Shown: one piece after another, positions 1 to 64,000 of the stretch
Position numbering within the stretch: the first letter of the stretch is position 1
Layout of the letters: every line of letters begins with the position of its first letter
Origin: Corynebacterium pseudopelargi
GTDB lineage: Bacteria; Actinomycetota; Actinomycetes; Mycobacteriales; Mycobacteriaceae
Direction: 5' to 3'
NCBI RefSeq assembly: GCF_003814005.1
Contig: NZ_CP033898.1
Span: 558,001-622,000 of the forward strand
Length of the DNA: 64,000 bases
Notes under the pieces: generated by a model
Told to the model about the DNA's origin: nothing
Seen by the model: only the letters and a program-made list of their open reading frames with translations
Databases searched by the model: none
Translations under genes and position numbers: made by a program

Positions 1-1
1 C

Positions 2-616
2 AAGTACCTAGCCCGTGAATTCCTGCTGATCGTGGCCACCTCCTCATCTGAATCGGCCCTTCCTAACTTGATGCGCAAGATGGAACACGTGGGCGTGGAC
101 AAGTCCACCGTCGGCATCGTCGTGCCCACCGGCTACTCCTTCAACCTCGATGGCACCGCCATCTACCTCACCATGGCCTCGATCTTCATTGCCGATGCCA
201 TGAACAAGCCCATGGACATGGGCGAGCAGATCGCACTGCTGCTGTTTATGATCATCGCCTCCAAGGGTGCCGCAGGTGTGACCGGTGGTGGCCTAGCTGC
301 GCTGACCGCCGGCCTGCAATCGCATCGCCCCGAGCTTCTCGACGGCGTGGGCATCATCGTCGGCATCGACCGCTTCATGTCCGAGGCCCGTGCGCTTACC
401 AACTTCTCCGGCAACGCCGTTGCCACCCTGCTGGTAGGCAAGTGGACCCACACCGTGGATCGCCAGCGCGTCTACGACGTGCTCGACGGCAAGATTCCTT
501 ATGAGGAAATGCCCGATGACACCCACGTAGATATGCACAACCCCACCGTGAGCAACGACCCGGCAGGCCAATTGCAACCAACGCCGCAGGTAGACATCGA
601 CAAATACAGCCACTAG
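2..616 (+). CDS. Dicarboxylate/glutamate:cation symporter (DAACS family), 3' part
   Basis: Integral membrane carrier that couples uptake of a C4-dicarboxylate or acidic amino acid to cations. Only the C-terminal ~204 residues are present, because the frame is open at the window edge. The serine-rich TSSSES stretch, the PTGYSFNLDGTAIY motif (re-entrant loop and TM7 of the family) and the later TNFSGN stretch are diagnostic of DAACS carriers. The last ~45 residues are a hydrophilic cytoplasmic tail. A perfect bidirectional stem-loop follows the stop. Substrate cannot be fixed from this fragment; DctA-like and GltP-like proteins share these motifs. Confidence 0.9.
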   Translation, partial: KYLAREFLLIVATSSSESALPNLMRKMEHVGVDKSTVGIVVPTGYSFNLDGTAIYLTMASIFIADAMNKPMDMGEQIALLLFMIIASKGAAGVTGGGLAALTAGLQSHRPELLDGVGIIVGIDRFMSEARALTNFSGNAVATLLVGKWTHTVDRQRVYDVLDGKIPYEEMPDDTHVDMHNPTVSNDPAGQLQPTPQVDIDKYSH

Positions 617-628
617 CTGCCCATAGCA

Positions 629-667
629 AGCACCCTCAAAGGATCGCACTGATCCTTTGAGGGTGCT
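629..667. terminator. Bidirectional terminator between convergent genes
   Basis: Perfect 17-bp inverted repeat (629-645 with 651-667) around a 5-nt loop. It sits between the rightward symporter and the leftward ornithine cyclodeaminase-like gene, so it can end both transcripts. Confidence 0.85.
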
Positions 668-683
668 GCGCTTCGTGGAAACG

Positions 684-1592
684 CTACTGCGTGCTCATCA
701 TGCCCACAGCAACAGCCAAATCTTCCCAGCTCATGCCGGTGCCTTTGAATACGCGCGGCTTGGTGTAGTCCACCTCGACCTCGCCGAGCACCAAATCCTT
801 CAACGTGCGAAGCTCAGATTCGGCCAACGCACCGTCCTCAATCGCCATCACCACGTCGCCGGCTTCGCGCAGGGCAGTGGTCACATCTTCGACCACCACG
901 AGCGAACGCCCCATCAATTCGGCCGGTACTTCACGACGATCAGTCTCATGGGAACCGATAGCCAAAACGCACACATCATCGCGCACATCTGCGGCCTCAA
1001 ACAGGGCAGAGCCAGCAGAAGTAGCGCACACGATCACATCGGCGTCGCGAATATCGGAGACCTCGCCAACACGCGCCTGAATGCCCATCTGCGCCAACTC
1101 TTCCACGGCAGCCTGCGCCTTTTGTGCATCGCGGCCAAGCAGCACGCACTCGCGCACCTCACGCAAATCCGCCAGCGCACGGGCATGGCCAACCCCCTGC
1201 GGGCCGGTGCCAAACACCACCAGCTTGTCCACCGCGCCGGGTGCCAGCAGCTTCGAGGCCGCGAGCGCACTGACGGCGGGCGTGCGAATATTGGTCAGCG
1301 CCACACCGTCGATCATGGCTTGAAGCTGCAACGTTTGGCCGTCGAAAAGCACATAGGTGCCATCGATCCTGGGCAAATCAGTGTTGCCGGGAGCCAAACC
1401 AATGATTTTCGCGCCAGCCCAACCGGGGATGGAGGCGGGCATGGAAAGGATTTGGCCGGCTGGCACGGCGGTGATGCTGCGCGCTGGATCCTCGGCCGGT
1501 TCCACTCCTGATTTTAGGGCGGAAGTTAGGAGGGAAAGGGCGCGGGCGGGCGAGATCGTTGCTTGAACCTCTGCATAATCAAAAACCTTCAT
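684..1592 (-). CDS. Ornithine cyclodeaminase / mu-crystallin family protein
   Basis: 302 residues, the usual length for this NAD(P)-binding family, whose members include ornithine cyclodeaminase, alanine dehydrogenase and imine reductases. The Rossmann motif VFGTGPQGVGHA lies near residue 147, and the preceding DG..L...RTPA segment is the family substrate loop. It starts with ATG three bases after the pirin stop, with the ribosome site AGAAAGG at the pirin gene end, so the two are probably one leftward operon. The exact reaction is not determined by the sequence. An ornithine-to-proline activity would fit the proBA genes 11 kb away, but that is inference. Confidence 0.85.
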   Translation of the reverse strand: MKVFDYAEVQATISPARALSLLTSALKSGVEPAEDPARSITAVPAGQILSMPASIPGWAGAKIIGLAPGNTDLPRIDGTYVLFDGQTLQLQAMIDGVALTNIRTPAVSALAASKLLAPGAVDKLVVFGTGPQGVGHARALADLREVRECVLLGRDAQKAQAAVEELAQMGIQARVGEVSDIRDADVIVCATSAGSALFEAADVRDDVCVLAIGSHETDRREVPAELMGRSLVVVEDVTTALREAGDVVMAIEDGALAESELRTLKDLVLGEVEVDYTKPRVFKGTGMSWEDLAVAVGMMSTQ

Positions 1593-1595
1593 GCC

Positions 1596-2519
1596 TTACC
1601 TTTCTACCTGTGCTCGCGGTTTGCTCGGCACGCGCGCTCGCATCTCGGCGTTGGGCAGGGCGGGTGCGGGAAGCCACGCAGGCCCTTTGCCCTGGTAGCC
1701 CTCGAAGCTGCCAAAGCGGGGGTCTTGGTGCTGCCATTGTTCGCGGTAGCGTGCGATTTCTTGGTGGCTGCGGCCGATGAAGTTCCACCACATGACGAAG
1801 GGCTCTTCAAAGGGTTCGCCGCCGAGGATGACGATGCGCGCCTGGTGATCGCCGGTGTTGTTGATGGTGCAGTGATCTTCGCCAATGCCCATATAGGCCA
1901 GCTCGGTGGGGGCGATGTGTTCGCCTTCAATGTCAATGCGGCCGGTATCAACGAGCACGCCGTGTTCGAATGTTGGGTTGAGTTCGAGGCGGAGTGTGGC
2001 CTTTGGGTTGAGCACGATTTCGGCGCCGAGCAGGGGAGTAAAGGTCTGCACTGGGGATTCTTGGCCTAGTAGGGAGCCGAGGAATACGTGGGCGTAGCCG
2101 CAGTCGAGTTCGGTGCGTGGCACTTTGTACACGTCGAGGCGGCGGCTGCTGTCGCGGTGTTCTTCTGGCAGCACCGTCCATAGTTGCACCCCGTGCAGGC
2201 GTGTGGATTGGGATACTTCGGAGTGTGAGATGCCGTGGCCGGCGGTCATGATTACCAGGTCGCCGGGGTGGACGATGGCGTGGTTATTGCCGGCATCATC
2301 GTGTTTAATTTCACCTTCGAAAAGCCAGCTCACCGTTTGCAGCCCGGTGTGTGGGTGTGGGGGCACGTCCATGGTGAGTTCATCGGGGCCGTAGTGATCG
2401 GCAAAGCACCAGGCGCCGATGGTGGGGCGTTGCCTGTGCGGCAGCGTGCGGTGGACGGTCATGGCGCGTGGTCCGCCGAGGGGGACTTTGCGTGAGGTGA
2501 TGCGCTCGATTGCGGTCAT
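1596..2519 (-). CDS. Pirin family protein
   Basis: 307-residue bicupin. The N-terminal cupin keeps the metal-binding pirin motifs HPHTGLQT and EGE (near residues 56-70) and GHGISHSE, expected to bind iron. Pirins act as quercetinase-like dioxygenases or redox sensors; the role here is unknown. The C-terminal cupin ends with ENP-type residues and a basic tail. It is transcribed leftward, first in a two-gene unit with the ornithine cyclodeaminase-like gene, and diverges from ndk across an 80-bp spacer that must hold both promoters. Confidence 0.88.
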   Translation of the reverse strand: MTAIERITSRKVPLGGPRAMTVHRTLPHRQRPTIGAWCFADHYGPDELTMDVPPHPHTGLQTVSWLFEGEIKHDDAGNNHAIVHPGDLVIMTAGHGISHSEVSQSTRLHGVQLWTVLPEEHRDSSRRLDVYKVPRTELDCGYAHVFLGSLLGQESPVQTFTPLLGAEIVLNPKATLRLELNPTFEHGVLVDTGRIDIEGEHIAPTELAYMGIGEDHCTINNTGDHQARIVILGGEPFEEPFVMWWNFIGRSHQEIARYREQWQHQDPRFGSFEGYQGKGPAWLPAPALPNAEMRARVPSKPRAQVER

Positions 2520-2599
2520 GGCATCATTATTGCGCTTTTCGACGTTCGGGGGTAGCCACCGAAGCTTTGTTTCGGTTGCTTTGGCTAAAGTAACTGAAC

Positions 2600-3010
2600 A
2601 TGACTGAACGTACCCTGATTCTGATTAAGCCCGATGGTGTTGAGCGCGGTCTGGTAGGCGAGATCCTCGCCCGCATTGAGCGCAAGGGCCTCAAACTGGC
2701 CGCTTTGGATCTGCGCGTGGCCGACCGCGAAACCGCAGAAAAGCACTACGCAGAGCACGCCGATAAGCCCTTCTTTGGTGAGCTCGTGGAGTTCATCACC
2801 TCCGCGCCGCTGATCGCCGGTGTGGTGGAAGGCCCTCGCGCCATCGAGGCTTGGCGCCAGCTTGCCGGTGGCACCGACCCGGTATCCAAGGCAACCCCAG
2901 GCACCATCCGCGGCGACTTCGCCCTTGAGGTGGCCTCCAATGTGGTCCACGGCTCCGATTCCGAGGAATCCGCTGCCCGCGAGATCAGCATCTGGTTCCC
3001 GAACCTCTAA
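2600..3010 (+). CDS. ndk: Nucleoside diphosphate kinase
   Basis: 136-residue cytoplasmic enzyme that moves the gamma-phosphate from ATP to NDPs. The N-terminal [19 protein letters not shown] is typical, and the phosphohistidine motif is present as NVVHGSDS (His near residue 117). Length is normal. It is monocistronic as far as can be seen: divergent from pirin and followed by an intrinsic terminator. The spacing to the RNase E/G gene is 272 bp. Confidence 0.97.
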
Positions 3011-3034
3011 AGCAGCAATCTTTTTGCACACCCC

Positions 3035-3066
3035 ACGGCACCACCAATTTTTCAAGGTGGTGCCGT
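3035..3066 (+). terminator. Intrinsic terminator after ndk
   Basis: 11-bp perfect stem (3035-3045 with 3056-3066) closing a 10-nt A/T-rich loop, 24 nt after the ndk stop. Confidence 0.8.
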
Positions 3067-3282
3067 TTGGCATTGTTGGGCAGGGGGTATGGAAGAATAC
3101 GGGGGAAAGCTTTGATGCTTCGCTCCACCTGTTGTGTGTACGCAGGCGAGATCGCAGAACATCACGCTTGAGTTTTTCCATTACAACTACAACAACACGG
3201 CACCTGCGCGGCGGCGGCGATCAACCACAGTGCATCGTTCAGCGCCCGGGACGCCGAAGAGATGAAAGAAGGCTAAAGGCAC
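3067..3282 (+). promoter_or_regulatory. 5' region of the RNase E/G gene
   Basis: About 216 bp without a convincing gene. A loose promoter match can be drawn near 3074-3102 (TTGTTG, 16-nt spacer, GAATAC), which would leave a ~170-nt leader. A long leader is common for RNase E genes that control their own mRNA decay, but no specific element is recognisable here. Confidence 0.3.
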
Positions 3283-5967
3283 GTGGCTCAAGGTAAACCA
3301 GGTCGCCCAAGAACTCGCCCTGAACCCAAGGCGGTAGACCCACAGCAAGTTGCAGCAAAAGCCAAGCAATTCGATCGTGAAGGCATCGAAGAAAAAACTC
3401 GCGTCTGGGCCTTGGCCCGCGAGCTTGATGCCACCTCCCCCTATGTGGTTGAGGCTTTGCACGCCATCGGCATTGTCAAGGTGGCCCAAGCAGCACTCAC
3501 CCCGGCAGAAGTAACCCGTTTGCTCGATCACCTTGCAGGCGATGGGCACACACCCGGCGATGACGATAAATTGCGTCACCGCGTGGAAAAGAACGTAGAA
3601 AACGAAATCGAGCAGATCAAGCAAAAAGTTGATCGCGAACTCGAAGCAGAGGTCGTCACCCCACCGGAGCAGGCGCCGATCATTGCCCCGGCTGAGGTGG
3701 AAAAGCCTGCCCCTGTCGCTGCCGCCATCCCGGTGTTTATGCCGCCGCAGCCACTTGAGGTGGTAGAAGAAGCCGAGGAAGAAGACGAAGACACCGCAGC
3801 AAAGAAGCGTCGCCGCGGCCGCCGCGGAACCGGACGTGGGCGTAAACAAGAAGAGCGCAGCGAAGAAGTCGAGCAGATTGAAGAGCCCAAAGCCATCGCG
3901 GGCTCTACTCGCCTGGAAGCCCAGCGCCGCCGCCGCGCAGAGATGCGCGACGAGCAGCGAAAGAAGCGCCATATCGTTTCCGAAGCTGAGTTCCTCGCGC
4001 GACGTGAATCCGTAGAGCGCACCATGGTGGTGCGCGAGCGCGAGCGTACAGATCACCCAGGAACGGTGACCCAGGTGGGCGTGCTAGAAGATGGCATGCT
4101 GGTTGAGCACTTCGTTACCAGCGAAACGCAGGCCTCGATGGTGGGCAATATCTACCTCGGGCGCGTGCAAAATGTGCTGCCCTCGATGGAGGCCGCATTC
4201 ATTGATATCGGCCAGGGGCGCAACGCCGTGCTCTACGCCGGTGAAGTCAATTGGCGTTCCCTAGGCCTTGGTGGCCGCGGGCGCCGAATTGAACAAGCCT
4301 TCCACCCAGGCGATCAAGTCCTGGTGCAGGTATCCAAGGACCCAGTGGGCCATAAAGGCGCGAGATTGACCATGCAGGTTTCCTTGGCCGGGCGCTACCT
4401 CGTCTACGTCCCCGGTGGGCGTTCTGCGGGCATTTCGCGCAAGCTGCCGGCAGGGGAGCGCTCGCGTTTAAAGAAGATCCTCAAAGAAGTCATGCCGGCA
4501 CATGGTGGAGCCATTATCCGCACCGCCGCCGAAGGCGTGCATGAGGATCAAATCGCAGCCGACGTCAAGCGCCTGGATACGCTGTGGAACCAGCTTTCCC
4601 AGCGTGCCGAAACGCAGCGCGAAGCCAAATCCTCGCAGCCTGTCACCCTCTATGAAGAGCCGAACATGCTGGTCAAGGTGGTTCGTGACCTCTTTAACGA
4701 GGACTTCCACAAACTCATCGTGGATGGCAAACGCTCCTGGAATACCGTGCACGCCTATGTGCAGTCCGTGGCACCAGAACTACTGGAGCGCCTCGAGCAC
4801 TTCGACCGCAGCGAACATGATGGTCGCGATGCATTCGAGGAATACCGCGTAGATGAGCAAATCAAAAAGGCGCTCTCGCGCAAGGTATGGCTACCATCCG
4901 GCGGCACCCTGGTGATCGACCGCACGGAAGCGATGACAGTGATCGACGTCAACACCGGCAAATTCACCGGCGCTGGCGGCAATCTGGAAGAAACGGTTAC
5001 CCGCAACAACCTCGAAGCCGCAGAAGAGATCGTGCGCCAAATGCGCTTGAGGGATCTCGGCGGCATGATCGTGGTGGACTTCATCGATATGGTCTTGCCT
5101 GAAAACCAAGACCTCGTGCTGCGCAGGCTCACCGAAGCCCTCGGGCGCGACCGCACCCGCCACCAAATCTCCGAGGTGACCTCACTCGGCTTGGTGCAGA
5201 TGACCCGCAAGCGCTTGGGCACCGGGCTGCTTGAAACATTCACTACCGAATGTGAGCACTGCGAAGGCCGCGGCGTGATCATCCACGATGACCCCATCGA
5301 GGAAGTAGAAGAGCCGAAGAAGGCCCGCAAGAAGCACGATCATGGCGTGCGCCACCAGGATCCCAAGCGTCACCCCGCCGTGGTGGCCATGCACAAGGAA
5401 GAAGAAGACAAGCCCACCCTTGAAGAGCTCGCCAGCGCCGTCGTGCTGGTAGAAGATGACGCAGAGCAGGAGGAACAAACTACGAAGCGTTCCAAGCGCA
5501 AGCGCCGCGGCAACCGTCGCACCCAGCGCAGCGAAGCTCCAAAGGCCAGCGCCGAGGAAATTGCTCACGCCGCTTTGGATAAGGCCGAGGCAGAAGAGCC
5601 CGATGAGCCTTCAGGCCGCGATCATTTGCCTGGCACCTACGAGGAGGCGAAGCAGCAATTTGAAGCCTCCCCGAGGCGCAAGCGGCGCGTGCGTGGCAAT
5701 TCCCGCTCAGACCACGAGCCAAAGCCTGAAGATTTTAAGCCGGACACCCCCGAGCCGAAGGTTGCTGCCCCAACTCCGCAGGAGGAGCACACCCCGGAGG
5801 TGAAGGTGGTTTCGCGCAAGGGGCGTCGTCGCGCTATTCGACGCAGCCAGCCCCAGCAGGCAGCGCGCCCGCAACAGCAAAGCCCTGAGCAGGAAAAGCC
5901 CGAAACTTCCCAGGTGCAGCACCCCCGGCGGGGCCGTCGGCGTGCGACGCGCAGGGCACGTCGATAA
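3283..5967 (+). CDS. rne: Ribonuclease E/G
   Basis: 894-residue endoribonuclease for rRNA/tRNA processing and mRNA decay. The catalytic core spans about residues 250-690. It starts with an S1-type RNA-binding domain (NIYLGRVQNVLPSMEAAFIDIG), followed by metal-binding aspartates in VIDVNTGKF and VVDFIDM and the Zn-link CEHCEGRG. Both ends are long, charged and low-complexity: an acidic/basic N-terminal arm (residues 1-250) and an Arg/Lys/Pro/Gln-rich C-terminal tail. Such tails bind RNA or other degradosome proteins in actinobacterial RNase E. The start is GTG, chosen by frame and a purine-rich AAAGG site. It lies immediately upstream of rplU, as in other corynebacteria. Confidence 0.93.
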   Translation: MAQGKPGRPRTRPEPKAVDPQQVAAKAKQFDREGIEEKTRVWALARELDATSPYVVEALHAIGIVKVAQAALTPAEVTRLLDHLAGDGHTPGDDDKLRHRVEKNVENEIEQIKQKVDRELEAEVVTPPEQAPIIAPAEVEKPAPVAAAIPVFMPPQPLEVVEEAEEEDEDTAAKKRRRGRRGTGRGRKQEERSEEVEQIEEPKAIAGSTRLEAQRRRRAEMRDEQRKKRHIVSEAEFLARRESVERTMVVRERERTDHPGTVTQVGVLEDGMLVEHFVTSETQASMVGNIYLGRVQNVLPSMEAAFIDIGQGRNAVLYAGEVNWRSLGLGGRGRRIEQAFHPGDQVLVQVSKDPVGHKGARLTMQVSLAGRYLVYVPGGRSAGISRKLPAGERSRLKKILKEVMPAHGGAIIRTAAEGVHEDQIAADVKRLDTLWNQLSQRAETQREAKSSQPVTLYEEPNMLVKVVRDLFNEDFHKLIVDGKRSWNTVHAYVQSVAPELLERLEHFDRSEHDGRDAFEEYRVDEQIKKALSRKVWLPSGGTLVIDRTEAMTVIDVNTGKFTGAGGNLEETVTRNNLEAAEEIVRQMRLRDLGGMIVVDFIDMVLPENQDLVLRRLTEALGRDRTRHQISEVTSLGLVQMTRKRLGTGLLETFTTECEHCEGRGVIIHDDPIEEVEEPKKARKKHDHGVRHQDPKRHPAVVAMHKEEEDKPTLEELASAVVLVEDDAEQEEQTTKRSKRKRRGNRRTQRSEAPKASAEEIAHAALDKAEAEEPDEPSGRDHLPGTYEEAKQQFEASPRRKRRVRGNSRSDHEPKPEDFKPDTPEPKVAAPTPQEEHTPEVKVVSRKGRRRAIRRSQPQQAARPQQQSPEQEKPETSQVQHPRRGRRRATRRARR

Positions 5968-5974
5968 GCCAAGT

Positions 5975-6050
5975 TTGGCAATCGGCTGTGCTAAAGGGTA
6001 GTCTTTGACAGTCGCTGTTTTGCGCAGGTTTGTGCCTGCGCGTTGAACAG
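5975..6050 (+). promoter_or_regulatory. Putative rplU-rpmA promoter and leader stem-loop
   Basis: A TTGGCA box (5975-5980), an 18-bp spacer and TAGTCT (5999-6004) form a plausible sigma-A promoter right after the RNase E/G stop. Downstream, 6022-6028 pairs with 6035-6041, and CTGTT at 6015 pairs with AACAG at 6046, giving a two-part stem-loop in the leader. It could serve autogenous control by L21; this is inferred from position only. Confidence 0.4.
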
Positions 6051-6134
6051 CTTAGGAAACCAATAAACACCATTCAGGCGGCTGGAATATCACCGGATGC
6101 CTGAGCCGAGTAGAGATTAAGGGGTAGCCCTCGT

Positions 6135-6440
6135 ATGTACGCGATCGTCAAGACCGGCGGCAAGCAGTACAAGGTTGCCGAAGGTGACCTCGTCAAGGTC
6201 GAGAAGATCGAGGGTGAGCAGGGTTCGACCGTTGCACTCACCCCGATCATGCTCGTCGACGGCGCCGATGTGACCACCAAGGCCGATGAGCTCGCTAAGG
6301 TGAGCGTCAACGCTGAGATCGTCGAGCAGGTCAAAGGCCCGAAGATCAAGATCCTGAAGTACAAGAACAAGACCGGTTATAAGAAGCGCCAGGGACACCG
6401 CCAAAAGCTGACCCTGCTGAAGATCACCGGTATCAAGTAA
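6135..6440 (+). CDS. rplU: 50S ribosomal protein L21
   Basis: 101-residue large-subunit protein. The N-terminal [14 protein letters not shown] is the L21 signature, and the C-terminal RQGHRQ basic segment contacts 23S rRNA. It forms an operon with rpmA, whose start is 42 bp downstream with an AGGAGGG ribosome site. Confidence 0.98.
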
Positions 6441-6482
6441 GCCACACGGCCTTACGCAAGACCTTTTTAGGAGGGAAACCAC

Positions 6483-6743
6483 ATGGCACACAAGAAGGGT
6501 GCATCCAGCTCCAGCAACGGCCGTGACTCCGAGGCAAAGCGCCTAGGCGTCAAGCGCTTCGGTGGCCAGCGCGTGAACGCAGGTGAAATCCTCGTTCGTC
6601 AGCGCGGTACCAAGTTCCACCCCGGCGAGAACGTCGGCCGTGGCGGCGACGACACCTTGTTCGCGCTCAAGGCAGGCTCCGTGCAGTTTGCCACCAAGCG
6701 CAACCGTCGCACCGTGAACATCGTTGAGGCCGTCGAGGTCTAA
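6483..6743 (+). CDS. rpmA: 50S ribosomal protein L27
   Basis: 86-residue protein whose N-terminal tail ([15 protein letters not shown]) reaches the peptidyl-transferase centre. It begins directly with MAHKKG, so it lacks the cleavable N-terminal extension seen in Firmicutes L27. It is followed by a strong terminator, which separates it from obgE. Confidence 0.98.
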
Positions 6744-6770
6744 ACGCTTCACGCAAAGCAACACTTTTTA

Positions 6771-6806
6771 GGAGAGCACCGCACCTTCCGGGGGTCGGTG
6801 CTCTCC
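6771..6806 (+). terminator. Terminator after rpmA
   Basis: 11-bp perfect stem, 6771-6781 with 6796-6806, GC-rich, followed by TAACTTTT. It overlaps the start of the next palindrome. Confidence 0.85.
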
Positions 6807-6826
6807 TAACTTTTCAGCAAAGTTAA
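6803..6826. repeat. Short palindrome of the CTAACTTT...AAAGTTAG family, obgE upstream
   Basis: TAACTTT (6807-6813) pairs with AAAGTTA (6819-6825) around a 5-nt loop. It has the same core as the stem-loops after obgE and nadD and at the right prophage end, so it belongs to a small family of intergenic palindromes in this chromosome. Confidence 0.6.
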
Positions 6827-6839
6827 GAAAGGAAACACC

Positions 6840-8357
6840 ATGGCGCGATTCATCGACCGCGTAGTGCTACACCTCGAGGCCGGCGACGGCGGCCATGGCT
6901 GTGCCTCCATCCACCGCGAAAAATTCAAGCCCCTCGGCGGCCCAGACGGTGGCAACGGCGGACACGGCGGCGACATCATCCTCAAAGTGTCCGACCAGGT
7001 ACACACGCTCCTGGAACTGCACTACCGCCCCCACCTGCGCGCCAAGCGTGGAGCCAACGGCGCAGGCGATCACCGCAACGGTGCCCGCGGCGAAGACCTC
7101 ATCTTGGACGTGCCAGTAGGCACCGTGGTGCTCGACACCGATGGCAACGTGCTGGCCGATATGACCACCCTGGGCATGGAATTCATCGCAGCCAAAGGTG
7201 GCTACGGCGGCCTCGGCAACGCGGCCTTGGCTTCTGCTGCCCGCAAAGCACCAGGCTTTGCGCTCAAAGGCGAGCCCGGCGAGGCGCACGATGTGGTGCT
7301 GGAATTAAAGTCCATGGCCGATGTGGGGCTCGTGGGCTTCCCCTCGGCGGGTAAATCCTCGCTCATTTCGGTGATGTCTGCCGCCAAGCCCAAGATTGGC
7401 GATTATCCCTTCACCACCCTCCAGCCCAACCTCGGCGTGGTGGACGTCGGCCACGAATCTTTCACCATCGCCGATGTGCCAGGCCTGATCCCGGGCGCCT
7501 CCGAAGGCAAGGGCCTCGGCCTGGACTTCTTAAGGCATATCGAACGCACCGCGGTGCTTGCCCACGTCGTGGATACCGCCACCTTAGAACCGGGGCGCGA
7601 CCCGGCCTCTGATATTGAAGCGCTGGAAGCAGAACTTGCTGCCTACCAATCCGACCTGGATCAAGATTCCGGCTTAGGGGATCTGCGTGAACGTCCGCGC
7701 ATCATCATCTTGAACAAAGCCGATATCCCAGAAGCGCGCGAATTGGCCGAATTTCTTAAAGAAGACCTCGAGCAACAATTTGGCTGGCCCGTCTTCATCA
7801 TCTCCGCAGTAGCCCAGCAAGGCCTGGAGCCACTGCGCTACAAGCTGATGGAATTAGTCTCCCAAGCGCGCGCACAACGCCCGGCACCAGAGGCGCAACC
7901 TCGCCAAATCCTTAGACCAGAGGCCGTGGATAAGCGTTCCAAGAAGCAACGCCAAGACTTCGAGATCATCGAAGACCCAGAAATCGAGGACGGCTACATC
8001 GTCCTTGGCGAGCGCCCAACCCGCTGGATCATCCAAACCGACTTCGAAAATGACGAAGCCGTGGGCTACCTCGCCGATAGGCTCGCACGCATGGGTGTCG
8101 AAGACGCCCTATTCAAAGCGGGCGCGCGCCCAGGCTGCACCGTCACCATCGGTGAAGTGTCATTCGAATGGGAACCCACCATGAGCGCAGGCGCCGAAAC
8201 GCCTCTGACCGGCCGTGGCACCGACCCCCGACTGGCACCCAATACCCGCGTTTCTGCCGCAGAACGCAAACGCGCCTCCCAGGCTCGCCGCGGACTCATT
8301 GATGAGTACGACTTTGGCGATGGCCAGGAGGCGGATCGTGAACGCTGGCAGGGCTAA
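6840..8357 (+). CDS. obgE: GTPase Obg/CgtA
   Basis: 505-residue essential GTPase for 50S maturation and stress control. The order is: glycine-rich Obg fold (1-157, with [10 protein letters not shown]); G domain with G1 GFPSAGKSS near residue 167, G3 DVPGLI and G4 NKAD; then an OCT domain (about 340-425, [14 protein letters not shown]). The last 70 residues are a basic, actinobacterial-type extension. The ribosome site is AAAGGAAACACC. Gene order with L21/L27 is conserved in bacteria. Confidence 0.97.
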
Positions 8358-8359
8358 CC

Positions 8360-8388
8360 CCTCCTAACTTTTATAGAAAGTTAGGAGG
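8360..8388. terminator. Bidirectional terminator, obgE / hydrolase
   Basis: 12-bp perfect stem (8360-8371 with 8377-8388) around TATAG. It lies between convergent genes and supplies the TAA stop of the leftward hydrolase gene. It is a member of the same palindrome family as the att site. Confidence 0.85.
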
Positions 8389-9499
8389 AGGTGACGTCGC
8401 GAAGCTCGGAATCCTTCGAGAGCCAATTATCTGGCCCCACATACACCTTCGCCGCCTCGGGATCGTGGCGAATGGTGTAGTCGGCGAAGGAGATTACGAG
8501 TGAGTCGTAGATGCTGACGTCGCTTGCGTCCAGGTAGAGGCCGTGTTCGGCGCCGCGTACGATTGCCCACCACTTCGGGCCGGTGGCGCGGTCATAGGCG
8601 ATCTTGGATAAAGGCCAGGGCACGAGTGATTCGTGTTCGGCTGCTAGCACCAGGGTGGGTACTGGTGATGGGGGAGAGGCGAGCCCGAAGTCGGAGGGGC
8701 CGGGGTTGATGCCCACTGCGCCGAGGACCGCTGCTTCAGTGCGGCCGGTCGATTGGAGCAATTTGTCGATCATGCCGGCTTCGCGCAGTGCTGATCCGCC
8801 GCCGGCGGAGTGGCCGACGAGCAACATCTTGGAAAAGTCGATGCGTTGGTAGAGGGGGCTTTGGGGGTCGAGGTCTGCTTGGTTGGCGCCAAGTGCGGCG
8901 ATATTCATCTGCTCGCCAAACCAGTTGGCCACGCTGTAGCCGAGTGCGACGACGTAGCCGTGGGAGGCGTAGAACTCGGCGTGGTGGTGCACCATGCCGG
9001 GTTCGGATCCGATGCCGGGTGAGAGCACGATCAGTGGTGCGCGTTGGCCTTGGGCGAGGTCGGTGGGGTAGATGAATTGGAAGCCGATGGCGGGGTTGGG
9101 TCCTTCGGGGGTAACGCCGTAGCACTCCGGTGGCACGTTGTTGCCGTGGTTGAAGCGCAAGATTTGGTTGTAGAGCGCGTAGATGGGGGCGCAGTCGATG
9201 GTGGGCACGGTAGAAGCGACTGGGTGCGAACCGGGTGCGCCGAAGGTTTCGCGGATTTTTCCGGGCGCTTGTTCATAGGGTGCGGTGATGCGGGTGCCGG
9301 TGAGCCCGATTTCTTCTAGCGGGGCTGGGACGGTGGGGGCGATGTCTTCGGCTGGTTGCTCGATGGAGTTGAGCGCATCGGTGAGGGGAGTCAGGCCTTG
9401 GGTGATGCCGAGGTCGATGGCATTGGCTGGCACTGCGAGGCTGAGTCCGAGTGTTGCGCCGAGAAGACCTGCGGCGATGCGGGTGCGAGAGGCTGCCAC
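8381..9499 (-). CDS. Secreted alpha/beta hydrolase
   Basis: 372 residues. There is an N-terminal signal peptide (basic MAASRTR, hydrophobic AAGLLGATLGLSLAV, AxA cleavage site near residue 27). The alpha/beta-hydrolase core has the nucleophile elbow GHSAGG (Ser near residue 231) and a late His in GAEHGLYLD. The fold resembles chlorophyllase/PET-hydrolase-like lipases (ATYPTDLAQG-like entry, SHGYVV). It is probably an exported esterase acting on lipids of the envelope or surroundings; the substrate is not known. GTG start with a clear GAAGGAG site. It may be co-transcribed with the upstream YhgE-type gene, but an inverted repeat separates them. Confidence 0.82.
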   Translation of the reverse strand: MAASRTRIAAGLLGATLGLSLAVPANAIDLGITQGLTPLTDALNSIEQPAEDIAPTVPAPLEEIGLTGTRITAPYEQAPGKIRETFGAPGSHPVASTVPTIDCAPIYALYNQILRFNHGNNVPPECYGVTPEGPNPAIGFQFIYPTDLAQGQRAPLIVLSPGIGSEPGMVHHHAEFYASHGYVVALGYSVANWFGEQMNIAALGANQADLDPQSPLYQRIDFSKMLLVGHSAGGGSALREAGMIDKLLQSTGRTEAAVLGAVGINPGPSDFGLASPPSPVPTLVLAAEHESLVPWPLSKIAYDRATGPKWWAIVRGAEHGLYLDASDVSIYDSLVISFADYTIRHDPEAAKVYVGPDNWLSKDSELRDVTSS

Positions 9500-9561
9500 G
9501 GGAGGGCTCCTTCTTCTAGAGGGGGAAATGAAAAGGATTATTTGAAGGCAGCATTAGTGTA

Positions 9562-9604
9562 CCCACCGCCTGTGGCCACTGGGGGTGGTTTTTTAGGCGG
9601 TGGG
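9562..9604. repeat. Inverted repeat with nested hairpin
   Basis: 9562-9571 is complementary to 9595-9604. Inside, CCAC (9577) and GTGG (9585) form a smaller hairpin followed by TTTTTT on the + strand. The outer repeat can work on either strand between the leftward YhgE-type and hydrolase genes. The only T run favours termination of rightward (antisense) transcripts. Confidence 0.5.
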
Positions 9605-9648
9605 TGTTGGGGTTTGTAGGGCTGGTAGTTGAACCGGCCGTGGCGAAG

Positions 9649-11538
9649 TTAGCTGTGGATGAGCTCTGCTTGTTGTTGATCTTCGCTGGCTTTGCGGAGT
9701 TTGTAATTGCGTGCGAACACCGAAAGCGCGATAAAGAAGATGGTGCTGAGCACGAGTACTGCCACTGCGATGTAGTAGGTGCTATCGAAGTTGCCGTCCA
9801 CGGTGCGCACGAAGACGTCCTTGGCGTAGGTCATGGGGTGCAGGCTGTGCATGGCGCGCATGGGGGCCGGGGTGAGTTGGATGGGCCAGACGCCACCGAA
9901 GGCAAATACACCGTAGGCGAAAAAGCCCAGTGCCAGTGCGCCGCCTGCGAGCCTGCCAAAGGCTAGGCGGAGGAATTGGAAGATGCTGGTGCCGTGGGCT
10001 GCAATGAGCACCATGGCAAGGCAGTAGGCACCGATGTGCGCGATGTGGAAGCCGGCTGCCATGCCTGCGCCGGTGAGCAGGCCCAGCAAGGCGGTGTTGC
10101 CGGCGCCTACTACGGCAAACCCTGCCAGTACCGCGGCCAGGGTGGAGGTGTGCTTGCGGGTGCCCAAGATGTGCGGGGCGAGCATGCTTACCAGCGCCAT
10201 GAGCAGGTAACCGAAGACGAGGATGAGGATCATGGTCACGCCGCCGGAGAGCACCTTGGAGGTTGGGTCGTGTTCGTCGGTGAGCTCTTGTACTGCGTGG
10301 CGGTAGTCCTCCTCATAGGCCACGGGTACGGCGATTTGGTGTGAGGATGCCTCGATATTTTTAATCTCTGGTGCTTGTTGCGCGCCTTCGCTTAGGCCCG
10401 CGTCGAGCTGTGCGGTGCCGTCTTTGAGTTGGGCTACGCCGGCGTCGAGTTGGTGGGTGCCGTCGAGAAGCTGCCCCATGCCGTCGTCGAGGCGCGCGGC
10501 TCCGTCGGCAAGCTGCGAGGTGCCATCTTTGAGCTGGAGGGCACCTTGGAGGTACGGCGCGGCGGGATCATTGAGGTTGTAGCTCATTTGCGCCGTGCCG
10601 TCTTTGAGCTTGGCTAGCTGGTTCGCCAGCGCATCGGGGTTGGAGGTATCCAGCACGGAGATTCGATCGCGGATTTGTTGTGCTTGGGCGTGCAGGCCGA
10701 GCATGTCGAGCTGATCGGCGATGGGCTTGAGCATCTCCACGGTGGTGCCGGCTTGCTGGAGCAGGGGGATCACTTTGTCGGTGAGCTGGCCTACGCCGGC
10801 GTCAATTTGGGCGGCACCTTGGCCAAGTTGATTGGTGCCATCGAGCAATTGGCTCATGCCCTGGTCGAGTCGCGTGGCTCCGTCGGAAAGCTGTGAGGAG
10901 CCATCTTTGAGTTGCTGTGCCCCATCGAGGCCTTGTGCGGTTCCGGCCTTTAATTGCGCGGCACCATCGTCGAGTTGTTTGGCGCCATCGGCGGCTTGTT
11001 TCAGGCCAGCGCCTAGGCGATTCATGCCGCCGAGAATTTCGGAGCTGTAGCCTTCGGCGATACCTTTGGCAATACCTTTTTGGATTCCCGGCACAAGCCC
11101 GGAGGTCAGCAGCGGGGTGTTGGTGCCGTATTGATCATTAAAAGAGATCACCACTTCGGGCTGCTTGGGGTGCTCGTCGATCACGCTGGCTACTTCCTGG
11201 GAAAATTCTTCTGGAATCGACAGCACCACCATGAAGTCGCCATCGCGCAGCCCCGCATTGGCGTCCTCGGCAGATAGTTCGGTGAAGTCCATGTAGCTGG
11301 TATCGAGTAGGCCTTCGACCACGTCGTCGCCAAAATTGACCTTCTGGCCATCTTTTTGGGCGCCGGCATCTTCATTAACTACGGCCATGCGCACATTTTG
11401 GAGGTAGTGGGAGGGATCCCAAAGCGACCACATGAAAGCGGCTGTGACCAGCAGTGGAGCCACAAGGACGGTCACGATGATCGATCGGATCAGCAGTGCA
11501 CGCTTGCGTGAGGGGGCGGGTGTGGCGGTGTCTTTCAT
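9649..11538 (-). CDS. YhgE/Pip domain membrane protein
   Basis: 629 residues. One TM helix near residues 18-40, then a long periplasmic/extracellular part, then about five TM helices in the last 230 residues. The middle carries many copies of an L-x-DG-(T/S)-x-QL-x-x-G repeat (about residues 180-410), characteristic of YhgE/Pip proteins such as the Lactococcus phage infection protein. The family also includes exporter-like and phage-receptor-like members. Start is the ATG preceded by GGAG; a longer frame to 11601 has no ribosome site. The function here is unproven. It may be relevant that Pip homologues are phage receptors and this cell is a lysogen. Confidence 0.85.
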
Positions 11539-11721
11539 GCGCAAAAAACTCCAGTGCGAGGTCAGATGAGGGGAAGGGCTAGTAGTTTGCTTTTGGCACA
11601 CTATAAATTTTGTCTGCTAAATCTTAATAATCTATTGGAGGGAAAAGCAAAACCTTTTTGCAGCTCAAGCTTTTCGACGCCTCCCCACGCCCCCAAAGCG
11701 CCTGGATTAGAATTTCAATTT
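11539..11721. promoter_or_regulatory. Divergent promoter region YhgE / proB
   Basis: About 180 bp, the most AT-rich stretch nearby. TATAAA on the + strand (11602-11607) overlaps TATAGT on the - strand (11605-11600). A TTAAGA box 16 nt upstream supports the leftward promoter. No good -35 is visible for proB, so the rightward assignment is weak. Confidence 0.35.
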
Positions 11722-12852
11722 ATGACTTTCGCAGCGTCGGGAAACCCCCAAGACCTCCGCCACCACATTGCTGCTGCCAAAAGGGTGGTGGTCAAAATTG
11801 GTTCGAGCTCACTAACAGGCGAAGACTTTGCCGTGAGCCCCGAGCGGATCAACCGCATCGTCGACGCGTTGGAAACACGCATGGGCAAAGGCTCCGATGT
11901 GATCGTCGTATCCTCCGGCGCCATCGCCGCCGGGCTCAAACCCCTTGGCCTGCACCGACGCCCAGCAGATCTTGCCACCAAACAAGCCGCCGCCAGTGTT
12001 GGGCAAGTCCACCTGGCCAACGCTTGGGGAGCCTCCTTCGCGCGCTATCGGCGCACCACCGGCCAGGTGCTGCTCACCGCCGCAGACGCAGGCGTGCGCG
12101 AACGCGCCCGCAATGCCCAGCGCACCATCGACCGCCTGCGCCAATTAGGGTGCGTGCCCATCATTAACGAAAACGACACCGTGGCCACCTCCGAAATGCA
12201 CTTCGGTGATAATGACCGGCTGGCCGCCATCGCCGCCAACCTCATCGCCGCCGATGCGCTCGTGCTGCTTTCTGATGTCGATGGCCTCTACGACCGCAAC
12301 CCCAGCGACCCCAACGCCCACTTTATTAGCGAAGTCCGAGACGCACGCGACTTAGAAGGTGTGGTGGCAGGTGATGGGGGCGTGGTTGGCACCGGAGGCA
12401 TGGCCTCGAAGGTATCTGCTGCGCGCCTGGCAGCCCGCGGAGGGATCCCGGTATTGCTCACGGCGACCGCTCGCATTGAAGATGCGCTCGATCGCGCCGA
12501 TGTGGGCACGGTGTTCTACCCGGAGGAAAATAAGCTCTCTGCCTGGAAGTTCTGGGCCTTATACGCCGCCGATGTAGGCGGTGGCCTAAGAATTGATGCC
12601 GGCGCGGTCCGTGCGATCCAACAAGGCGGTAACTCTCTACTCGCGGTGGGCATTACCGAGGTGATTGGTGATTTCCACTCAGGAGAGATTGTGGAGATCC
12701 TAGGCCCTGAAGGTCAGATCATCGGCCGCGGCGAGGTGGCCTATGATTCCGATACCCTCGTTGGCATGGTGGGCAAGCAATCCGCAGACCTACCTGAGGG
12801 CATGCAGCGACCAGTGGTGCACGCCGATTACCTGTCTGGTTCGCGCGCCTAA
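11722..12852 (+). CDS. proB: Glutamate 5-kinase
   Basis: First enzyme of proline synthesis: it phosphorylates glutamate to gamma-glutamyl phosphate. 376 residues with the amino-acid-kinase domain ([11 protein letters not shown] at the start, [21 protein letters not shown]) and a C-terminal PUA domain (about 290-370), the usual layout. The ATG at 11722 is chosen because the longer frame reads through the divergent promoter. It forms a proline cluster with the dehydrogenase and proA; the gap to the dehydrogenase is 75 bp. Confidence 0.95.
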
Positions 12853-12927
12853 CACCTTCCAGGCTGCACGGTTCTAAGGCCTGGTTGGGTTGCCTGATCG
12901 TTTTAAAAAACCTTAAGGAGCGCTGCC

Positions 12928-13836
12928 ATGAAATTTGCCATGATGCCACAACGCTGGGATATGCCAGCCCAAGCTTTGATCGACGCCGGCCACGAGGAAG
13001 TTGAGTTGGATCAAGCCGACTTCCTCGTCTTTAACGGCACCGAGGATTTTCCCGAGCTGCCGGAGAATATCCAATATGTGCAGGTCGCTTTCGCCGGCAT
13101 GGATGCGCTGCGCAAACAAGGCGTGCTGGATGCCCGAGTGCGCTGGGCCAATGCCGCAGGCCTTTATGCCGATACGGTGGCCGAATCCACCCTTGCCATG
13201 TTGCTTGCGGTGGGGCATAAGTACCCGGCGATTATCAACGCCAAGTCTTGGGGCATTCGCCCCCTGCCAGATCAGCACACCAATTGGCTTTACGACGATA
13301 AAACGCTCGCCATCATCGGCGCCGGCGGTATCGCTGGCCGCCTGCTTGAGTTTGTGTCCGGATTCCCACTGCACACCATCGCCGTGAACACCAGCGGCAA
13401 GCCCGTCGAAGGCGCCGATGAAACCTTCAGCATCGAGCAGGTAGAGCAAGTCTGGCCCAGGGCCGATTATGTGGTGCTCCTTGCGCCACTGACAGAGGCG
13501 ACCGAGCACATGGTCAATGCGAGCGTCTTCGCACAACTGCCCAACCACGCGGTGCTGATCAATGTTGGCAGAGGCGGGCTGGTGTGCACCGAGGATTTAG
13601 TAGCTGCCCTGGAACAAGGCCAAATCGGTGGTGCGGCCCTTGATGTGACCGAACCCGAACCGCTGCCCGATGGGCACCCTTTGTGGCAGATGGACAATGT
13701 GCTGATCACACCCCATGTGGCCAACACCAGCGAGCGAATGCAGCACCTTTTAGGCCCGCTGTTTGTAGAAAACGCGCGTCGATTCGCGCAAGGTGAAACG
13801 ATGCTCACCGAAGTTGAACCCGCGAAAGGCTACTAG
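12928..13836 (+). CDS. D-isomer-specific 2-hydroxyacid dehydrogenase (unkdh-type)
   Basis: 302 residues. NAD-binding Rossmann motif IIGAGGIAG near residue 131; family catalytic stretches NVGRGGLV, ALDVTEPEPLP and the His-containing ITPHVAN. The same kind of gene lies between proB and proA in C. glutamicum, where it is called unkdh and is not needed for the known proline steps. Strong AAGGAGCGCTGCC site before the ATG. Its physiological substrate is unknown. Confidence 0.9.
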   Translation: MKFAMMPQRWDMPAQALIDAGHEEVELDQADFLVFNGTEDFPELPENIQYVQVAFAGMDALRKQGVLDARVRWANAAGLYADTVAESTLAMLLAVGHKYPAIINAKSWGIRPLPDQHTNWLYDDKTLAIIGAGGIAGRLLEFVSGFPLHTIAVNTSGKPVEGADETFSIEQVEQVWPRADYVVLLAPLTEATEHMVNASVFAQLPNHAVLINVGRGGLVCTEDLVAALEQGQIGGAALDVTEPEPLPDGHPLWQMDNVLITPHVANTSERMQHLLGPLFVENARRFAQGETMLTEVEPAKGY

Positions 13837-13854
13837 CTGCTAGTTTAAGGCGGT

Positions 13855-15114
13855 ATGAAACAGCCAACGGTATTAGAACGCGCCAAAGCCGCCAAAAAAG
13901 CAGCACCGAAGCTCGCAGCATTATCAAGCAGCGAGAAAAACGCCCTGCTTGAACGAGCAGCCGAGTACCTGCTTGAGCACAGCGAGGCAATCTTAGAAGC
14001 CAATGAACAAGACCTGCGCGCAGGCGAGCACGCCGGGTTAAACGAGGGCCTCTTAGATCGTCTACGCCTCGACCACGAGCGCATCGCCGGCATCGCCGGT
14101 GGTTTGCGCCTGGTGGCAGGGCTGCCTGATCCCGTTGGAGAAGTCATCGGTGGCGGCGTGATGTATAACGGCATGCTCATGCGCCAAGTCCGAGTCCCAC
14201 TTGGGGTCGTGGGCATCGTGTATGAGGCCCGCCCCAACGTCACCGTGGATGCCTTTGGCCTGACCTTAAAATCCGGCAATGTGGTGCTACTGCGCGGCTC
14301 CAAATCAGCCGTGCACACCAACACCAAGCTGGTAGAGCTGCTCCAAGCAGTGGTGCAAGAACACGGCTTGAGCGCAGATACCGTGCAGCTTTTGCCCTGC
14401 GAAAACCACGAGAGCGTCCAAGAGCTCATTACCGCCCGCGGTTTTGTGGATGTAGTGATTCCTCGAGGAGGTGCGAAGCTGATCGAGGCCGTAGTTCTAG
14501 GAGCTACCGTGCCCACCATCGAAACCGGCACCGGTAATTGCCACTTCTATGTCGACCGCGACGCCAATATGGACGAAGCCATCGCCATGCTGCTCAACGG
14601 CAAAACTCGCCGATGCTCCGTATGTAATGCCACAGAAACAGTGCTGATTGACGCAGGCCTGCCAGCCACCGAACAATTGCGCATCATCCGCGCCCTCCAA
14701 GACGCCGGGGTGAAGGTGCATGGGGACGTCGACAAGCTAGAAGCAATCGGTGCAGAAAACATCATCCAGGCCGAAGCCAGCGACTGGGAAGAGGAATACC
14801 TCAGCATGGACATCGCAGCCCAAATCGTCGAAGACCTCGACGGCGCCATCGAACACATCAGGCGCTACAGCTCCGGCCACACCGAGGCCATTGCAACCCG
14901 CAACACCGCCACCGCACAAGCCTTCGCAGCAGGCGTAGACGCCGCAGCCGTCATGATCAACGCATCCACCGCCTTTACCGATGGCGAACAATACGGCATG
15001 GGCGCAGAAATCGGCATCTCCACCCAAAAACTCCACGCACGCGGACCAATGGGACTGCCCGAACTCACCACAAGCAAATGGATCCTCGAAGGCCAAGGGC
15101 ACACCCGCGCATGA
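13855..15114 (+). CDS. proA: Glutamate-5-semialdehyde dehydrogenase
   Basis: Second step of proline synthesis: it reduces gamma-glutamyl phosphate with NADPH. 419 residues, aldehyde-dehydrogenase superfamily. The active-site cysteine is in [10 protein letters not shown] and the cofactor part in [14 protein letters not shown]. The start lies 18 bp after the dehydrogenase stop. Its TGA overlaps the nadD ATG (ATGA), so nadD is translationally coupled. Confidence 0.96.
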
Positions 15115-15740
15115 GCAAACGCATCGGCATCATGGGTGGCACCTTCGACCCCATCCACCACGGCCACCTCGTAGCCGCAAGCGAAGTGGCCGCACGCTTC
15201 GGACTCGAACTCGTCGTATTCGTCCCCACCGGCCAACCCTGGCAAAAAGCCGACCGCGAAGTAAGCGAACCAGAAGACCGCTACCTCATGACGGTGATCG
15301 CCACAGCAAGCAACCCACAATTCACCGTCTCGCGCGTCGACATCGAACGCCAAGGCGCCACCTACACCATCGACACCCTCAACGACCTCAAAAGCCAATA
15401 CCCAAACGCAGAACTATTCTTCATCACCGGCGCCGACGCACTAGCCAAAATCCTATCCTGGCGAGACTGGGAAAAAATGTTTGAGCTCGCCACCTTCGTC
15501 GGCGTCACCAGACCCGGATACGTACTCGAAGAAAGCAATATTCCCCAACGCTTCCAACACCGCGTAGAACTCATCGAAGTGCCAGCAATGGCCATCTCAT
15601 CCACAGATTGCCGCGCACGAGCCAAAAACGGCATGCCAGTGTGGTATCTCGTGCCCGATGGGGTGGTGCAGTACATCAATAAGCGGAAGCTGTATTCGCC
15701 TTGCGGCGCCGACGATGACTTAGACCCCACCCCCTCCTAA
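15111..15740 (+). CDS. nadD: Nicotinate-nucleotide adenylyltransferase
   Basis: Makes deamido-NAD from nicotinate mononucleotide and ATP. 209 residues from the ATG overlapping proA; a frame starting at 15078 lies wholly inside proA. The nucleotidyltransferase motif [12 protein letters not shown] starts at residue 8, and the C-terminal ISSTDCRAR motif matches ISSTxIR. The last codons and TAA lie inside the stem-loop that carries the att core, so prophage insertion leaves the coding sequence intact. In related genomes nadD is followed directly by rsfS; here 43 kb of prophage separates them. Confidence 0.96.
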
Positions 15741-15741
15741 C

Positions 15742-15759
15742 TTTTGCGAAAAGTTAGGA
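15742..15759. other. Probable attL core
   Basis: 18 bp identical to 58651-58668. It is the loop and 3' arm of the nadD terminator (perfect 11-bp stem 15735-15745 with 15749-15759, loop GCG). The match extends leftward with 2 mismatches in 8 further bases. Confidence 0.8.
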
Positions 15760-15994
15760 CTGGGGGTTTCTGTGCTGGGGTTTTGGTGTTTGTGCTGGTC
15801 GCAGGTGTCCAGCTAGTCCAGTGAGTCCAGCTAGTCCAGTGGCTCCAATGCGGGGTGCGGGATTTTTGCGGGATCGCCCACCACCCCACGGGTGCTAGAG
15901 TGGGTGCCATAAACACAGTCACCGGCTCATGCGCCAGCAAGATCGTGCATGAGGGGGCTGTTTTCTTTCACCCCAAGAAGGCCACAATGCTCAC
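15760..15994 (+). other. Left prophage end, non-coding
   Basis: 235 bp. It contains a short tandem GTCCAGCTAGTCCAGTGA-type repeat (15807-15843). A hairpin pairs CTCATGC (15926-15932) with GCATGAG (15947-15953), followed by GGGGGCTG and TTTTCTTT. The hairpin could end a rightward transcript or be part of a small RNA. No other feature is recognised. Confidence 0.5.
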
Positions 15995-16156
15995 ATGAAG
16001 ATCAGCACCGACTGCTTCACCTGGGAAGGCACGAGACAACAGTTACGCGCCCAAATGATCGCGCTTATCCCCACCAATCCAGATGATGAAACCTTGCTGA
16101 GGCTCGCAGCCGTGGCGTTGGATTGCCACCCACTTGACCTAGTGTTAGACCCCTAA
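15995..16156 (+). CDS. Small hypothetical protein at left prophage end
   Basis: 53 residues (MKISTDCFTWEG...), soluble, rightward, opposite to the late operon whose terminator lies just beyond it. A purine-rich AAGAAGG lies about 14 nt upstream. The helical C-terminal part (DDETLLRLAAVALDCHPLDL) looks like ordinary coding sequence. Position beside attL, outside the lytic operon, suggests expression in the lysogen (a moron-type gene). Function unknown. Confidence 0.5.
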   Translation: MKISTDCFTWEGTRQQLRAQMIALIPTNPDDETLLRLAAVALDCHPLDLVLDP

Positions 16157-16160
16157 ACGC

Positions 16161-16206
16161 AAAAAGGTGCCCCACCACCTCACAAGCGGAGGCAGCAGGG
16201 CACGGG
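16161..16206 (-). terminator. Terminator of the leftward late operon
   Basis: On the - strand GTGCCC (16203-16198) pairs with GGGCAC (16172-16167) and the inner CTGCTGCCTC/GAGGTGGTGG part extends the stem. It is followed by TTTTT (16165-16161). Confidence 0.85.
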
Positions 16207-16208
16207 GG

Positions 16209-16664
16209 TTAGGCGTAACTCACTTCGGTGTTCGGGGAGTAGTACGCATGGAATTGGTGATTACCATCAGCCAACGGCATGTAGAAAACAGCATGGCGAC
16301 CATCTAAACCGATCAGCGCATAGCCGGGGCTGTTCCAAGGCGTCTTTAGCGGGATTGGCAGCGCGTTTTTACCAACCTTTTCAAGGATCTCGCCCATATC
16401 GACATACACACCGATATGCCCATCAACGCGATCGCTCGACATTTCTTGTTTTTTTCGGTAGGCCTCCATGGCTTCCTCATCGGTGATCTTCGCAGACAAC
16501 TTGTAGTACACATGTTGACTGTTGAATTTCACGGTGAGAGTTCCGGTGCAGAAGTCGGCTTTCTCAAAATTGTTGTAGCTTACATACACCAGAATGTCGC
16601 TGGTTTCCCATTCTTCCCATTCGTCTACTGGTTCAGAGGGGGGGGGTGTTGAGGTATTCCTCAA
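16209..16664 (-). CDS. C-terminal part of a second receptor-binding/tail protein, out of frame
   Basis: Up to 151 residues. The only start codon near the beginning is TTG with a poor ribosome site, and the first dozen codons read the same C9 tract that ends the previous gene. After it the frame continues smoothly (PPPSEPVDEWEEWETSDILVY) and gives a beta-rich C-terminal domain. It is best read as the distal half of the gene at 16633-17094, reached by loss of one C or by a +1 slip. As a stand-alone gene it would be weakly translated. Likely role: host-surface binding tip, inferred from position next to the lysin and the paralogous fibre. Confidence 0.6.
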   Translation of the reverse strand: MRNTSTPPPSEPVDEWEEWETSDILVYVSYNNFEKADFCTGTLTVKFNSQHVYYKLSAKITDEEAMEAYRKKQEMSSDRVDGHIGVYVDMGEILEKVGKNALPIPLKTPWNSPGYALIGLDGRHAVFYMPLADGNHQFHAYYSPNTEVSYA

Positions 16665-17094
16665 CCTTGTTTTCCAAGGCGTCTACGCGCCCTTCCACGG
16701 CCTTGATTTGGTTGCCGAGGGTGTCACCATCAGGCAGGTTCGCGAGCAGCTCACGCGCTTCAGCCAACGAGGCCTGCAATTGGGTTACCTGGGGTGGTTC
16801 CCAATCCCCACCGGAGGTGAGTTCCACCAGGGTGATTTCCTCCGCCTGGGGGATCGTCACCTGCCACGAGGCGTAGGTGTGGCAATGCTGGGAGGTGGGT
16901 GGGGTGATGGTGATTTCAGCCTGTCCGGGTTGCACACCCACGAACTTGGCGACACCATCCACGATGGGGGTTTCCATGCAGGATGGCACCACCATGCCAT
17001 CCACACCAGGATGCGCAGTTTTCACCTGGATACGGGCGGTGCCCTCACCCGGCGCGGAGTCCACACCCACAAAACGACAGATTACGGTAGTCAA
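16633..17094 (-). CDS. Second tail fibre/receptor-binding protein, N-terminal part
   Basis: 153 residues. The first ~95 residues are paralogous to the start of the large fibre gene at 19905-21698: MTxxxCxF opening, a G(V/I)xPGxxx(I/V) core and closing xWEINIPE/SWQVTIPQ strands. This is probably the module that attaches to the tail. A coiled-coil (QLQASLAEARELLANL to ALENKVEEYL) follows, and the frame stops just after CCCCCCCCC at 16638-16646. TTG start with an AAGGA site at 8-nt spacing. With 8 (or 11) C residues it would fuse to the next frame and make a ~300-residue fibre. Confidence 0.7.
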   Translation of the reverse strand: MTTVICRFVGVDSAPGEGTARIQVKTAHPGVDGMVVPSCMETPIVDGVAKFVGVQPGQAEITITPPTSQHCHTYASWQVTIPQAEEITLVELTSGGDWEPPQVTQLQASLAEARELLANLPDGDTLGNQIKAVEGRVDALENKVEEYLNTPPL

Positions 17095-17099
17095 GGTAG

Positions 17100-17465
17100 T
17101 TATCCTTCCAAAAGTTTAGAGATATTAGCCGTCGGGGCTTCCGGTGGGGGCGGGATACTGCCATTGTCAATCCACTGCCGAATCGCCTGAGCAAACGCCA
17201 CATACTGCTGCAAAGCGCGTTTGAGCATGAAGTTTCGATCCTGCGCCACGCGGCGTTTCTCGATTTCTTCATCCAGTTTGGCTTGCAGTTCGTCCATGCG
17301 GCACTGCAAAGCGTCAATGCGGGTTTCCAACCCCCGGTAATAGTCACCTTGGGCTGATTGCGCGTCTGATTTTTGCTTGGATCGAAGGTTCAGCCAGGCC
17401 ACCCAGATAGAAAACGCACCCGGCACAGCAGCAGCGAGCAGCACATTAATGAGTGATCCGCTCAT
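17100..17465 (-). CDS. Membrane-anchored coiled-coil protein, lysis cassette
   Basis: 121 residues: an N-terminal TM helix (residues 5-26) and then a long amphipathic helix (residues 38-90, SDAQSAQG...EIEKRR), ending in a proline-rich tail. ATGA overlap with the upstream membrane gene. The layout is that of spanin-like or holin-partner proteins in Gram-positive phages; a role in lysis is inferred from neighbours only. Confidence 0.65.
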   Translation of the reverse strand: MSGSLINVLLAAAVPGAFSIWVAWLNLRSKQKSDAQSAQGDYYRGLETRIDALQCRMDELQAKLDEEIEKRRVAQDRNFMLKRALQQYVAFAQAIRQWIDNGSIPPPPEAPTANISKLLEG

Positions 17466-17935
17466 TCCCCACCCCCTTTGTAGTCACGCTCCATCGGTGC
17501 ATCGCCGCGCTTACCGCGCCAGATCGCCCACAACGCCAAAAACGCCACCATGAAGTAGGACAAGCTGGACACCCAGCCGCGTGGTGATTCGCCGGATAGC
17601 GCAGCGGTCAAAAATGAGCACGCCCACAGCACATGCAGGCCAACACCGATAGAGAGGAAAATTGCTTCACACCGGGGGGCGCGCACAAACGCCAACACAA
17701 CACACGCGGTGCCGGTGGTGATCCACACCCACCCCCAAGCACTAATCGGCAACGTGCCCTCAGCAGGGTGCGAACCCCCGGTGGGTGGGGCACCCAAAAT
17801 ACCGGGAATATACGAGCAGCCGCGTAACAGCATGCCAACACCGAGTATGAGTGCTGCCATGCTGTCTGTCATTGCCCATTGGCGCACCCGCCTTGCAGCA
17901 GGACGCCAACGCATCGGCAGGTGCTCAATCGGCAT
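17462..17935 (-). CDS. Four-helix membrane protein, probable second holin
   Basis: 157 residues with about four TM segments (around 24-40, 67-85, 93-115, 122-140) and a charged C-terminus. Start is ATG 7 nt after the holin stop, with GAGGAGG in the end of that gene; a longer frame to 18058 has no such signal. It sits between holin and coiled-coil protein in the lysis cassette, so it may modulate hole formation. Confidence 0.65.
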   Translation of the reverse strand: MPIEHLPMRWRPAARRVRQWAMTDSMAALILGVGMLLRGCSYIPGILGAPPTGGSHPAEGTLPISAWGWVWITTGTACVVLAFVRAPRCEAIFLSIGVGLHVLWACSFLTAALSGESPRGWVSSLSYFMVAFLALWAIWRGKRGDAPMERDYKGGGE

Positions 17936-17942
17936 TATTGGC

Positions 17943-18290
17943 TCACCCCTCCTCAACCACGGGGGTGTTAGCAGCAGCCACGCCCATGCCAAGTGCTGGG
18001 GCGACAATACCGAGGATGGTGTCCCACTGGGCGGGGTCACCATAACCCCACACGGCAAGCGCAGCGGTCACAGCAGCCACCACACCATAGATGGCGGTGC
18101 GCACGGAGCTGGTGGAGTGCACCACAGCGAAAGCGAGGGTGACCACGGCGGTGAGGACACCCACCACAGCAGCGGCTTGTTCTTCACCCAGCACACCCCA
18201 GGCGATCAGGGCAGGGGCGAGTGCTGCCACCACGGCGTAGAGGGTGCCACGGCTCGAAGCGGGAATAGTGTTACGGATCTGGTCAAACAT
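17943..18290 (-). CDS. Holin
   Basis: 115 residues: short polar N-terminus, TM helices at about 16-35, 38-58 and 63-82, and a glycine/alanine-rich end. The pattern resembles r1t-type holins of actinobacterial phages (MFDQIRNTIPAS...). It follows the lysin gene after a terminator hairpin, with a strong AGGAGG site 6 nt before the ATG. It would release the lysin through the membrane at the end of infection. Confidence 0.75.
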   Translation of the reverse strand: MFDQIRNTIPASSRGTLYAVVAALAPALIAWGVLGEEQAAAVVGVLTAVVTLAFAVVHSTSSVRTAIYGVVAAVTAALAVWGYGDPAQWDTILGIVAPALGMGVAAANTPVVEEG

Positions 18291-18311
18291 GAATTGCCTC
18301 CTAAAGGGCAT

Positions 18312-18333
18312 AAAAACCGCCACAAGCGGGCGG
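18312..18333 (-). terminator. Intrinsic terminator between lysin and holin
   Basis: - strand CCGCC (18333-18329) pairs with GGCGG (18321-18317), followed by TTTTT. Confidence 0.65.
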
Positions 18334-18357
18334 GGAAAACGGATAGGGGTTGGGGGT

Positions 18358-19866
18358 TTACTGCTTCGGTGCTGCAAGCTGCTTCTCCAAAGCAGCCACA
18401 CGCCCATCAAGACGCTCCAAGGCTTTTAAGATCAGCTCGGTATTCTTCATCGCCAAAAACGCGTTGCGATCAGCGTGCAGAATGAAATTCCCGCGAGCGT
18501 CCTTAAAATCACTGCCATCAACGAGGGTTTTCACCACATCATCAAGCGACTGTGCCAACTTCTTCACCTCCTCCCGCTGCTGCTGTTGTTTCGGGGTGAT
18601 GCCCTTCGTTGCTGCCACATAGCCCTTCGGGGGGATCAGCGTGGCGAGCTGGTCAAGCGTGCACCAATACCCATAAGGGCGGAACCCGCTATCGGCCACC
18701 CACACATGGCGTTGGCCGGTGTTGTCCACCGCGTAGCCCATCACAGCCACATAGTGGTACACGACCCCACCGCCATACGCAGGGTTAATGTTGGATTTGT
18801 ACGATGCGCGGGGATAGTTCGACGGCGGGGCAACGATATTCGCAATCACACCCCTGCCCACGTCAATGGAGCGCACAATGTCCTGCCACAGGCGGGTTTT
18901 TTGCTCATTGGTCGGTGGGTCATTCGGCATCTCCACGGCCTTCCATGCACCATCGGGCACATGACGCTGCAGCACCGGCAAAATGTTGTAGATGCTGTTG
19001 GTGCCGTTGGTGGTGGTTTGCATTTGGCGCGCGAGGTCACGCTCACCAATCAAATGCCCCGTAGCCGCGCGCACCACAGTTTGTGTCGAAGCTGGGCCGC
19101 AGTAGTAGTAGGTGTCTTGTACTACTTGGTCTCGGGGGTATTCGAGCACTTTTTCCACGGTGGTGATGGTGTGTGCCACGGGTGGGGCTGGCTTGTCACC
19201 ACGCCCAGTAAAAAGCTGTTTTAGTTGCTCGCGGGTGCCCTTATAGGCGTTCACATCAACCTTGAAGCCCGCCACCAAGCCATTGGAGCCGTATTGCAGA
19301 ATATCCGGCTTACGATCACCCAACGGATAACCCCAGCCAGCATGCTTGTCTGCACCATCAGCTAGATAAGCGTCCTTGTAGGGCAGGGTACGATTCTTGC
19401 CATAATTCGACACCCACAGGGCACCCAGGCCACGCATCGACGGCTCACCACCTGGCATCTGCTCCCAATACCACGCACCGGAATACACACCGGCCACGGT
19501 GTAGCCGCGTTTCTCAAGCTCACGTTTCGCGGCATGCACATCGTCCTTCGTAAGCAACTTCCGGCCACTGGCGTCAACAGATTCCACATCAATCCACACC
19601 GGCAGGTCACGACGCCCACCCATTTGCGCATCGATCACATCCACCTGCTGCGCAATGGTGGTGCCCTCACTAGGGGCGCGCAAATACCAGTAGGTGGCCA
19701 CGAGCAGCCCCGCCGATTCAGCATCAGCCAAATGCGAGCGGAACACCTTATCGCGGTAGGTGCCATCACACAGGCGCAGGATCGCAAACTCAATGCCCTC
19801 ACCTTTTGCCCTGCGTAGGCTCATGCCTGATTGGTGCTCGGACACATCAACACCGAAAATGGTCAT
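18358..19866 (-). CDS. Endolysin: GH25 muramidase plus C39-like peptidase
   Basis: 502 residues. Residues 1-205 form a glycoside hydrolase 25 domain (FGVDVSEHQ with the first catalytic Asp; VWIDVES; final DVNAYKG). After a proline linker, residues 235-410 form a C39-type papain-like domain: YYYCGPAST with the nucleophile Cys, HYVAVMGY with the His, and VADSGF. The last 80 residues are helical and may bind the wall or oligomerise. Two lytic activities (glycan and peptide) are therefore fused in one protein. Start ATG has AGGAGG 4 nt upstream; a terminator precedes it. No signal peptide, so export needs the holin. Confidence 0.9.
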   Translation of the reverse strand: MTIFGVDVSEHQSGMSLRRAKGEGIEFAILRLCDGTYRDKVFRSHLADAESAGLLVATYWYLRAPSEGTTIAQQVDVIDAQMGGRRDLPVWIDVESVDASGRKLLTKDDVHAAKRELEKRGYTVAGVYSGAWYWEQMPGGEPSMRGLGALWVSNYGKNRTLPYKDAYLADGADKHAGWGYPLGDRKPDILQYGSNGLVAGFKVDVNAYKGTREQLKQLFTGRGDKPAPPVAHTITTVEKVLEYPRDQVVQDTYYYCGPASTQTVVRAATGHLIGERDLARQMQTTTNGTNSIYNILPVLQRHVPDGAWKAVEMPNDPPTNEQKTRLWQDIVRSIDVGRGVIANIVAPPSNYPRASYKSNINPAYGGGVVYHYVAVMGYAVDNTGQRHVWVADSGFRPYGYWCTLDQLATLIPPKGYVAATKGITPKQQQQREEVKKLAQSLDDVVKTLVDGSDFKDARGNFILHADRNAFLAMKNTELILKALERLDGRVAALEKQLAAPKQ

Positions 19867-19879
19867 TCATCCTCCTAAA

Positions 19880-19904
19880 AGAAAAGCCCCGCATGTTGCG
19901 GGGG
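19880..19904 (-). terminator. Intrinsic terminator between tail fibre and lysin
   Basis: - strand CCCCGCA (19902-19896 region) pairs with TGCGGGG (19893-19887), followed by CTTTTCTTTT. Confidence 0.75.
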
Positions 19905-21698
19905 TTAGTTGGCTGGGTAGGTGATCGAAAAGCGGAAATAATTCGCTTTCTGCTGCTCATAAATTTTCGACTCAATCGGATACCCACCCTGGCTATTCCA
20001 AAACAGTCGCCACGGCACGGTCTGGGCAGAGCTGATTGAGTATGGCACTAGGAATTTGATCTGGTCACCCAGCATGTAGGGGGTGATAGCGAACCGGTTC
20101 ACCCCGGCGATGTAGGCTTCGCCAGCACCAAACAGGCGCGCACCAGCCGGGTAGTTGGGGGTGCCGGGGAGGTTCTTCACCAGCACATCACCACCACCAG
20201 CCATAGCGCCTTCCGAGCCGATCACAATCTCACCCACCAGATAAATCTGGCCACCAACCCGGCAATATTGGAACGATTCTTTGCCGTTCGACCCGACCCT
20301 AATGCGTTGGGTGTCCCACACCTCACACGGGTGTGTTTGCCACCCCTTCGGTAACTGGGCTGCATCAACGTATTTTTTGTTCGCAGCGTGCGCCGGTGCC
20401 GTGGGGTCACCAACCTGCAAAACACCACCCGCACCACGCAACGGAATGCTGTTCGGCTTCGCGGGCTCCCCATACGGGATCATCGTGTCGGAAATGTCAT
20501 CCATCGCATACACGGAGTTCCATTGGTGCCCAAGGCTTAGCTTGTCATTGAGCTGTGACATGGTGGCTACATCATCACCCGCAACCCCGTTCGCGGCCTT
20601 GATCCTGCCCTCCCCAGTGCGCTTCACCAGGGTGGATTGTGTGGCGTTTTCAGAGACGGGCATACTGTCCAGCTTGCGGGCAAGGCCTTCTTGCAAAGCC
20701 GTAGTATCTGCTTTGCCGGAGATCATCGACTGCACCGCCTGCGACGTAGGCAGGCTATCGACCTTATCCAACTGTGATTGCACGTTCACATGCAGCTGTG
20801 CCTTCGTCCAACCACCCTCCGGGGCACCCTGCGCAGCAGACTCCGCAGACCGAGCGGCAGCCTTCGCGGACTCTCCAGCCTCCGTGGCATGCTCACCAGC
20901 CTCACGGGCTTTCGCCTCCGCCTCATCACGCGCAGCCTCCGCACGATCCGCGTCAGCATGCCCCAGCTCCGACAGCGAGCGCCCTTCCACGATCAGGGCG
21001 ACACCGGCCTCGCGCGCAGCCTCCGACTTCTCAGCCCACTCCCGCGCCGTGGTCACATGCCCCTCAGCCACCCCGGCCTGCTCACCAGCCGTTACAGCAT
21101 GACCCTGGGCAACATCCCTAGCTTCTTGGGCTTCATCACGAAAACCCCTGGCAGCATCACGCGCAGACTCCGCCAAGCCACGCGCCTCAACCGCCGTATC
21201 CTTCGCAGCCACCGTTTCATCACGCGCAGCCCCAACCGCCTCCAACGACGCCGTGATCTCACCACGCAACGCGCCCTCCGCATCAGCCACAACAGCAGCC
21301 ACCCTGCCCTCGGCTTGCTTCGCAGCACTCGCGGACTTCCCAGCAGCCGTAGCCACCCTCGAAGCCTCAGCAACCAACTCCTCAACACGCGACACCACCG
21401 CAGGCGACCACTGCACCTGATGCTCCAACATCTCCGAAAAATTATGCCGCCCATCCTCCGGGATGTTGATCTCCCAGCGGCGGAACACACCACCGGCGTG
21501 CACCTCGAGCGCGACCGGCCCTGGGTCAATGCCATCAATCACGCACTGGCCATCGACCAGCCTGTACGTCTCCCGCATTGGCAGAATCACCGCGCCCGGG
21601 ATCCCATGAGCCGGACGATCAACCACAGACTCCACCGTCACCGTGCCCTGGGCGCGGTCACCCACAATCGACCGAAAATCACACACCAAAATCGTCAT
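19905..21698 (-). CDS. Large tail fibre / receptor-binding protein
   Basis: 597 residues in four parts. First, a ~100-residue N-terminal beta module shared with the 16.6-17.1 kb gene. Second, a long alanine-rich heptad region (about 115-300; repeated AEEARDAA/ESARDAARG units) that should form a trimeric coiled-coil shaft. Third, a linker with TALQEGLARKLDSM and KANGVAGDDVAT motifs typical of phage fibres. Fourth, a C-terminal beta-rich tip (about 420-597). ATGA overlap with the preceding minor tail gene. It is the probable host-recognition fibre. The repetitive shaft is open to recombination. Confidence 0.8.
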   Translation of the reverse strand: MTILVCDFRSIVGDRAQGTVTVESVVDRPAHGIPGAVILPMRETYRLVDGQCVIDGIDPGPVALEVHAGGVFRRWEINIPEDGRHNFSEMLEHQVQWSPAVVSRVEELVAEASRVATAAGKSASAAKQAEGRVAAVVADAEGALRGEITASLEAVGAARDETVAAKDTAVEARGLAESARDAARGFRDEAQEARDVAQGHAVTAGEQAGVAEGHVTTAREWAEKSEAAREAGVALIVEGRSLSELGHADADRAEAARDEAEAKAREAGEHATEAGESAKAAARSAESAAQGAPEGGWTKAQLHVNVQSQLDKVDSLPTSQAVQSMISGKADTTALQEGLARKLDSMPVSENATQSTLVKRTGEGRIKAANGVAGDDVATMSQLNDKLSLGHQWNSVYAMDDISDTMIPYGEPAKPNSIPLRGAGGVLQVGDPTAPAHAANKKYVDAAQLPKGWQTHPCEVWDTQRIRVGSNGKESFQYCRVGGQIYLVGEIVIGSEGAMAGGGDVLVKNLPGTPNYPAGARLFGAGEAYIAGVNRFAITPYMLGDQIKFLVPYSISSAQTVPWRLFWNSQGGYPIESKIYEQQKANYFRFSITYPAN

Positions 21699-22480
21699 GG
21701 CTGGATTCCTCCTTCAATTTCATCTGAGTTTTCGGCACCCGTGGCACCAACATCTGTTTTGCGCGAGATGTGTTGCACCACCAGGCGCGTATTGGAGGGG
21801 CCACCAAGCAGCAGCCTTGAACCGTGAATCCACGCGACCTCCACGATCACCGTGTACTCGGGCTCAGGCACCACCACCGACGACACGATCGTGGACGTGA
21901 TCGTGTTTTGGTTGTCCTCCACACCGACCTGCTCCGAAAACAGCGAGCCGTCAGGCCGGTAAACACGCACCATCCACTTCACATAGCCCGCACCCAAACC
22001 GAGCGCATTGCCACCAAACGCCAACTGGGCGCGAATATCCCACAAGCCCTTATCCAGCAGACGGATACCACCGTCCACCAGTTCGCAGCCGCGCATCGGC
22101 CCGAGCTGCTGATCAAATCGCATGCGCCCGTGGTTATTGCCGAATTGCAGGAAGCCACCCTGCTCCTTCATGTAAGCGCTGCCGTAATCCAGCAGTGGTG
22201 AGAGCAGGTCGAGCCGGTTTTTTAGCGCGAGTTGCCCATCCTGAAACGCCTCCGCCACCCGCTCAAACCCTGGTGGGGTGGCACCTTTGAAAATGCTGAT
22301 CAGCGGGGCGAACACATCCCGCTTCAACCCCTCCAAGAATTTTGAGCGGGCATCGTCCACGGCGCGCTGCACAGGGGCACGCAGACGGCGGCGCACATCG
22401 TCCTCAGTCATGCGCTGCAAATCTTGCAGCCCACCCATGCCAATAAAACCCTCAGGCATTGAGCCATGTGGCGCGGTCAT
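21695..22480 (-). CDS. Minor tail protein
   Basis: 261 residues: helical N-terminal third (LQRMTEDDVRRRL...VDDARSKF), then a beta-rich C-terminal part (VKWMVRVYRPDGSLFSEQVG, EYTVIVEVAWIHGS). It is coupled by ATGA overlaps on both sides within the Dit - Gp37-like - gene29-like - fibre series, so it is probably a baseplate or tip component. No closer function can be assigned. Confidence 0.65.
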   Translation of the reverse strand: MTAPHGSMPEGFIGMGGLQDLQRMTEDDVRRRLRAPVQRAVDDARSKFLEGLKRDVFAPLISIFKGATPPGFERVAEAFQDGQLALKNRLDLLSPLLDYGSAYMKEQGGFLQFGNNHGRMRFDQQLGPMRGCELVDGGIRLLDKGLWDIRAQLAFGGNALGLGAGYVKWMVRVYRPDGSLFSEQVGVEDNQNTITSTIVSSVVVPEPEYTVIVEVAWIHGSRLLLGGPSNTRLVVQHISRKTDVGATGAENSDEIEGGIQP

Positions 22481-22845
22481 AGATTCAGCCTCGCTTTCAG
22501 TGCTTCTAGGAGCGCCTGCGCGTCCTCATCGGACATGGTGGTGAGATCAACACCCGTTGGTTGCGGCGTGGCCACGGCCTCACCATTGGGAATCCGCTCC
22601 CACTGCACACCGGCATTCCGCAACGGCGCGGACTCATCGACCCGCTGGCGAATCACCTGCAGCTCCGGGTGGTGGCGGAAACCGCAATCCCACAGGAATT
22701 GTGACAGCCACGGCAGGTACAGCAGCGGGAACACGATATTTGGCAGGTCGGGGTTGTATCCCACCGGGGGAATGGACGCGACCGCCCACCCGAAATGCTG
22801 CTCCGGATCCGACATGTCTGCTTTGGTCTGGTCTACTGGGATCAC
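22477..22845 (-). CDS. Phage gene 29-like protein
   Basis: 122 residues. The segment DPEQHFGWAVASIPPVG and the WDCGFRHHPELQ motif match the small actinophage 'gene 29' family found next to minor tail genes. GTG start at 22845, chosen for the GTGA overlap and the AGGAG site 7 nt upstream. Role in tail assembly is inferred from position. Confidence 0.7.
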   Translation of the reverse strand: MIPVDQTKADMSDPEQHFGWAVASIPPVGYNPDLPNIVFPLLYLPWLSQFLWDCGFRHHPELQVIRQRVDESAPLRNAGVQWERIPNGEAVATPQPTGVDLTTMSDEDAQALLEALKARLNL

Positions 22846-24524
22846 GCCCACACTCCTAGCTCTTTCAGAACTTCGAAAAATTGTTTGGACTGGCCAAAAA
22901 GGCGCGCCAAGGGGGATTGATCGGCGCGCGGGTCACCAAATGAAGCCGTGAGCTTCACCGGCTCATCACGCGAGCACACCATCGTCACCTGCGTCATCTG
23001 TAAAACCGGGTAGTAGCCGCCGGGCATGCCCTCAAGCAGCACACCGGCGCGGTCACCCAACCAAATATGGCCACGGCCCATGTCACCAATGATGTAGGGT
23101 GCCCCGTCCCTGATAGCGACCGTGGCGTAATCCTTCGCGCGGGTCTTATAGAAGGCCTCGCGCATCGCCACCAGGCCACTAAACGACCACGCGGTTTCGC
23201 CACCCTCAGCCCAACCTTCGTGGTAGTACGACCACCCGGCCATCATTGTGCGAAGCGGCGACTTCACCGACCCAAACGCAAGGAAAACATCTTCATAGAG
23301 GGGTTTCAGCGCGGTATCCACAATCCCACCAGCAGACGGCATCAAAAAGATCGACCCGATCAAATTGCCCACAAGCTGCGTCACCATCGACACAGCCGAA
23401 TTCACACCAGGGGCAGACCTACCACCAGCAGTAATTTGGGCGACCGTCGCAGGTTGCCACGTCCACGAACCAGATTCCACCGGGGTAAATTCACCGTCGC
23501 GGAACACCACCCAGGGGTAACGCGGGTGCGTGCCTAGGAAACGGGATACGGCGTGCTCAACCGGGACAGTAGGATTCGCCACCACCGTGACCACATCATC
23601 CACCACGTTATCGGCCATTTTCGTGACCGTGCGCACCATGCCACCAAAGATGGTGCCACCAATCGCGGTCTGCTCAAACACACCCGACTTATCCTCAATA
23701 TCCACCACGAGTTGGCCTTGACGCATAGGCCCCAGCCAGCCCTTGGGCTTCGGGTCACCCCGCAGCCACCGGCGGCAAGTGATCATCAGCCCAGCATCAT
23801 CCAGGGAAGGGGCGGCCACTTCCATGAAATTTTTCATGCGGGAGGACACCACACCCCACTGCGAATCATCAAGCAGAATAGACCCCGGCGCCACGATGAT
23901 CGACCAATTCCACGGGGTGAAGCCCTCACCCCACGTTTTCGGATTCAGCGGATCATCAGGGAGTTGCCACATGTTGCCGTGAAGGCGCATGAGGTTCACT
24001 AGCAATGTGGTTTTCAAAATCGTGCGCAATGGCCCAGCGAGCGCAAACGCCTTCGGGAACTGCACCCCAGCCGGTAAAAAGGGGTTCGGCCACACGAGCA
24101 CATGCTCCAGCTCTTTCAGGTCATGCAAAAACTTCAACTCAACATGACGCGTGCCATCGCTGTTTTTCACCAGCGTGACCGACTGGCACCGGCCACCCCA
24201 ACGCGCATCCTGCCCATCAAGAGCACGATCAAACGTCACATGGATGTTCTTCGTCTTTCGGCCACGATGATCCAACGCCCACTTCGCCAAATGATGGTCA
24301 TGGGGCAGGGTGATAAACGCAGCGCCAACCTCGTTGTACTTCCATTCGCACTGCATATCCAGCGCGCCACCCACAACGCCGCGCAGATTCCAATCACCAT
24401 CCCACAAGCGCACCAGTGGCGTCCAGGCGCGTTGTGCATCGCGTGCCTTCCGCTCCGCATCAACCCGCCCATACACCTCAGACAAATGCGCATCGAGCCG
24501 CTTCAACGCTGCTGCAGTAGCCAC
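22842..24524 (-). CDS. Gp37-like minor tail protein (tail tip/baseplate)
   Basis: 560 residues. It resembles Gp37-type siphovirus tail proteins: N-terminal RLWDGDWNLRGVV and EVGAAFITLPHDHHLAKW segments, a central beta region and two hydrophobic helices near residues 380-400. It probably lies at the tail tip after the distal tail protein. GTG start with GGAGG 4 nt upstream. Confidence 0.75.
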   Translation of the reverse strand: MATAAALKRLDAHLSEVYGRVDAERKARDAQRAWTPLVRLWDGDWNLRGVVGGALDMQCEWKYNEVGAAFITLPHDHHLAKWALDHRGRKTKNIHVTFDRALDGQDARWGGRCQSVTLVKNSDGTRHVELKFLHDLKELEHVLVWPNPFLPAGVQFPKAFALAGPLRTILKTTLLVNLMRLHGNMWQLPDDPLNPKTWGEGFTPWNWSIIVAPGSILLDDSQWGVVSSRMKNFMEVAAPSLDDAGLMITCRRWLRGDPKPKGWLGPMRQGQLVVDIEDKSGVFEQTAIGGTIFGGMVRTVTKMADNVVDDVVTVVANPTVPVEHAVSRFLGTHPRYPWVVFRDGEFTPVESGSWTWQPATVAQITAGGRSAPGVNSAVSMVTQLVGNLIGSIFLMPSAGGIVDTALKPLYEDVFLAFGSVKSPLRTMMAGWSYYHEGWAEGGETAWSFSGLVAMREAFYKTRAKDYATVAIRDGAPYIIGDMGRGHIWLGDRAGVLLEGMPGGYYPVLQMTQVTMVCSRDEPVKLTASFGDPRADQSPLARLFGQSKQFFEVLKELGVWA

Positions 24525-24533
24525 AAAACCTCC

Positions 24534-25724
24534 CTAATCAAGCCCATAGGGCCTCGTCCACCGGCGCTCCATACGCACCTGCACCCCAGCACCAGGCAAA
24601 TTAAAAGCCTGCCCCCAGGTATGACCCCACGCATCACCAATCAACTCCGCCAAACGTGATCGCGACAACTTATCGAGCAGTTGCCCCAGCCACTCACCAA
24701 TCAAGCCGATACCGCGTGCCCAATCCGCTGCCTGCTCTAGCGCTTCGCGGGTTTTCGCGGCGATCTGATCAGCCGAAAACTGCTCCAGCGTTTTCAGCCC
24801 AATACCGACCAGCATCTTCTCCAGGATTTCGGCCATCTTCACCAAAAACTCCACCGGAATATCAAACGGCACATCCAGCCGTTTCCACACCTCCGGCAAC
24901 AGGGGAAGGGGGTTCACGGCGATAGGGAGTTGAGTTGGTGGGGTGTGAGGCGGAACAGGGTACAGGAACGGCTTTTCCAACAGCATCCAGAAATTCGGTT
25001 TACCCACCACCGCCAACTGCTCATGCGTAGGATCAGAGTCCACCAAGGCATCCCACTTATAACGAAGGTGAGGCAGCACGATCTTTCGGTGCTGCTGCTC
25101 AAAACCCGGATAACCCTCACGAGTCTCAAACGAAAAATCCGGCAAAATGATCGAAGCAGGCCCCGTCACCGTCCATTTAAGCCACATCGGCATATCAGTT
25201 GGATTCGTCACGGTGACACTACCCGTCCAGTGCACACCATCAAACACCCACGGCTGCGTCTCCGTCTCCGACGTCCAAAGGGGATCACCAGCGATCAGGT
25301 GCATCAGCATCCTGGATGCGCCACGCTCATGCCCCGATGACTCCTCAAAATGTTGCTCCGGGGTGGCCTTCAACCGCACACCAATCCGGCGCGCCTGCCC
25401 CTCAACCTCCAACTCCATCACAGAGTCCTCGGTGTACGACCAAGCGCGACGCCACCTAGAATCGATCGACTCCCAAGACTCGCCATCGTGATCCAAAATC
25501 ATCACAGGAAGAGAAATTTCACGCGGCGCGAAATTCATACCTCGGAATGTGCCACCAACCTGGCCAACGCCAGACTGCCAGATAGTCTCCACAGGGGTAT
25601 CGGCCACAAGACCGACTTGTCCCTGGTCAATCCACACTCCTTGGTCGCCACCCTTTTTTCCGGTGATTCGCCAACGGGAACCGTCCACACCGTAAATTCG
25701 GATGTCTACTTTTTCGCGCCGCAC
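24534..25724 (-). CDS. Distal tail protein (Dit-like)
   Basis: 396 residues. Position directly after the tape measure gene and the beta-rich N-terminal half (WRITGKKGGDQGVWIDQG, MNFAPREISLPV) fit siphovirus Dit proteins that cap the tail tube. The C-terminal 140 residues are helical (EILEKMLVGIGLKTLEQF) and longer than minimal Dit. The GTG at 25724 has GAGGAGG 5-7 nt upstream; the longer frame to 25967 lies inside the tape-measure gene. Confidence 0.75.
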   Translation of the reverse strand: MRREKVDIRIYGVDGSRWRITGKKGGDQGVWIDQGQVGLVADTPVETIWQSGVGQVGGTFRGMNFAPREISLPVMILDHDGESWESIDSRWRRAWSYTEDSVMELEVEGQARRIGVRLKATPEQHFEESSGHERGASRMLMHLIAGDPLWTSETETQPWVFDGVHWTGSVTVTNPTDMPMWLKWTVTGPASIILPDFSFETREGYPGFEQQHRKIVLPHLRYKWDALVDSDPTHEQLAVVGKPNFWMLLEKPFLYPVPPHTPPTQLPIAVNPLPLLPEVWKRLDVPFDIPVEFLVKMAEILEKMLVGIGLKTLEQFSADQIAAKTREALEQAADWARGIGLIGEWLGQLLDKLSRSRLAELIGDAWGHTWGQAFNLPGAGVQVRMERRWTRPYGLD

Positions 25725-25743
25725 AAGACCCCTCCTCACAGGA

Positions 25744-28700
25744 TCACATGAAACCCGCCAATTCGCGCGCCTCAAGACGCCTTTTTGCTTCGTAGGCTTG
25801 TTCCATGTTTTGAACATTGATGTTGATAGGCGTTTTCGCCTGTACCTGCTGGGCAGTGGATTGTGCCCTGCCAGCAACCTCACGCACCCCGGTCTGCACC
25901 TGGTTGGCCATGTCCACGACCGGCTGCGCAAACTCCCCAACGGTATCGCGCACCGGCTCCGCGACAATATCCGCCGTTTGATTAGCGGCAGTCACAAACG
26001 CCTGTGCCCAACCCGAGGTGACACCACCGGCATAGTCAGCGGCAACACCCACCAGCGGTTCAAGCGCGGCACCAGCACCAGGCACAACAGAGTTCACACC
26101 GGCGATACCGGCCATGCCTGCGCTACCAACCGCCGAGGACGTCAAACCACCCACGATGGAAGGCAGCGACCCGCCGAGGTCATTGAGCATGCCCCACTGA
26201 TCATTGGTGAGCACCGCCTCCGGCTTGCCAGACAAGTTGAGTGCCAAAGATTTATCCTTCAGCACCCCGCCCTGGTCAAACAAGCCAACATTGTTCACCA
26301 ATTCTTCGGCGCGCCCCATCTTCCCCGCGTAGCGGTCAGGGAACGCCGAACGCTGCACCTTCTGGGCAGCATCACCCGGCTGCATGCCCCGCCAATCAAA
26401 CTTCACCAGCTCACGGAAGAACATGCCAGCCGATTTAAACGGGTCCATGCGCTCCGCGACCGTGCCCCACGCACCGTTATTGCGCTGCTGGAACAGGCCA
26501 ACCGAGTCATAATCACTGCCCACCGCATCATGGCGGAATTTCAGCGACTCAGGCACCGAATTATTGGCATACATTTGCAACGGATCACCGGACTCAACCA
26601 GTGCCGTAGCCACACCAATCTTCGCGCCATCAGCACCCAAATTCATGGCCTTGGCTTGACGCGCAATCTCATGCACGAAAAACTCCGGGCCCCATTCAGG
26701 CACCTTTGGTTGCTCCACCACATCGAACGTATCCGCGCCGCGTAATTGCGGGTCGCGCTTCATTTCCGCAGGCGTCATGCTAGTCACAGCATCATCATGC
26801 AGTTGCGCAGCGTGATCCTCAGCCAGCGAGGTACGCGGGTTGCCAGTGGCGTTATCCGAGTGAGCTTTGTCGTATTCCTGTTTCAGGTCACGCATACCAG
26901 TCAGCCACGACGGCAGCGTGTCAGGAACACCAAACACACCCAAAATGTCCGACACGTGGCCGGACACAACTTCCTTAGCGAGGTTGCCAGCCATCCCAGA
27001 AATCGTGTTCTCATTCGTGCCCGTGTTGCCAGTGGTATCCGCGCCCATAGACGCGGCAGCAGCATCACCAGGCGTATCCGGGATACCCATCGGGGTGGTG
27101 GAAATCGTCAGATCATCATCACCAAGATCCCCAAGCCCATCAAGCGCTACCTTGTCAAACTCCGGTTTCATTGGCAGGTAGTAGAAATCTGTGAAATACG
27201 AATCCCAAGCACCCGCAGCCTGGCCACCGTATTGACCATTACCCCTGGCACCGCCCATTTCGATGTTCACACCGTTAGGCAGCGTGCCAGCAGTATGACC
27301 ACCGCCTGGGCCTCCGTTCATGTAGCCGATGCGCAGATCACCAGATCCGCCACGGCCACGCTTAAACCCATGAGCAGCCAGCCACGAGCCTTCGTTCATG
27401 GTGGCGAATTTGCGGGGGAACGGGTCAAGGCCAACGGCCTTCGCGGCAACAGCGGATTGTGTGCCGGAGCAGTCGCCCCAGTTGGAACCGCCGAAGATAT
27501 ACGGTGCGCCTTCCAGGGGGCGTGATGCGCCACGGCCATGCACGAAGCTCACCAGCGCATCGGGGCCTACAACCGCGCCATCAGCGAACGCTGTAACGTG
27601 TTGTGGCCCCAGGTTGCCGTTGTAACCACCCGCGTAAGGCGCGCCGTTGCGATCTATGAGTTGGTATCCAAAGCGGGTTGCGACCTCATTCAAAATCGCG
27701 GTGGAGCGCACTCGCTTCGACGATGCCAGCGGGATATAAGCCTCGCCACCGGTTTCGTCCTCAGCCCACACGCGCCAAGCACCAGCCGGGGCGATCTGCG
27801 CCCGGTGATCCTCACGACCACCACCATTGGCGTATGCCTCAAGCTGGCGGATACCACCCTGAACATAGGCCTCTGTGATACCACCCGCAGCAAACGAAAT
27901 GATGCCACCACCGGACATACCGACCAGCGAACCGATCGACGAGAACGACAAGTGATCAGACAGCCAATTTTTGACTGAATTCCACTTCTCTTTCATGCCG
28001 TTCCACAGGCCACTGATAATGTCACGACCAGCATTCACCAGCCACGACCCGGCATCCTCAAACAAGGATTGAACCTTGCCGGGGATCTCGCCGATGTTAT
28101 CGATCATCTTCTGGATTCGTTCTTTCACGAAATCCACGACCGTGCCCACAATGTCCCGGAATGTCTCCCAGGCATTGCCAACCATCTCAACAATGCCCTT
28201 AAAAAATTCCATCGCCGTGTTGATCACACCGTGCACAATGTCGCTAATCGATTGACCCATCGACGAGAAGCGATCACCGATGTTGCCGAAATTGCCGGTG
28301 AGGATATCCGCCAGGATGCCAGCAGCCGTTTTAATCAGCTCCCACACCGGCTGGATAATGCCATTCCACACGCTCGAAATAATCGACCCCAGGGTGTTCC
28401 ACGCGGGAATGATCAAGTTGTTCACCACGATCATGATAATGTTGCCCACCAACTGCGCCAGCGACATAAACGTGTCAAAAACCGGCTTAATCAGCACATC
28501 CCACACCAGCTTGATGCCCTGCCCCAGCAAATCAAACGCCGGCATAACAATCGTGTTCACCCACGCCTGGATCGCAGCACCAATAGGATCAAGCCACGTC
28601 GCCTTGAACTGCCCAAGGCCCGTGCCCAGCTCATCCCATTTCGACTTGATCCAATCAACACCAGTCGAAAACGCATCCTTCACCGCGTTAAACCCGGCCT

Positions 28701-30747
28701 TGATGCCTTCCCACACGGGGGTGAGGGTTTCCATTGCCCACTGGGCGCCATTTACGAGGCCTTCCCAAATAGGCTTCACAAAAGTCTCATACGCTGCTTT
28801 CAGCGCATCAACCGTGGCCTGCCAAGCACTCGAAAGAAAATTCGTGAAAGTCTCCCAGGCTTTCCGCCCGGTTTCCGTCTTTGTGAAAAACAGCGCCAAC
28901 CCGGCCACCACCGCAGCAATCGCGGCAACAACCCATGTCAGCGGATTCGCCCACATCGCGGTATTTAACGCCCACTGACCCACAGCAGCCAGCTTCGACG
29001 CCTTCGCCATGCCGGTCAGCATTTTCACGATCCCGCCAGCCGCAGCAATCTTGGCCTGCACGTTATAGGCGGCGACACCAGCAGCCAGGGAGCCAAACGC
29101 CACACCGAGCACCGTCATGGTGGTTTGGTGCTCCGACGCCCAACCGCCTACGACTTTCAACGGGCCGATCAGCGCTTTCAGCGCCCCCGTCACCGCTGTC
29201 ACAGCCGTAGTAAGTGGCCCCATCAATGGCTCGATGAGCGCAGCACCCAGCGAAGCCAAGGCGGTTTTCATGTTCGCCATCTTCGCCGACAGCGTCTCGC
29301 CCATGTCCTTCGCCAAATCGCCGGTGCCCTTATTCACAGCACCCACAACATCCTCGAAGCTGATCTTGCCTTCTTCGCCCAGCTTCTTGACCTCGGCCAC
29401 GGATTTGCCCATGTAATCAGCGACGTACTGATAAATGTTGATGCCGGCTTGCTGGAGCTGCATCGCGTCACCACCGAGCAGACGCCCGGCAGCCGAAATC
29501 TGGGTCATGACGTTACCAACGTCCACACCAGAACCAGCAGCAGCCGCAGACAAGTTCGTGAACGCCTTTACGGTATCGTCCATCGGCTTACCCATCTGCA
29601 CACCAGACTGGGCAAACATGGCGCTGTATTTCGCAGCGTCCGACAAGGACACAGACGTGCCAGTAACTTGCTCTGTCAGCTTCGCCATCTGGGCTTTCGT
29701 CTCATCAGCCGTCAGACCAATGTTCTTAAAGCCGATCTCCGCCCGCTCAATATTTTGCAGACGATCAAAACCAGCACCAAGAACCGAGGTGACACCCTGC
29801 ACGCCAAGGAACGCGCCAGCGGCCACACCGGCTTTCGTGGCCACACCCATCAGCGAACCGGTCAGGTTCTTGGCCTTGGGGTTGGCGGACTCCATATCGG
29901 TGCCCATGCCACGAATCTTCCTGCCAGCACTAGCCGCTTCGTCACCGGCTTTCCGCTCCGACCTCGCCACCTGCTCCTGCGCAGCCTTATGGGTCATCGT
30001 CTTAGCGCGAAGATTATCGGTGGCGTTTGCCACGTCAGCACGCGCCTTCGTGACCTTGCCAGCAGCCGTAGCGACCTGGTTATCAGCCGTGGCGGCTTGC
30101 TTCTTCGCGGTTTCAAGCTGCTTTTCAGCAGACGCGGTTTCCCGGGTGTTCGCGCCGTAGCGGTCACGAACGTTAATGAGGTTTAATTCGGCTTGCTGCA
30201 CAGCCTCCGAAGCGCCCTTGGCCTTATCGCGGGCTTCATTGAGTTGCGTTTCAGCGGTACGCAGCTCGCCTTGCTTGGCCACAGATTTAGCCTTCGCACT
30301 GGCCAGCCCATCTTCGGCACGCGCCAACGAAGAAGCGGTGGCTTCACCACCGTTGCGCACCGTTTCTAGGTCTTGCTCGCCACGCTGCAACTGCGCCGTG
30401 GCATTCTTGTGCTTGACCTTCGCGGTTTCCAGCTGCGATTCAGCCTTGGCGATCTGCGATGCCTTCGCCGTGCCCGACTCACGCAAATTGGCGAGCTTCT
30501 GCTCGGCCACCTGCACATCAGCAGCGGCCTGCGCCTGCGCTTTCCTGGCCGTCGAAATTTTCACCGTCTGGGCTTCAACCGCCTTCGCCACTTTCGCGGC
30601 AGCATCAGCGCCACCATCCTTCGTGGCCTCCGACAATCCCTTGTTGAGTTTTTGCCCAGCCGATTTCGCGGCGGTGTCCGCCCCGCGGTTCACCTCGGCG
30701 ATGAATCCTTTCATGGACGCGAGCACCGGAATCCAAACACCGGACAT
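25744..30747 (-). CDS. Tape measure protein with two peptidoglycan-hydrolase domains
   Basis: 1667 residues, the longest gene. Residues 1-330 are a charged alpha-helical rod. Hydrophobic segments near 550-640 are of the kind inserted into the host membrane. A second helical stretch runs to about 880. Near residue 1090 lies an NlpC/P60-like or CHAP-like unit (WGDCSGTQ with a candidate Cys nucleophile, GGHTAG with a His). Near residue 1380 lies a lysozyme-like unit (GVATALVES with a Glu, YDSVGLFQQRN). Together they could open the cell wall during DNA entry. ATG with AGGAGGGG 4 nt upstream. Rod length should set the tail length. Confidence 0.88.
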   Translation of the reverse strand: MSGVWIPVLASMKGFIAEVNRGADTAAKSAGQKLNKGLSEATKDGGADAAAKVAKAVEAQTVKISTARKAQAQAAADVQVAEQKLANLRESGTAKASQIAKAESQLETAKVKHKNATAQLQRGEQDLETVRNGGEATASSLARAEDGLASAKAKSVAKQGELRTAETQLNEARDKAKGASEAVQQAELNLINVRDRYGANTRETASAEKQLETAKKQAATADNQVATAAGKVTKARADVANATDNLRAKTMTHKAAQEQVARSERKAGDEAASAGRKIRGMGTDMESANPKAKNLTGSLMGVATKAGVAAGAFLGVQGVTSVLGAGFDRLQNIERAEIGFKNIGLTADETKAQMAKLTEQVTGTSVSLSDAAKYSAMFAQSGVQMGKPMDDTVKAFTNLSAAAAGSGVDVGNVMTQISAAGRLLGGDAMQLQQAGINIYQYVADYMGKSVAEVKKLGEEGKISFEDVVGAVNKGTGDLAKDMGETLSAKMANMKTALASLGAALIEPLMGPLTTAVTAVTGALKALIGPLKVVGGWASEHQTTMTVLGVAFGSLAAGVAAYNVQAKIAAAGGIVKMLTGMAKASKLAAVGQWALNTAMWANPLTWVVAAIAAVVAGLALFFTKTETGRKAWETFTNFLSSAWQATVDALKAAYETFVKPIWEGLVNGAQWAMETLTPVWEGIKAGFNAVKDAFSTGVDWIKSKWDELGTGLGQFKATWLDPIGAAIQAWVNTIVMPAFDLLGQGIKLVWDVLIKPVFDTFMSLAQLVGNIIMIVVNNLIIPAWNTLGSIISSVWNGIIQPVWELIKTAAGILADILTGNFGNIGDRFSSMGQSISDIVHGVINTAMEFFKGIVEMVGNAWETFRDIVGTVVDFVKERIQKMIDNIGEIPGKVQSLFEDAGSWLVNAGRDIISGLWNGMKEKWNSVKNWLSDHLSFSSIGSLVGMSGGGIISFAAGGITEAYVQGGIRQLEAYANGGGREDHRAQIAPAGAWRVWAEDETGGEAYIPLASSKRVRSTAILNEVATRFGYQLIDRNGAPYAGGYNGNLGPQHVTAFADGAVVGPDALVSFVHGRGASRPLEGAPYIFGGSNWGDCSGTQSAVAAKAVGLDPFPRKFATMNEGSWLAAHGFKRGRGGSGDLRIGYMNGGPGGGHTAGTLPNGVNIEMGGARGNGQYGGQAAGAWDSYFTDFYYLPMKPEFDKVALDGLGDLGDDDLTISTTPMGIPDTPGDAAAASMGADTTGNTGTNENTISGMAGNLAKEVVSGHVSDILGVFGVPDTLPSWLTGMRDLKQEYDKAHSDNATGNPRTSLAEDHAAQLHDDAVTSMTPAEMKRDPQLRGADTFDVVEQPKVPEWGPEFFVHEIARQAKAMNLGADGAKIGVATALVESGDPLQMYANNSVPESLKFRHDAVGSDYDSVGLFQQRNNGAWGTVAERMDPFKSAGMFFRELVKFDWRGMQPGDAAQKVQRSAFPDRYAGKMGRAEELVNNVGLFDQGGVLKDKSLALNLSGKPEAVLTNDQWGMLNDLGGSLPSIVGGLTSSAVGSAGMAGIAGVNSVVPGAGAALEPLVGVAADYAGGVTSGWAQAFVTAANQTADIVAEPVRDTVGEFAQPVVDMANQVQTGVREVAGRAQSTAQQVQAKTPININVQNMEQAYEAKRRLEARELAGFM

Positions 30748-30757
30748 AAAACCCCTC

Positions 30758-31171
30758 CTAGAGACTGTCAAGGAAGTCCAGGACTTCCTCTTGTGTGTGG
30801 TCACCCAAAGACCCACCGAGCGCCTGCTTTTTGTCCTGCAGTGCCCACGGGTATGGGGGCATTTGATCGGCGGGCATTTTCGCTTTCTTCGACCCGGCGG
30901 CTTGCGCCGTGGTGACGGTGTTTTGCATGAGACCCCACATCAGCGCCCACAAAAGCGAATCGGTATAGGTGTATTCGATGCCGTTCGTGGTGTGGCGTGT
31001 GTGTGGCCCTGCTTGCGGCAGGCCGTCCGCGAGCACACGCAGTTTTCGCAGGGTGATATCGCCACGGAAAAACGCACCCACGGCATCAAAGCCATAGGTG
31101 CGCCACAACGCTGCTTCTAGCGCTTCCGGCCCGCCGCACGACGCTGCGAGCGATTCATACGTGCAGACGAT
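30758..31171 (-). CDS. Tail assembly chaperone, -1 frameshift extension
   Basis: 137 codons reached by -1 slip from the gene at 31117-31485 on GGGAAAA (31177-31171). The new frame starts at 31171 and reads IVCTYESLAASCGGPEAL..., with GFDAVGAFFRG further on. Only TTG could serve as an independent start. The predicted fusion is about 242 residues. The long form of such G/GT pairs recruits the major tail protein onto the tape measure during assembly. Confidence 0.85.
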   Translation of the reverse strand: MVCTYESLAASCGGPEALEAALWRTYGFDAVGAFFRGDITLRKLRVLADGLPQAGPHTRHTTNGIEYTYTDSLLWALMWGLMQNTVTTAQAAGSKKAKMPADQMPPYPWALQDKKQALGGSLGDHTQEEVLDFLDSL

Positions 31172-31485
31172 TTTCCCGCCGCATTGACTTCCTGCTCACG
31201 GCGTGCGTTTTCTTCGACGATGAAGCGGAACATCAGCGCGGTGCCACCAGCGGCTTCGAAGCGTTCCCATTCTTCTTCGCCCATCCAAAACACCGCGACG
31301 TCAGAGAATCGAGCATCCTGGCTTTCGCCAAGCTCATTAAGCTCTTCCTGATCTTCATCGGACAGGGTCACGGGATCACGGAAAGTAAACGTTTCGCCCT
31401 TGAAGATGAATGGGATGCGGCCTTCTTCCGCGCCGGTGGCTTCTGCGCGCTGGGCGAGAATTGCATCAAGATCAATAGCGGTCAT
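31117..31485 (-). CDS. Tail assembly chaperone, short form
   Basis: 122 residues, mostly helical and acidic (LSDEDQEELNELGESQDARF), ending in a basic RSQRRAAGRKR tail. It lies between major tail protein and tape measure, the fixed place of the siphovirus G-type chaperone. Codons 103-105 read GCG GGA AAA and so contain the canonical G_GGA_AAA slippery site. Confidence 0.88.
   Translation of the reverse strand: MTAIDLDAILAQRAEATGAEEGRIPFIFKGETFTFRDPVTLSDEDQEELNELGESQDARFSDVAVFWMGEEEWERFEAAGGTALMFRFIVEENARREQEVNAAGKSSARMNRSQRRAAGRKR
31171..31177 (-). promoter_or_regulatory. Programmed -1 frameshift site GGGAAAA
   Basis: Heptamer in the phase X_XXY_YYZ relative to the chaperone frame; a -1 slip joins it to a 137-codon extension. 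The only other GGG/AAA-type site in phase was not found in this overlap. Confidence 0.85.
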
Positions 31486-31524
31486 GGCAAGGCTCCTTAT
31501 CTATGGAGTTATTGGAAAGAACGG

Positions 31525-31581
31525 TTGGCAGGGCTATTGAAGCGGCACGCAGCGACGGTGGGTGTGGGCGAGCCCTGCCAA
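31525..31581 (-). promoter_or_regulatory. Stem-loop between major tail protein and chaperones
   Basis: Perfect 11-bp inverted repeat, 31525-31535 with 31571-31581, enclosing 35 nt. No T run follows on the - strand. It may stabilise the abundant tail-protein mRNA 3' end or partly stop transcription before the scarce chaperones. Confidence 0.6.
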
Positions 31582-31614
31582 GGAAACCCGCACCCACCCC
31601 AAAGGTGTTGCTGC

Positions 31615-32514
31615 TTAGTTGATGGTGATGGTGAGCTGCTTTGTTGCGGGCAGCTTCTTGGAGTCCTCCACCTTGAACGTCACGGTTTGAGTCTCGGCGG
31701 ACGAATCGACGGTGCCGGACAGAGTGCCGTTCGTATCCAGCTCGATACCCTGCGGCAGGGTGCCATCGGACACCGTCCAGGTGTAACCGGGGGTTCCGCC
31801 AGTCGCGTCAAGTTTGCCGCTGTACTCCTCGGACTGGGTGCCAGCGGGCAGGGACTCGGTGGTCACGCGCAGCGGTGCGACACCATCCACCGACGTGGAC
31901 ACATCAGCAGCCTCAGCGAACGCCTTGTTGAACTGCCAATACGCGGTCTTGCCACGCGCCGGAGTGCCCTCATACTCAGCACCAGCCGGGAACGTCGTGA
32001 ACGTCACCTCAAGACCGAAAATGTCATCCTTCTTCATCACCAGCGCACCACGCTCGGTGATCTTCGCGGACGGGAACGACACGCGATTGTGCTTATCGCC
32101 ATCGACCATGTCCACATGGAGCTGTTGCAGCTCAAAGACAGGCAGACCTTCTTCCCAGAACGCCACACCACCTTCGGATGCAATGTCCTCAATCTGGTCG
32201 GCGGGCACACCCAAGAACATGGCGATCTTCGCGGGATCGGTTTCCCACAGGGTGAACTTGATCGCCTTCGCGGCCTTGGTGATATCCGTGCGGATCGCGG
32301 ACACTTCCTGCCAAGGAATGTATTCCTGCTTATCCTCGTCGAAGGAAATTTCGACACCATCCGGGGAGATATAGCCCAGGTTGGTGTACTCGTCGCCGTA
32401 TTTTTCGCCGATGGGTTTCATCTCGAGACCGATCGGCGCGGTGCGCACAGCACCAGTCAGGGCGACGCGAGCAGCACCGGCATTAAAGCCGGTGAGCACA
32501 TCAGAAATAGCCAT
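31615..32514 (-). CDS. Major tail tube protein with C-terminal Ig-like domain
   Basis: 299 residues. Residues 1-205 are the tube subunit (LGYISPDGVEISFDEDKQEYIPWQ..., VPADQIEDIA). Residues about 210-299 form an added beta-sandwich of the putative-Ig (He_PIG) type: LPAGTQSEEYSGKL, TPGYTWTVSDGTLPQGIELDTNGTLSG. Such decorations project from the tail and can bind sugars on the host surface. ATG with GGAGG upstream; a terminator hairpin lies just before the gene, so it probably has separate expression control. Confidence 0.88.
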   Translation of the reverse strand: MAISDVLTGFNAGAARVALTGAVRTAPIGLEMKPIGEKYGDEYTNLGYISPDGVEISFDEDKQEYIPWQEVSAIRTDITKAAKAIKFTLWETDPAKIAMFLGVPADQIEDIASEGGVAFWEEGLPVFELQQLHVDMVDGDKHNRVSFPSAKITERGALVMKKDDIFGLEVTFTTFPAGAEYEGTPARGKTAYWQFNKAFAEAADVSTSVDGVAPLRVTTESLPAGTQSEEYSGKLDATGGTPGYTWTVSDGTLPQGIELDTNGTLSGTVDSSAETQTVTFKVEDSKKLPATKQLTITIN

Positions 32515-32537
32515 TATTTTTGCCTCCTACAGGCATA

Positions 32538-32562
32538 GAAAAAGCCCCCAGGTTGGGGGGCT
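32538..32562 (-). terminator. Intrinsic terminator upstream of the major tail gene
   Basis: - strand AGCCCCC (32562-32556) pairs with GGGGGCT (32549-32543), then TTTTTC. Confidence 0.75.
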
Positions 32563-32580
32563 GTTTGTTCTTGTTCTTTT

Positions 32581-32985
32581 CTAGGAATGAGTGGCCAAAT
32601 CAACCACGCCTCCAAGCACCTTCACCCTCGGGTTCAGATCCTCACGCGACCCAAAAGCAGGGCACGAAACCGACACCACCTGCGACCCGGCGATATGGGG
32701 CAGTTGGTGCATAAGGGCGCGGAGTTGGTCAGCCACAGGCACAGCGCGACCACGAGACGCGGCGAACACTTCCACGTCCAAGGCCACACCATCGAGGCGC
32801 ACCGGGAATCCTTCGCCACCCCAGGAGTGTTTCAGTTCTTCGCCGGGCAGCATGTCCACGACCACGCACGGCAACGCATCGGCGAGTTCAGCGTCAGGTG
32901 GTAGCGCGTCTGCAACCCACACATCAGGCATCGCTTCGCCCAGGAAGTCGATAACGAATTTCAGCATGTCAGGGACACGAATCAT
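32581..32985 (-). CDS. Tail terminator protein
   Basis: 134 residues, alpha/beta. It is the last of four small connector genes before the major tail gene, where siphoviruses place the protein that ends the tail tube and joins it to the head. Segments MLKFVIDFLGEAMPDVWVADALP and LALDVEVFAASRG-type strand order are compatible with the gpU-like fold. ATGA overlap with the upstream neck gene. Assignment rests on position and size. Confidence 0.65.
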   Translation of the reverse strand: MIRVPDMLKFVIDFLGEAMPDVWVADALPPDAELADALPCVVVDMLPGEELKHSWGGEGFPVRLDGVALDVEVFAASRGRAVPVADQLRALMHQLPHIAGSQVVSVSCPAFGSREDLNPRVKVLGGVVDLATHS

Positions 32986-33251
32986 CGTCCACCCCTTCCT
33001 GCACGTCGCATAATCCGCCCGGCGCGACGCTCATCCTCCGGCTTCACCGAACACTGCACATCCAGAGACGCGCGCCCCGTCGATAAATGCCGCTGCTTGA
33101 TCGTGACGCTGCCATCAATCTTGGCTCGAACCATGTCTTTACGCGCCAACGTGGCGATACGCGAGGCTTTTTGCATGAGCTTTGCTTTGACGGCGGGTTG
33201 CGCCATGACCTGCTGGAAGATGGCATCAGCATCAAAGTCAGCACGAGCCAT
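32982..33251 (-). CDS. Neck protein (HK97 gp10-like position)
   Basis: 89 residues, basic and mainly helical (AIFQQVMAQPAVKAKLMQKASRIATLARK). Start ATG overlaps the previous stop (TAATG); a longer frame to 33308 would overlap that gene by 57 nt. HK97 gp10-type proteins share this helix pattern with KA/ARK repeats. Confidence 0.65.
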   Translation of the reverse strand: MARADFDADAIFQQVMAQPAVKAKLMQKASRIATLARKDMVRAKIDGSVTIKQRHLSTGRASLDVQCSVKPEDERRAGRIMRRAGRGGR

Positions 33252-33610
33252 TAGCCTTGCCACCGCCTCACCGTGAATTCGGAATGACCGTGGGTTGGGT
33301 GCTGCCATTGGCCAACCTCGCCAACCACTTCAAGCACCCCGTCGATCCCATCGACCAGGACACCATCAGAAGCGCGAAGCCCCTCAATGAAACACCCCGG
33401 CATGGTGATGACGCGCCACGAGGTGCGAGTATGCACCCTGATGCCCCCGCCGTCATCTTCGACGAGTTCCACCGGCTGCACCTCACAGCGATACCGCTCA
33501 GGCATGACTTGGGCACCCCGCGCCGGGTCAAGCGTGATCATGCCACCACGGGGTTTATACGGGTCAGGCTCACGCCCCGCCTTCACCACACGCAATGTAG
33601 ATGCCCACAT
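33251..33610 (-). CDS. Head closure / head-tail adaptor protein
   Basis: 119 residues, beta-rich (RYRCEVQPVELVEDDGGGIRVHTRTSW; VLVDGIDGVLEVVGEVGQW). Start ATG lies in a TGATG overlap with the preceding connector gene. Size and strand pattern fit the stopper/head-closure class; assignment is positional. Confidence 0.6.
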   Translation of the reverse strand: MWASTLRVVKAGREPDPYKPRGGMITLDPARGAQVMPERYRCEVQPVELVEDDGGGIRVHTRTSWRVITMPGCFIEGLRASDGVLVDGIDGVLEVVGEVGQWQHPTHGHSEFTVRRWQG

Positions 33611-34032
33611 CAGTCGCACCACCTCTCAGGCCAACGCCCAGGACGAGGCCACCGACCACGAGGCCCCACAGCCACCGACAACCCCAGCAACCGACGCTGC
33701 GCATCCGACAACGCCAAAACACCCCACGGCGCAGCATGAACATCAGCCCAAGTAGAGGACTCAGTCACACCACCCACCGTAATGGAGTGCTGGCGCTTAC
33801 CAGCAGCATCACCAGTCAAAAGCGCAGCCGACACCAGCTCGAACACCACACGGCGCGCATTGACCAGCAGCCACTCGGCCTCGGCCTCGGCATAAAAATC
33901 GCGCCCTTCGCGCTGGAATTCCGCCACGATCATTTCTTCGGCATCACGCAGCAGCACGACGCTACGCGACCGCTCATGATCACTCAGTGCCCTGGGGAAA
34001 CGCGGCTCAAGGTCTTTCAGCGAAAACAACAT
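33610..34032 (-). CDS. Head-tail connector protein
   Basis: 140 residues, helical. The N-terminal LKDLEPRFPRALSDHERSRSVVLLRDAEEMI resembles the gp6/gp19-type connector that docks on the portal. ATG start with AGGGGG upstream. It is the first gene of the overlapping connector series. Confidence 0.65.
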   Translation of the reverse strand: MLFSLKDLEPRFPRALSDHERSRSVVLLRDAEEMIVAEFQREGRDFYAEAEAEWLLVNARRVVFELVSAALLTGDAAGKRQHSITVGGVTESSTWADVHAAPWGVLALSDAQRRLLGLSVAVGPRGRWPRPGRWPERWCD

Positions 34033-34050
34033 GAGCAACCCCCTAACGGT

Positions 34051-34419
34051 CTAGTCGGACAACTCAGCCAAGCGGGATTCAACAGCCACAATGAGTTCGT
34101 TTTTCTCCATCGGCTCACCATCAGCACGCTGCGTACCAACACCGATCTTCGTGGCCACCTTCTCCCATTCAGCCTTCGGGGCAGAACGACGAGGCTTCTT
34201 CGGCACCTGCTTCACCACAGCGGGCTTCTCAGCACGCTTCACAGGCTTAGGTTTCTCCTGTTCCACGACCACCGCATCAGCATCAACCGCGCTACCACCC
34301 TGGATCAGTCGCAGGCCATCCTCATCGGACACCTCCACAACATCACCAGGACGGTGGGTCACATACTCATAGGGCGCGATGCGTTGATCCCAGGTGCCAC
34401 GCACCATGCGAATCTTCAC
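34051..34419 (-). CDS. Hypothetical head-region protein
   Basis: 122 residues. The N-terminal half is beta-rich with an SH3-like look (GTWDQRIAPYEYVTHRPGDVVEVS). A lysine/proline linker (KPKPVKRAEKPAVVKQVPKKPRR) leads to a short helical end. It sits between capsid and connector genes. GTG start with GGGAGG upstream. It may be a head accessory protein; no function is recognised. Confidence 0.6.
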   Translation of the reverse strand: MKIRMVRGTWDQRIAPYEYVTHRPGDVVEVSDEDGLRLIQGGSAVDADAVVVEQEKPKPVKRAEKPAVVKQVPKKPRRSAPKAEWEKVATKIGVGTQRADGEPMEKNELIVAVESRLAELSD

Positions 34420-34430
34420 AACGACCTCCC

Positions 34431-35363
34431 TTAGCTGCCGATGGAGGTGATCTTCGCGACCGCCTTCGGGTTGTCAATAGCCACGGCGCGCTTGATTACC
34501 GCATCAGTGCGCCACGCCATCGTGGAACCACCCAAGGACGAGTTACCGCGCTCGGGGTAGGTTTCGGTCACAGTCAGCGGGATCGTGTCCGAGTAGAAGC
34601 CCACGGTTCCGGCCTCGAGCACCCACGCCTCAGTCAGCGGCATGAAACGCGAGGTGGCCACATTCAGACCAAAGATCGTGTTGGTGGTGAGTCCCTTGTA
34701 GACGGGGTTCTCGTGGGCAATATCGCCCACATACGCCGACATGATCTTGTCGTTGCGCATCAGCTTCGACAGCACAGCAGGGTGCACCAAAAGGGTGTCA
34801 GGGTCATAGCCGTACAACTCGTTGGGGTTGCCATCCACATGCGCACCCTGCACACGCTCAATCGCGTCAAAAACGTCCTTCACGATGTCAGCAGAACCGC
34901 CACCCCAGGCGCCGGTAGCTGCCTGCTCATTGCCAGCCACAGCACCATTCAGCGCAGCCAGCGCGGTACGCACAGAGTCACGCACCATCGTCTTGTTCAG
35001 CGCGGTGACCTGCTGCGAAAGCAGATCAAGCTTGTTTTCATGCAGCATCTCATACGAGATACGCACACCCAGGGCACGCTTGCGGGCGTGAGCAGACTTC
35101 AGCGCACCAAGGCCAAGCACCGAGGTGGGAATTTCGGCGAATTCCGCCACGTCCTCGGGTGCATCAGCAAGCACAGCCGATGCAGCTTCACGGAACGCGA
35201 CCACACCGGAGGCGTTTTGGCCACCATCGCGGAAAAGCAGGTTTTCGACGAAAGCGCCATCCAGTTCTTCGGTGATGCGGGTCTGTAAGAAAGTCGGATC
35301 ATTCTTAATGTCCGAAACGGTCAGGGCGCCACCGTCGTAGGTGGACGAAAGGGTATTAGCCAT
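34431..35363 (-). CDS. Major capsid protein
   Basis: 310 residues of HK97-like type. Acidic N-terminal arm, then VLGLGALKSAHARKRALGVRISYEML (spine helix region), the central A-domain with NPNELYGYDPDTLLVHPAVLSKLM, and a late TYPERGNSSLGGSTMAWRTDAVIKRAVAIDNPKAVAKI segment typical of actinophage capsids. No long delta domain is present, which fits a scaffold supplied by the protease gene. Start ATG after AAGGAG. Confidence 0.88.
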   Translation of the reverse strand: MANTLSSTYDGGALTVSDIKNDPTFLQTRITEELDGAFVENLLFRDGGQNASGVVAFREAASAVLADAPEDVAEFAEIPTSVLGLGALKSAHARKRALGVRISYEMLHENKLDLLSQQVTALNKTMVRDSVRTALAALNGAVAGNEQAATGAWGGGSADIVKDVFDAIERVQGAHVDGNPNELYGYDPDTLLVHPAVLSKLMRNDKIMSAYVGDIAHENPVYKGLTTNTIFGLNVATSRFMPLTEAWVLEAGTVGFYSDTIPLTVTETYPERGNSSLGGSTMAWRTDAVIKRAVAIDNPKAVAKITSIGS

Positions 35364-35395
35364 AATCAAAGCTCCTTATCTGTATGGCCAGCGGA

Positions 35396-35800
35396 TTATT
35401 TCGCCACCGGGGCGAGCAAACGGACACGAACGGTAGCGTCACCTTCGGCGCCGTCACGCAGGGCAACACCCACGACAACGGAACCATCATTGGACACCTT
35501 GCCCTCAGCAGCGGCATACACCGGCGCACCAGCCTTCACAGACTCAGGCGCATCGCAGGCAACAGGCACCACAGACGGGGCAGTATGCACAGCCAGAACA
35601 TCAGGCAGACCAACACGCAGATCGCCCGGCTCACGCTCCACCGGCTTCGCACCCGCCTCAGTCACAGCACCAAACACCGGCGCATCAGCACCCGCATATT
35701 CGATGCCATCCGAGGTGAGCTTCACCAAACGGTACTTTTCGATCTTCTCGGCATTGACCTTGCAAGTCACAGGCCCCTGCACAAAAGTGGGATTAGACAT
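35396..35800 (-). CDS. Capsid decoration / head-fibre-like protein
   Basis: 134 residues, mostly beta: repeated GAPVYAAAEGKVS- and DATVRVRLLAPV-type strands as in DUF2190-like head proteins. It lies between protease/scaffold and capsid genes, a common place for decoration proteins that stabilise the filled shell. Function inferred from position and pattern. Confidence 0.65.
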   Translation of the reverse strand: MSNPTFVQGPVTCKVNAEKIEKYRLVKLTSDGIEYAGADAPVFGAVTEAGAKPVEREPGDLRVGLPDVLAVHTAPSVVPVACDAPESVKAGAPVYAAAEGKVSNDGSVVVGVALRDGAEGDATVRVRLLAPVAK

Positions 35801-35810
35801 TTACGCCTCC

Positions 35811-37076
35811 TTAGACGCTTACAGCACCGAAACCAGGTGCAGCTTGGGGTTTAACAGTGTGATCAACCGAAGCGGAGTTATGACCCACCTCAGCACGCGG
35901 AATCAGATCCTTGGGGATACGACCCAGCTTTTCGCGGGTGCCCTCCGGATCGGCCTCCATCGCCTTGATCCAACGCTCACGGGAACCAGCAGAAATACGG
36001 TTCTCCTTGATCGCCTGATCAACCGACGCCTCAAGTGCTGCGTGATCGTCACGCGCCTTCGCAGCAATGCCATACGCGGCTTGGCGACGCAGCGCCTCAA
36101 GGTCTTTCGCATCAATGGTGACCACCAGCGGTTCGGACTCCTCTTCCGACTCCACCGGCTCCTGCTCATGATCAGCAGGGGCTTCATCATCAGCGGGAGC
36201 TTCACCCTCAACCACCGACTCCGACTCCGGCTCATGTTCAGGGGTTTCTTCCGACTCCGGGGCAGAATCCGCCACCGGCTCCGACTGACCCTCATCTTCT
36301 TCCTTGGCAGGGGCTTCTTCCACAGGCTCACCCTCGGCGACCTGCTCAGCCAGCGCCTCATCAAGCGCCGCTAAAATCGTTGCCTCATCGGCATCATCAG
36401 CACACCCCAAACGGCGTGCAAAAGCCTGCAAATCCATGTTTTCTCCTCGTGTATCAGGGGCGGGGGCATCAGCACGCCCCCGATATTTGAACGCAGCCCG
36501 CAGCCGGGCGCTCATCAGCTCCGGCGCGGCTGGCACCTCACGACCATCACGCACTTCATCAGCCAGACCAGCAGCCACGGCCTCGTCAGCCGTGTACCAC
36601 GTCTCCCGCGCCATAGCCTCACGGAACGACTCGGGGGAGCCACCGGACTTTTCGGCGTAAATCGTGGCCATCTTGTCATTCATGCGATCCAGGGAATCCG
36701 CCAGCTCACGGAAATCATCCGCGCCACCATCAACCCAAGCCCAAGCGTTATGCACCATCAGCTCAGCCGAAGGACGCATAATCAGGTGGTCACAGCCACC
36801 AACCATCAGCACCGACGCTGCAGAAGCGGCATAGCCTTCCACAACACCAGTCACCCGGCCGGGGTGCGCTCGAAGCAGATTCATAATGGCCACGCCCTCG
36901 AAGGCATCACCACCGGGCGACGAGCACCGAACCGTCAGGTCACCATCGACACCGGCGAGCTGCTGGGCAACCGCCTGCGCAGTCACACCCCAATTGCCAA
37001 TCTCGTCATAAATTTCCAGCACCGGCCCATCAGCACTATCAATCAGTGCCAGCGGGCGCTTCTGATGTTTCGGCAT
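35811..37076 (-). CDS. Head maturation protease (ClpP-like) fused to scaffold
   Basis: 421 residues. Residues 1-190 form a ClpP-type serine protease: CSSPGGDAF, nucleophile Ser85 in GYAASAAS, His109 in MVHNAW. Then comes a highly acidic, low-complexity Glu/Pro region (about 240-325) and a helical C-terminal third (LEALRRQAAYGIAAKARDDHAALE...) that should act as scaffold. Protease-scaffold fusions are common in HK97-like phages. ATG at 37076 is preferred because GGAGGT precedes it; the frame overlaps the portal end by 38 nt. Confidence 0.85.
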   Translation of the reverse strand: MPKHQKRPLALIDSADGPVLEIYDEIGNWGVTAQAVAQQLAGVDGDLTVRCSSPGGDAFEGVAIMNLLRAHPGRVTGVVEGYAASAASVLMVGGCDHLIMRPSAELMVHNAWAWVDGGADDFRELADSLDRMNDKMATIYAEKSGGSPESFREAMARETWYTADEAVAAGLADEVRDGREVPAAPELMSARLRAAFKYRGRADAPAPDTRGENMDLQAFARRLGCADDADEATILAALDEALAEQVAEGEPVEEAPAKEEDEGQSEPVADSAPESEETPEHEPESESVVEGEAPADDEAPADHEQEPVESEEESEPLVVTIDAKDLEALRRQAAYGIAAKARDDHAALEASVDQAIKENRISAGSRERWIKAMEADPEGTREKLGRIPKDLIPRAEVGHNSASVDHTVKPQAAPGFGAVSV

Positions 37077-38304
37077 CGTCGCCACCTCCATTCTTGAGTT
37101 CGGGAATGTAATCCGGATCCTTCTCGGGCAGTTGGTAGCGCCTGCGTACCTCGGCCTCGGTCGGCGGGTCCATCAGCAGCACCTTCGCGTTTGCCAAAAG
37201 GGCGAGCGCTTCGGCAGTGAGTTCCTTCTTGGAGGCGATAGGGTCAGCCATCAGCAGGGGCGCGGGGCCGTCATAATCAGGCCACGCCAGTTCCACAAGA
37301 TCTTCAACGATGTGTTGGTTGGCGGTGTCGATGATCCAATCCGCAATGGACTGCAACGACTGCACAAACAGATCATTTTGTGTTTCAGCGAGCGCGTAGC
37401 TACCGCCCTTGCCACTTAAGTTCAGGACGTGAGCAAGCACGGCCTTGGCCATCATCGCATCGTGATAATCAATCGCTTCACGCGGCGAGGCCACCTGCCC
37501 ACTAATGCCTTTAAGGTCAAAACGGGCACCGTTGGGAATACTCACGCCGGCATGAGCACCAGACCGGATGCCTTCCACAATCGCCTGGCCATCCTGCAGT
37601 TCACGGCGCGCATCCTCCGGCATCGGCGAAGCCTCATAAGTGGGGATACCCATGCCATTGCGCTCCAGCACCTGCGCCTCCAAGCGCAAATACCGATCCC
37701 GCAACTTCCAGTGCTTATAGGCAGGGCGCAAAATACTCGACCCCAACCAAGTGGAATCCATCGGCTCGAAGCAATAAGCCACCAGGCGCGACACCGGGAT
37801 CACGGGGGGCTTACCACCGTGCCCAAGCGCATGCTGCTCAATGCTTTCCAAACCGCCATCGTCAGCAACGTTGATTTTCGACACCGTGCCAGGCAACCTG
37901 GGCGCGAGCTTCACAAGATGCTCCAACCCATCGTCACCCACCTGGTAGACCTGCTCAAAGAACATGTGCCCATACGGCAGCGCCAACAACGCTTTTTGCA
38001 GGTGCGCATCCCACGACACACGGCCACGACGCCTCGGCACCGTACCGCGCTCCTGCCCAAGCACCGGCAGCCGCAAATCACTAGCGATGTGCTGCACCAC
38101 AGCATCCGGTGCGCCGTTCGGATCAATCCGCCAGGTGGATCGACGAATAGGCAACGTCACAGCCTTCAAGATGGACTGCACTTGTGCATCTTGCCTGAGC
38201 ATCTTGGAATACACCCGCGTGGAATTCGGGAATGTGAGCTGCCAATTATCTTCGGCAACCAGCCCGGTAACACCACGCGGTGATGCGTGACCAATCTCAG
38301 CCAT
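37039..38304 (-). CDS. Portal protein
   Basis: 421 residues, resembling DUF935/Mu gp29-type portals (NSTRVYSKMLRQDAQVQSIL, RRSTWRIDP, LALPYGHMFFEQVY). It would form the dodecameric DNA channel at one capsid vertex. It lies directly after TerL, 17 nt downstream. ATG at 38304 is favoured over an in-frame TTG two codons earlier by the AAGGTGG spacing. Confidence 0.85.
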   Translation of the reverse strand: MAEIGHASPRGVTGLVAEDNWQLTFPNSTRVYSKMLRQDAQVQSILKAVTLPIRRSTWRIDPNGAPDAVVQHIASDLRLPVLGQERGTVPRRRGRVSWDAHLQKALLALPYGHMFFEQVYQVGDDGLEHLVKLAPRLPGTVSKINVADDGGLESIEQHALGHGGKPPVIPVSRLVAYCFEPMDSTWLGSSILRPAYKHWKLRDRYLRLEAQVLERNGMGIPTYEASPMPEDARRELQDGQAIVEGIRSGAHAGVSIPNGARFDLKGISGQVASPREAIDYHDAMMAKAVLAHVLNLSGKGGSYALAETQNDLFVQSLQSIADWIIDTANQHIVEDLVELAWPDYDGPAPLLMADPIASKKELTAEALALLANAKVLLMDPPTEAEVRRRYQLPEKDPDYIPELKNGGGDDAETSEAPAGTD

Positions 38305-38321
38305 GCCCAATCACCACCTTC

Positions 38322-39869
38322 CTAAAAATCAAAATCAGCACGCCCACCACCAGCAGACGGCACAGCCACCGGAGTAAAACCGCCACGGCGCGGCATCGGC
38401 ACGACCTCTTGCAGCCCGGTTTTGTCCAACGCCAAAATCGCAAACGTCGCAGCCACCAAGGGGCAACCCTCGCCACGGACACGCTTCACAGCACGCCCCA
38501 TGCCACTAATCTCACGTTCTTCAACAACTCCTAGGGCGTCTAGCCAACGCGGATCACCATCATGAGTTAATGCCCCTTCGTGGATGAGCTGCTGGAGCAG
38601 CATGTAGCCTTTGGCCACGTCTTTGGCCTGCATGATCGTTGGCTCCACCCCAAGATCACTAATACCGCGCTCAATCGTTGAGGCGGGGCCACGCACATCA
38701 ATCGCAGCAGCCAGCGGGTCATTGAGTTCCACGGCTTTACCCAGATCTGCGAGCAGCGCATCACGATCAAATTCGACACGATCAGCCAGCGACAAATGCA
38801 CACCTTTGCGGGTTTTCACAGCAGCGACCATTGCGCACACATCGCCATTGACATTCACGTCAATACCCAGCGCGGATTCGCGCAGCTTCGTGACAGCCGG
38901 GGCATCATCCTGCAATGCTCCCCACACATCGAAATCAATAATTGGCGTGAAGTCGCTTTCTTCACCATCACGCGGCACCCAATTACCAATGCCCAACGTC
39001 TCCACCAAATAGGCATCACGCAGGGTTTCGGACACCTTGGCGCTATTCGCGTCCTGCATCGCATCACGAAACTGGGCACCAGGCCCTTCAAGCGTCAAAC
39101 TCGGATTGGACTGCACCAACGCCTCACGCGAGTAAATGTCCACTTGATCAGGATCAGCAGACCATTCCATAAACAAAAGCCCCGGCGCACCATCAATGCC
39201 AGCCCAGCGTTTCGCGGAAAACGTAGCACCATGCATGTGCTCCGACTTGTCCACCGGCGAAGAAATATAAATCGTGTGGGCATTTTGCTTAGCACGAGTT
39301 GTTTTGGAGATCGCCGAATGGGTCTGCTTCGGCAGGTTGAAGCACTCATCAAACACCAGCAGATCAATGGACAAACCACGGCCTGTTTTATCCGTCCTGG
39401 TGCGAAACTTCACCTTCTGCCCAGTCGGAAACACAATGGACTCTTTACCGTTAGAGCGCACCAGTTGCGGCACCCCAGGCGTTTCGGGGTCATCCTCCCA
39501 CCAAAACATCAGATCTTCGCAGTGCTCGATCACATCCCACAGACGATCACGAGCATCCACAGCCGTATCCAAAAAGTGCGCCGTATGCAGAATCTCCGAC
39601 TCGCCAAACAGGTAAATCCCGGCCAACTCCCTGGCCACCAGAATTTCGCCCTTGCCGTTTTGGCGCGGCACCGAAATCACAGACTCCGACGCAGCCCATT
39701 TACCATCATCGCCGGTAATGCACATGGCACGCAGCACATCTTCCTGCCAAGGAAACAGCGTCATGCCAGCACCACGGGCAAACGCGACAGCGCGATCACC
39801 ACGAGAAGCGTCACCTTCGGGGATATGTGCCAGTCGCGGATACCGCGAGCCAATCAACTGCGACTCCAC
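38322..39869 (-). CDS. Terminase large subunit
   Basis: 515 residues. ATPase domain with Walker A SVPRQNGKGE (residues 66-75, Lys73) and Walker B LLVFDECF (Asp174, Glu175), then a C-terminal RNase-H-like nuclease with acidic residues in ALGIDVNVNGD and IDVRGP. It powers DNA packaging and cuts the concatemer. GTG start at 39869 is preferred; an in-frame TTG lies two codons upstream, both after a run of eight G. It is 20 nt downstream of the small subunit. Confidence 0.93.
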   Translation of the reverse strand: MESQLIGSRYPRLAHIPEGDASRGDRAVAFARGAGMTLFPWQEDVLRAMCITGDDGKWAASESVISVPRQNGKGEILVARELAGIYLFGESEILHTAHFLDTAVDARDRLWDVIEHCEDLMFWWEDDPETPGVPQLVRSNGKESIVFPTGQKVKFRTRTDKTGRGLSIDLLVFDECFNLPKQTHSAISKTTRAKQNAHTIYISSPVDKSEHMHGATFSAKRWAGIDGAPGLLFMEWSADPDQVDIYSREALVQSNPSLTLEGPGAQFRDAMQDANSAKVSETLRDAYLVETLGIGNWVPRDGEESDFTPIIDFDVWGALQDDAPAVTKLRESALGIDVNVNGDVCAMVAAVKTRKGVHLSLADRVEFDRDALLADLGKAVELNDPLAAAIDVRGPASTIERGISDLGVEPTIMQAKDVAKGYMLLQQLIHEGALTHDGDPRWLDALGVVEEREISGMGRAVKRVRGEGCPLVAATFAILALDKTGLQEVVPMPRRGGFTPVAVPSAGGGRADFDF

Positions 39870-39889
39870 AACCAATCACCCCCCCCTGT

Positions 39890-40201
39890 TTAGACGGCCT
39901 TTAGGCCAGATCCGCCACGCGCACGCCGTGACTGCTTCTGCTGCCCAAAAAGATCAGGGCGCTGCTGCACCCACCCGCGAATCTCCTGCGAAGCCCGCTT
40001 CTCAATCACCAACGCGGGGTGCTCCACCGGAAAGCCCTTACCATCGTCCACGATGGTGCCTTCACGTTGGATCACCTCCTGCGCTTCACGGACACGGAGA
40101 ATCAGCCCGGCGACTGTTTCCACTGCTGCCAGGTCAAAGTGGTTCAGATCCCGCCCGGCTCGGAGCGCCTCGACCTCATCATCAAATGCAGACAACACCA
40201 T
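39890..40201 (-). CDS. Terminase small subunit (P27-like)
   Basis: 103 residues, helical. IVDDGKGFPVEHPALVIEKRASQEIRGW is typical of P27-type small terminases, which bind the packaging site and load TerL. Start ATG/GTG lies close behind AAGGAGG, and a perfect terminator hairpin precedes it, so expression needs readthrough or a local promoter. Confidence 0.82.
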   Translation of the reverse strand: MVLSAFDDEVEALRAGRDLNHFDLAAVETVAGLILRVREAQEVIQREGTIVDDGKGFPVEHPALVIEKRASQEIRGWVQQRPDLFGQQKQSRRARGGSGLKAV

Positions 40202-40218
40202 CACCTCCTTTTGGGCAT

Positions 40219-40243
40219 GAAAAAAGCCCCACAATGTGGGGCA
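40219..40243 (-). terminator. Intrinsic terminator upstream of terS
   Basis: - strand GCCCCACA (40242-40235) pairs with TGTGGGGC (40233-40226), followed by TTTTTT (40225-40220). Confidence 0.85.
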
Positions 40244-40258
40244 AGCATGTTTGTTCCT

Positions 40259-41038
40259 TTAACCGGCTTCGCGGGCAAGCGACACCTGTCCAACCTGCAC
40301 CGCACCGACATGGCGCGCAACACCAGACACCGAAAGTACCTGCCTTGCCGGATCAACCGACCGCAGCCCAGGCATCACGCGACCAAACGACCTTGACTCA
40401 GGGGCTTCACGAAACGCGGCACCAACAAAATCCTCGAACATATCGCAGCGCTCTGGATCGTCCGTCATCTCGAATTGTTCGCAGCGAATGTTCTTGTTGA
40501 GGTTCATTGAAGAAGTGATGCACACATCCCAATCCTCATTGCGGATCAGCACAAACTTCGCGTGAGTCCGGATCGTAATCACCGCGTCCTCGCCAAACAG
40601 CGCATCGATCTCATGCACCCCAGCTTGGCCTTTCTTCTGCCTACCCGAGTCCATGATGAAACGAATCGACCGGATGCGCCCATCATCCCGGAAATTCTTC
40701 GCGGCCTCCAAGTCATAGAAACCCGCAGACCAGGTTGCGATGGTCACATCAGCAGGGCCGGTGATATCCAAGGTGGCCTGCACCAAATCAATCAGCGAGA
40801 ACTGCCCATACGTCAAACCGAGCACGTCCATGCCGTGATCAAAACCCGCGATAGACTGCGCAGCCACACCAGCCTTTGAGAACCTGGCGTGAGCCTTACG
40901 CGCCGGGCGAGCATGCGCAGGCTCAGGGTGCGCTGCCAGCGACTCCGCAAGGTGCTTCACCATCGCATTGGATAGCTCCAACCCCTCATCATTGGCGACA
41001 CGCTTCAAAACGCGGGCGAGCTTGCTAGAATCGGTCAT
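40259..41038 (-). CDS. PLD-like (single HKD-type motif) protein
   Basis: 259 residues. The C-terminal half contains a phospholipase-D-type motif: HAK (near residue 158), D-x-D and TSSMNLN, resembling HxK(x)4D(x)6GSxN with a variant end. The N-terminal 60 residues are helical and basic. One motif per chain implies a homodimer, as in Nuc/BfiI-type nucleases. It is located between the HNH fusion and TerS, so it may act on phage or host DNA during packaging or entry. Enzymatic activity is inferred from the motif only. Confidence 0.7.
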   Translation of the reverse strand: MTDSSKLARVLKRVANDEGLELSNAMVKHLAESLAAHPEPAHARPARKAHARFSKAGVAAQSIAGFDHGMDVLGLTYGQFSLIDLVQATLDITGPADVTIATWSAGFYDLEAAKNFRDDGRIRSIRFIMDSGRQKKGQAGVHEIDALFGEDAVITIRTHAKFVLIRNEDWDVCITSSMNLNKNIRCEQFEMTDDPERCDMFEDFVGAAFREAPESRSFGRVMPGLRSVDPARQVLSVSGVARHVGAVQVGQVSLAREAG

Positions 41039-41401
41039 GTTGTTGAATCCTTTCTTTCAGCAACCACGCCGTTGGGAACTCCACTTCCGCAACGGCCTTA
41101 CTTTTATCCATTCTAGCAGGTCACACACTGTTTTTGCCACTTTTACACGCCCAAAACAAGCGATCTGCACCACGCAATCTAAGCCCATCTAAGGCGACCA
41201 ACCCCAAAACCCAGTACTAGGCCACACCGCACACCTAAAAGGCTCACAGCGCGCATTAGGACGCGGTTTAGAGCCGAAAATAATCCAGAGGAGAGAGAAG
41301 GCCAGACTGTGCAATCGAGGGGGGTCGGGCGTGGCCATCCATCTAAGATTATTGGGGGACGGTTTCATTAAGCGTTCGCGCTGGTCACAGGGCGGGGCAC
41401 C
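41039..41401. promoter_or_regulatory. Intergenic region with candidate packaging (cos) signals
   Basis: 363 bp without a gene. ATCTAAG occurs three times in the same orientation (41177, 41087+100 = 41187, 41341), flanking a G-rich stretch at 41317-41333. A leftward promoter could be TGGCAA (41139-41134), 18 nt, TAGAAT (41115-41110) for the PLD-like gene. The position between an HNH nuclease gene and the terminase genes is the usual site of cos in actinophages. Confidence 0.4.
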
Positions 41402-42130
41402 TCATCCCCACTTGAAACCCGTTTCCGTTTGGGGTTGTTCGACGGGCTTTTTCGCCAACGCAGGCCGAAGGTGGTCACGCTTTCCATCTTGGCGCGCCGA
41501 GTTGCAACTGAAATGCAACAACCGTCCTGCTGCTTGGTTGAGGCCAGCGCCCCCGGCTTGGAGGTGATCAGCAGCCAGGGGCTTACCATCCGGGTTGCGC
41601 TCGGCTTCCCGGTACATGGGCTTTCCACACCACCAGCACGGCTGCCCTTGGGTCATGTTCGTGAGCATCGCCTTACGGATCTTTTGGTGCTGGTGATGAT
41701 AGCCACGCTCCTTTGTGGTGCGCTTCCGCTTACCGCTTTTCTGATTGCTGTAATACTTGCCAGCGACTTTCAGCATCGCTTCTGGTCGCTCCTGCTTGAT
41801 GCGCTTCATCACCACGTCTTTGCCGGGGTCAATCTCGTGCACCGTCGCACCATGCGCACGGTATTTGTCGAGCGTTGCTTCGGATGGTGTTGAGTGAATG
41901 ATCCACACATCATGCTCACCCGCATGCTTGATCGCGGCATCGATGAGTGTTTTGCGCATCGCCTTTGTGATCGCGCGAATGTGCTGCACATGCTCGTGAT
42001 TCGATGGTGTCTTACCTGCGATGGTGTTGGCGAGGTCATCGAAGTCCACGGTCACGTCACCATCGTGTCGCTGCTCGCGTATGTAGGTGGATTTTCCTGC
42101 GGCTGGTGGCCCGGTGACGATATGCAGCAT
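41402..42130 (-). CDS. P-loop kinase/ATPase - HNH endonuclease fusion
   Basis: 242 residues. The N-terminal half is a polynucleotide-kinase-like P-loop domain (LHIVTGPPAAGKST, Lys13; DVTVDFDDLANTI; VWIIHSTPS; a basic KRIKQERPEAMLK lid). A very basic linker (KSGKRKRTTKERG) leads to a C-terminal HNH: zinc pair CWWC (165/168), ADH (187-189) and CN (209-210). HNH proteins next to terminase assist cos cleavage in many phages. The fused kinase could repair or modify DNA or RNA ends, but this is inference. Start ATG after GGGGGTGCCC. Confidence 0.8.
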   Translation of the reverse strand: MLHIVTGPPAAGKSTYIREQRHDGDVTVDFDDLANTIAGKTPSNHEHVQHIRAITKAMRKTLIDAAIKHAGEHDVWIIHSTPSEATLDKYRAHGATVHEIDPGKDVVMKRIKQERPEAMLKVAGKYYSNQKSGKRKRTTKERGYHHQHQKIRKAMLTNMTQGQPCWWCGKPMYREAERNPDGKPLAADHLQAGGAGLNQAAGRLLHFSCNSARQDGKRDHLRPALAKKPVEQPQTETGFKWG

Positions 42131-42255
42131 GGGCACCCCCTGGTGTAGATACGGGTAAACCCCCAGCGGGTAGGCCGGGGGTTGTTTTTTGTAAACCAAC
42201 CTAGTGTGTATCGAGGGTGTGGTTTACCACCACGTCGATTATAGCATTAGACCGT
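42131..42255 (-). promoter_or_regulatory. Leftward promoter with operator-like repeats
   Basis: Near-consensus sigma-A promoter on the - strand: TTGATA (42267-42262), 18-bp spacer, TATAAT (42243-42238). The spacer holds the imperfect palindrome at 42249-42262 (AGAC...GTCT). GTAAACC-type motifs occur three times downstream (42154, 42191, and inverted at 42221), one within GTGGTTTACCAC. A hairpin AACCCCC/GGGGGTT (42158-42182) with GTTTTTT on the + strand would stop opposing transcripts. Confidence 0.7.
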
Positions 42256-42855
42256 TCAGTCTATCAAGTGTTTTGCAGTGCATCGCTGATGCTCAATGTG
42301 CTGTATGGCTTCTGCTGCGCAATACAGCGAGCGACCTTGCCTGTCTTTCACTCGACTGATGTAGCCGCGGTTCGCCCAATTCCTCAGATCCTCCCTTGTT
42401 TTGAGGTGGCCATGCATCTGCAGCACCTGCAGCACAGCGGTTGCGGTGTTGAAAGTCTTGGCGCTTTGTGTCGCCGGTTCCGCTGGTTGAAGCAGGCCGG
42501 TGAGTTGCTTGCGCTGCTGTTCGATCTCATCCAGTACATCCTGAATGAAGTCTTGCTGCATGGCGGCTTGGAGGTTGAATTGTAGCCACCTGAGTAGGGG
42601 GATGGCTTCGGCGGGGAGTTCTCGGCCTGGGGTGACGCGGTGGGCTAGGTCGCGGATGAGTTCCGCGAGGTTGGTTGCGAGATCGATGCTGATATCGGTG
42701 AGGCGGCCACCTGGGGTTCTGGGTCCTGGATGGGGTGGGGTGTGTCCGATCTTTTCTTTTTGGGGTGGGGGGCTGTGTTTTTTGTGCTCCAGTTCTTGGT
42801 GGAGGGCGATTGATGTTCGGATGAGCTGGCGGGCTTCCTGCTCATTTAGCTGCAT
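42256..42855 (-). CDS. Hypothetical protein with C-terminal winged-helix-like segment
   Basis: 199 residues. The N-terminal part is helical; a proline-rich linker (HSPPPQKEKIGHTPPHPGPRTPGG) leads to a helical middle with a TRD-like coiled section. The last 55 residues (LKTREDLRNWANRGYISRVKDRQGRSLYCAAEAIQHIE) resemble MerR/winged-helix DNA-binding modules. It is the last gene of the early operon and directly before the strong leftward promoter, which suits a late-gene regulator. No direct evidence. ATG after AAAGGAGG. Confidence 0.65.
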   Translation of the reverse strand: MQLNEQEARQLIRTSIALHQELEHKKHSPPPQKEKIGHTPPHPGPRTPGGRLTDISIDLATNLAELIRDLAHRVTPGRELPAEAIPLLRWLQFNLQAAMQQDFIQDVLDEIEQQRKQLTGLLQPAEPATQSAKTFNTATAVLQVLQMHGHLKTREDLRNWANRGYISRVKDRQGRSLYCAAEAIQHIEHQRCTAKHLID

Positions 42856-42867
42856 GCGCAGCCTCCT

Positions 42868-43155
42868 TTAGTATTCGACTGGTTTTGTGACGAGGCGGCA
42901 CATGATGCGCACGCGGAGGCCTTCCTGCTCCCACCGCTCAAGGATGCCGGCAATTTCTTCCGGATCGACATGCCACGATGCGTAGGTGGGGTCGGTGGTG
43001 ATAGCGAACCTGTTGCGGTGCATGTACACCCATTCGTTGTAAGGCTCATCGCATCGGTACTGGGGTGCGAATTCGAACTGCATGTGCTTGATCAGGGCGC
43101 GCACGTCCTCAAGCGCTTCAAGGTGCTGTTTCACGGTGAGGTGGGTGAGGATCAT
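42868..43155 (-). CDS. ORFan protein, paralogue of the next two genes
   Basis: 95 residues. The C-terminal pattern (YMHRNRFAITTDP...W...L.VRIMCRLVTKPVEY) recurs in the genes at 43152 and 43624, suggesting one duplicated alpha/beta domain. ATGA overlap with the upstream gene. Function unknown. Confidence 0.65.
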   Translation of the reverse strand: MILTHLTVKQHLEALEDVRALIKHMQFEFAPQYRCDEPYNEWVYMHRNRFAITTDPTYASWHVDPEEIAGILERWEQEGLRVRIMCRLVTKPVEY

Positions 43156-43604
43156 TCGATTACCTCCAATTCGGTGGACGCTAGGCGGCGGACGATGCGG
43201 GTCGGGTATTTCGTGGTCTTAGCGTGTTCCTGTGCCTGCTTGATGGTGTCAAACCACCTGCCATTGGCGGGCACTTCGGTGGTGATCAGGGCAAACAGGT
43301 TGGTGTGTTTGTAGAGCTCCCAGCGGTCTGGCTCGTATTGCAGCTCCACCGCATATTCCCAGCGCATGTTGGCGATCTGCTTGGCCATGTCCGGGGCGGT
43401 GGCCATGAGCTCAAATGTGGCGTGCCACTCATCGGCAACCCTTTCGGATACCTCTTTCTGGACTAGTGCGTGTCCGTCGCGGCTTGTTATTTGCATGCTA
43501 TGACTGGGTGGGCAGTCAGCCCACTGCTCCCCAGACTCTTCGAGTTCATAAGGCCCTGGGGTGGCGCCTTTAAGCAACGCTTGGGCTTTATCTGGTGTGA
43601 TCAT
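43152..43604 (-). CDS. ORFan protein, middle member of the paralogous trio
   Basis: 150 residues. The N-terminal half has ITPDKAQALLKGATPGPYELEESGEQW, a pattern seen in ead/Ea22-like phage proteins. The C-terminal half carries the W.DTIKQAQEHA...YPTRIVRRL motif shared with its neighbours. The ATG at 43604 is chosen because the longer frame to 43862 lies antisense-free but inside the upstream gene. Function unknown. Confidence 0.65.
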   Translation of the reverse strand: MITPDKAQALLKGATPGPYELEESGEQWADCPPSHSMQITSRDGHALVQKEVSERVADEWHATFELMATAPDMAKQIANMRWEYAVELQYEPDRWELYKHTNLFALITTEVPANGRWFDTIKQAQEHAKTTKYPTRIVRRLASTELEVIE

Positions 43605-43623
43605 TCGTCCATCTCCAGGGTAG

Positions 43624-44118
43624 TTAGTCGAGTGCCCGGGGCTTCTGCTCGCGGGTGGCGTCGACGAGTTCCGGCTGGTGTACGGTGCGCACCAAGATGG
43701 CGGTTGGGTAGGCGCTGGTGGCAGCATGTTCTTCGGCTTCTTCTTTGGTCTTGAACCAGGTGGCGGCATGTGGGCATGCGGTGGTGAGTACGCCCCCGGT
43801 GTGCCCCATGCTCTTGTAGTAGGCCCAGCGCCCGGCAACATACACCTGTACCGTGTATTCACGCTGCCCTTCCATGTCTAGGTAGAGGTCGCATACCATT
43901 CGGTTGCGCGGGGTTCGTAGGACTTCGAGTGCAGCCTCGTCGAGTCGGTGCTGGTAGTCACTTGGCTTGTCGTTGTCATCTTCGTCGTGCATTGGTACTC
44001 GGATATGCCCGGCTTCGTTTAGGTTTACCCAGATCTCTTCCTCGCAGGCGGGCGCAACCGTATTCATGCGCCACCCCAGGGTTTCGAGTACTTGCACAAG
44101 GTATTCCTTGGTGATCAT
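43624..44118 (-). CDS. ORFan protein of the paralogous trio
   Basis: 164 residues, acidic centre (HDEDDNDKPSDYQHRLDEAALEVL), then YTVQVYVAGRWAYYK and W.KTKEEAEEHA...YPTAILVRTV, the repeated C-terminal domain. ATG overlaps the upstream TGA (ATGA). It may be an anti-host or anti-defence protein, as often found in such early-gene clusters; there is no direct evidence. Confidence 0.65.
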   Translation of the reverse strand: MITKEYLVQVLETLGWRMNTVAPACEEEIWVNLNEAGHIRVPMHDEDDNDKPSDYQHRLDEAALEVLRTPRNRMVCDLYLDMEGQREYTVQVYVAGRWAYYKSMGHTGGVLTTACPHAATWFKTKEEAEEHAATSAYPTAILVRTVHQPELVDATREQKPRALD

Positions 44119-44291
44119 GCTGCTTGTTCCTTGTCGTGTTGGCGGTGGCGGGCTTTGAGTATCAGGCTGATGCATTGGTCTTGGCCTGTTGGGATGCTGT
44201 GATTCAGGCCATATACATAGTCGTTGGGTTCTTGCACACCGCATGCTGGGCACTGGTAGCGGCCACCAAACAGGGTGAGTTGGCCGGTCAT
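44115..44291 (-). CDS. Small zinc-finger-like protein
   Basis: 58 residues. YQCPACGVQEPNDYVYGLNHSIPTGQDQC has one CPAC knuckle and a later Cys/His that could complete a zinc site. ATGA overlap on both sides. Function unknown. Confidence 0.6.
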   Translation of the reverse strand: MTGQLTLFGGRYQCPACGVQEPNDYVYGLNHSIPTGQDQCISLILKARHRQHDKEQAA

Positions 44292-44392
44292 AGTGGCACC
44301 CCGTTCACCAGGTGATTGAGGGCTTCGCCGAGGTAGCCGATAGCAAAACCCGAATCGGTGAGCAGCAGGGCGAATAGGTCGATGAGGGTCAT
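44288..44392 (-). CDS. 34-residue small protein
   Basis: MTLIDLFALLLTDSGFAIGY..., weakly hydrophobic. It is supported by exact ATGA overlaps with both the upstream and the downstream gene, which would be unlikely by chance. Function unknown. Confidence 0.55.
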   Translation of the reverse strand: MTLIDLFALLLTDSGFAIGYLGEALNHLVNGVPL

Positions 44393-44832
44393 TTAGTGCG
44401 CTCCTGTTCTTGGTACGGTTCCCATTCAGTGCAGAAGCGAGCTGCGACCGCTTCGCCATCTCGGTAGGTGCGGTTGGGGTGAATGAAGTTCTCTTCGTCG
44501 ATGCACTCATCGCCGTCTGGCAATACGGATATGAATTTGTCTATGTAGTCCCACTCGACGCGGGCGAACTCGGTTTTCATTTTGGGTGGTGTTCCATCCG
44601 CATTCCACGCGCGGGGCAGATCGAAGCGCGGGGTGAGGGTTCCGGGGACGGTTATCATCCCGCATTCGCCGTCGTAGATGACGTCCGCGTAGCCGTGGTG
44701 CCGTTTGCTCATGCCAGCAAAAATTGCGAGGCAATCCAGGCCTTTCAGGTAGCCGAAGTCGCACCACATGCCCCGGCACTGGTCGCGTTCTTCTTGGGTC
44801 ATGTCCGCCAGGGTTTTAGGCAAGGTAGTCAC
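44389..44832 (-). CDS. Hypothetical early protein
   Basis: 147 residues from GTG at 44832. Cysteines in DQCRGMWCDFGYLKGLDCLAIF and GDECIDEENF, and an aromatic-rich middle (VEWDYIDKFISVLPDGDECI). It overlaps the upstream 47-residue gene by 17 nt and the downstream one by ATGA. Function unknown. Confidence 0.6.
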   Translation of the reverse strand: MTTLPKTLADMTQEERDQCRGMWCDFGYLKGLDCLAIFAGMSKRHHGYADVIYDGECGMITVPGTLTPRFDLPRAWNADGTPPKMKTEFARVEWDYIDKFISVLPDGDECIDEENFIHPNRTYRDGEAVAARFCTEWEPYQEQERTK

Positions 44833-44959
44833 CAACTTCTTCTTCCCAGTCGTCGATTACGGTATCGAGGCTGTCCATCACGCCATCGGCGTAGCCGTCA
44901 AGCCCGAAGGGGGCTAGAGCGCGCTCAATCCGGTACTGGACTTCATCGCGGATATTCAT
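44816..44959 (-). CDS. 47-residue acidic small protein
   Basis: MNIRDEVQYRIERALAPFG... ending WEEEVGDYLA; a helical acidic miniprotein. Start overlaps the stop of the preceding gene (ATGA). Acidic small phage proteins sometimes mimic DNA; that is only a possibility here. Confidence 0.55.
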   Translation of the reverse strand: MNIRDEVQYRIERALAPFGLDGYADGVMDSLDTVIDDWEEEVGDYLA

Positions 44960-45111
44960 TTGGTGTTCTCCTGTTCTTGGGTGGTGATGTGGCGGAAGGC
45001 TGGGGCTTGGGCTGCCCAGGCTTGGGCGGTGGCCATGTCTTGGAATTCGGTGCGGTGCCAGATGTGGCCGGATTTGGGGGCTTGGACGATGCCGAGGATG
45101 CGTTCACTCAT
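44956..45111 (-). CDS. 51-residue small protein
   Basis: MSERILGIVQAPKSGHIWHR..., with an alanine-rich helix (MATAQAWAAQAPAF). The strand-helix order resembles the C-terminal motif of the ORFan trio. ATGA overlaps at both ends. Function unknown. Confidence 0.55.
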   Translation of the reverse strand: MSERILGIVQAPKSGHIWHRTEFQDMATAQAWAAQAPAFRHITTQEQENTK

Positions 45112-45449
45112 GCTTTGTGCTCCTTGAGGTAGGTCAGGGCGGATTCGAGTAGGTCGATCAGGGCTTGGGTGTCTGCTTCGTTGATGCGGATGCGGGCAAG
45201 TCGCGTGGTGGTGTCGCAGGCGGATAGGTGCAGGTGGGTGTTGCCTGCGGTGACTTCGGCGGTGAATAGGTCGCTGTTGAATTCCCATGTGGGGCGGTGT
45301 TCTGATTGGTCGCGCCCGAGGGTGATGTCAAGCGGGGATGGGCCTTTGAGCATGCCGCCACGGTGGAGTTGGCGGATGAGTTCGCGTTCGCCTCCGCCGG
45401 TTTCGGCGATGTGGTCTGCGAGTTCCATTGCCTGGTCGAATATGGTCAT
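45108..45449 (-). CDS. Hypothetical early protein
   Basis: 113 residues. N-terminal helix (FDQAMELADHIAETGGGERELIRQL), then strands (FTAEVTAGNTHLHLSACDTTTRLARIRI) and a final helix. AGGAGATC site before ATG at 45449; ATGA overlap with rusA. Function unknown. Confidence 0.6.
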   Translation of the reverse strand: MTIFDQAMELADHIAETGGGERELIRQLHRGGMLKGPSPLDITLGRDQSEHRPTWEFNSDLFTAEVTAGNTHLHLSACDTTTRLARIRINEADTQALIDLLESALTYLKEHKA

Positions 45450-45835
45450 GTGATCTCCTGGATGGTGAGTTGGGCACCTGGTGCGTGTGTGGGGGTTTCG
45501 TAGGTTTTTTGGATGTTCCAGTGGGTGATGCGGGCATCGTCTTTGACGATGCCGCCGTATTGGAGTGCGTCCCCGATGGCGCGTTGGATTTTGTCCAGAT
45601 CGGGCATGACGGCGGGGTGTTGGAAGCGTGGGCGTTTTGGGCGGGGCATCCACACGGTGCCGGTGACCATCACAGGGCAATCCAGTGGCGGGCCGTGGTA
45701 TTGCTCCCTGCACGCCTGAATCAACGCTGTGCGCCACGCTGGGAGCTTTTTAGAGGATTCGACCATGCGGCCATGCCCCACATGCTTTTTGGAGCCCTGG
45801 GGCGCGGGTGTGCCCTCCACAGTGATGATGATCAT
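45446..45835 (-). CDS. rusA: RusA-type Holliday junction resolvase
   Basis: 129 residues, the family size. Motifs GTPAPQGSKKHV (7-18) and the catalytic acidic set PDLDKIQRAIGDAL (Asp79, Asp81, Asp89) with DD at 99-100. Dimeric endonuclease that resolves junctions made during RecT-type recombination and replication before packaging. Coupled by ATGA to both neighbours. Confidence 0.9.
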   Translation of the reverse strand: MIIITVEGTPAPQGSKKHVGHGRMVESSKKLPAWRTALIQACREQYHGPPLDCPVMVTGTVWMPRPKRPRFQHPAVMPDLDKIQRAIGDALQYGGIVKDDARITHWNIQKTYETPTHAPGAQLTIQEIT

Positions 45836-46182
45836 GGTTTCCCCACCTGCCTGTTGGGGATGAGGCCTTTTCGGTGGAGTTCGCGGATCACTGTGTGGGC
45901 ATCGGTTCTCGTGAACGCCCATGGTTTACCACGGTCGATGTTGTGGGCGATGCGGTGCGCGAGCTCCACGGTGGTTCGTGGTGGGTGTGTCTTGGCGTAT
46001 TGCTCTTCGGCGTAGCGCATGGCGTTCCGGCGTGCGTAGAAGCCTCGGAATACGCGCCCGCCCTTCGCTTGCCATTGGGCTTGCTGTGCGAATCGGTCGG
46101 TCACCCCGGGTGGGTACACCACCCACCGGCGTTGCGGGTCATCCGGGGCGTGTTGCTTGACGCGCCATTTTTGCGGATCCAT
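45832..46182 (-). CDS. Hypothetical basic protein
   Basis: 116 residues, basic. VKQHAPDDPQRRWVVYPPGV, then FRGFYARRNAMRYAEEQYA and a helical end (FTRTDAHTVIRELHRKGL). Arg/His-rich, possibly nucleic-acid binding. It lies between dut and rusA. Function unknown. Confidence 0.6.
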   Translation of the reverse strand: MDPQKWRVKQHAPDDPQRRWVVYPPGVTDRFAQQAQWQAKGGRVFRGFYARRNAMRYAEEQYAKTHPPRTTVELAHRIAHNIDRGKPWAFTRTDAHTVIRELHRKGLIPNRQVGKP

Positions 46183-46185
46183 GGT

Positions 46186-46602
46186 TTAGGCTCCTGTGCT
46201 TCCGAATCCACCATCGCCGCGCTGGGTGTCTTGGAGGACTTTCACCTCGACGGGGGTCACCGGCGAGGTGGGGATCACCAAAAGCTGCGCTACCCGGTCG
46301 CCGGGCTGGATCACCTGACTGCGCGGGGAATTGTTCTGGATGAGGACGATGATTTCTCCGGTGTAGCCGGGGTCGATCACCCCGCCGCGCACGGCGAGGC
46401 CTTTGGCTCCGATGCTGGAGCGGTCTTTGATGATCCCGACGTGCCCTTGTGGGATGGCGGCGTGGATACCAGTGGGGATTTTTGTGGTGTGGTGGGGTGG
46501 GATGGTGGTGATTTTGCCGGTGTTGTGCAGGTCGTAGGCGGCATCATCCGCGTGGGCTTTGCGGAGAGGGTATCGGTTGGTGATGTAGGGCATGGGGGTC
46601 AT
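46186..46602 (-). CDS. dut: dUTP diphosphatase
   Basis: 138 residues, trimeric dUTPase. All five motifs are present: DDAAYDL (1), KDRSSIGAKG (2), GVIDPGYTGEI with the catalytic Asp (3), DRVAQLLV (4) and RGDGGFGSTG (5). It keeps uracil out of phage DNA and supplies dUMP. Start ATG overlaps the upstream stop (ATGA). Confidence 0.95.
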   Translation of the reverse strand: MTPMPYITNRYPLRKAHADDAAYDLHNTGKITTIPPHHTTKIPTGIHAAIPQGHVGIIKDRSSIGAKGLAVRGGVIDPGYTGEIIVLIQNNSPRSQVIQPGDRVAQLLVIPTSPVTPVEVKVLQDTQRGDGGFGSTGA

Positions 46603-46973
46603 TTCGTGGCCTTTCGGTTGAATCGGTTGGCTTGGCGCAGCGCGGATTGGAAATTCGTGTGTGTGTGCGGCGTCGAGGTGTTTGGGTGTGCGAGCACCCA
46701 GCGGTCGCCGATTTTGCGGATGATGGGCACACCGTCCCTGGTGGCTTTGAGCATGAGGGTGCCGGTTGTGGTCATGTGGTTCCTTTCGTGTGCTTGTGCG
46801 AGTTGCATGGCGATGCGGGGATTGGCGACGGGTTGGGGTGCGCGTCCTGGGAGTGCGAGGTGCCAGCACCCGACTTTGCGGATCAGGGTGCGCCCCGTGT
46901 CATCCGCCGCGAAACGCATGTCGGCGAGTTCGGTGTTGTGGTGTTGGGCTTTGATGTGGTTGATGATGAGCAT
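46599..46973 (-). CDS. Hypothetical protein with internal duplication
   Basis: 124 residues made of two related ~40-residue units. One is around LIRKVGCWHLALPG...AMQLAQAHERN, the other around IIRKIGDRWVLAHPN...ALRQANRFN. An internal ATG at the second unit has a GAAAGGAACC site, so a separate short product is possible. Function unknown. Confidence 0.6.
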   Translation of the reverse strand: MLIINHIKAQHHNTELADMRFAADDTGRTLIRKVGCWHLALPGRAPQPVANPRIAMQLAQAHERNHMTTTGTLMLKATRDGVPIIRKIGDRWVLAHPNTSTPHTHTNFQSALRQANRFNRKATK

Positions 46974-47273
46974 TGGTGGTGCCCTCTAGTGGTGTGGTTG
47001 TTGAAATGGCGATCAGTTCGCATTGATGACCGATGCCGCTATGTTGGCGAATGCCACATTGCGGAGCATTACCGGTTCGGGTCTGGGGCGCTAGCCCCAG
47101 TTACAGAAGGGCGTGGGTTACTGAAAAGTAAGGCACGCCCTTCGTGGTTCACTTACTGTTACTTACTGTCTTTATGGTGCATGGGTGCACCATTGAATGG
47201 TGCATGGGTGCACCATTGAATGATGCGTGGGTGCACCATTCAAAAATGGGCAAATGGTGCATGGGTGCATCAT
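46974..47273. promoter_or_regulatory. Non-coding region with hairpins and iterons; candidate origin or operator
   Basis: About 300 bp. It has a stem CTGGGGC/GCCCCAG with loop GCTA (47083-47100), a 38-nt hairpin (47106-47143), TTACTGT direct repeats (47151-47169) and four iteron-like repeats (47174-47276). Confidence 0.55.
47106..47143. ncRNA. Structured hairpin with GAAA loop
   Basis: 10-bp stem (47106-47115 with 47134-47143), symmetric GG/GG internal loop, 5-bp stem TTACT/AGTAA and a GAAA tetraloop on the + strand. No T run on either side, so it is not a simple terminator. Could be an RNA element or an origin structure. Confidence 0.4.
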
Positions 47274-47276
47274 TCG
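47174..47276. repeat. Four 23-bp iteron-like palindromic repeats
   Basis: Units at 47174, 47197, 47220 and 47254. Each has the inverted arms ATGGTGCA / TGCACCAT around TGGG; units 3 and 4 have 1-3 changes. The last unit overlaps the stop of the winged-helix gene. Confidence 0.8.
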
Positions 47277-47578
47277 CCCTGGGGTTTAGACGGGACATTT
47301 AGCGCCCACACGACGGGGCGTCGGCCACCTCCACGCCGCGCCACAAGCGACTGATCCCCACGCACAATCAGCCCAGAATCGCGTAGCTTTTTGATGCTCC
47401 TTTGCACGGTGCTGCGGTTCATTCCGAGACGATCCGCCATGAACACGGTTGAAGGCCATGCTTGCTGAGTCCCGCTGTGGTCGCGGGCTTTGTCAGCGAG
47501 GAAATACAGCACAGCCCGTTCCGTGGGCGAAATATCGTCCACTTCGTCACTCACCCACGCCACAGCGCGGATACTCAA
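47270..47578 (-). CDS. Winged-helix DNA-binding protein, possible replication initiator
   Basis: 102 residues. A HTH_36-like winged helix: ERAVLYFLADKARD, then MADRLGMNRSTVQRSIKKLRDSGLIVRGD. Such domains occur in phage and plasmid replication initiators and in MarR-like regulators. TTG start with GGAGG 7 nt upstream. The iteron repeats begin at its 3' end, so it may bind them to start replication or control itself. No separate helicase gene is seen nearby. Confidence 0.7.
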   Translation of the reverse strand: MSIRAVAWVSDEVDDISPTERAVLYFLADKARDHSGTQQAWPSTVFMADRLGMNRSTVQRSIKKLRDSGLIVRGDQSLVARRGGGRRPVVWALNVPSKPQGE

Positions 47579-47590
47579 ACACTCACCTCC

Positions 47591-48541
47591 TTACAGTGCG
47601 TTGTCTTGGAACAGGGTTCCGATGGCTGCGATTGCCTGCTGTGGGCACACACCATTGCCAATCGCCTTGAGTTGTTGCGCCCTGGTGAGTCCAATCTTTG
47701 GCGATGTGACCCACCCCTCGGGTAGCCCCATCATCCACTCAGCAAACGCCACGTTTAGGTGGGGTTTGCCCTTCCGATTTGGAACTGTTGGTGGTGGAGC
47801 GGGGCGGGTAGCCTCCTCCCATCGGCGAACAGCAGCCTCGTAGACTCCATAGGTTGATGCTGTGGTTTCGTGAACAATGTCCTCACGGAGGTTGCCCATG
47901 AACCTGCGTTTAGGCGAATTGAGGTCGCCACGATGCAGTTGCTTCTTCCTGGCCTCGCCCTCCCTTACGGGAAGGCTGTCCATCGTGTTTGGCGTTGGGA
48001 GCAGGGTCACGATGGTGCCCAGGTGAGTGGACTTCTCGATAGGCCTCCCGCTAGTGCGTGGCCTACCCATCACTCCATCACTCGCTTTCGGTGTAGGAAG
48101 GCACTTTGTACCCAGTTCCACAGCCACATCGGTGAGGTGTACTTGGTGGCCACCGGCGCGCAGAATATCGGGGTGCTGTGCACCACCTCCCCCACCATCA
48201 CGCGCATTCGGTGTCGGGAGGTAACGCTGCCCCTGTGGGAAGTGAATGCTGACGGCTGAGAGCCCAGGAGTGTCACGGCGAAATTCGCCTGGGCTATCAG
48301 TTCGTTTCCATTCGGCTGCTACCGATGTTGGTAACATCTTGGCGTGTTCCGAGGAGGAATATCCGGGCGCGGTGATGGCATCCTCCGATGTCGGAGACTC
48401 GTAGAGTTGTCCACCGCGTGTCGTACCCGATTTCGGCCAGGTCGCCACATACGCGACCGAGTGCCCGAAGAGATCGTGCCCCCCTGTCTCCCACCTGTCC
48501 GAATCCGGGTTCCATGTCGCTATCGCTTGTGGCTGCTGCAC
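47591..48541 (-). CDS. Cytosine-C5 methyltransferase, C-terminal part/second subunit
   Basis: 316 residues. It holds repeated LPTPxAxDG segments, as in actinophage methylases, and the motif X sequence AIGNGVCPQQA near residue 298. It has no PCQ motif and so cannot be active alone. The GTG start at 48541 lies 245 nt inside the preceding gene in another frame. The first 65 residues (WNPDSDRWETGGHDLFGHS, TWPKSGTTRGGQLYE) look like a genuine protein start. It is either a second subunit or the rest of a frameshifted enzyme. Confidence 0.7.
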   Translation of the reverse strand: MQQPQAIATWNPDSDRWETGGHDLFGHSVAYVATWPKSGTTRGGQLYESPTSEDAITAPGYSSSEHAKMLPTSVAAEWKRTDSPGEFRRDTPGLSAVSIHFPQGQRYLPTPNARDGGGGGAQHPDILRAGGHQVHLTDVAVELGTKCLPTPKASDGVMGRPRTSGRPIEKSTHLGTIVTLLPTPNTMDSLPVREGEARKKQLHRGDLNSPKRRFMGNLREDIVHETTASTYGVYEAAVRRWEEATRPAPPPTVPNRKGKPHLNVAFAEWMMGLPEGWVTSPKIGLTRAQQLKAIGNGVCPQQAIAAIGTLFQDNAL

Positions 48542-48914
48542 TTAATGCTCCTTGTACATTTTCCCAGATCACATACCGTGGCCGGAGTTGGTCTATGGCT
48601 TGGCGCATGTTTACCCAGAGGTTTGATCGGGTTCCCTCGGTCATACCTGCTCGCTTACCGGCTGCAGAAAGATCCTGGCAGGGTGAGCCGCCAATGATGA
48701 TGTCTACGGGTTCCACCTTTGACCAGTCGATTTTGGTGACGTCTCCAAGGTTTGGCACGTCTGGCCAGTGGTGCGCGAGGATTTTTGATGGAGCCTCATC
48801 GAATTCCACGAACCACGCTGGGGTGGCACCGAAAACGTGCTCCACAGCGAGGTCGAGTCCGCCATAGCCAGAGAACAGGCTCCCCACTTTGAGATCAGAA
48901 TGGTGGTTCTTCAT
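48297..48914 (-). CDS. Cytosine-C5 methyltransferase, catalytic N-terminal part
   Basis: 205 residues. Motif I GSLFSGYGGLDLAVE, motif IV GGSPCQDLSAAG with catalytic Cys79, motif VI WENV (117-120), motif VIII-like HHRARIFLLGTR near the end. Motifs IX and X are absent; they lie in the overlapping next frame. It likely methylates phage DNA against host restriction, if the two parts work together. The start overlaps the ssb end by 20 nt; its ribosome site is weak. Confidence 0.82.
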   Translation of the reverse strand: MKNHHSDLKVGSLFSGYGGLDLAVEHVFGATPAWFVEFDEAPSKILAHHWPDVPNLGDVTKIDWSKVEPVDIIIGGSPCQDLSAAGKRAGMTEGTRSNLWVNMRQAIDQLRPRYVIWENVQGALSAAATSDSDMEPGFGQVGDRGARSLRALGRVCGDLAEIGYDTRWTTLRVSDIGGCHHRARIFLLGTRQDVTNIGSSRMETN

Positions 48915-49329
48915 TTTGGTCTTGTCCGAAGCCTCCGCGCCCCCCGCTGGTGTTGTTTTGGGGCTGTTGTTGCCAGGGCGTCTGCCCCTGCTGCTGTTGT
49001 TGGCGGTGGGGCTGCAACCACACGTCAAAAACGGACATGTCCACCGATAGGCGTGTTTCACCAGATTTGTTTTCGTAGGTGCGTGTGGTGAGCTTGCCTT
49101 GCACAAGCACACGCATGCCCTTGTGCAGCACATTTGCGAGCTGTTCGGCCTGATCACCCCACACCGTCGCGTTGAAAAACAAATTGTTGCTGTTCTCCCA
49201 TTCGCCCATATCGTTTTTGCGGGAGTCATTCACAGCCACGCGCATGTTCAGCACGGCCTTGCCGGTTTGGGAGTAGCGCAGCTCGGGTTCCGCCACGAGA
49301 TTGCCGGCATAAGTTTGCACAGGATTCAT
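48895..49329 (-). CDS. ssb: Single-stranded DNA-binding protein
   Basis: 144 residues. OB fold (NPVQTYAGNLVAEPELRYSQTGKAV..., FFNATVWGDQAEQLANVLHKGMRVLVQG), glutamine-rich linker and the acidic tail tip EEPPF, like the DDDIPF tip that binds partner proteins. Start overlaps the recT stop (TAATG), as expected for a recombination cassette. Confidence 0.95.
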   Translation of the reverse strand: MNPVQTYAGNLVAEPELRYSQTGKAVLNMRVAVNDSRKNDMGEWENSNNLFFNATVWGDQAEQLANVLHKGMRVLVQGKLTTRTYENKSGETRLSVDMSVFDVWLQPHRQQQQQGQTPWQQQPQNNTSGGRGGFGQDQNEEPPF

Positions 49330-50201
49330 TACTGATCACCCAAGGCCTTCCAGCGGTTGTTCGCTGCTTCGGAAACTTCATTGGGCACATCGTCATCAAA
49401 GGCCTTTTTCGCAGCGGTAGAAACAGCCTTGAGTTCGGCGCGGTCTTTCGCATCTTCGATCTTCTGCAAAAAGCCCTGCACAACCGACTGGTCAATCACC
49501 GGCTCCTCTTGCTTCTGCCCAAGTGCAGCACGCACCCCATCCAGGCCACCTTGTTTTGGTGCAGCGTCCAGGCGGGTTGCGGTGGCCTTCACTGGCTCCG
49601 GGCGCTCAAATGCGGTTGGCTCCTGCTCGGAATACAAGCCCATGAGTGCGCCGGGGGCGATGATGCGAGCAAGCTCGGCCTGGCATTTCGCCCTAAGCAT
49701 TTCGATGCCATTGGTTTTGTAGCGTCCGTTTGTGGCATATCCGGCGGCTTCTGCGCGCTTCATGTCCCAGGTCACTGTCTCAACTTTGTTCGATCCGGGG
49801 CGCGTACCGCACCAGGTCACCCTGGGTTTGCCGTCCTCACCCTGGGTTGCTTCTTGTTCCCACACGCGGCATCCAACGTTTTCCGCCACGGCGATCATGG
49901 CGCGCGCATACATCCCGGTCTTGCCTTTGATCACGAAAAAGGCCTCTAGCGCCCCGTCTGGGTCAAAACCCAGCGCGGTGCCACGAATAATGGCGGCTGC
50001 TGCATCGGCAGGCTTGCCACGGTAAATGTCCGGGCAATTCCCGGTCTGCGTGATGAAGTCAGCGTAGTCCATCGCCATTGCTTTGAGCTCGGCGTGTTGG
50101 CGGAGCTTTTCTACGCCCTTCTGCATCAGCGTTTGGCCGGTGTTCGCCACGGCTGGGGCTGGTGGAAGGTTGTTGGTGGTGGTGTCGAGTTCTTGGCTCA
50201 T
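49329..50201 (-). CDS. recT: RecT-type ssDNA-annealing protein
   Basis: 290 residues. RecT/Bet family signatures: AAAAIIRGTALGFDPDGALEAFFVIKGKTGMYARAMIAVAENVG and IEMLRAKCQAELARIIAPGALMGLYS. The C-terminal 90 residues are a flexible Glu/Lys/Gln-rich tail. It anneals complementary strands produced by the YqaJ exonuclease upstream. AAGGAG site 6 nt before the ATG. Confidence 0.93.
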   Translation of the reverse strand: MSQELDTTTNNLPPAPAVANTGQTLMQKGVEKLRQHAELKAMAMDYADFITQTGNCPDIYRGKPADAAAAIIRGTALGFDPDGALEAFFVIKGKTGMYARAMIAVAENVGCRVWEQEATQGEDGKPRVTWCGTRPGSNKVETVTWDMKRAEAAGYATNGRYKTNGIEMLRAKCQAELARIIAPGALMGLYSEQEPTAFERPEPVKATATRLDAAPKQGGLDGVRAALGQKQEEPVIDQSVVQGFLQKIEDAKDRAELKAVSTAAKKAFDDDVPNEVSEAANNRWKALGDQ

Positions 50202-50212
50202 GGTGGTTCTCC

Positions 50213-51205
50213 TTATTGGTAGAAGCGGGTTGTTGGTGCGCCGGTGGCGGCTTGGTACAGGTCGGGGTGTTTTGCCTTGAATTTCTTCGCGTCGAATTTC
50301 GGGGTCAAAACATCATTGGTTTTCAGCAGATGCCTGTACTCTTCGGGCACGTTGGATTGGGAGAAACGCCCCGCCTGCTTGGACACGAGCGTTTTGCCGT
50401 CCCAGGTCAAGGCCTTGAGGTCACCCATGCTGCCCACAAGATCAGCCTGTGCTTGATCCAGATCGGCCTTGGCTTGCTCAAATGTGGCCTTGGCTGCGAA
50501 ATAGTGGGTGGCTAGTTCCGCCTGGGCTTCGGTTTTGCCTTCGCCCACGCTGCCCTGTGCTGCCAGCAAGGCGTCGATAACGTCTTGTGATGGTGCTGGT
50601 GGCTCCGCGTCCCCAAGAGACTTGTAGAACACATCGATCTCATGCACGATGGCGTCCCACAAATCGGCGTCCCACGCTGCCTCATAGTGGCGGGGCGATA
50701 ACGGCTTGTCGTAGCCCACGAGGGCGACCACATGCGCCTGGTGTATGCCGGAGATGCCTTGCTGGGCGAGCACCTGCGCTGCAACCACCGGGGGCAGGTC
50801 ATTCGGCGAGTATTCGCTTTGTTGTGCGCCCCAGGTGGCGTTGCTTGAGCTGGCTTTGCATTCGATGATGGCAAATGCCCGGCCACGCACCGCGCGCCGA
50901 TCCAGCGTCACCAGATTGGGGAACGGCAGCGTTTCATCTTTGTAGGCAATTTCCGTGCTGTTGGTTCGCCACCCTGGGTTTTTGCGTTTCCAAGAATTGA
51001 CGAGTCCATCTTCAATATCGTGGCCAAAATCCAGGTGATCACCTTCCAGGTGCGCGGGTTCCGCAAGCCCGGACATGACCGTCCAAAGCTCACCCCGTGT
51101 TTGGTGTGGCGATAGGCCAAGGATGATGGGCACCTTGGAGGCGGTGATAAGTTGTTGCCATTCTGGTGTGCCCGGCTTGGGCGGGTTTTTGACAATGGTG
51201 CTCAT
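50213..51205 (-). CDS. YqaJ-type 5'-3' exonuclease
   Basis: 330 residues. The lambda-exonuclease/YqaJ fold is shown by EWQQLITASKVPIILGLSP, GHDIEDGLV, VTLDRRAV (Asp near 101) and AIIECKAS (Glu-x-Lys). Residues 225-275 form a helical insertion. It acts on double-stranded ends and loads RecT. ATGA overlap with the upstream zinc-ribbon gene. Confidence 0.9.
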   Translation of the reverse strand: MSTIVKNPPKPGTPEWQQLITASKVPIILGLSPHQTRGELWTVMSGLAEPAHLEGDHLDFGHDIEDGLVNSWKRKNPGWRTNSTEIAYKDETLPFPNLVTLDRRAVRGRAFAIIECKASSSNATWGAQQSEYSPNDLPPVVAAQVLAQQGISGIHQAHVVALVGYDKPLSPRHYEAAWDADLWDAIVHEIDVFYKSLGDAEPPAPSQDVIDALLAAQGSVGEGKTEAQAELATHYFAAKATFEQAKADLDQAQADLVGSMGDLKALTWDGKTLVSKQAGRFSQSNVPEEYRHLLKTNDVLTPKFDAKKFKAKHPDLYQAATGAPTTRFYQ

Positions 51206-51492
51206 GGTTGGCTCCTGTTGAGTTTTTTGATGAGGTTTTTGCGGCGGGTGGTGCCTGGCTTGGCTATGTCATCCAGGTGCTGCACTGGGTTGCGGGTCAA
51301 TTCGGTATCGGGGTGGCGCATCACCCCGACCTCTAGCGGCTCTGCTTCTTCTCCCCACTGGTGCCCACATGAGGGGCACTCCCACACCTCCCCAAGATCT
51401 GTGAGGTTGATGCAGCACGCGCTGCAATACGGGAATTGGAAAATGATCCTGGGTGGCTCCTTCAAGCGCAGGAAACGGCTATGCAGGGTCAC
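51202..51492 (-). CDS. Zinc-ribbon protein
   Basis: 96 residues. Two knuckles, CSAC (23-26) and CPSC (39-42), form a treble-clef-like zinc ribbon; the rest is basic. GTG start with AGGGGATC. Coupled to the exonuclease gene, so a role in recombination or its regulation is possible. Function unknown. Confidence 0.65.
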   Translation of the reverse strand: MTLHSRFLRLKEPPRIIFQFPYCSACCINLTDLGEVWECPSCGHQWGEEAEPLEVGVMRHPDTELTRNPVQHLDDIAKPGTTRRKNLIKKLNRSQP

Positions 51493-51539
51493 GGTGATCC
51501 CCTAAGCCTTGGGCGCGCCACCACCCCGCGCCACGCCCT

Positions 51540-51893
51540 TCAATCATTGAGGGGCACCCGCTTCAAGCGCGCCACTTCTTTGATGGCGATCTCGTGCAGG
51601 TTAGCGACCGCGTTTCGCAGTGGCACGGTGAGCAACGGCGACTCCAAAAGCTCCATAGTCTCGCCCCGGATGTAATCCGCGACCCGCAGTTGATTGACCT
51701 GGAGCCGGTAGCTTTCCGGTATGCGATTCGGCTTCACCGTAGCTTTGCGTTCCACGTTTTGAGCAGCCCTGCTGATAGTGGTCAGATCACGGTGCATGCC
51801 AGCGGTAAGCGGCAGCTTTCGGAGTTTCGCTACGTCCTTTTGAATGTTGTTGGCGATTGTGGAGATGTGGCCTTGAATGAGTTTGTTGCTCAT
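51540..51893 (-). CDS. Hypothetical helical protein
   Basis: 117 residues, all-helical, basic (IANNIQKDVAKLRKLPL, MHRDLTTISRAAQNVERKATVK). ATGA overlap with the upstream membrane miniprotein. Function unknown. Confidence 0.6.
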   Translation of the reverse strand: MSNKLIQGHISTIANNIQKDVAKLRKLPLTAGMHRDLTTISRAAQNVERKATVKPNRIPESYRLQVNQLRVADYIRGETMELLESPLLTVPLRNAVANLHEIAIKEVARLKRVPLND

Positions 51894-52057
51894 GCCACCC
51901 ACCACACGGCTAGAACATTGCTTAAGGTTGCGCCGATGACGATGCCCAGCATGAGCATCACAAAGGCGGTGAGGGCGATGAAATGGCGCTGGTCATCAAC
52001 AATTTTTTGTACGACTTCGCCGGGGACGGCGCGGTCATGGGGGGTTCTTGTTTGCAT
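51890..52057 (-). CDS. 55-residue membrane protein
   Basis: MQTRTPHDRAVPG... with a C-terminal TM helix (FIALTAFVMLMLGIVIGATL). It lies between the excisionase-like gene and the helical ORFan, coupled to the latter by ATGA. Small early membrane proteins can block superinfection or halt the host; no evidence here. Confidence 0.6.
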   Translation of the reverse strand: MQTRTPHDRAVPGEVVQKIVDDQRHFIALTAFVMLMLGIVIGATLSNVLAVWWVA

Positions 52058-52066
52058 GTTGGTTCC

Positions 52067-52252
52067 TTAGTAGATGTGCTTATCGACGGTGGTTTTCTTG
52101 AAGCGGACGCGATCGCCTACGCGGATCACACCAAAATCTTTTTGAAACGCGGTGTCAGTTTGGGCTTTCCAGTAGATCGTGGAGCGCGGGATATTCAGCA
52201 TCCTGGCTACTTGCACGGCGCTATAGGTCGCCGGTTCTGATAGGGTTTGCAT
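52067..52252 (-). CDS. Excisionase/AlpA-like HTH protein
   Basis: 61 residues. TYSAVQVARMLNIPRSTIYWKA, then VGDRVRFKKTTVDKHI: a winged-helix fold of the MerR/AlpA/Xis group. Start is ATG with AGGAGCACTT. It may be the excision factor that partners the integrase, although it lies 5 kb away from int, or a regulator of the early operon it heads. Confidence 0.75.
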   Translation of the reverse strand: MQTLSEPATYSAVQVARMLNIPRSTIYWKAQTDTAFQKDFGVIRVGDRVRFKKTTVDKHIY

Positions 52253-52713
52253 AAGTGCTCCTATGGAGTGATTGGCCTCGCGCACATGCCTGCAAGCAGC
52301 GCGGGGCTTTTCCGTTTTGGGGTGGGGGTTGAGGGCAGCAACACCCTCACAGCGAAGGGAATGGGCTGGTCATGGGGTGCGCTTAGCGTCGAAAGGGGAA
52401 AAGCCCGCATAACCCTCAACCCCTGGTGGCGCGCCGGGGACTCGCACCCCGGGGAGTAGCTATTTCGATCCAGTGTTTTACGTCGCCTCGTGGTTCCCTC
52501 CCACCGAAGTGGGGTGCCTGCCTGTCGGCTTGCCGTTGGGGGTCATGGCGCATCTACACACCAGCGCTCGCCCCGGCCAATATCTTCTGCGGCGACAATT
52601 CACTATCAAGTTTTCAAACAACATTTCGCACAACCAATCAGGTTGGGCTTTGCGCCTGCGGTGGGAATCGAACCCACCCAAAACCATTCAGGCCATTTAC
52701 CAGTGCGTTTTCG
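52253..52713. other. Non-coding stretch with tRNA-like elements
   Basis: About 460 bp with no supported gene. It contains two T-arm-like hairpins (see next entries) and a CAACC/GGTTG hairpin (52631-52645). Between them are C/G-rich inverted repeats such as CCCACCGAAGTGGG (52501-52514). It probably is the 5' leader or promoter region of the leftward operon at 52252. Confidence 0.5.
52424..52484 (-). other. tRNA 3'-end-like element 1
   Basis: On the - strand, a CGGGG/CCCCG stem closes a 7-nt TGCGAGT loop, followed by GCGCGCC and ACCA, imitating a T arm, acceptor strand and CCA end. The required D and anticodon arms are missing. GACG-AAAAC-ACTGG lies upstream, as in element 2. Confidence 0.35.
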
Positions 52714-52715
52714 TC
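52655..52715 (-). other. tRNA 3'-end-like element 2
   Basis: On the - strand, GTGGG-TTCGATT-CCCAC is a canonical T arm, enclosed by GCCTG/CAGGC. Only about 50 nt separate it from the end of the upstream gene, too little for a whole tRNA. It shares GACG-AAAAC-ACTGG with element 1. It could be a tRNA remnant or a tRNA-like RNA. Confidence 0.4.
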
Positions 52716-52914
52716 ACGGTGATTCTTCAATCTCCGAATCACGCAACTTGATAAGCGCACCTTTCAGATCAACCGCGCCGATAGCTACACCAGCCAGCAG
52801 CCGCACCAAATCATCGCGGTCATCTTCCGCATAAGCAGCACGCCGATGCGCACGCACCCAAAGAGCGAGCACCAGCAGATTCGACACCACCAGCAGGAAA
52901 ACAAGCGTTGCCAT
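52714..52914 (-). CDS. Small membrane protein next to antirepressor 1
   Basis: 66 residues. TM helix at residues 3-22 (ATLVFLLVVSNLLVLALWV), then a charged helical cytoplasmic tail. ATG lies in a TGATG overlap with the antirepressor stop, so they are co-translated. Function unknown; possible superinfection role. Confidence 0.6.
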   Translation of the reverse strand: MATLVFLLVVSNLLVLALWVRAHRRAAYAEDDRDDLVRLLAGVAIGAVDLKGALIKLRDSEIEESP

Positions 52915-53696
52915 CACACCAGCCCCCAGATCTTCAGTTGGCGGTTCACAGCAGCAGCACCAGCAGGGGTGAGCTTCAAAGTTCGGCGCGGCTCACCATT
53001 CACGCGAGGGGCGTCATGGTGCGTTACTAATTGGAAATAGTTCTTTTTATCGGCATACGCGCGGTACTGGTACTCGTGGATTTTGGCGCGCTTTTTGTTT
53101 GACCAGCGCTCAAATGTGCGCGCGTAGATCCACTTGCGCTTCATCAGCACCTCACGCAGTGCTTTTTCACTCACCCCGGCGCGATTAGCGAAATCCCGGA
53201 AGGTCATCAGGTCGCTATCGGCCACAAAAGCGTCGTGGTATTCAACCTTTGGCGCGTTGGCCACGGCCTCCTGCTCCAACACCCGGCGCTTCTCGCGCTC
53301 GTCTTTGAGGGCGGTAAGGGCTTGGATCATCGAATCGGGATCATTCAGCCACTCATCTAGCGCTTGGTCGGTGGCATAGGTGCCATGCTTGCGGATAGTG
53401 GGCAAGACTTCCTCAAATACCATCCGCTCGAATTCCTGTGCGGTTTCCAGGTCACTGCCCACAATGAGGCGGTATAGGTCTGGCTCGGTGATCGTGCGGA
53501 CGTTTTGAGTCCGTCCTAGCCTGTCTTGGATGGGGTCGTGATTCGCGACCCCACGGCAGTGGCGCGATACGGCATCGGCGGGGTTCTTATACCCGAGGGC
53601 GACGGCCACATCCTTGGCTACCCAGCGGGGGTTATGGGGATCATCCGCGATCACGCGGACGCCGTGCCCTTTAAAGTCGAATTTTTGCAAGTCCAT
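52914..53696 (-). CDS. Antirepressor 1 (Bro-N + KilAC)
   Basis: 260 residues. Bro-N domain at about 1-105 (FDFKGHGVRVIADDPHNPRWVAKDVAVALGY..., FERMVFEEVLPTIRKHGTY). C-terminal KilAC/ANT domain at about 150-260 (TFRDFANRAGVSEKALREVLMKRKWIY). Such proteins inactivate the CI-type repressor during induction. Usual ATG at 53696; an in-frame ATG at 53753 would add 19 residues encoded by the duplicated leader. Confidence 0.85.
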   Translation of the reverse strand: MDLQKFDFKGHGVRVIADDPHNPRWVAKDVAVALGYKNPADAVSRHCRGVANHDPIQDRLGRTQNVRTITEPDLYRLIVGSDLETAQEFERMVFEEVLPTIRKHGTYATDQALDEWLNDPDSMIQALTALKDEREKRRVLEQEAVANAPKVEYHDAFVADSDLMTFRDFANRAGVSEKALREVLMKRKWIYARTFERWSNKKRAKIHEYQYRAYADKKNYFQLVTHHDAPRVNGEPRRTLKLTPAGAAAVNRQLKIWGLV

Positions 53697-53720
53697 TGTT
53701 ATGCTTTCTGTACGTTTTGT

Positions 53721-53807
53721 TTTTGCCCCTGTTCCAGCAGGGGCTTTTCTCATGCTGTTGGTCGGTATCCTCATTCCCGTGGGCTACTTGCCCAGGAAAG
53801 GAGGTGA
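53721..53807. repeat. 87-bp duplicated bidirectional leader, copy 1
   Basis: Matches 55087-55173 with about 6 differences in 87 bp. It holds the hairpin GCCCCTG/CAGGGGC (53725-53744) followed by CTTTTCT on the + strand, and a perfect AAAGGAGGTGA ribosome site for the + strand gene. It also holds the start of the - strand antirepressor mRNA leader. Confidence 0.85.
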
Positions 53808-53829
53808 GGAAAATGTTTGGACAAGATGA
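53752..53829 (+). CDS. Hydrophobic leader peptide 1
   Basis: 25 residues, MLLVGILIPVGYLPRKG..., with AGGGG of the hairpin 8 nt upstream as a possible ribosome site. It overlaps the start of the next + strand gene. Copy 2 encodes the same MLLVGILIPVG, with a synonymous CTC/CTT change, which hints that the peptide is translated. Confidence 0.4.
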   Translation: MLLVGILIPVGYLPRKGGEENVWTR

Positions 53830-54082
53830 AACAATCAGCCAGAGCTGCCAGCAGGCTTCCGAAGCGCACAAGATTGGTTTGAGCAATCTTGATGGTTGCG
53901 ATGAGGCAAAAGCATTCGCGTTGGCCGCGTCTGAAGCTTGGAAGCACGCTGCGCTATTTGTGAGTGAATCCAACGTCGACCGATCACTAGCCACAGTGGT
54001 TGCCGAGCTTGGATTCGCTACCGAGCGCGCTATTGCATCACTGGAGCGTCGTCTGGGAACGGTTGAATCACAGTCTCAGTAG
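53813..54082 (+). CDS. Small rightward protein behind leader copy 1
   Basis: 89 residues, helical and acidic (MFGQDETISQSCQQASEAHK...). It has an excellent AAAGGAGGTGAGGAAA site. Four conserved-looking helices and no TM. It is convergent with the leftward 89-residue gene at 54030 and overlaps it by 53 nt. Function unknown. Confidence 0.65.
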   Translation: MFGQDETISQSCQQASEAHKIGLSNLDGCDEAKAFALAASEAWKHAALFVSESNVDRSLATVVAELGFATERAIASLERRLGTVESQSQ

Positions 54083-54299
54083 GCAGCGCAGGGAGGCCGT
54101 TCCGCTGTGCAAATTCCTTCTGCGCGATAGTGGAACGGTGCGCCCTGGCAAGCTTGTTTACCGTGTTCAAGGCGGTAATCAAGAACTCAAGATCGTGAAT
54201 AGCGACCGAGACTTCCTTTTTGCTGTCTGGCTCCGCGATCACGATTGAATCCGAGCCTGTTCGGACGCAAATACTGTCGGTTCCGGTGAAAAGATGCAT
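54030..54299 (-). CDS. Hypothetical leftward protein after antirepressor 2
   Basis: 89 residues (MHLFTGTDSICVRTGSDSIVIAEPDSKKEVSV...), strands first then helix (LEFLITALNTVNKLARAH). AAGGAG site 7 nt before the ATG, which lies 11 nt after the antirepressor-2 stop. Tail-to-tail overlap with the + strand gene. Function unknown. Confidence 0.6.
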   Translation of the reverse strand: MHLFTGTDSICVRTGSDSIVIAEPDSKKEVSVAIHDLEFLITALNTVNKLARAHRSTIAQKEFAQRNGLPALPTETVIQPFPDDAPVMQ

Positions 54300-54310
54300 G
54301 ATTTTTCTCC

Positions 54311-55057
54311 TTATGCTGCGTAGCTGGTTGGTAGTGGGTCGATGGTTTGCAGGCCGAGTTTCTTGCGGATGAAGTCGATCCCACTGGGTTGGACGTAGGT
54401 GGTGTAGCTCGTGCCCTGCGTTCCGTCCTTGCGCTCGTAGTTGTGCGGTAGCACCTCAAAATGATGCATGTACTGCGAGTATGGCGTGTTACGCATCGCG
54501 CCCTTGGTGATGAGCACCCCGCGGTTGCGGAGCTCTCGGAATAGCCAGTTCTGGCCTTTGCCGAGCATCTTCGCCACCGCGCCTACGCTGTATTTGCCGG
54601 AGGCGTCGAGGAATGTGTCGTAGGCTTCAGCCTTCGGTTCTAGCTCCTTGTTTTTCGCTTCCAGGGCGAGGCGTTCTTCTTCGGCGTTGAGCGCGATCTG
54701 GAGAATCTCTGCGCGGGTGAGTGTCGCCGGGTCGAACGGTGATGCCTTGGCGCGCTTCTCGCACTCGATGAAATACTGGCGGGCTTGCTTACCTTTGTCG
54801 GTGCGCTGGATCATGGAGATTTCTTTCGCCATATCCAATGAGATGACGTGGTTTAGGGCTTCACGCTGTCGACCGAGGGAGTCTTGTACCCGGTCATTTT
54901 TGACCGCGTAGTCTTTGACCTCTTCAAAGCCGTAAGCGACCATGCGTGGGAACCAATGCCGATACTCGGCGCCCACTTCGAGGAAAGCGTGGAGGTCGCG
55001 CCCCATCACCGCTTGCACGCCGTTATCATGGTGTTGAATCGGAATCAGATTGTTCAT
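54311..55057 (-). CDS. Antirepressor 2 (AntA + KilAC)
   Basis: 248 residues. AntA domain at about 10-95 (VMGRDLHAFLEVGAEYRHWFPRMVAYGFEEVKDY, LDMAKEISMIQRTDKGKQARQYFIECE). C-terminal KilAC at about 145-248 (GKYSVGAVAKMLGKGQNWLFRELRNRGVLI). A different N-terminal recognition domain from antirepressor 1 but a related C-terminus. Translation may be coupled to a 21-codon leader ORF (55119-55054) that ends in ATGA at this start. Confidence 0.87.
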   Translation of the reverse strand: MNNLIPIQHHDNGVQAVMGRDLHAFLEVGAEYRHWFPRMVAYGFEEVKDYAVKNDRVQDSLGRQREALNHVISLDMAKEISMIQRTDKGKQARQYFIECEKRAKASPFDPATLTRAEILQIALNAEEERLALEAKNKELEPKAEAYDTFLDASGKYSVGAVAKMLGKGQNWLFRELRNRGVLITKGAMRNTPYSQYMHHFEVLPHNYERKDGTQGTSYTTYVQPSGIDFIRKKLGLQTIDPLPTSYAA

Positions 55058-55119
55058 GATGTATGCTCTTTCATAGGTTTCTTTGGTTTTGCCCCTGTTC
55101 CAGCAGGGGCTTTTCTCAT
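55054..55119 (-). CDS. Leader peptide of antirepressor 2
   Basis: 21 residues beginning MRKAPAGTGAK. Its TGA overlaps the antirepressor ATG. The same opening in leader copy 1 is in frame with antirepressor 1. Its coding part contains the GCCCCTG/CAGGGGC hairpin. Confidence 0.45.
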   Translation of the reverse strand: MRKAPAGTGAKPKKPMKEHTS

Positions 55120-55173
55120 GCTGTTGGTCGGTATCCTTATTCCCGTGGGCAGCTGGCCCCGGGAAGGAGGTGA
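55087..55173. repeat. 87-bp duplicated bidirectional leader, copy 2
   Basis: Second copy of 53721-53807, with the same hairpin and the same AAGGAGGTGA site on the + strand. Confidence 0.85.
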
Positions 55174-55186
55174 TTACCATGGATAA
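55118..55186 (+). CDS. Hydrophobic leader peptide 2
   Basis: 22 residues, MLLVGILIPVGSWPREG..., counterpart of the peptide at 53752. Differs after the shared 11 residues; overlaps the start of the next gene. Confidence 0.4.
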   Translation: MLLVGILIPVGSWPREGGDYHG

Positions 55187-55358
55187 GCTTGTTTATGCTG
55201 GTCAGAGTTTCTTGCTCGACTCTTTCGACAACGATGAGGTTCTCGATTCTCTGCGCGCCGGGGTGCTGCCCGGTGTCGTGGAGCTGACCACCGAGAGCGG
55301 AAACCGGATTCTGGTGAATCTTTCTGAAGGGGTTCCGTTCTCCATCGAGTTCGGCTAG
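55179..55358 (+). CDS. Small rightward protein behind leader copy 2
   Basis: 59 residues (MDKLVYAGQSFLLDSFDNDE...), acidic, mixed strand/helix. Very strong GGAAGGAGGTGA site. Its TAG shares the CTAG with the stop of the opposing gene. Unrelated in sequence to the 89-residue protein behind copy 1. Confidence 0.65.
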   Translation: MDKLVYAGQSFLLDSFDNDEVLDSLRAGVLPGVVELTTESGNRILVNLSEGVPFSIEFG

Positions 55359-55540
55359 TCGAGTAGCACTGCGGCCGTTTTGAGCGCTTCGATGAGCTTC
55401 GGGAGGTGCCACTCATGGACTACAAGCATGTCGTCCTGACTGCTTTCCTCCCGGAGCGTCACCCACTGGCCGTCGCGCGGCGCTTCGATAACGATCTTGT
55501 CAACTCTCATCGAGAGCAGTTTCTGTTCATCGCAAGTCAT
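55355..55540 (-). CDS. Small hypothetical protein after the Cro-like gene
   Basis: 61 residues (MTCDEQKLLSMRVDKIVIEA...), alpha/beta with an acidic centre. AAGGAGAATCCCA site before the ATG, 12 nt after the Cro-like gene stop. Probably translated from the same leftward transcript. Function unknown. Confidence 0.6.
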   Translation of the reverse strand: MTCDEQKLLSMRVDKIVIEAPRDGQWVTLREESSQDDMLVVHEWHLPKLIEALKTAAVLLD

Positions 55541-55551
55541 TGGGATTCTCC

Positions 55552-55773
55552 TTAGGCGGCTTGGGCTTGGCCTTCGAGGATCATGGTGTCCAGGGGGCGG
55601 TTGGTGATTCGCTTGAGGATCATGAGTGTGGGGATTGTGGGGACGCTTTTGCCGTCGCGGTAGTTTCGGACGGTGGTGCCGGTTTTGTTGAGGAATTTCC
55701 ATCCGAGTTCATCGATGGAGCGGCATCCGGTGCGGTCCATCGCTTCCCTGATTACGGCGGGGTCTAGGCGCAT
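55552..55773 (-). CDS. Cro-like HTH protein
   Basis: 73 residues. An XRE-type HTH: LDPAVIREAMDRTGCRSIDELGWKFLNKTGTTVRNYRDGKSVPTIPTLMIL. First gene of the leftward transcript and divergent from the repressor, the classic Cro position. Start ATG has AAGGAGG 8 nt upstream. Confidence 0.82.
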   Translation of the reverse strand: MRLDPAVIREAMDRTGCRSIDELGWKFLNKTGTTVRNYRDGKSVPTIPTLMILKRITNRPLDTMILEGQAQAA

Positions 55774-55926
55774 CGTGTTCACCTCCTTGGTGTGCGGTTC
55801 TTCGCTTGCCTGTGCTTATTTAAGCATACATTAGCGAGATATTGCAAACTTTTGTGCAAACTTTCTTGTTTTTGCAGGTCAAGAGTGTGCGAAAAGTTGC
55901 CCAGTCATGCCGTGTCGGGTAAGATC
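55774..55926. promoter_or_regulatory. Lysogeny switch operator region
   Basis: Divergent promoters between the Cro-like gene and the repressor. It holds a direct repeat of TGCAAACTTT (55843-55852 and 55855-55864), a partial inverted copy GAAAAGTTGC (55901-55910), and a GCTTATTTAAGC palindrome (55814-55825). These are likely operator sites. Exact -35/-10 boxes could not be fixed. Confidence 0.65.
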
Positions 55927-56418
55927 ATGGGCATGGAACATGCTCAATGGATGCAGCAAATAACCGAGGATTCCGTACGGTCTGCTGCGAAAAAGATCGA
56001 CGTAGCGCCACGCACCCTCGCGACTCAATTGGAAAAGGGGCGTATATCCCCGGAGAACGTCATCGCGATCGCCGTGGCCTACGACCACCACCCCGTCGGC
56101 GCACTCGTGGACACCGGATACCTCGACGCCAAATGGGCCGAGCAGGTAGACCCAGCCCGCGCCCTTCGCTCCGTCACCGAAAAACAACTCGCCGACGAAG
56201 TGCTACGCCGAATGGAACTCGGAGTCGAACACGGCGGAGCACTCGACACCCCCGTCGACGAGCTAGCGTCCCGTCGAACAAACGGGGGCACCCGCTCGGA
56301 GGTCCCCTCTTACGATGGCACCGTCCGCGAATGGGATGACACCACACTCCACGCAGCGGACAGTAGCCCAGACGAGCAAGCCGAGCGCGAAAGACGAGGT
56401 GAAAACCTATTTGATTAA
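55927..56418 (+). CDS. CI-like repressor
   Basis: 163 residues. N-terminal HTH of XRE type (MQQITEDSVRSAAKKIDVAPRTLATQLEKGRISPENVIAIAVAY), with a charged, probably flexible C-terminal half that lacks the LexA/CI Ser-Lys autoprotease. Divergent from the Cro-like gene and followed by an ImmA-type protease gene, so derepression may depend on proteolysis by that protein (as in ICEBs1) or on the antirepressors. Confidence 0.8.
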   Translation: MGMEHAQWMQQITEDSVRSAAKKIDVAPRTLATQLEKGRISPENVIAIAVAYDHHPVGALVDTGYLDAKWAEQVDPARALRSVTEKQLADEVLRRMELGVEHGGALDTPVDELASRRTNGGTRSEVPSYDGTVREWDDTTLHAADSSPDEQAERERRGENLFD

Positions 56419-56776
56419 CAGGCTCATCACCCAAGCCGAGCACAACGGCATCACCGTGGCCTGGCACAAAGGCGGACCCAAGGCCGCCTGGATGCCAGCC
56501 ACCAACACGATCAGCATCCGCGAAGGCATGGACGATGCCCAAACCTTGTGTGCTTTCGCACACGAAATGGGCCATTTCCATCATGGAGACACCCACGGCA
56601 CCGATACCATCCAAGAGGCCCGCGCAGACCGATTCGCCGCACGCCTGCTCATTGACCCCCGCGAATACGCTCGGTGCGAGCAGGAATACGGGGCGCACCC
56701 GGCGCTCCTGGGCCGCGAATTGGGCGTGACAGCACACCTCGTCCTCGTATTCCAATCCCTCCCCATCAACGCATAG
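56399..56776 (+). CDS. ImmA/IrrE-type metalloprotease
   Basis: 125 residues. Zinc motif HEMGH (55-59) and a downstream Glu in EARADRFAARLL. Family members cleave phage or ICE repressors. GTG start at 56399, overlapping the repressor end by 20 nt, shows coupling. TTG at 56411 is an alternative. Confidence 0.88.
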   Translation: MKTYLINRLITQAEHNGITVAWHKGGPKAAWMPATNTISIREGMDDAQTLCAFAHEMGHFHHGDTHGTDTIQEARADRFAARLLIDPREYARCEQEYGAHPALLGRELGVTAHLVLVFQSLPINA

Positions 56777-56784
56777 GAGATACC

Positions 56785-57381
56785 ATGACAGACCAACAGA
56801 ACCCATACGGCCAGCAGCCCACCGAGCAATACCCAGCCCAACCCACGCAGCAGCCCCAGCCAGAGAAAAAGAGCAGCAAAAAGAAGAAAATCATCATCGG
56901 CGGCATCGCAGCCGTGATCCTGCTCGGACTCGCAGCGCAATGCGGCTCCAACACCGACACCACCAACACTGGCGCGTCGGAATCCGCCACAGCCACCACC
57001 ACGACAACAGCGACCCAGGAGGAGACCGAGACCACCACCGTCGAGGAAACCACCATGGCACAGGACGCCCCAGCCCCTGCAGCCGAAGGCGAGGTGACCC
57101 GCGAGCAGAAAAACGCCAAACAAAAAGCAGAAATGTACTTGAAAACGATGCCGTTTTCCAAGGATGGCCTAGCAAAGCAGCTCGAATTCGACGGCTACCC
57201 AGCTGACGCCGTGGCCTACGCAGTCGAAAATGTGGATGCCGACTGGAATGAGCAAGCCGTGAAGAAGGCCGAGCAGTACAACGACACGTTGCCGATGAGC
57301 AATGACGAGCTGATCAATCAGCTCACCTTCGACGGCTTCACCCCAGAGCAAGCCCAGTACGGCGTCGAGCACATGAAATAG
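56785..57381 (+). CDS. Ltp-like surface protein, possible superinfection exclusion
   Basis: 198 residues. Gln/Pro-rich start, lysine block, TM/signal segment (residues 36-50, IIIGGIAAVILLGLA), then Cys53 in AAQC, which is lipobox-like but has Gln at -1. A Thr-rich linker (60-95) leads to two Ltp repeats at about 108-150 and 153-198, each with F(S/T)..GL..QLEFDGYPADAVAYAVE-like sequence. Ltp of phage TP-J34 blocks DNA entry of other phages. It is in the lysogeny operon and so is expressed in the lysogen. Confidence 0.85.
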   Translation: MTDQQNPYGQQPTEQYPAQPTQQPQPEKKSSKKKKIIIGGIAAVILLGLAAQCGSNTDTTNTGASESATATTTTTATQEETETTTVEETTMAQDAPAPAAEGEVTREQKNAKQKAEMYLKTMPFSKDGLAKQLEFDGYPADAVAYAVENVDADWNEQAVKKAEQYNDTLPMSNDELINQLTFDGFTPEQAQYGVEHMK

Positions 57382-57396
57382 TCATTTGACAGCAAA

Positions 57397-57441
57397 AGCC
57401 CCGCGCCGGGGCTCACCACAATCTCAGCGCGGGGCACTTTT
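57397..57441 (+). terminator. Terminator of the lysogeny operon
   Basis: GCCCCGCGC (57397-57405) pairs with GCGCGGGGC (57427-57435), followed by ACTTTTCT. Confidence 0.8.
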
Positions 57442-57481
57442 CTAGCCACCAAAAGCAGCCAGCACCAGTGAGGATACCACG

Positions 57482-58612
57482 ATGGCGATTCAAAAACGTA
57501 CCACCAAAGCCGGGAAAACCCGCTGGGTAGCACGGTACAGGGACGCGGCAGGCAAAGAGCACTCACGCAGCTTCGACACCCAACGCGAAGCGAAAGCCCA
57601 TGTGCAGGAGCAAGAGCGCGCCCTACGTCGGGGCGAATGGGTCGATCCCCGCGATACTACGGTGACGCTGGGGGTGTTGTTGGATCAGTGGGTGGCGCGG
57701 GCTCAGAAGCCGAATACGCGGGCGTCACGGCGACGATCCGCCGATAACGCCCACCCACTACTCAATGTTCCGGTGGTGAAGGTGCGCCGGTCAATGGTGC
57801 AAGAACTTGCCACGACGCTTACTACGGGGAGGCCTTGGGCGGGCGGTGCGCCGTTGTCTGGTTCGACTGCCAGTATGGTGATTGCTGCGGTTCGGGGTGT
57901 GCTGCAAACAGCGGTGATTGATGGGCTGATTTCCAAGAACCCGGCTGAGGGTGTTCGGGTGCCCACCCGGCGCGGTGGTGCGTTATCGCGGGCGGATATC
58001 CCTAGCGTTGCAGAGGTGCAGCGCAATGTGGAGGTGCTGCGCGCGGATCACCCCGGGGTGGCGCTTGGGGTTGAGTTGGCGGCGTTTTGTGGGCTTCGCG
58101 TGGGTGAGGTCGCTGGCTTGCAGGTGGGTGATGTTGATTTTCTTCGACGCGAGCTGCACATTGAGCGCCAATATTCTTCGGCGCTGGGCGGCTATGCGGG
58201 GCTGAAAACCTCGGGATCGCGCCGGGTAGTGCCGGTCGCTGAGTGGCTAATCTTCGCATTGTCTGAGTGGTGTGGTGGCGCGGATCGTGGTGATTCGGTG
58301 CTTGCTCCTGGTGGGCGGGTGTTGTCTGCTGAGTGGCTGGCGAGGCAGCACAGGGAGGTGCTCACGGCGGCGGGGATCATGGCGCCGCGTTTCCATGCCT
58401 ACCGGCACTTTTTTGCGAGCAGCTTGCTGGCTGATGGGGTGCCGGTGCCGGTGGTGGCGCGCCTGATGGGGCACGGCAATATCACGATGGTGATGCAGAC
58501 CTATGCGCACTTCTTGCCGGATCAGCAGGATTCGTTGCGGGTGGCGATTGATGGGTTTGCGGGATCTGTGCGGGATCAGGACGAACGGGGCGCGGGGTTT
58601 GGTGCCGGGTAG
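57482..58612 (+). CDS. int: Tyrosine integrase
   Basis: 376 residues. Arm-binding N-terminus (KRTTKAGKTRWVARYRDAAGKEHSRSF), core-binding domain, and a catalytic domain with Arg206 (GLRVGE), His305-x-x-Arg308 (HAYRH), His331 (GHGN) and Tyr341 (TYAHF). Normal length. Its stop lies 38 bp from the right att core, as expected for an integrase adjacent to attP. Confidence 0.96.
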   Translation: MAIQKRTTKAGKTRWVARYRDAAGKEHSRSFDTQREAKAHVQEQERALRRGEWVDPRDTTVTLGVLLDQWVARAQKPNTRASRRRSADNAHPLLNVPVVKVRRSMVQELATTLTTGRPWAGGAPLSGSTASMVIAAVRGVLQTAVIDGLISKNPAEGVRVPTRRGGALSRADIPSVAEVQRNVEVLRADHPGVALGVELAAFCGLRVGEVAGLQVGDVDFLRRELHIERQYSSALGGYAGLKTSGSRRVVPVAEWLIFALSEWCGGADRGDSVLAPGGRVLSAEWLARQHREVLTAAGIMAPRFHAYRHFFASSLLADGVPVPVVARLMGHGNITMVMQTYAHFLPDQQDSLRVAIDGFAGSVRDQDERGAGFGAG

Positions 58613-58650
58613 CTGGGGTTTTTGGTTGGGGGTGGCGCTTCACTCTTAAT

Positions 58651-58668
58651 TTTTGCGAAAAGTTAGGA
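58651..58668. other. Probable attR core
   Basis: 18 bp identical to 15742-15759. It is followed by GGGTGG, which fits the host terminator. Joining host bases left of attL with those right of attR restores a 14-bp perfect stem. Confidence 0.8.
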
Positions 58669-58734
58669 GGGTGGAAGACTGCTAGTAGCAAATTAAACTT
58701 CCAACCCAACCCACACGAAGGAAACCTAAAGTTT

Positions 58735-59190
58735 ATGACAGCAACCGCTGACACTATCCACCTCGCGGAGATCGCCGCGAAAGCCGCCGACGAGAAACTC
58801 GCCACCAATATCGCCGTGCTTGACGTCTCTGACGTGATGGCAATTAGCGAGGTATTCCTGCTGGCCTCGGCAGACAATGAGCGCCAGGTGCGCGCCATCG
58901 TTGAAGAAATTGAAGACGCCCTCACCGAAGCCGGCGAAGAACCAAAGCGCCGCGAAGGCAACCGCGAGAATCGCTGGGTGCTGCTCGATTACGGCATGTT
59001 AGTCATCCACGTGCAGCGCAATACCGAGCGCGACTTCTACGGCCTTGACCGCCTCTACCGCGACTGCCCACTGATCGAGGTCGAAGGCATTGAGCTGCCA
59101 CAGCGTCCCGAGATGGACGAAGTTGATACCCGCACCGTGGAATCCTTAGACGATATTCCGCTGGCAGCGCAGCCAGAAGAGGAGTTCTAG
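58735..59190 (+). CDS. rsfS: Ribosomal silencing factor RsfS
   Basis: 151 residues. Binds L14 on the 50S subunit and blocks subunit joining in poor growth. Motifs DVSDVMAISEVFLLASADNERQV and NRWVLLDYGMLVIHV are family signatures; the acidic C-terminal tail (PLAAQPEEEF end) is actinobacterial. The prophage now lies between it and nadD, so it needs a promoter in the 66-bp upstream host segment or readthrough from the phage end. Confidence 0.95.
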   Translation: MTATADTIHLAEIAAKAADEKLATNIAVLDVSDVMAISEVFLLASADNERQVRAIVEEIEDALTEAGEEPKRREGNRENRWVLLDYGMLVIHVQRNTERDFYGLDRLYRDCPLIEVEGIELPQRPEMDEVDTRTVESLDDIPLAAQPEEEF

Positions 59191-59196
59191 GCGCCG

Positions 59197-59847
59197 ATGT
59201 CTCGACGTCTTTTACTGTTGCGGCACGGCCAAACTGAATTTAACGCCACCCGCCGCATGCAGGGACACCTCGATACCGAGCTTTCGCACACGGGTTGGCA
59301 GCAGGCCCAAGCCGCAGCAGAGATGCTCAGCGGCCAGCCGATTATCAAGATCGTCGCCTCCGATTTGCGGCGGGCAAAAGATACCGCCCAAGTCATCGCT
59401 GATCGCCTAGAGCTTCCCGTGAGCCTCGATCCACGCCTGCGCGAAACCGATCTTGGCGATTGGCAAGGCAAAACCCACGAGGAAGTAGACCAGGCCTTGC
59501 CAGGGGCGCGTGCTCGCTGGCGTTTCGACGCCACCTGGGCCCCACCGAATGCTGAAACTCGCCAAGAAGTAGCCGCCCGAGCCTTCACGGTGGTTGAAGA
59601 TCTTCTGCAACAAGAAGAACAATGGGAGGGCAACACGGTGCTCCTCGTTGCCCACGGTGGCACGATCTCCGCACTGACCTCCGCGCTGCTCGGCTTCGCA
59701 GATTCCAAGCACCCGCTATTTTCGAACCTCGGCAACACCCGGCTCGCGCAGATCGTTGGTCGTGATGTGCCAGAAGGCTACCCCGTACACGGCAATAAGG
59801 CCGTGCAGTGGTACGTCGAAGGCTGGAATATTGACCAAGTGCTCTAG
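59197..59847 (+). CDS. gpgP: Histidine phosphatase family protein (gpgP-like)
   Basis: 216 residues. RHGQTEFNATRRMQGHLDTEL holds the phosphohistidine and Arg residues; a second His in VAHGGTISAL. The nadD-rsfS-phosphatase order matches that of mycobacteria, where the third gene is glucosyl-3-phosphoglycerate phosphatase of methylglucose-lipopolysaccharide synthesis. The symbol rests on that synteny. Start is 6 bp after rsfS. Confidence 0.85.
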   Translation: MSRRLLLLRHGQTEFNATRRMQGHLDTELSHTGWQQAQAAAEMLSGQPIIKIVASDLRRAKDTAQVIADRLELPVSLDPRLRETDLGDWQGKTHEEVDQALPGARARWRFDATWAPPNAETRQEVAARAFTVVEDLLQQEEQWEGNTVLLVAHGGTISALTSALLGFADSKHPLFSNLGNTRLAQIVGRDVPEGYPVHGNKAVQWYVEGWNIDQVL

Positions 59848-59849
59848 CA

Positions 59850-60066
59850 CGCCGGGTTTGGTGGGCCGGGTTTGGTGGGCTGGGTCTTTGGGCGCCGCCG
59901 GTTCGGTGTGCCGGTTCGGTGTGCCGGGTTCGGTGTGCCGGGTTTGGTGGGCCGGGTTTGGTGGGCCGGGCTTTGGGCGCCGGGTTTGGTGGGCTGGGTT
60001 TAAGTCCTAGCCTTCCCGCTGCGCGCTAGCCTTCCCGCTGCACGCTAGCCTTCCCGCTGCACGCTA
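59850..60066. repeat. Tandem repeat spacer between gpgP and degV
   Basis: Two arrays. 59850-60000 has degenerate GCCGGGTTTGGTGG-type units. 60007-60063 has three 19-bp units (60007, 60026, 60045) differing at one base, then a truncated fourth. No coding capacity is convincing. Confidence 0.8.
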
Positions 60067-60161
60067 GGGTTGCAGATATAACCCCTTTTCCCGCGGTGTG
60101 CCTCTTGCGCATGAGTGTTCCGCGGCCGATTGCATGACTTGTTAAGAAAAGAACTTCAACC

Positions 60162-60947
60162 ATGGCTGTTCGCATTGTCACCGACTCATCTTCCGGGTTG
60201 CCGGTTGATCTTGCCCAAGAATTGGGCATCACGGTGGTGGATTTGCATGTGATGCAATCGAGCGGGGAGCAAAGTACTGCCGGTTTAAGTGCGCTCGAAT
60301 TGACAGCGGCCTATGCGCGCCAGCTCGAACGCGGCGGCGATGCGGGTGTTGTTGCCTTGCACCTTTCTAAAGAGCTTTCCTCTACTTGGTCTGCTGCCAC
60401 CCAGGCCGCAGCTATTTTTGATGGTTTGGTGCATGTGGTCGATACCCAAACCATCGGTATGGCTGTGGGTGCTGCAGCGATGGCTGCTGCAAAAGTCGCT
60501 GCTGAGGGGGCTGATGTTCATACCTGTGCTGAGGTTGCCCGCGATGTGCTGGGTCGCAGCGAGACGTGGCTGTATTTGCATCGTTTAGATGCCATTAAGA
60601 AGTCCGGTCGTATTTCGGCTGCTACTGCCGTTGTTTCTTCGGCGCTGGCCACGAAGCCTTTGATGCGTGTTGAGCACGGTCGCCTTGAATTGGCGTTCAA
60701 AACGCGAACCCAGTCGAAGGCCTTTGCGCGCCTGGTGGAGGCGATTCGGCAACGAGCTGCTTCGGCACCGGTTTTTGTGATGATTCAGCACTTCGATGCC
60801 GCGAACGAGGCGGCGGAGCTGCAGCGTCAGATGGAGCGTCAGCTTGCTTCAGGTTCGAGTTTTCTTAGCTGTCCGCTCGAACCTACGGCGGCGGTGCACG
60901 CAGGCCCTGGTGCGATTGGTGTGTCTGTTGTGTACCAACGTGACTAG
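60162..60947 (+). CDS. DegV family protein
   Basis: 261 residues. A fatty-acid-binding DegV fold: VRIVTDSSSGLP at the start, ALHLSKELSSTW, and a C-terminal GPGAIGVSVV. These proteins (FakB-like) present fatty acids to kinases. It starts after a ~310-bp repeat-rich spacer, at ATG with AAGAAAAGAA. Confidence 0.9.
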   Translation: MAVRIVTDSSSGLPVDLAQELGITVVDLHVMQSSGEQSTAGLSALELTAAYARQLERGGDAGVVALHLSKELSSTWSAATQAAAIFDGLVHVVDTQTIGMAVGAAAMAAAKVAAEGADVHTCAEVARDVLGRSETWLYLHRLDAIKKSGRISAATAVVSSALATKPLMRVEHGRLELAFKTRTQSKAFARLVEAIRQRAASAPVFVMIQHFDAANEAAELQRQMERQLASGSSFLSCPLEPTAAVHAGPGAIGVSVVYQRD

Positions 60948-61041
60948 GTTATCCACAGCGTTGTCGTTAGGCATCGCGTTATCCACAGCCTGATGGCGTC
61001 CTTGTTTGCCGGGCCGGCGTGGTGCTCTTAGCCTCGCGGGC

Positions 61042-61704
61042 ATGGGGAGGGCTACACAAAGACTGGACGAGCTGCTGCGCACCACCGAGGAAAGCGAGCG
61101 GCTCAAAGTGCAATACCCAAAGCCGCGGCTGGGTATAGGCAAGAAGCAGGCCATCGTGCTTGCCGTTGTGCTGGCTGCGGTAATCCTTTTGCTGTTTCGC
61201 CCGCAGAGTCAGCCACTGATGCAAGAAGCCGCGCTGGATACCCGCCCGCATCCCGAGGCCTCGAGTACGCAGCCTTCGAGCGAGCCGGTGGTTGTTGCGG
61301 TGGTCGGCGCTGTGGAGCAGCCGGGCCTTTTCACCCTTGCGCCTGGCTCCCGGGTCGCTGATGCTTTAGCAAAGGCCAAGCCGCAGCCCGATGCGGAATT
61401 GGCAGGGGTGAATTTGGCTGAAAAGCTTGTCGACGGCCAACAAATCACCCTTCCACGCATCGGGGAGGCAATCATGGCGCCCCAAAGCCCTGGTGTGGCA
61501 GCAGATGCTGGTGGAAAAATCTCGCTGAACCACGCAAGCCTTGAGCAGCTCACCTCTCTTTCGGGGGTCGGAGAAAAGACTGCGGCGGCCATCATTGAAT
61601 ACCGCGAGAGCAATGGTGGTTTCCAAAGCGTGGAGCAGCTCAAAGAGGTCAAGGGGATCGGTCCTGCAAAATATGCGGCCATAGCCGAAGACGTTGCGTT
61701 ATGA
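61042..61704 (+). CDS. comEA: ComEA-like DNA-binding protein
   Basis: 220 residues. One TM helix (residues about 38-55), SLBB-type domain (VAVVGAVEQPGLFTLAPGSRVADAL, 90-150) and C-terminal helix-hairpin-helix pair (ISLNHASLEQLTSLSGVGEKTAAAII, GIGPAKYAAIAEDV). Membrane-anchored receptor for DNA uptake. ATG at 61042 is preferred over a frame from 61006. ATGA overlap with comEC. Confidence 0.9.
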   Translation: MGRATQRLDELLRTTEESERLKVQYPKPRLGIGKKQAIVLAVVLAAVILLLFRPQSQPLMQEAALDTRPHPEASSTQPSSEPVVVAVVGAVEQPGLFTLAPGSRVADALAKAKPQPDAELAGVNLAEKLVDGQQITLPRIGEAIMAPQSPGVAADAGGKISLNHASLEQLTSLSGVGEKTAAAIIEYRESNGGFQSVEQLKEVKGIGPAKYAAIAEDVAL

Positions 61705-63104
61705 GTGATCTTCGCCTAGTACCTGCGGCACTGAGCCTTTGGTGTGTTGCAGTGGTGGTGACTTGGAGCAGGTCGCTGGCGTTGGGGCTGGGCTTCGCTT
61801 TGTGTCTCGCGGTGGCACTGGCGTTGTGGCATAAGCCCCAAGCAATCGCCGTGGGTGCAGCGGCAATCGCGGGTGCGCTTCGCACTTGGCACAGTGTGCG
61901 TGCGGCGGATCGCTTCGATTTTTCCAAACCGCTGCGCGCTGAAGTCTCCAGCATGCCCCACAGCACGGAACATGGGTGGTTCTTTCGCGCGAAAGTGGCG
62001 GGGTTTCCTGGTGAACTGCCCGTGATCACCACTGAGGCACCAAAGATCCAGCAATTCGACTTGCTGATCCTTCAAGGCAAAGCAAGCCCCAGCGGAGGGC
62101 TCGGCAGAACCCTGTATGTGGCAGAGGATATCCACTACCTCGGTGCACAAGGTGGGCTTCAGCATCTTTCCTTGGTGATCAAGCTGCGCTTTCAGGCACT
62201 TGTGCAGCAGCACTCCAATGGCGAGGCCATCGGCTTATTGCCGGCGATGATCCTTGGCGATGCCTCCTTGCAAGACACAGAGGCCAAACAACGCTACGCC
62301 GCCACTGGGCTTGCGCACTTAAGTGCGGTCAGCGGAGGCAACGTGGCCATGCTCACCACCGCGGTACTAGCCATTGCCACGCTGCTCGGTGCCAGCAGAG
62401 CGCTCGCATTGACAGCGGCACTGTTGAGCCTGGGCGCTTTTGTGTTCATCGTCGGCCCGGAGCCTTCGGTGCTGCGCGCTGGAGTGATGGGATCGCTCGC
62501 CCTTGTGGCCATGATGGCGCAGACGCGCGCTCCGCCGATTCATGGGTTGAGCATCGCAATACTGGTGTTATTGCTGTATGAGCCCTCTTTGGCCACGTCC
62601 TTTGGCATGAGCCTTTCCAGCTTTGCCACCGCGGGCATCATTGCCGCCTATCCGCTGATTTACCGCAGCATTGCAACGCCCTATTGGCCGGATGTGCTCA
62701 GCCGCATGGTGGCGGTGGCGCTTGCTGCCGAGCTTGCCACCTTGCCGCTGGTGGTGGCGATGTCTCAGCGGGTGTCCTTGGTGGCGGTGCCGGCCAATGT
62801 GCTGGTGGCGCCGGTGGTGCCGATCATTACTGTGGCTGGGTTATGTGCTGTGCTGTTAGAACCCACCGTGGTAGGTGCTGTGGTGATTCGCGCGATCACT
62901 CCCTTGGCCAATTGGATTGCCAGGGTTGCTTACTATGGCTACAGCCTGCCCTTTGCGCGTGTGAACGTCCAAAGTGATCCGCTCACGCTGGCCTGGATGG
63001 TGCTGGCGGTGGCCTGGATTCTTTTTGCCCTAGCTTCTCGACGCCCAACCGTGATCATCCTCGTGTCCCTCAGCGTCGGATGCGTGCTCATGTTGCTGGC
63101 CTAG
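61701..63104 (+). CDS. comEC: ComEC/Rec2 channel protein, short form
   Basis: 467 residues. N-terminal soluble DUF4131-like part with two TM helices, then the Competence domain with multiple TM helices (ATGLAHLSAVSGGNVAMLTTAV motif) to the end. No C-terminal metallo-beta-lactamase nuclease domain, unlike the ~750-residue B. subtilis protein. It would carry single DNA strands across the membrane. Coupled to comEA. Confidence 0.88.
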   Translation: MSDLRLVPAALSLWCVAVVVTWSRSLALGLGFALCLAVALALWHKPQAIAVGAAAIAGALRTWHSVRAADRFDFSKPLRAEVSSMPHSTEHGWFFRAKVAGFPGELPVITTEAPKIQQFDLLILQGKASPSGGLGRTLYVAEDIHYLGAQGGLQHLSLVIKLRFQALVQQHSNGEAIGLLPAMILGDASLQDTEAKQRYAATGLAHLSAVSGGNVAMLTTAVLAIATLLGASRALALTAALLSLGAFVFIVGPEPSVLRAGVMGSLALVAMMAQTRAPPIHGLSIAILVLLLYEPSLATSFGMSLSSFATAGIIAAYPLIYRSIATPYWPDVLSRMVAVALAAELATLPLVVAMSQRVSLVAVPANVLVAPVVPIITVAGLCAVLLEPTVVGAVVIRAITPLANWIARVAYYGYSLPFARVNVQSDPLTLAWMVLAVAWILFALASRRPTVIILVSLSVGCVLMLLA

Positions 63105-63123
63105 GTGTGGCACCATTAGTGCC

Positions 63124-64000
63124 GTGAGCCAAGCAATTGCCCCCGTCCATCTCGTCCTCGGTGATGATGAATTCTTGCGCGAGCGCGCCCGCATCGCCAT
63201 TACGAGCAGCATTGCCGAACACTCCGAGGCAACTGTCAGCCGAGTACGCGCCGGCGAAATCACACAATCTGAGCTCTTAGAGCTGCTCAGCCCCTCACTT
63301 TTTGCTGAGCAACGCGTCATTGTGATCGAACACCTTGAAGATGCGGGCAAGGAACCAGCGCAGCTCGTGCTCGAAGCTGCAAGCAACCCCATCGACGGGA
63401 TGTACCTGATCATTTGCCACGCCGGTGGCGGACGCCAAAAGGCCATGGTGCCGAAGCTGAAAAAGCTTGCGCAAGTCCATGAGGTGGCCAAACTCAAACC
63501 CAACGAGCGCCCCGCATGGGTCACAGCGGAGTTTAGAAACCACGGCGTAAACCCCACCCCTGATGTAATCCATGCGCTTCTCGACGGCGTGGGGTCTGAT
63601 CTGCGCGAGCTTGCTTCAGCCGTGTCTCAACTCGTTTCAGATAACCCTGATGGTGTGGACGCATCGACAGTGCGAGCGTTTTATAACGGCATTGCCGAAG
63701 TTTCGGGCTTTGATATTGCAGACCTCGCTGTGAGTGGACAAACCGCCCGCGCCGTGGCCAGCACGCGCCGCGCATTGCAGCTCGGTGTATCGCCGGTGGC
63801 GCTGGCTACCGCCCTGAGCATGAAGGTGGGTGCGGTGGCGCGGCTCTATGGCAGTTGGAGAATTAATTCTCGTGAGTTAGCCGGAGAGTTAGGAATGGCG
63901 CCGTTTATTGTGGAAAAAACCTCGAAGGTGGCAAGACGCTGGTCAGGCGATGCGGTGAGCAAGGCCGTGATCCTCATGGCCGAACTTGATGCCACCGTCA
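63124..64000 (+). CDS. holA: DNA polymerase III subunit delta, 5' part
   Basis: Cut by the window end; about 292 residues visible. VHLVLGDDEFLRERARIAI at the start and RELASAVSQLVSDNP, SGFDIADLAV further on are HolA signatures. Clamp-loader subunit that opens the beta clamp. GTG start 20 bp after comEC. Confidence 0.92.
   Translation, partial: MSQAIAPVHLVLGDDEFLRERARIAITSSIAEHSEATVSRVRAGEITQSELLELLSPSLFAEQRVIVIEHLEDAGKEPAQLVLEAASNPIDGMYLIICHAGGGRQKAMVPKLKKLAQVHEVAKLKPNERPAWVTAEFRNHGVNPTPDVIHALLDGVGSDLRELASAVSQLVSDNPDGVDASTVRAFYNGIAEVSGFDIADLAVSGQTARAVASTRRALQLGVSPVALATALSMKVGAVARLYGSWRINSRELAGELGMAPFIVEKTSKVARRWSGDAVSKAVILMAELDATV

What the first reader, a model, noticed from the sequence alone, without database searches (positions are those of the whole stretch)
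52914..55358. Twin antirepressor modules with a duplicated bidirectional leader
An 87-bp element (53721 and 55087, about 6 differences) stands before each antirepressor on the - strand and before a small gene on the + strand. It carries a hairpin, an excellent + strand ribosome site and a shared - strand leader ORF (MRKAPAGTGAK) that is fused to antirepressor 1 but stops in ATGA at antirepressor 2. The adjacent proteins differ, so the element seems to be a swappable regulatory cassette.
Basis: partly seen in the sequence, partly recalled or inferred. Interest (0 to 1): 0.75.

Follow-up and report, generated by a model that had tools for sequence, protein, structure and literature searches.

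The report
Swappable start cassette in Corynebacterium prophages
A short repeated DNA stretch in this prophage contains a compact promoter-like, hairpin and ribosome-site cassette that many Corynebacterium prophages seem to trade among themselves, probably to switch on small genes that lie backwards inside their lytic operon and point towards the genes that keep the virus dormant.

Summary
The repeat is real: two 92-bp copies, 7 differences, no third copy in the host genome. It joins two parts.

Left part: a GCCCCTG..CAGGGGC hairpin on the antirepressor side. In five related prophages it follows a minus-strand stop codon, so the 'MRKAPAGTGAK' leader ORF is not conserved.

Right part, the discovery: a ~45-nt plus-strand cassette: -10-like hexamer, 6-8 nt, hairpin, full Shine-Dalgarno, small gene. 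The hairpin covaries (4 of 6 pairs change on both sides). A covariance model finds 30 strong copies in 19 of 242 Corynebacterium genomes. 27 lie in prophage-like regions, and in 27 of 27 the nearest ImmA-type peptidase is 1-5 kb downstream on the same strand.

The same cassette fronts unrelated genes and the same gene carries different cassettes; several long homologous blocks between prophages end at its edges. Nine of 33 copies face antirepressors of three Pfam types.

I read it as an exchangeable start signal for lysogeny-strand small genes lying antisense in the lytic operon. It works like PeSL cassettes of T4-type phages and sits like SAS/ESAS of cluster K mycobacteriophages, but is neither. 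Transcription is untested.

The parts
53716..53807 (.). element copy 1 (hairpin A1 + start cassette 1)
55082..55173 (.). element copy 2 (hairpin A2 + start cassette 2)
53725..53750 (+). hairpin A1 with T-rich tail on the + strand only (terminator-shaped)
55091..55116 (+). hairpin A2 with T-rich tail on the + strand only (terminator-shaped)
53766..53771 (+). -10-like TATCCT of cassette 1
   Evidence: promoter activity not tested
55132..55137 (+). -10-like TATCCT of cassette 2
   Evidence: promoter activity not tested
53780..53794 (+). 5' hairpin B1 (TGGGC-TACTT-GCCCA)
55142..55164 (+). 5' hairpin B2 (CCCG, bulged T, GGGC-AGCTG-GCCC, CGGG)
53795..53807 (+). extended Shine-Dalgarno 1
55161..55173 (+). 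extended Shine-Dalgarno 2
53813..54082 (+). small gene X1 (89 aa), no homologue found
55179..55358 (+). small gene X2 (59 aa), family seen in other Corynebacterium prophages
52914..53696 (-). antirepressor 1 (Bro-N + KilAC)
54311..55057 (-). antirepressor 2 (AntA + KilAC)
54030..54299 (-). small gene Y1, tail-to-tail with X1 (overlap 53 nt)
55355..55540 (-). small gene Y2, tail-to-tail with X2 (stops overlap by 4 nt)
55552..55773 (-). Cro-like gene (by position and sequence by eye; no Pfam match)
55933..56418 (+). repressor-like HTH gene
56411..56776 (+). ImmA-type M78 peptidase
57482..58612 (+). integrase

Best explanation
The + strand half of the element is a self-contained start cassette. 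RNA polymerase is thought to start a few bases after the -10-like hexamer, so that the transcript begins at the foot of the hairpin; the hairpin caps the 5' end and leaves the full-length ribosome site free directly behind it. It serves small genes on the lysogeny strand, antisense inside the early lytic operon, and points towards the repressor/ImmA region. Corynebacterium prophages exchange cassettes, small genes and antirepressors at or near the cassette's edges. In the window the cassette is fused to another part, a hairpin that stands before antirepressors and has a U-tail only on the + strand. Shown: conserved sequence, covarying hairpin, near-constant spacing, orientation, mosaic borders, coding signal in several X genes. 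Inferred: promoter activity, expression in the lysogen, mRNA protection, + strand termination at hairpin A.
For: Covariation: 4 of 6 pairs with changes on both sides, 94.1% of cells paired, 0 of 500 shuffles as high, 30-64% when slid. Genus census: 30 places at E <= 5.3e-5 in 19 of 242 genomes, next hit 0.008. TANNNT or TTCACT in 26 of 27 distinct 5' ends against 4.2 expected from shuffles (motif chosen after seeing the data, and these columns are in the model). C. glutamicum -10 is TAnnnT with weak -35 (PMC3890552, passages). Orientation: nearest M78 peptidase downstream and same strand in 27 of 27; integrase downstream in 26 of 26, same strand in 24. Mosaic borders. Codon positions 29:17:60 over six X pairs. 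X2 model pLDDT 93.
Against: No RNA data. No sigma-70 consensus promoter found in 52800-56500 (that scan asks for a -35). Window X1 has no homologue. G109's X2 homologue lacks the cassette, and 9 of 15 X3-search places lack it. Three of 30 copies are not near any prophage gene tested. Border bins are not the tallest: 14 right ends against a mean of 1.5, but other bins reach 20; 6 left ends against 1.8, others reach 19.
Confidence: 0.7

Rival explanations
1. Functional conservation only: an ordinary strong phage promoter and 5' UTR kept by selection and duplicated together with an antirepressor module, with no special role in exchange.
For: The copies were found by likeness, so short cassette-only HSPs are partly expected. 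Other border bins are as tall or taller.
Against: L130/L132 share 45 of 46 nt over the cassette with unlike flanks; long blocks end at its edges in several pairs (L129/L134, L091/L130, L134/L137, L049/L129).
Confidence: 0.3
2. Establishment-type promoter like lambda PRE: the + transcript runs antisense through Y and cro into the repressor gene, so its main job is to favour lysogeny; X is a passenger.
For: Direction towards the immunity region in 27 of 27; no + terminator of score 13 or more between X and ImmA in 10 of 19 regions, the window among them.
Against: 9 of 19 regions have such a terminator, several within about 130 nt of the X stop. X genes show coding constraint. No CII-like activator was looked for.
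Confidence: 0.2
3. Mnt-like control: X is a small repressor of the head-to-head antirepressor, as mnt faces arc-ant in P22 (recalled).
For: Nine of 33 cassettes face an antirepressor.
Against: The partner changes: X2 faces AntA in the window, a Y-type gene in L042 and other genes in L043 and L044; X3 often faces Cro-like genes. No DNA-binding family in X.
Confidence: 0.08
4. The - strand leader ORF MRKAPAGTGAK is a leader peptide or N-terminal extension that controls the antirepressors.
For: The frame is open in both copies and ends in ATGA at antirepressor 2.
Against: In five of five related prophages a stop codon stands at its ATG and the hairpin simply follows the upstream gene.
Confidence: 0.04

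Closest known systems
PeSL (promoter early stem-loop) cassettes of T4-type phages (Arbiol 2010; Comeau 2014; seen only as titles and through passages in PMC4503421 and PMC3950731)
   Same: Promoter and stem-loop unit between genes; linked to shuffling of small genes between relatives.
   Different: Here temperate Corynebacterium prophages, 1-3 copies per prophage found, opposite to the lytic operon, with a second hairpin that abuts the Shine-Dalgarno and covaries; no sequence relation tested.
SAS/ESAS of cluster K mycobacteriophages (PMC3203893 and PMC12699233, passages)
   Same: Repeated ribosome-site sequence close to start codons of different gene families, some with an inverted repeat upstream.
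   Different: Other sequence (GGGATAGGAGCCC); 11-19 copies per genome; ESAS repeats are said not to support an mRNA hairpin, ours covary; here antisense genes facing the immunity region.
HGTV-1 haloarchaeal virus motif (through a passage of PMC3950731)
   Same: Promoter-like box plus inverted repeat before many ORFs, proposed for shuffling.
   Different: Haloarchaeal virus and archaeal promoter box.
Morons of lambdoid phages (recalled)
   Same: Extra gene with its own promoter, sometimes its own terminator, inserted between phage genes and likely on in the lysogen.
   Different: A shared leader module with a covarying 5' hairpin, antisense in the early operon; terminator after X in only part of the regions.

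Membership tests
PeSL of T4-type phages | promoter and stem-loop in one intergenic unit | tested here: met
   -10-like hexamer and hairpin in the aligned copies; promoter by sequence only
PeSL of T4-type phages | stem-loop acts as terminator next to the promoter | tested here: inconclusive
   + strand terminator-like hairpin within 110 nt upstream in 17 of 33 (69 of 1440 control windows); activity not tested
PeSL of T4-type phages | shuffling of genes at the units | tested here: met
   homologous blocks end at cassette edges in several pairs; enrichment moderate
PeSL of T4-type phages | T4-type phage, high density of units | tested here: not met
   Corynebacterium prophage-like regions, 1-3 copies each
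SAS/ESAS of cluster K mycobacteriophages | 13-bp GGGATAGGAGCCC at start codons | tested here: not met
   cassette consensus is GGAAAGNGAGGTGA
SAS/ESAS of cluster K mycobacteriophages | 17-bp inverted repeats upstream without hairpin covariation | tested here: not met
   short hairpin with covariation
lambda PRE-type establishment promoter | promoter opposite the early operon, reading through cro antisense into the repressor | tested here: inconclusive
   direction met in 27 of 27; no strong + terminator in 10 of 19 regions; no transcript data
lambda PRE-type establishment promoter | dependence on a CII-type activator | not tested
   no such gene was looked for
moron | own promoter, expressed in the lysogen | not testable with these tools
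   needs RNA from the lysogen
P22 immI (mnt/arc/ant) | facing small gene is a DNA-binding repressor | tested here: not met
   no such family for X

The most novel reading that the evidence does not exclude
A PeSL-like family of mobile start cassettes spread through Corynebacterium prophages that always faces the immunity region: each inserted cassette adds a lysogeny-expressed small gene and at the same time an antisense promoter against the lytic operon (Y, cro), in some prophages feeding the repressor. Trading cassettes would thus retune the lysis-lysogeny decision.
Probability: 0.25. Interest if true: 0.78.

Novelty: new variant of a known kind. Interest (0 to 1): 0.6.

Why it matters
It gives a searchable signal (an RNA model) for small genes in Corynebacterium prophages that family libraries leave unnamed, and a testable way in which temperate phages could swap antirepressors and lysogeny-strand genes without breaking their operons. 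It would extend the PeSL idea from T4-type phages to temperate actinobacterial phages, and it asks whether antisense promoters inside lytic operons help to hold lysogeny.

Tried and rejected
Whole-element searches in phage records, genus genomes and IMG/VR: nothing full-length beyond this prophage and its IMG/VR record. Rfam at E <= 1 over 52000-56500: 2 matches below gathering score, neither on the element. Family libraries for X and Y: no match above a curated cut-off; the best was an unnamed PHROG, 1.5e-5, for the L043 + strand gene at 8804. Fold search with X2: no match at E <= 0.001; best are Rv3208A chains at E 0.10 (PDB) and an uncharacterised Arthrobacter phage Galaxy protein at 0.015 (viral). 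Two SD-half patterns in viral contigs gave 21 and 12 contigs; 6 of the 33 (L071, L082, L083, L091, L092, L096) carry the cassette before a small gene, the rest look like chance or unrelated sites (L067 passed the hairpin filter too but has other gene content and was set aside by eye, as were L068, L076 and L079). X3 search: 15 places in 14 of 242 genomes, cassette at the best six only. X2 search: 5 of 242 genomes, cassette in 4, not in G109. Nine genomes whose only model hits were weak (E 0.008-0.08) and the one weak hit outside the genus (G300, 0.002) were not examined. Of 36 model matches three were dropped as the same or nearly the same prophage (L096, L083, L092), leaving 33; several of the 33 are still related (L042, L138, L140, L143). 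In one search the pair L145/L144 was read from a wrong start and is left out of 29:17:60, as is the window/L044 X2 pair; L049 is used in two of the six pairs. Gene calls are crude and disagree in places. Paper searches for a description in corynephages listed none; only listings were seen there.
Full report
OBSERVATION. The window lies in a Corynebacterium-genus chromosome (G000:C1 558001-622000; the genus name rests on named relatives) and holds a prophage whose integrase ends at 58612. The two copies are real: 92 nt at 53716-53807 and 55082-55173, 7 differences, no third copy in the genome. They stand before two different antirepressors on the - strand (Bro-N + KilAC; AntA + KilAC) and before two + strand ORFs of 89 and 59 aa. 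The whole element was not found in 50,697 phage records, in the other 241 genus genomes, or in IMG/VR apart from one record, IMGVR_UViG_2862063619, that matches this prophage.

TWO PARTS. The left 20 nt (GCCCCTGTTCCAGCAGGGGC) form a strong hairpin with a TTTTCTC tail on the + strand. The same hairpin, with small changes, occurs in five other genus genomes (G018, G049, G081, G082, G015). There it follows directly the TAA or TAG of an upstream - gene and precedes the next - gene: a homologue of antirepressor 1 (L045, by eye), a P22_AR_N antirepressor (L049), a look-alike of it (L046, by eye), or a ParB-like gene (L047, L048, by eye). No cassette was found in L045-L048, and in L049 it lies elsewhere.

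THE CASSETTE. The right part recurs. X2 has matches in four other genus genomes and ten proteins in the large database search; three of the four genome loci have the same anatomy before the gene, G109 does not. The 44-aa gene X3, found beside it in G202 and G090, led to more, and SD-half patterns to viral contigs. 18 leaders align with a -10-like hexamer, 6-8 nt, a hairpin, GGAAAGNGAGGTGA or a close variant, 3-7 nt and a start codon. Stems differ in sequence but keep pairing: 4 of 6 pairs change on both sides, 94.1% of cells paired, no shuffle of 500 as high, and 30-64% when slid by 1-3 columns.

CENSUS. Model R1 finds 30 places at E <= 5.3e-5 in 19 of 242 genus genomes, then a gap to E 0.008. 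14 of the 30 were in the training alignment (two as viral-contig copies) and four more are identical to a training sequence, so 12 are new sequences. In 401 genomes of the family (31 genera) 8 have a hit at E <= 0.01: 7 of the same genus and one weak hit (0.002) elsewhere. With three viral-contig copies the set is 33. 26 of 33 have an opposite-strand gene start within about 130 nt upstream (crude gene calls). In 9 of 33 that gene is an antirepressor by Pfam: Bro-N in 3, AntA in 2, P22_AR_N in 4, three of these four in related prophages. In 8 of 33 the tail-to-tail neighbour overlaps the X stop by exactly 4 nt, X2/Y2 among them.

ORIENTATION. 27 of the 30 genus copies lie within 9 kb of an M78 (ImmA-type) peptidase. 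In 27 of 27 the nearest one is downstream and on the same strand; G033, G040, G073 and G170 have a second, more distant one on the other strand. 26 have an integrase in range: all downstream, 24 on the same strand (G033 and G170 differ). Counted once per prophage-like region that is 19 of 19 for M78. So the X genes lie on the lysogeny strand, antisense in the first kilobases of the early operon. The other three copies (G098, G108, G170:C2) have neither gene within 9 kb.

MOSAIC BORDERS. Coordinates are relative to the X start codon. L138 and L143: 99.3% from -109 on, antirepressors of different type upstream. L091 and L130: 89% from -51 to +412, AntA against P22_AR_N upstream. L129 and L134: 93% from -51 to +417. 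L134 and L137: 93% from -122 to -5, different X genes, 95.6% again further downstream. L049 and L129: 87% from -303 to -3. L130 and L132: 97.8% over -49 to -3. Of 48 cassette-covering HSPs between loci, 27 begin in -75..-38 and end in -10..+15; part of this is expected, because the copies were chosen for likeness. Among HSPs of 90 nt or more (ordered pairs), right ends fall in -8..+5 14 times against a mean of 1.5 per bin, and left ends in -58..-42 6 times against 1.8; but other bins reach 20 and 19, the tallest left bin beginning at -123, near the antirepressor starts. The cassette edges are thus one of several recurrent borders.

HAIRPIN A AND TERMINATION. A + strand terminator-like hairpin lies within 110 nt upstream of 17 of 33 cassettes against 69 of 1440 control windows, and on the - strand in 0 of 33. 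All 9 cassettes that face an antirepressor have one, 8 of the other 24 do (p about 0.0009, relatedness not corrected). In + direction the window's composite reads: terminator-shaped hairpin, promoter-like box, hairpin, SD. Between the immunity-proximal X gene and ImmA 10 of 19 regions show no + terminator of score 13 or more, the window among them, and 9 of 19 do. The stock promoter scan found no sigma-70 consensus in 52800-56500.

ARE THE X GENES REAL? Differences over six X pairs fall 29:17:60 on codon positions 1:2:3, mostly from X3 pairs. NCBI names some X2 relatives as hypothetical proteins. X2 is predicted at pLDDT 93 as a small beta-rich protein with one helix, Y2 less surely at 77.7. 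No function follows: no family match above cut-off and no fold match at E <= 0.001. Window X1 has no homologue with a better E-value than 0.004 and rests on its ORF, SD and position.

MECHANISM. Most likely the hexamer is a sigma-A -10; in C. glutamicum it is TAnnnT with a weak -35, and 5' UTRs of 26-40 nt are frequent (PMC3890552, passages). The predicted leader is about 35 nt and begins near the foot of the hairpin, which would protect the 5' end and keep the SD free. The small genes would be on when the early operon is repressed and countered by antisense RNA when it runs. These last steps are inference.

KNOWN KINDS. In working it is closest to PeSL cassettes (seen only in passages of PMC4503421 and PMC3950731; the two source papers are not held), in place to SAS/ESAS (PMC3203893 and PMC12699233, passages). 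It fits the PeSL idea of a promoter/stem-loop unit at exchange borders, but not its host group or density. It is not SAS by sequence, and its hairpin covaries where ESAS repeats are said not to support hairpins. My searches for a description in corynephages listed none. Hence: a new variant of a known kind.

Noticed in passing
L044 (G090), - strand genes at 7389-8033, 8120-8299, 8527-9033, 9224-9547, 9812-9982: Leaders of these five - strand genes share variants of a GGGCACTGGGGAAG-GTGCCGGGCAACAACCGTCGAAAAGCGAAAGGAG repeat (by eye): a second, phage-specific repeated gene-start element.
   Followed up: no
window 52661-52677, - strand: Sub-threshold match (15.5 bits, gathering 47) to positions 347-363 of the tmRNA model: perhaps a relic of an attachment site or a tRNA-like end.
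   Followed up: no
L145 (G098), L144 (G108), L142 (G170:C2): The cassette precedes a HRSAITGRYVKEATAERHPKTTVSE-type gene with no integrase or M78 peptidase within 9 kb: the cassette or gene may also live outside prophages.
   Followed up: partly
window 55355-55358; L042, L043, L137, L138, L140, L143: Convergent X/Y gene pairs with stop codons overlapping by exactly 4 nt in 8 of 33 cassettes.
   Followed up: partly
L042 and L140 (G202): Two prophage-like regions in one genome carry the cassette: three copies near 26 kb and one at 294654.
   Followed up: partly
L041 / L050 (G109:C1 near 6100): A divergent X2 homologue without the cassette, in AT-rich-looking surroundings.
   Followed up: no
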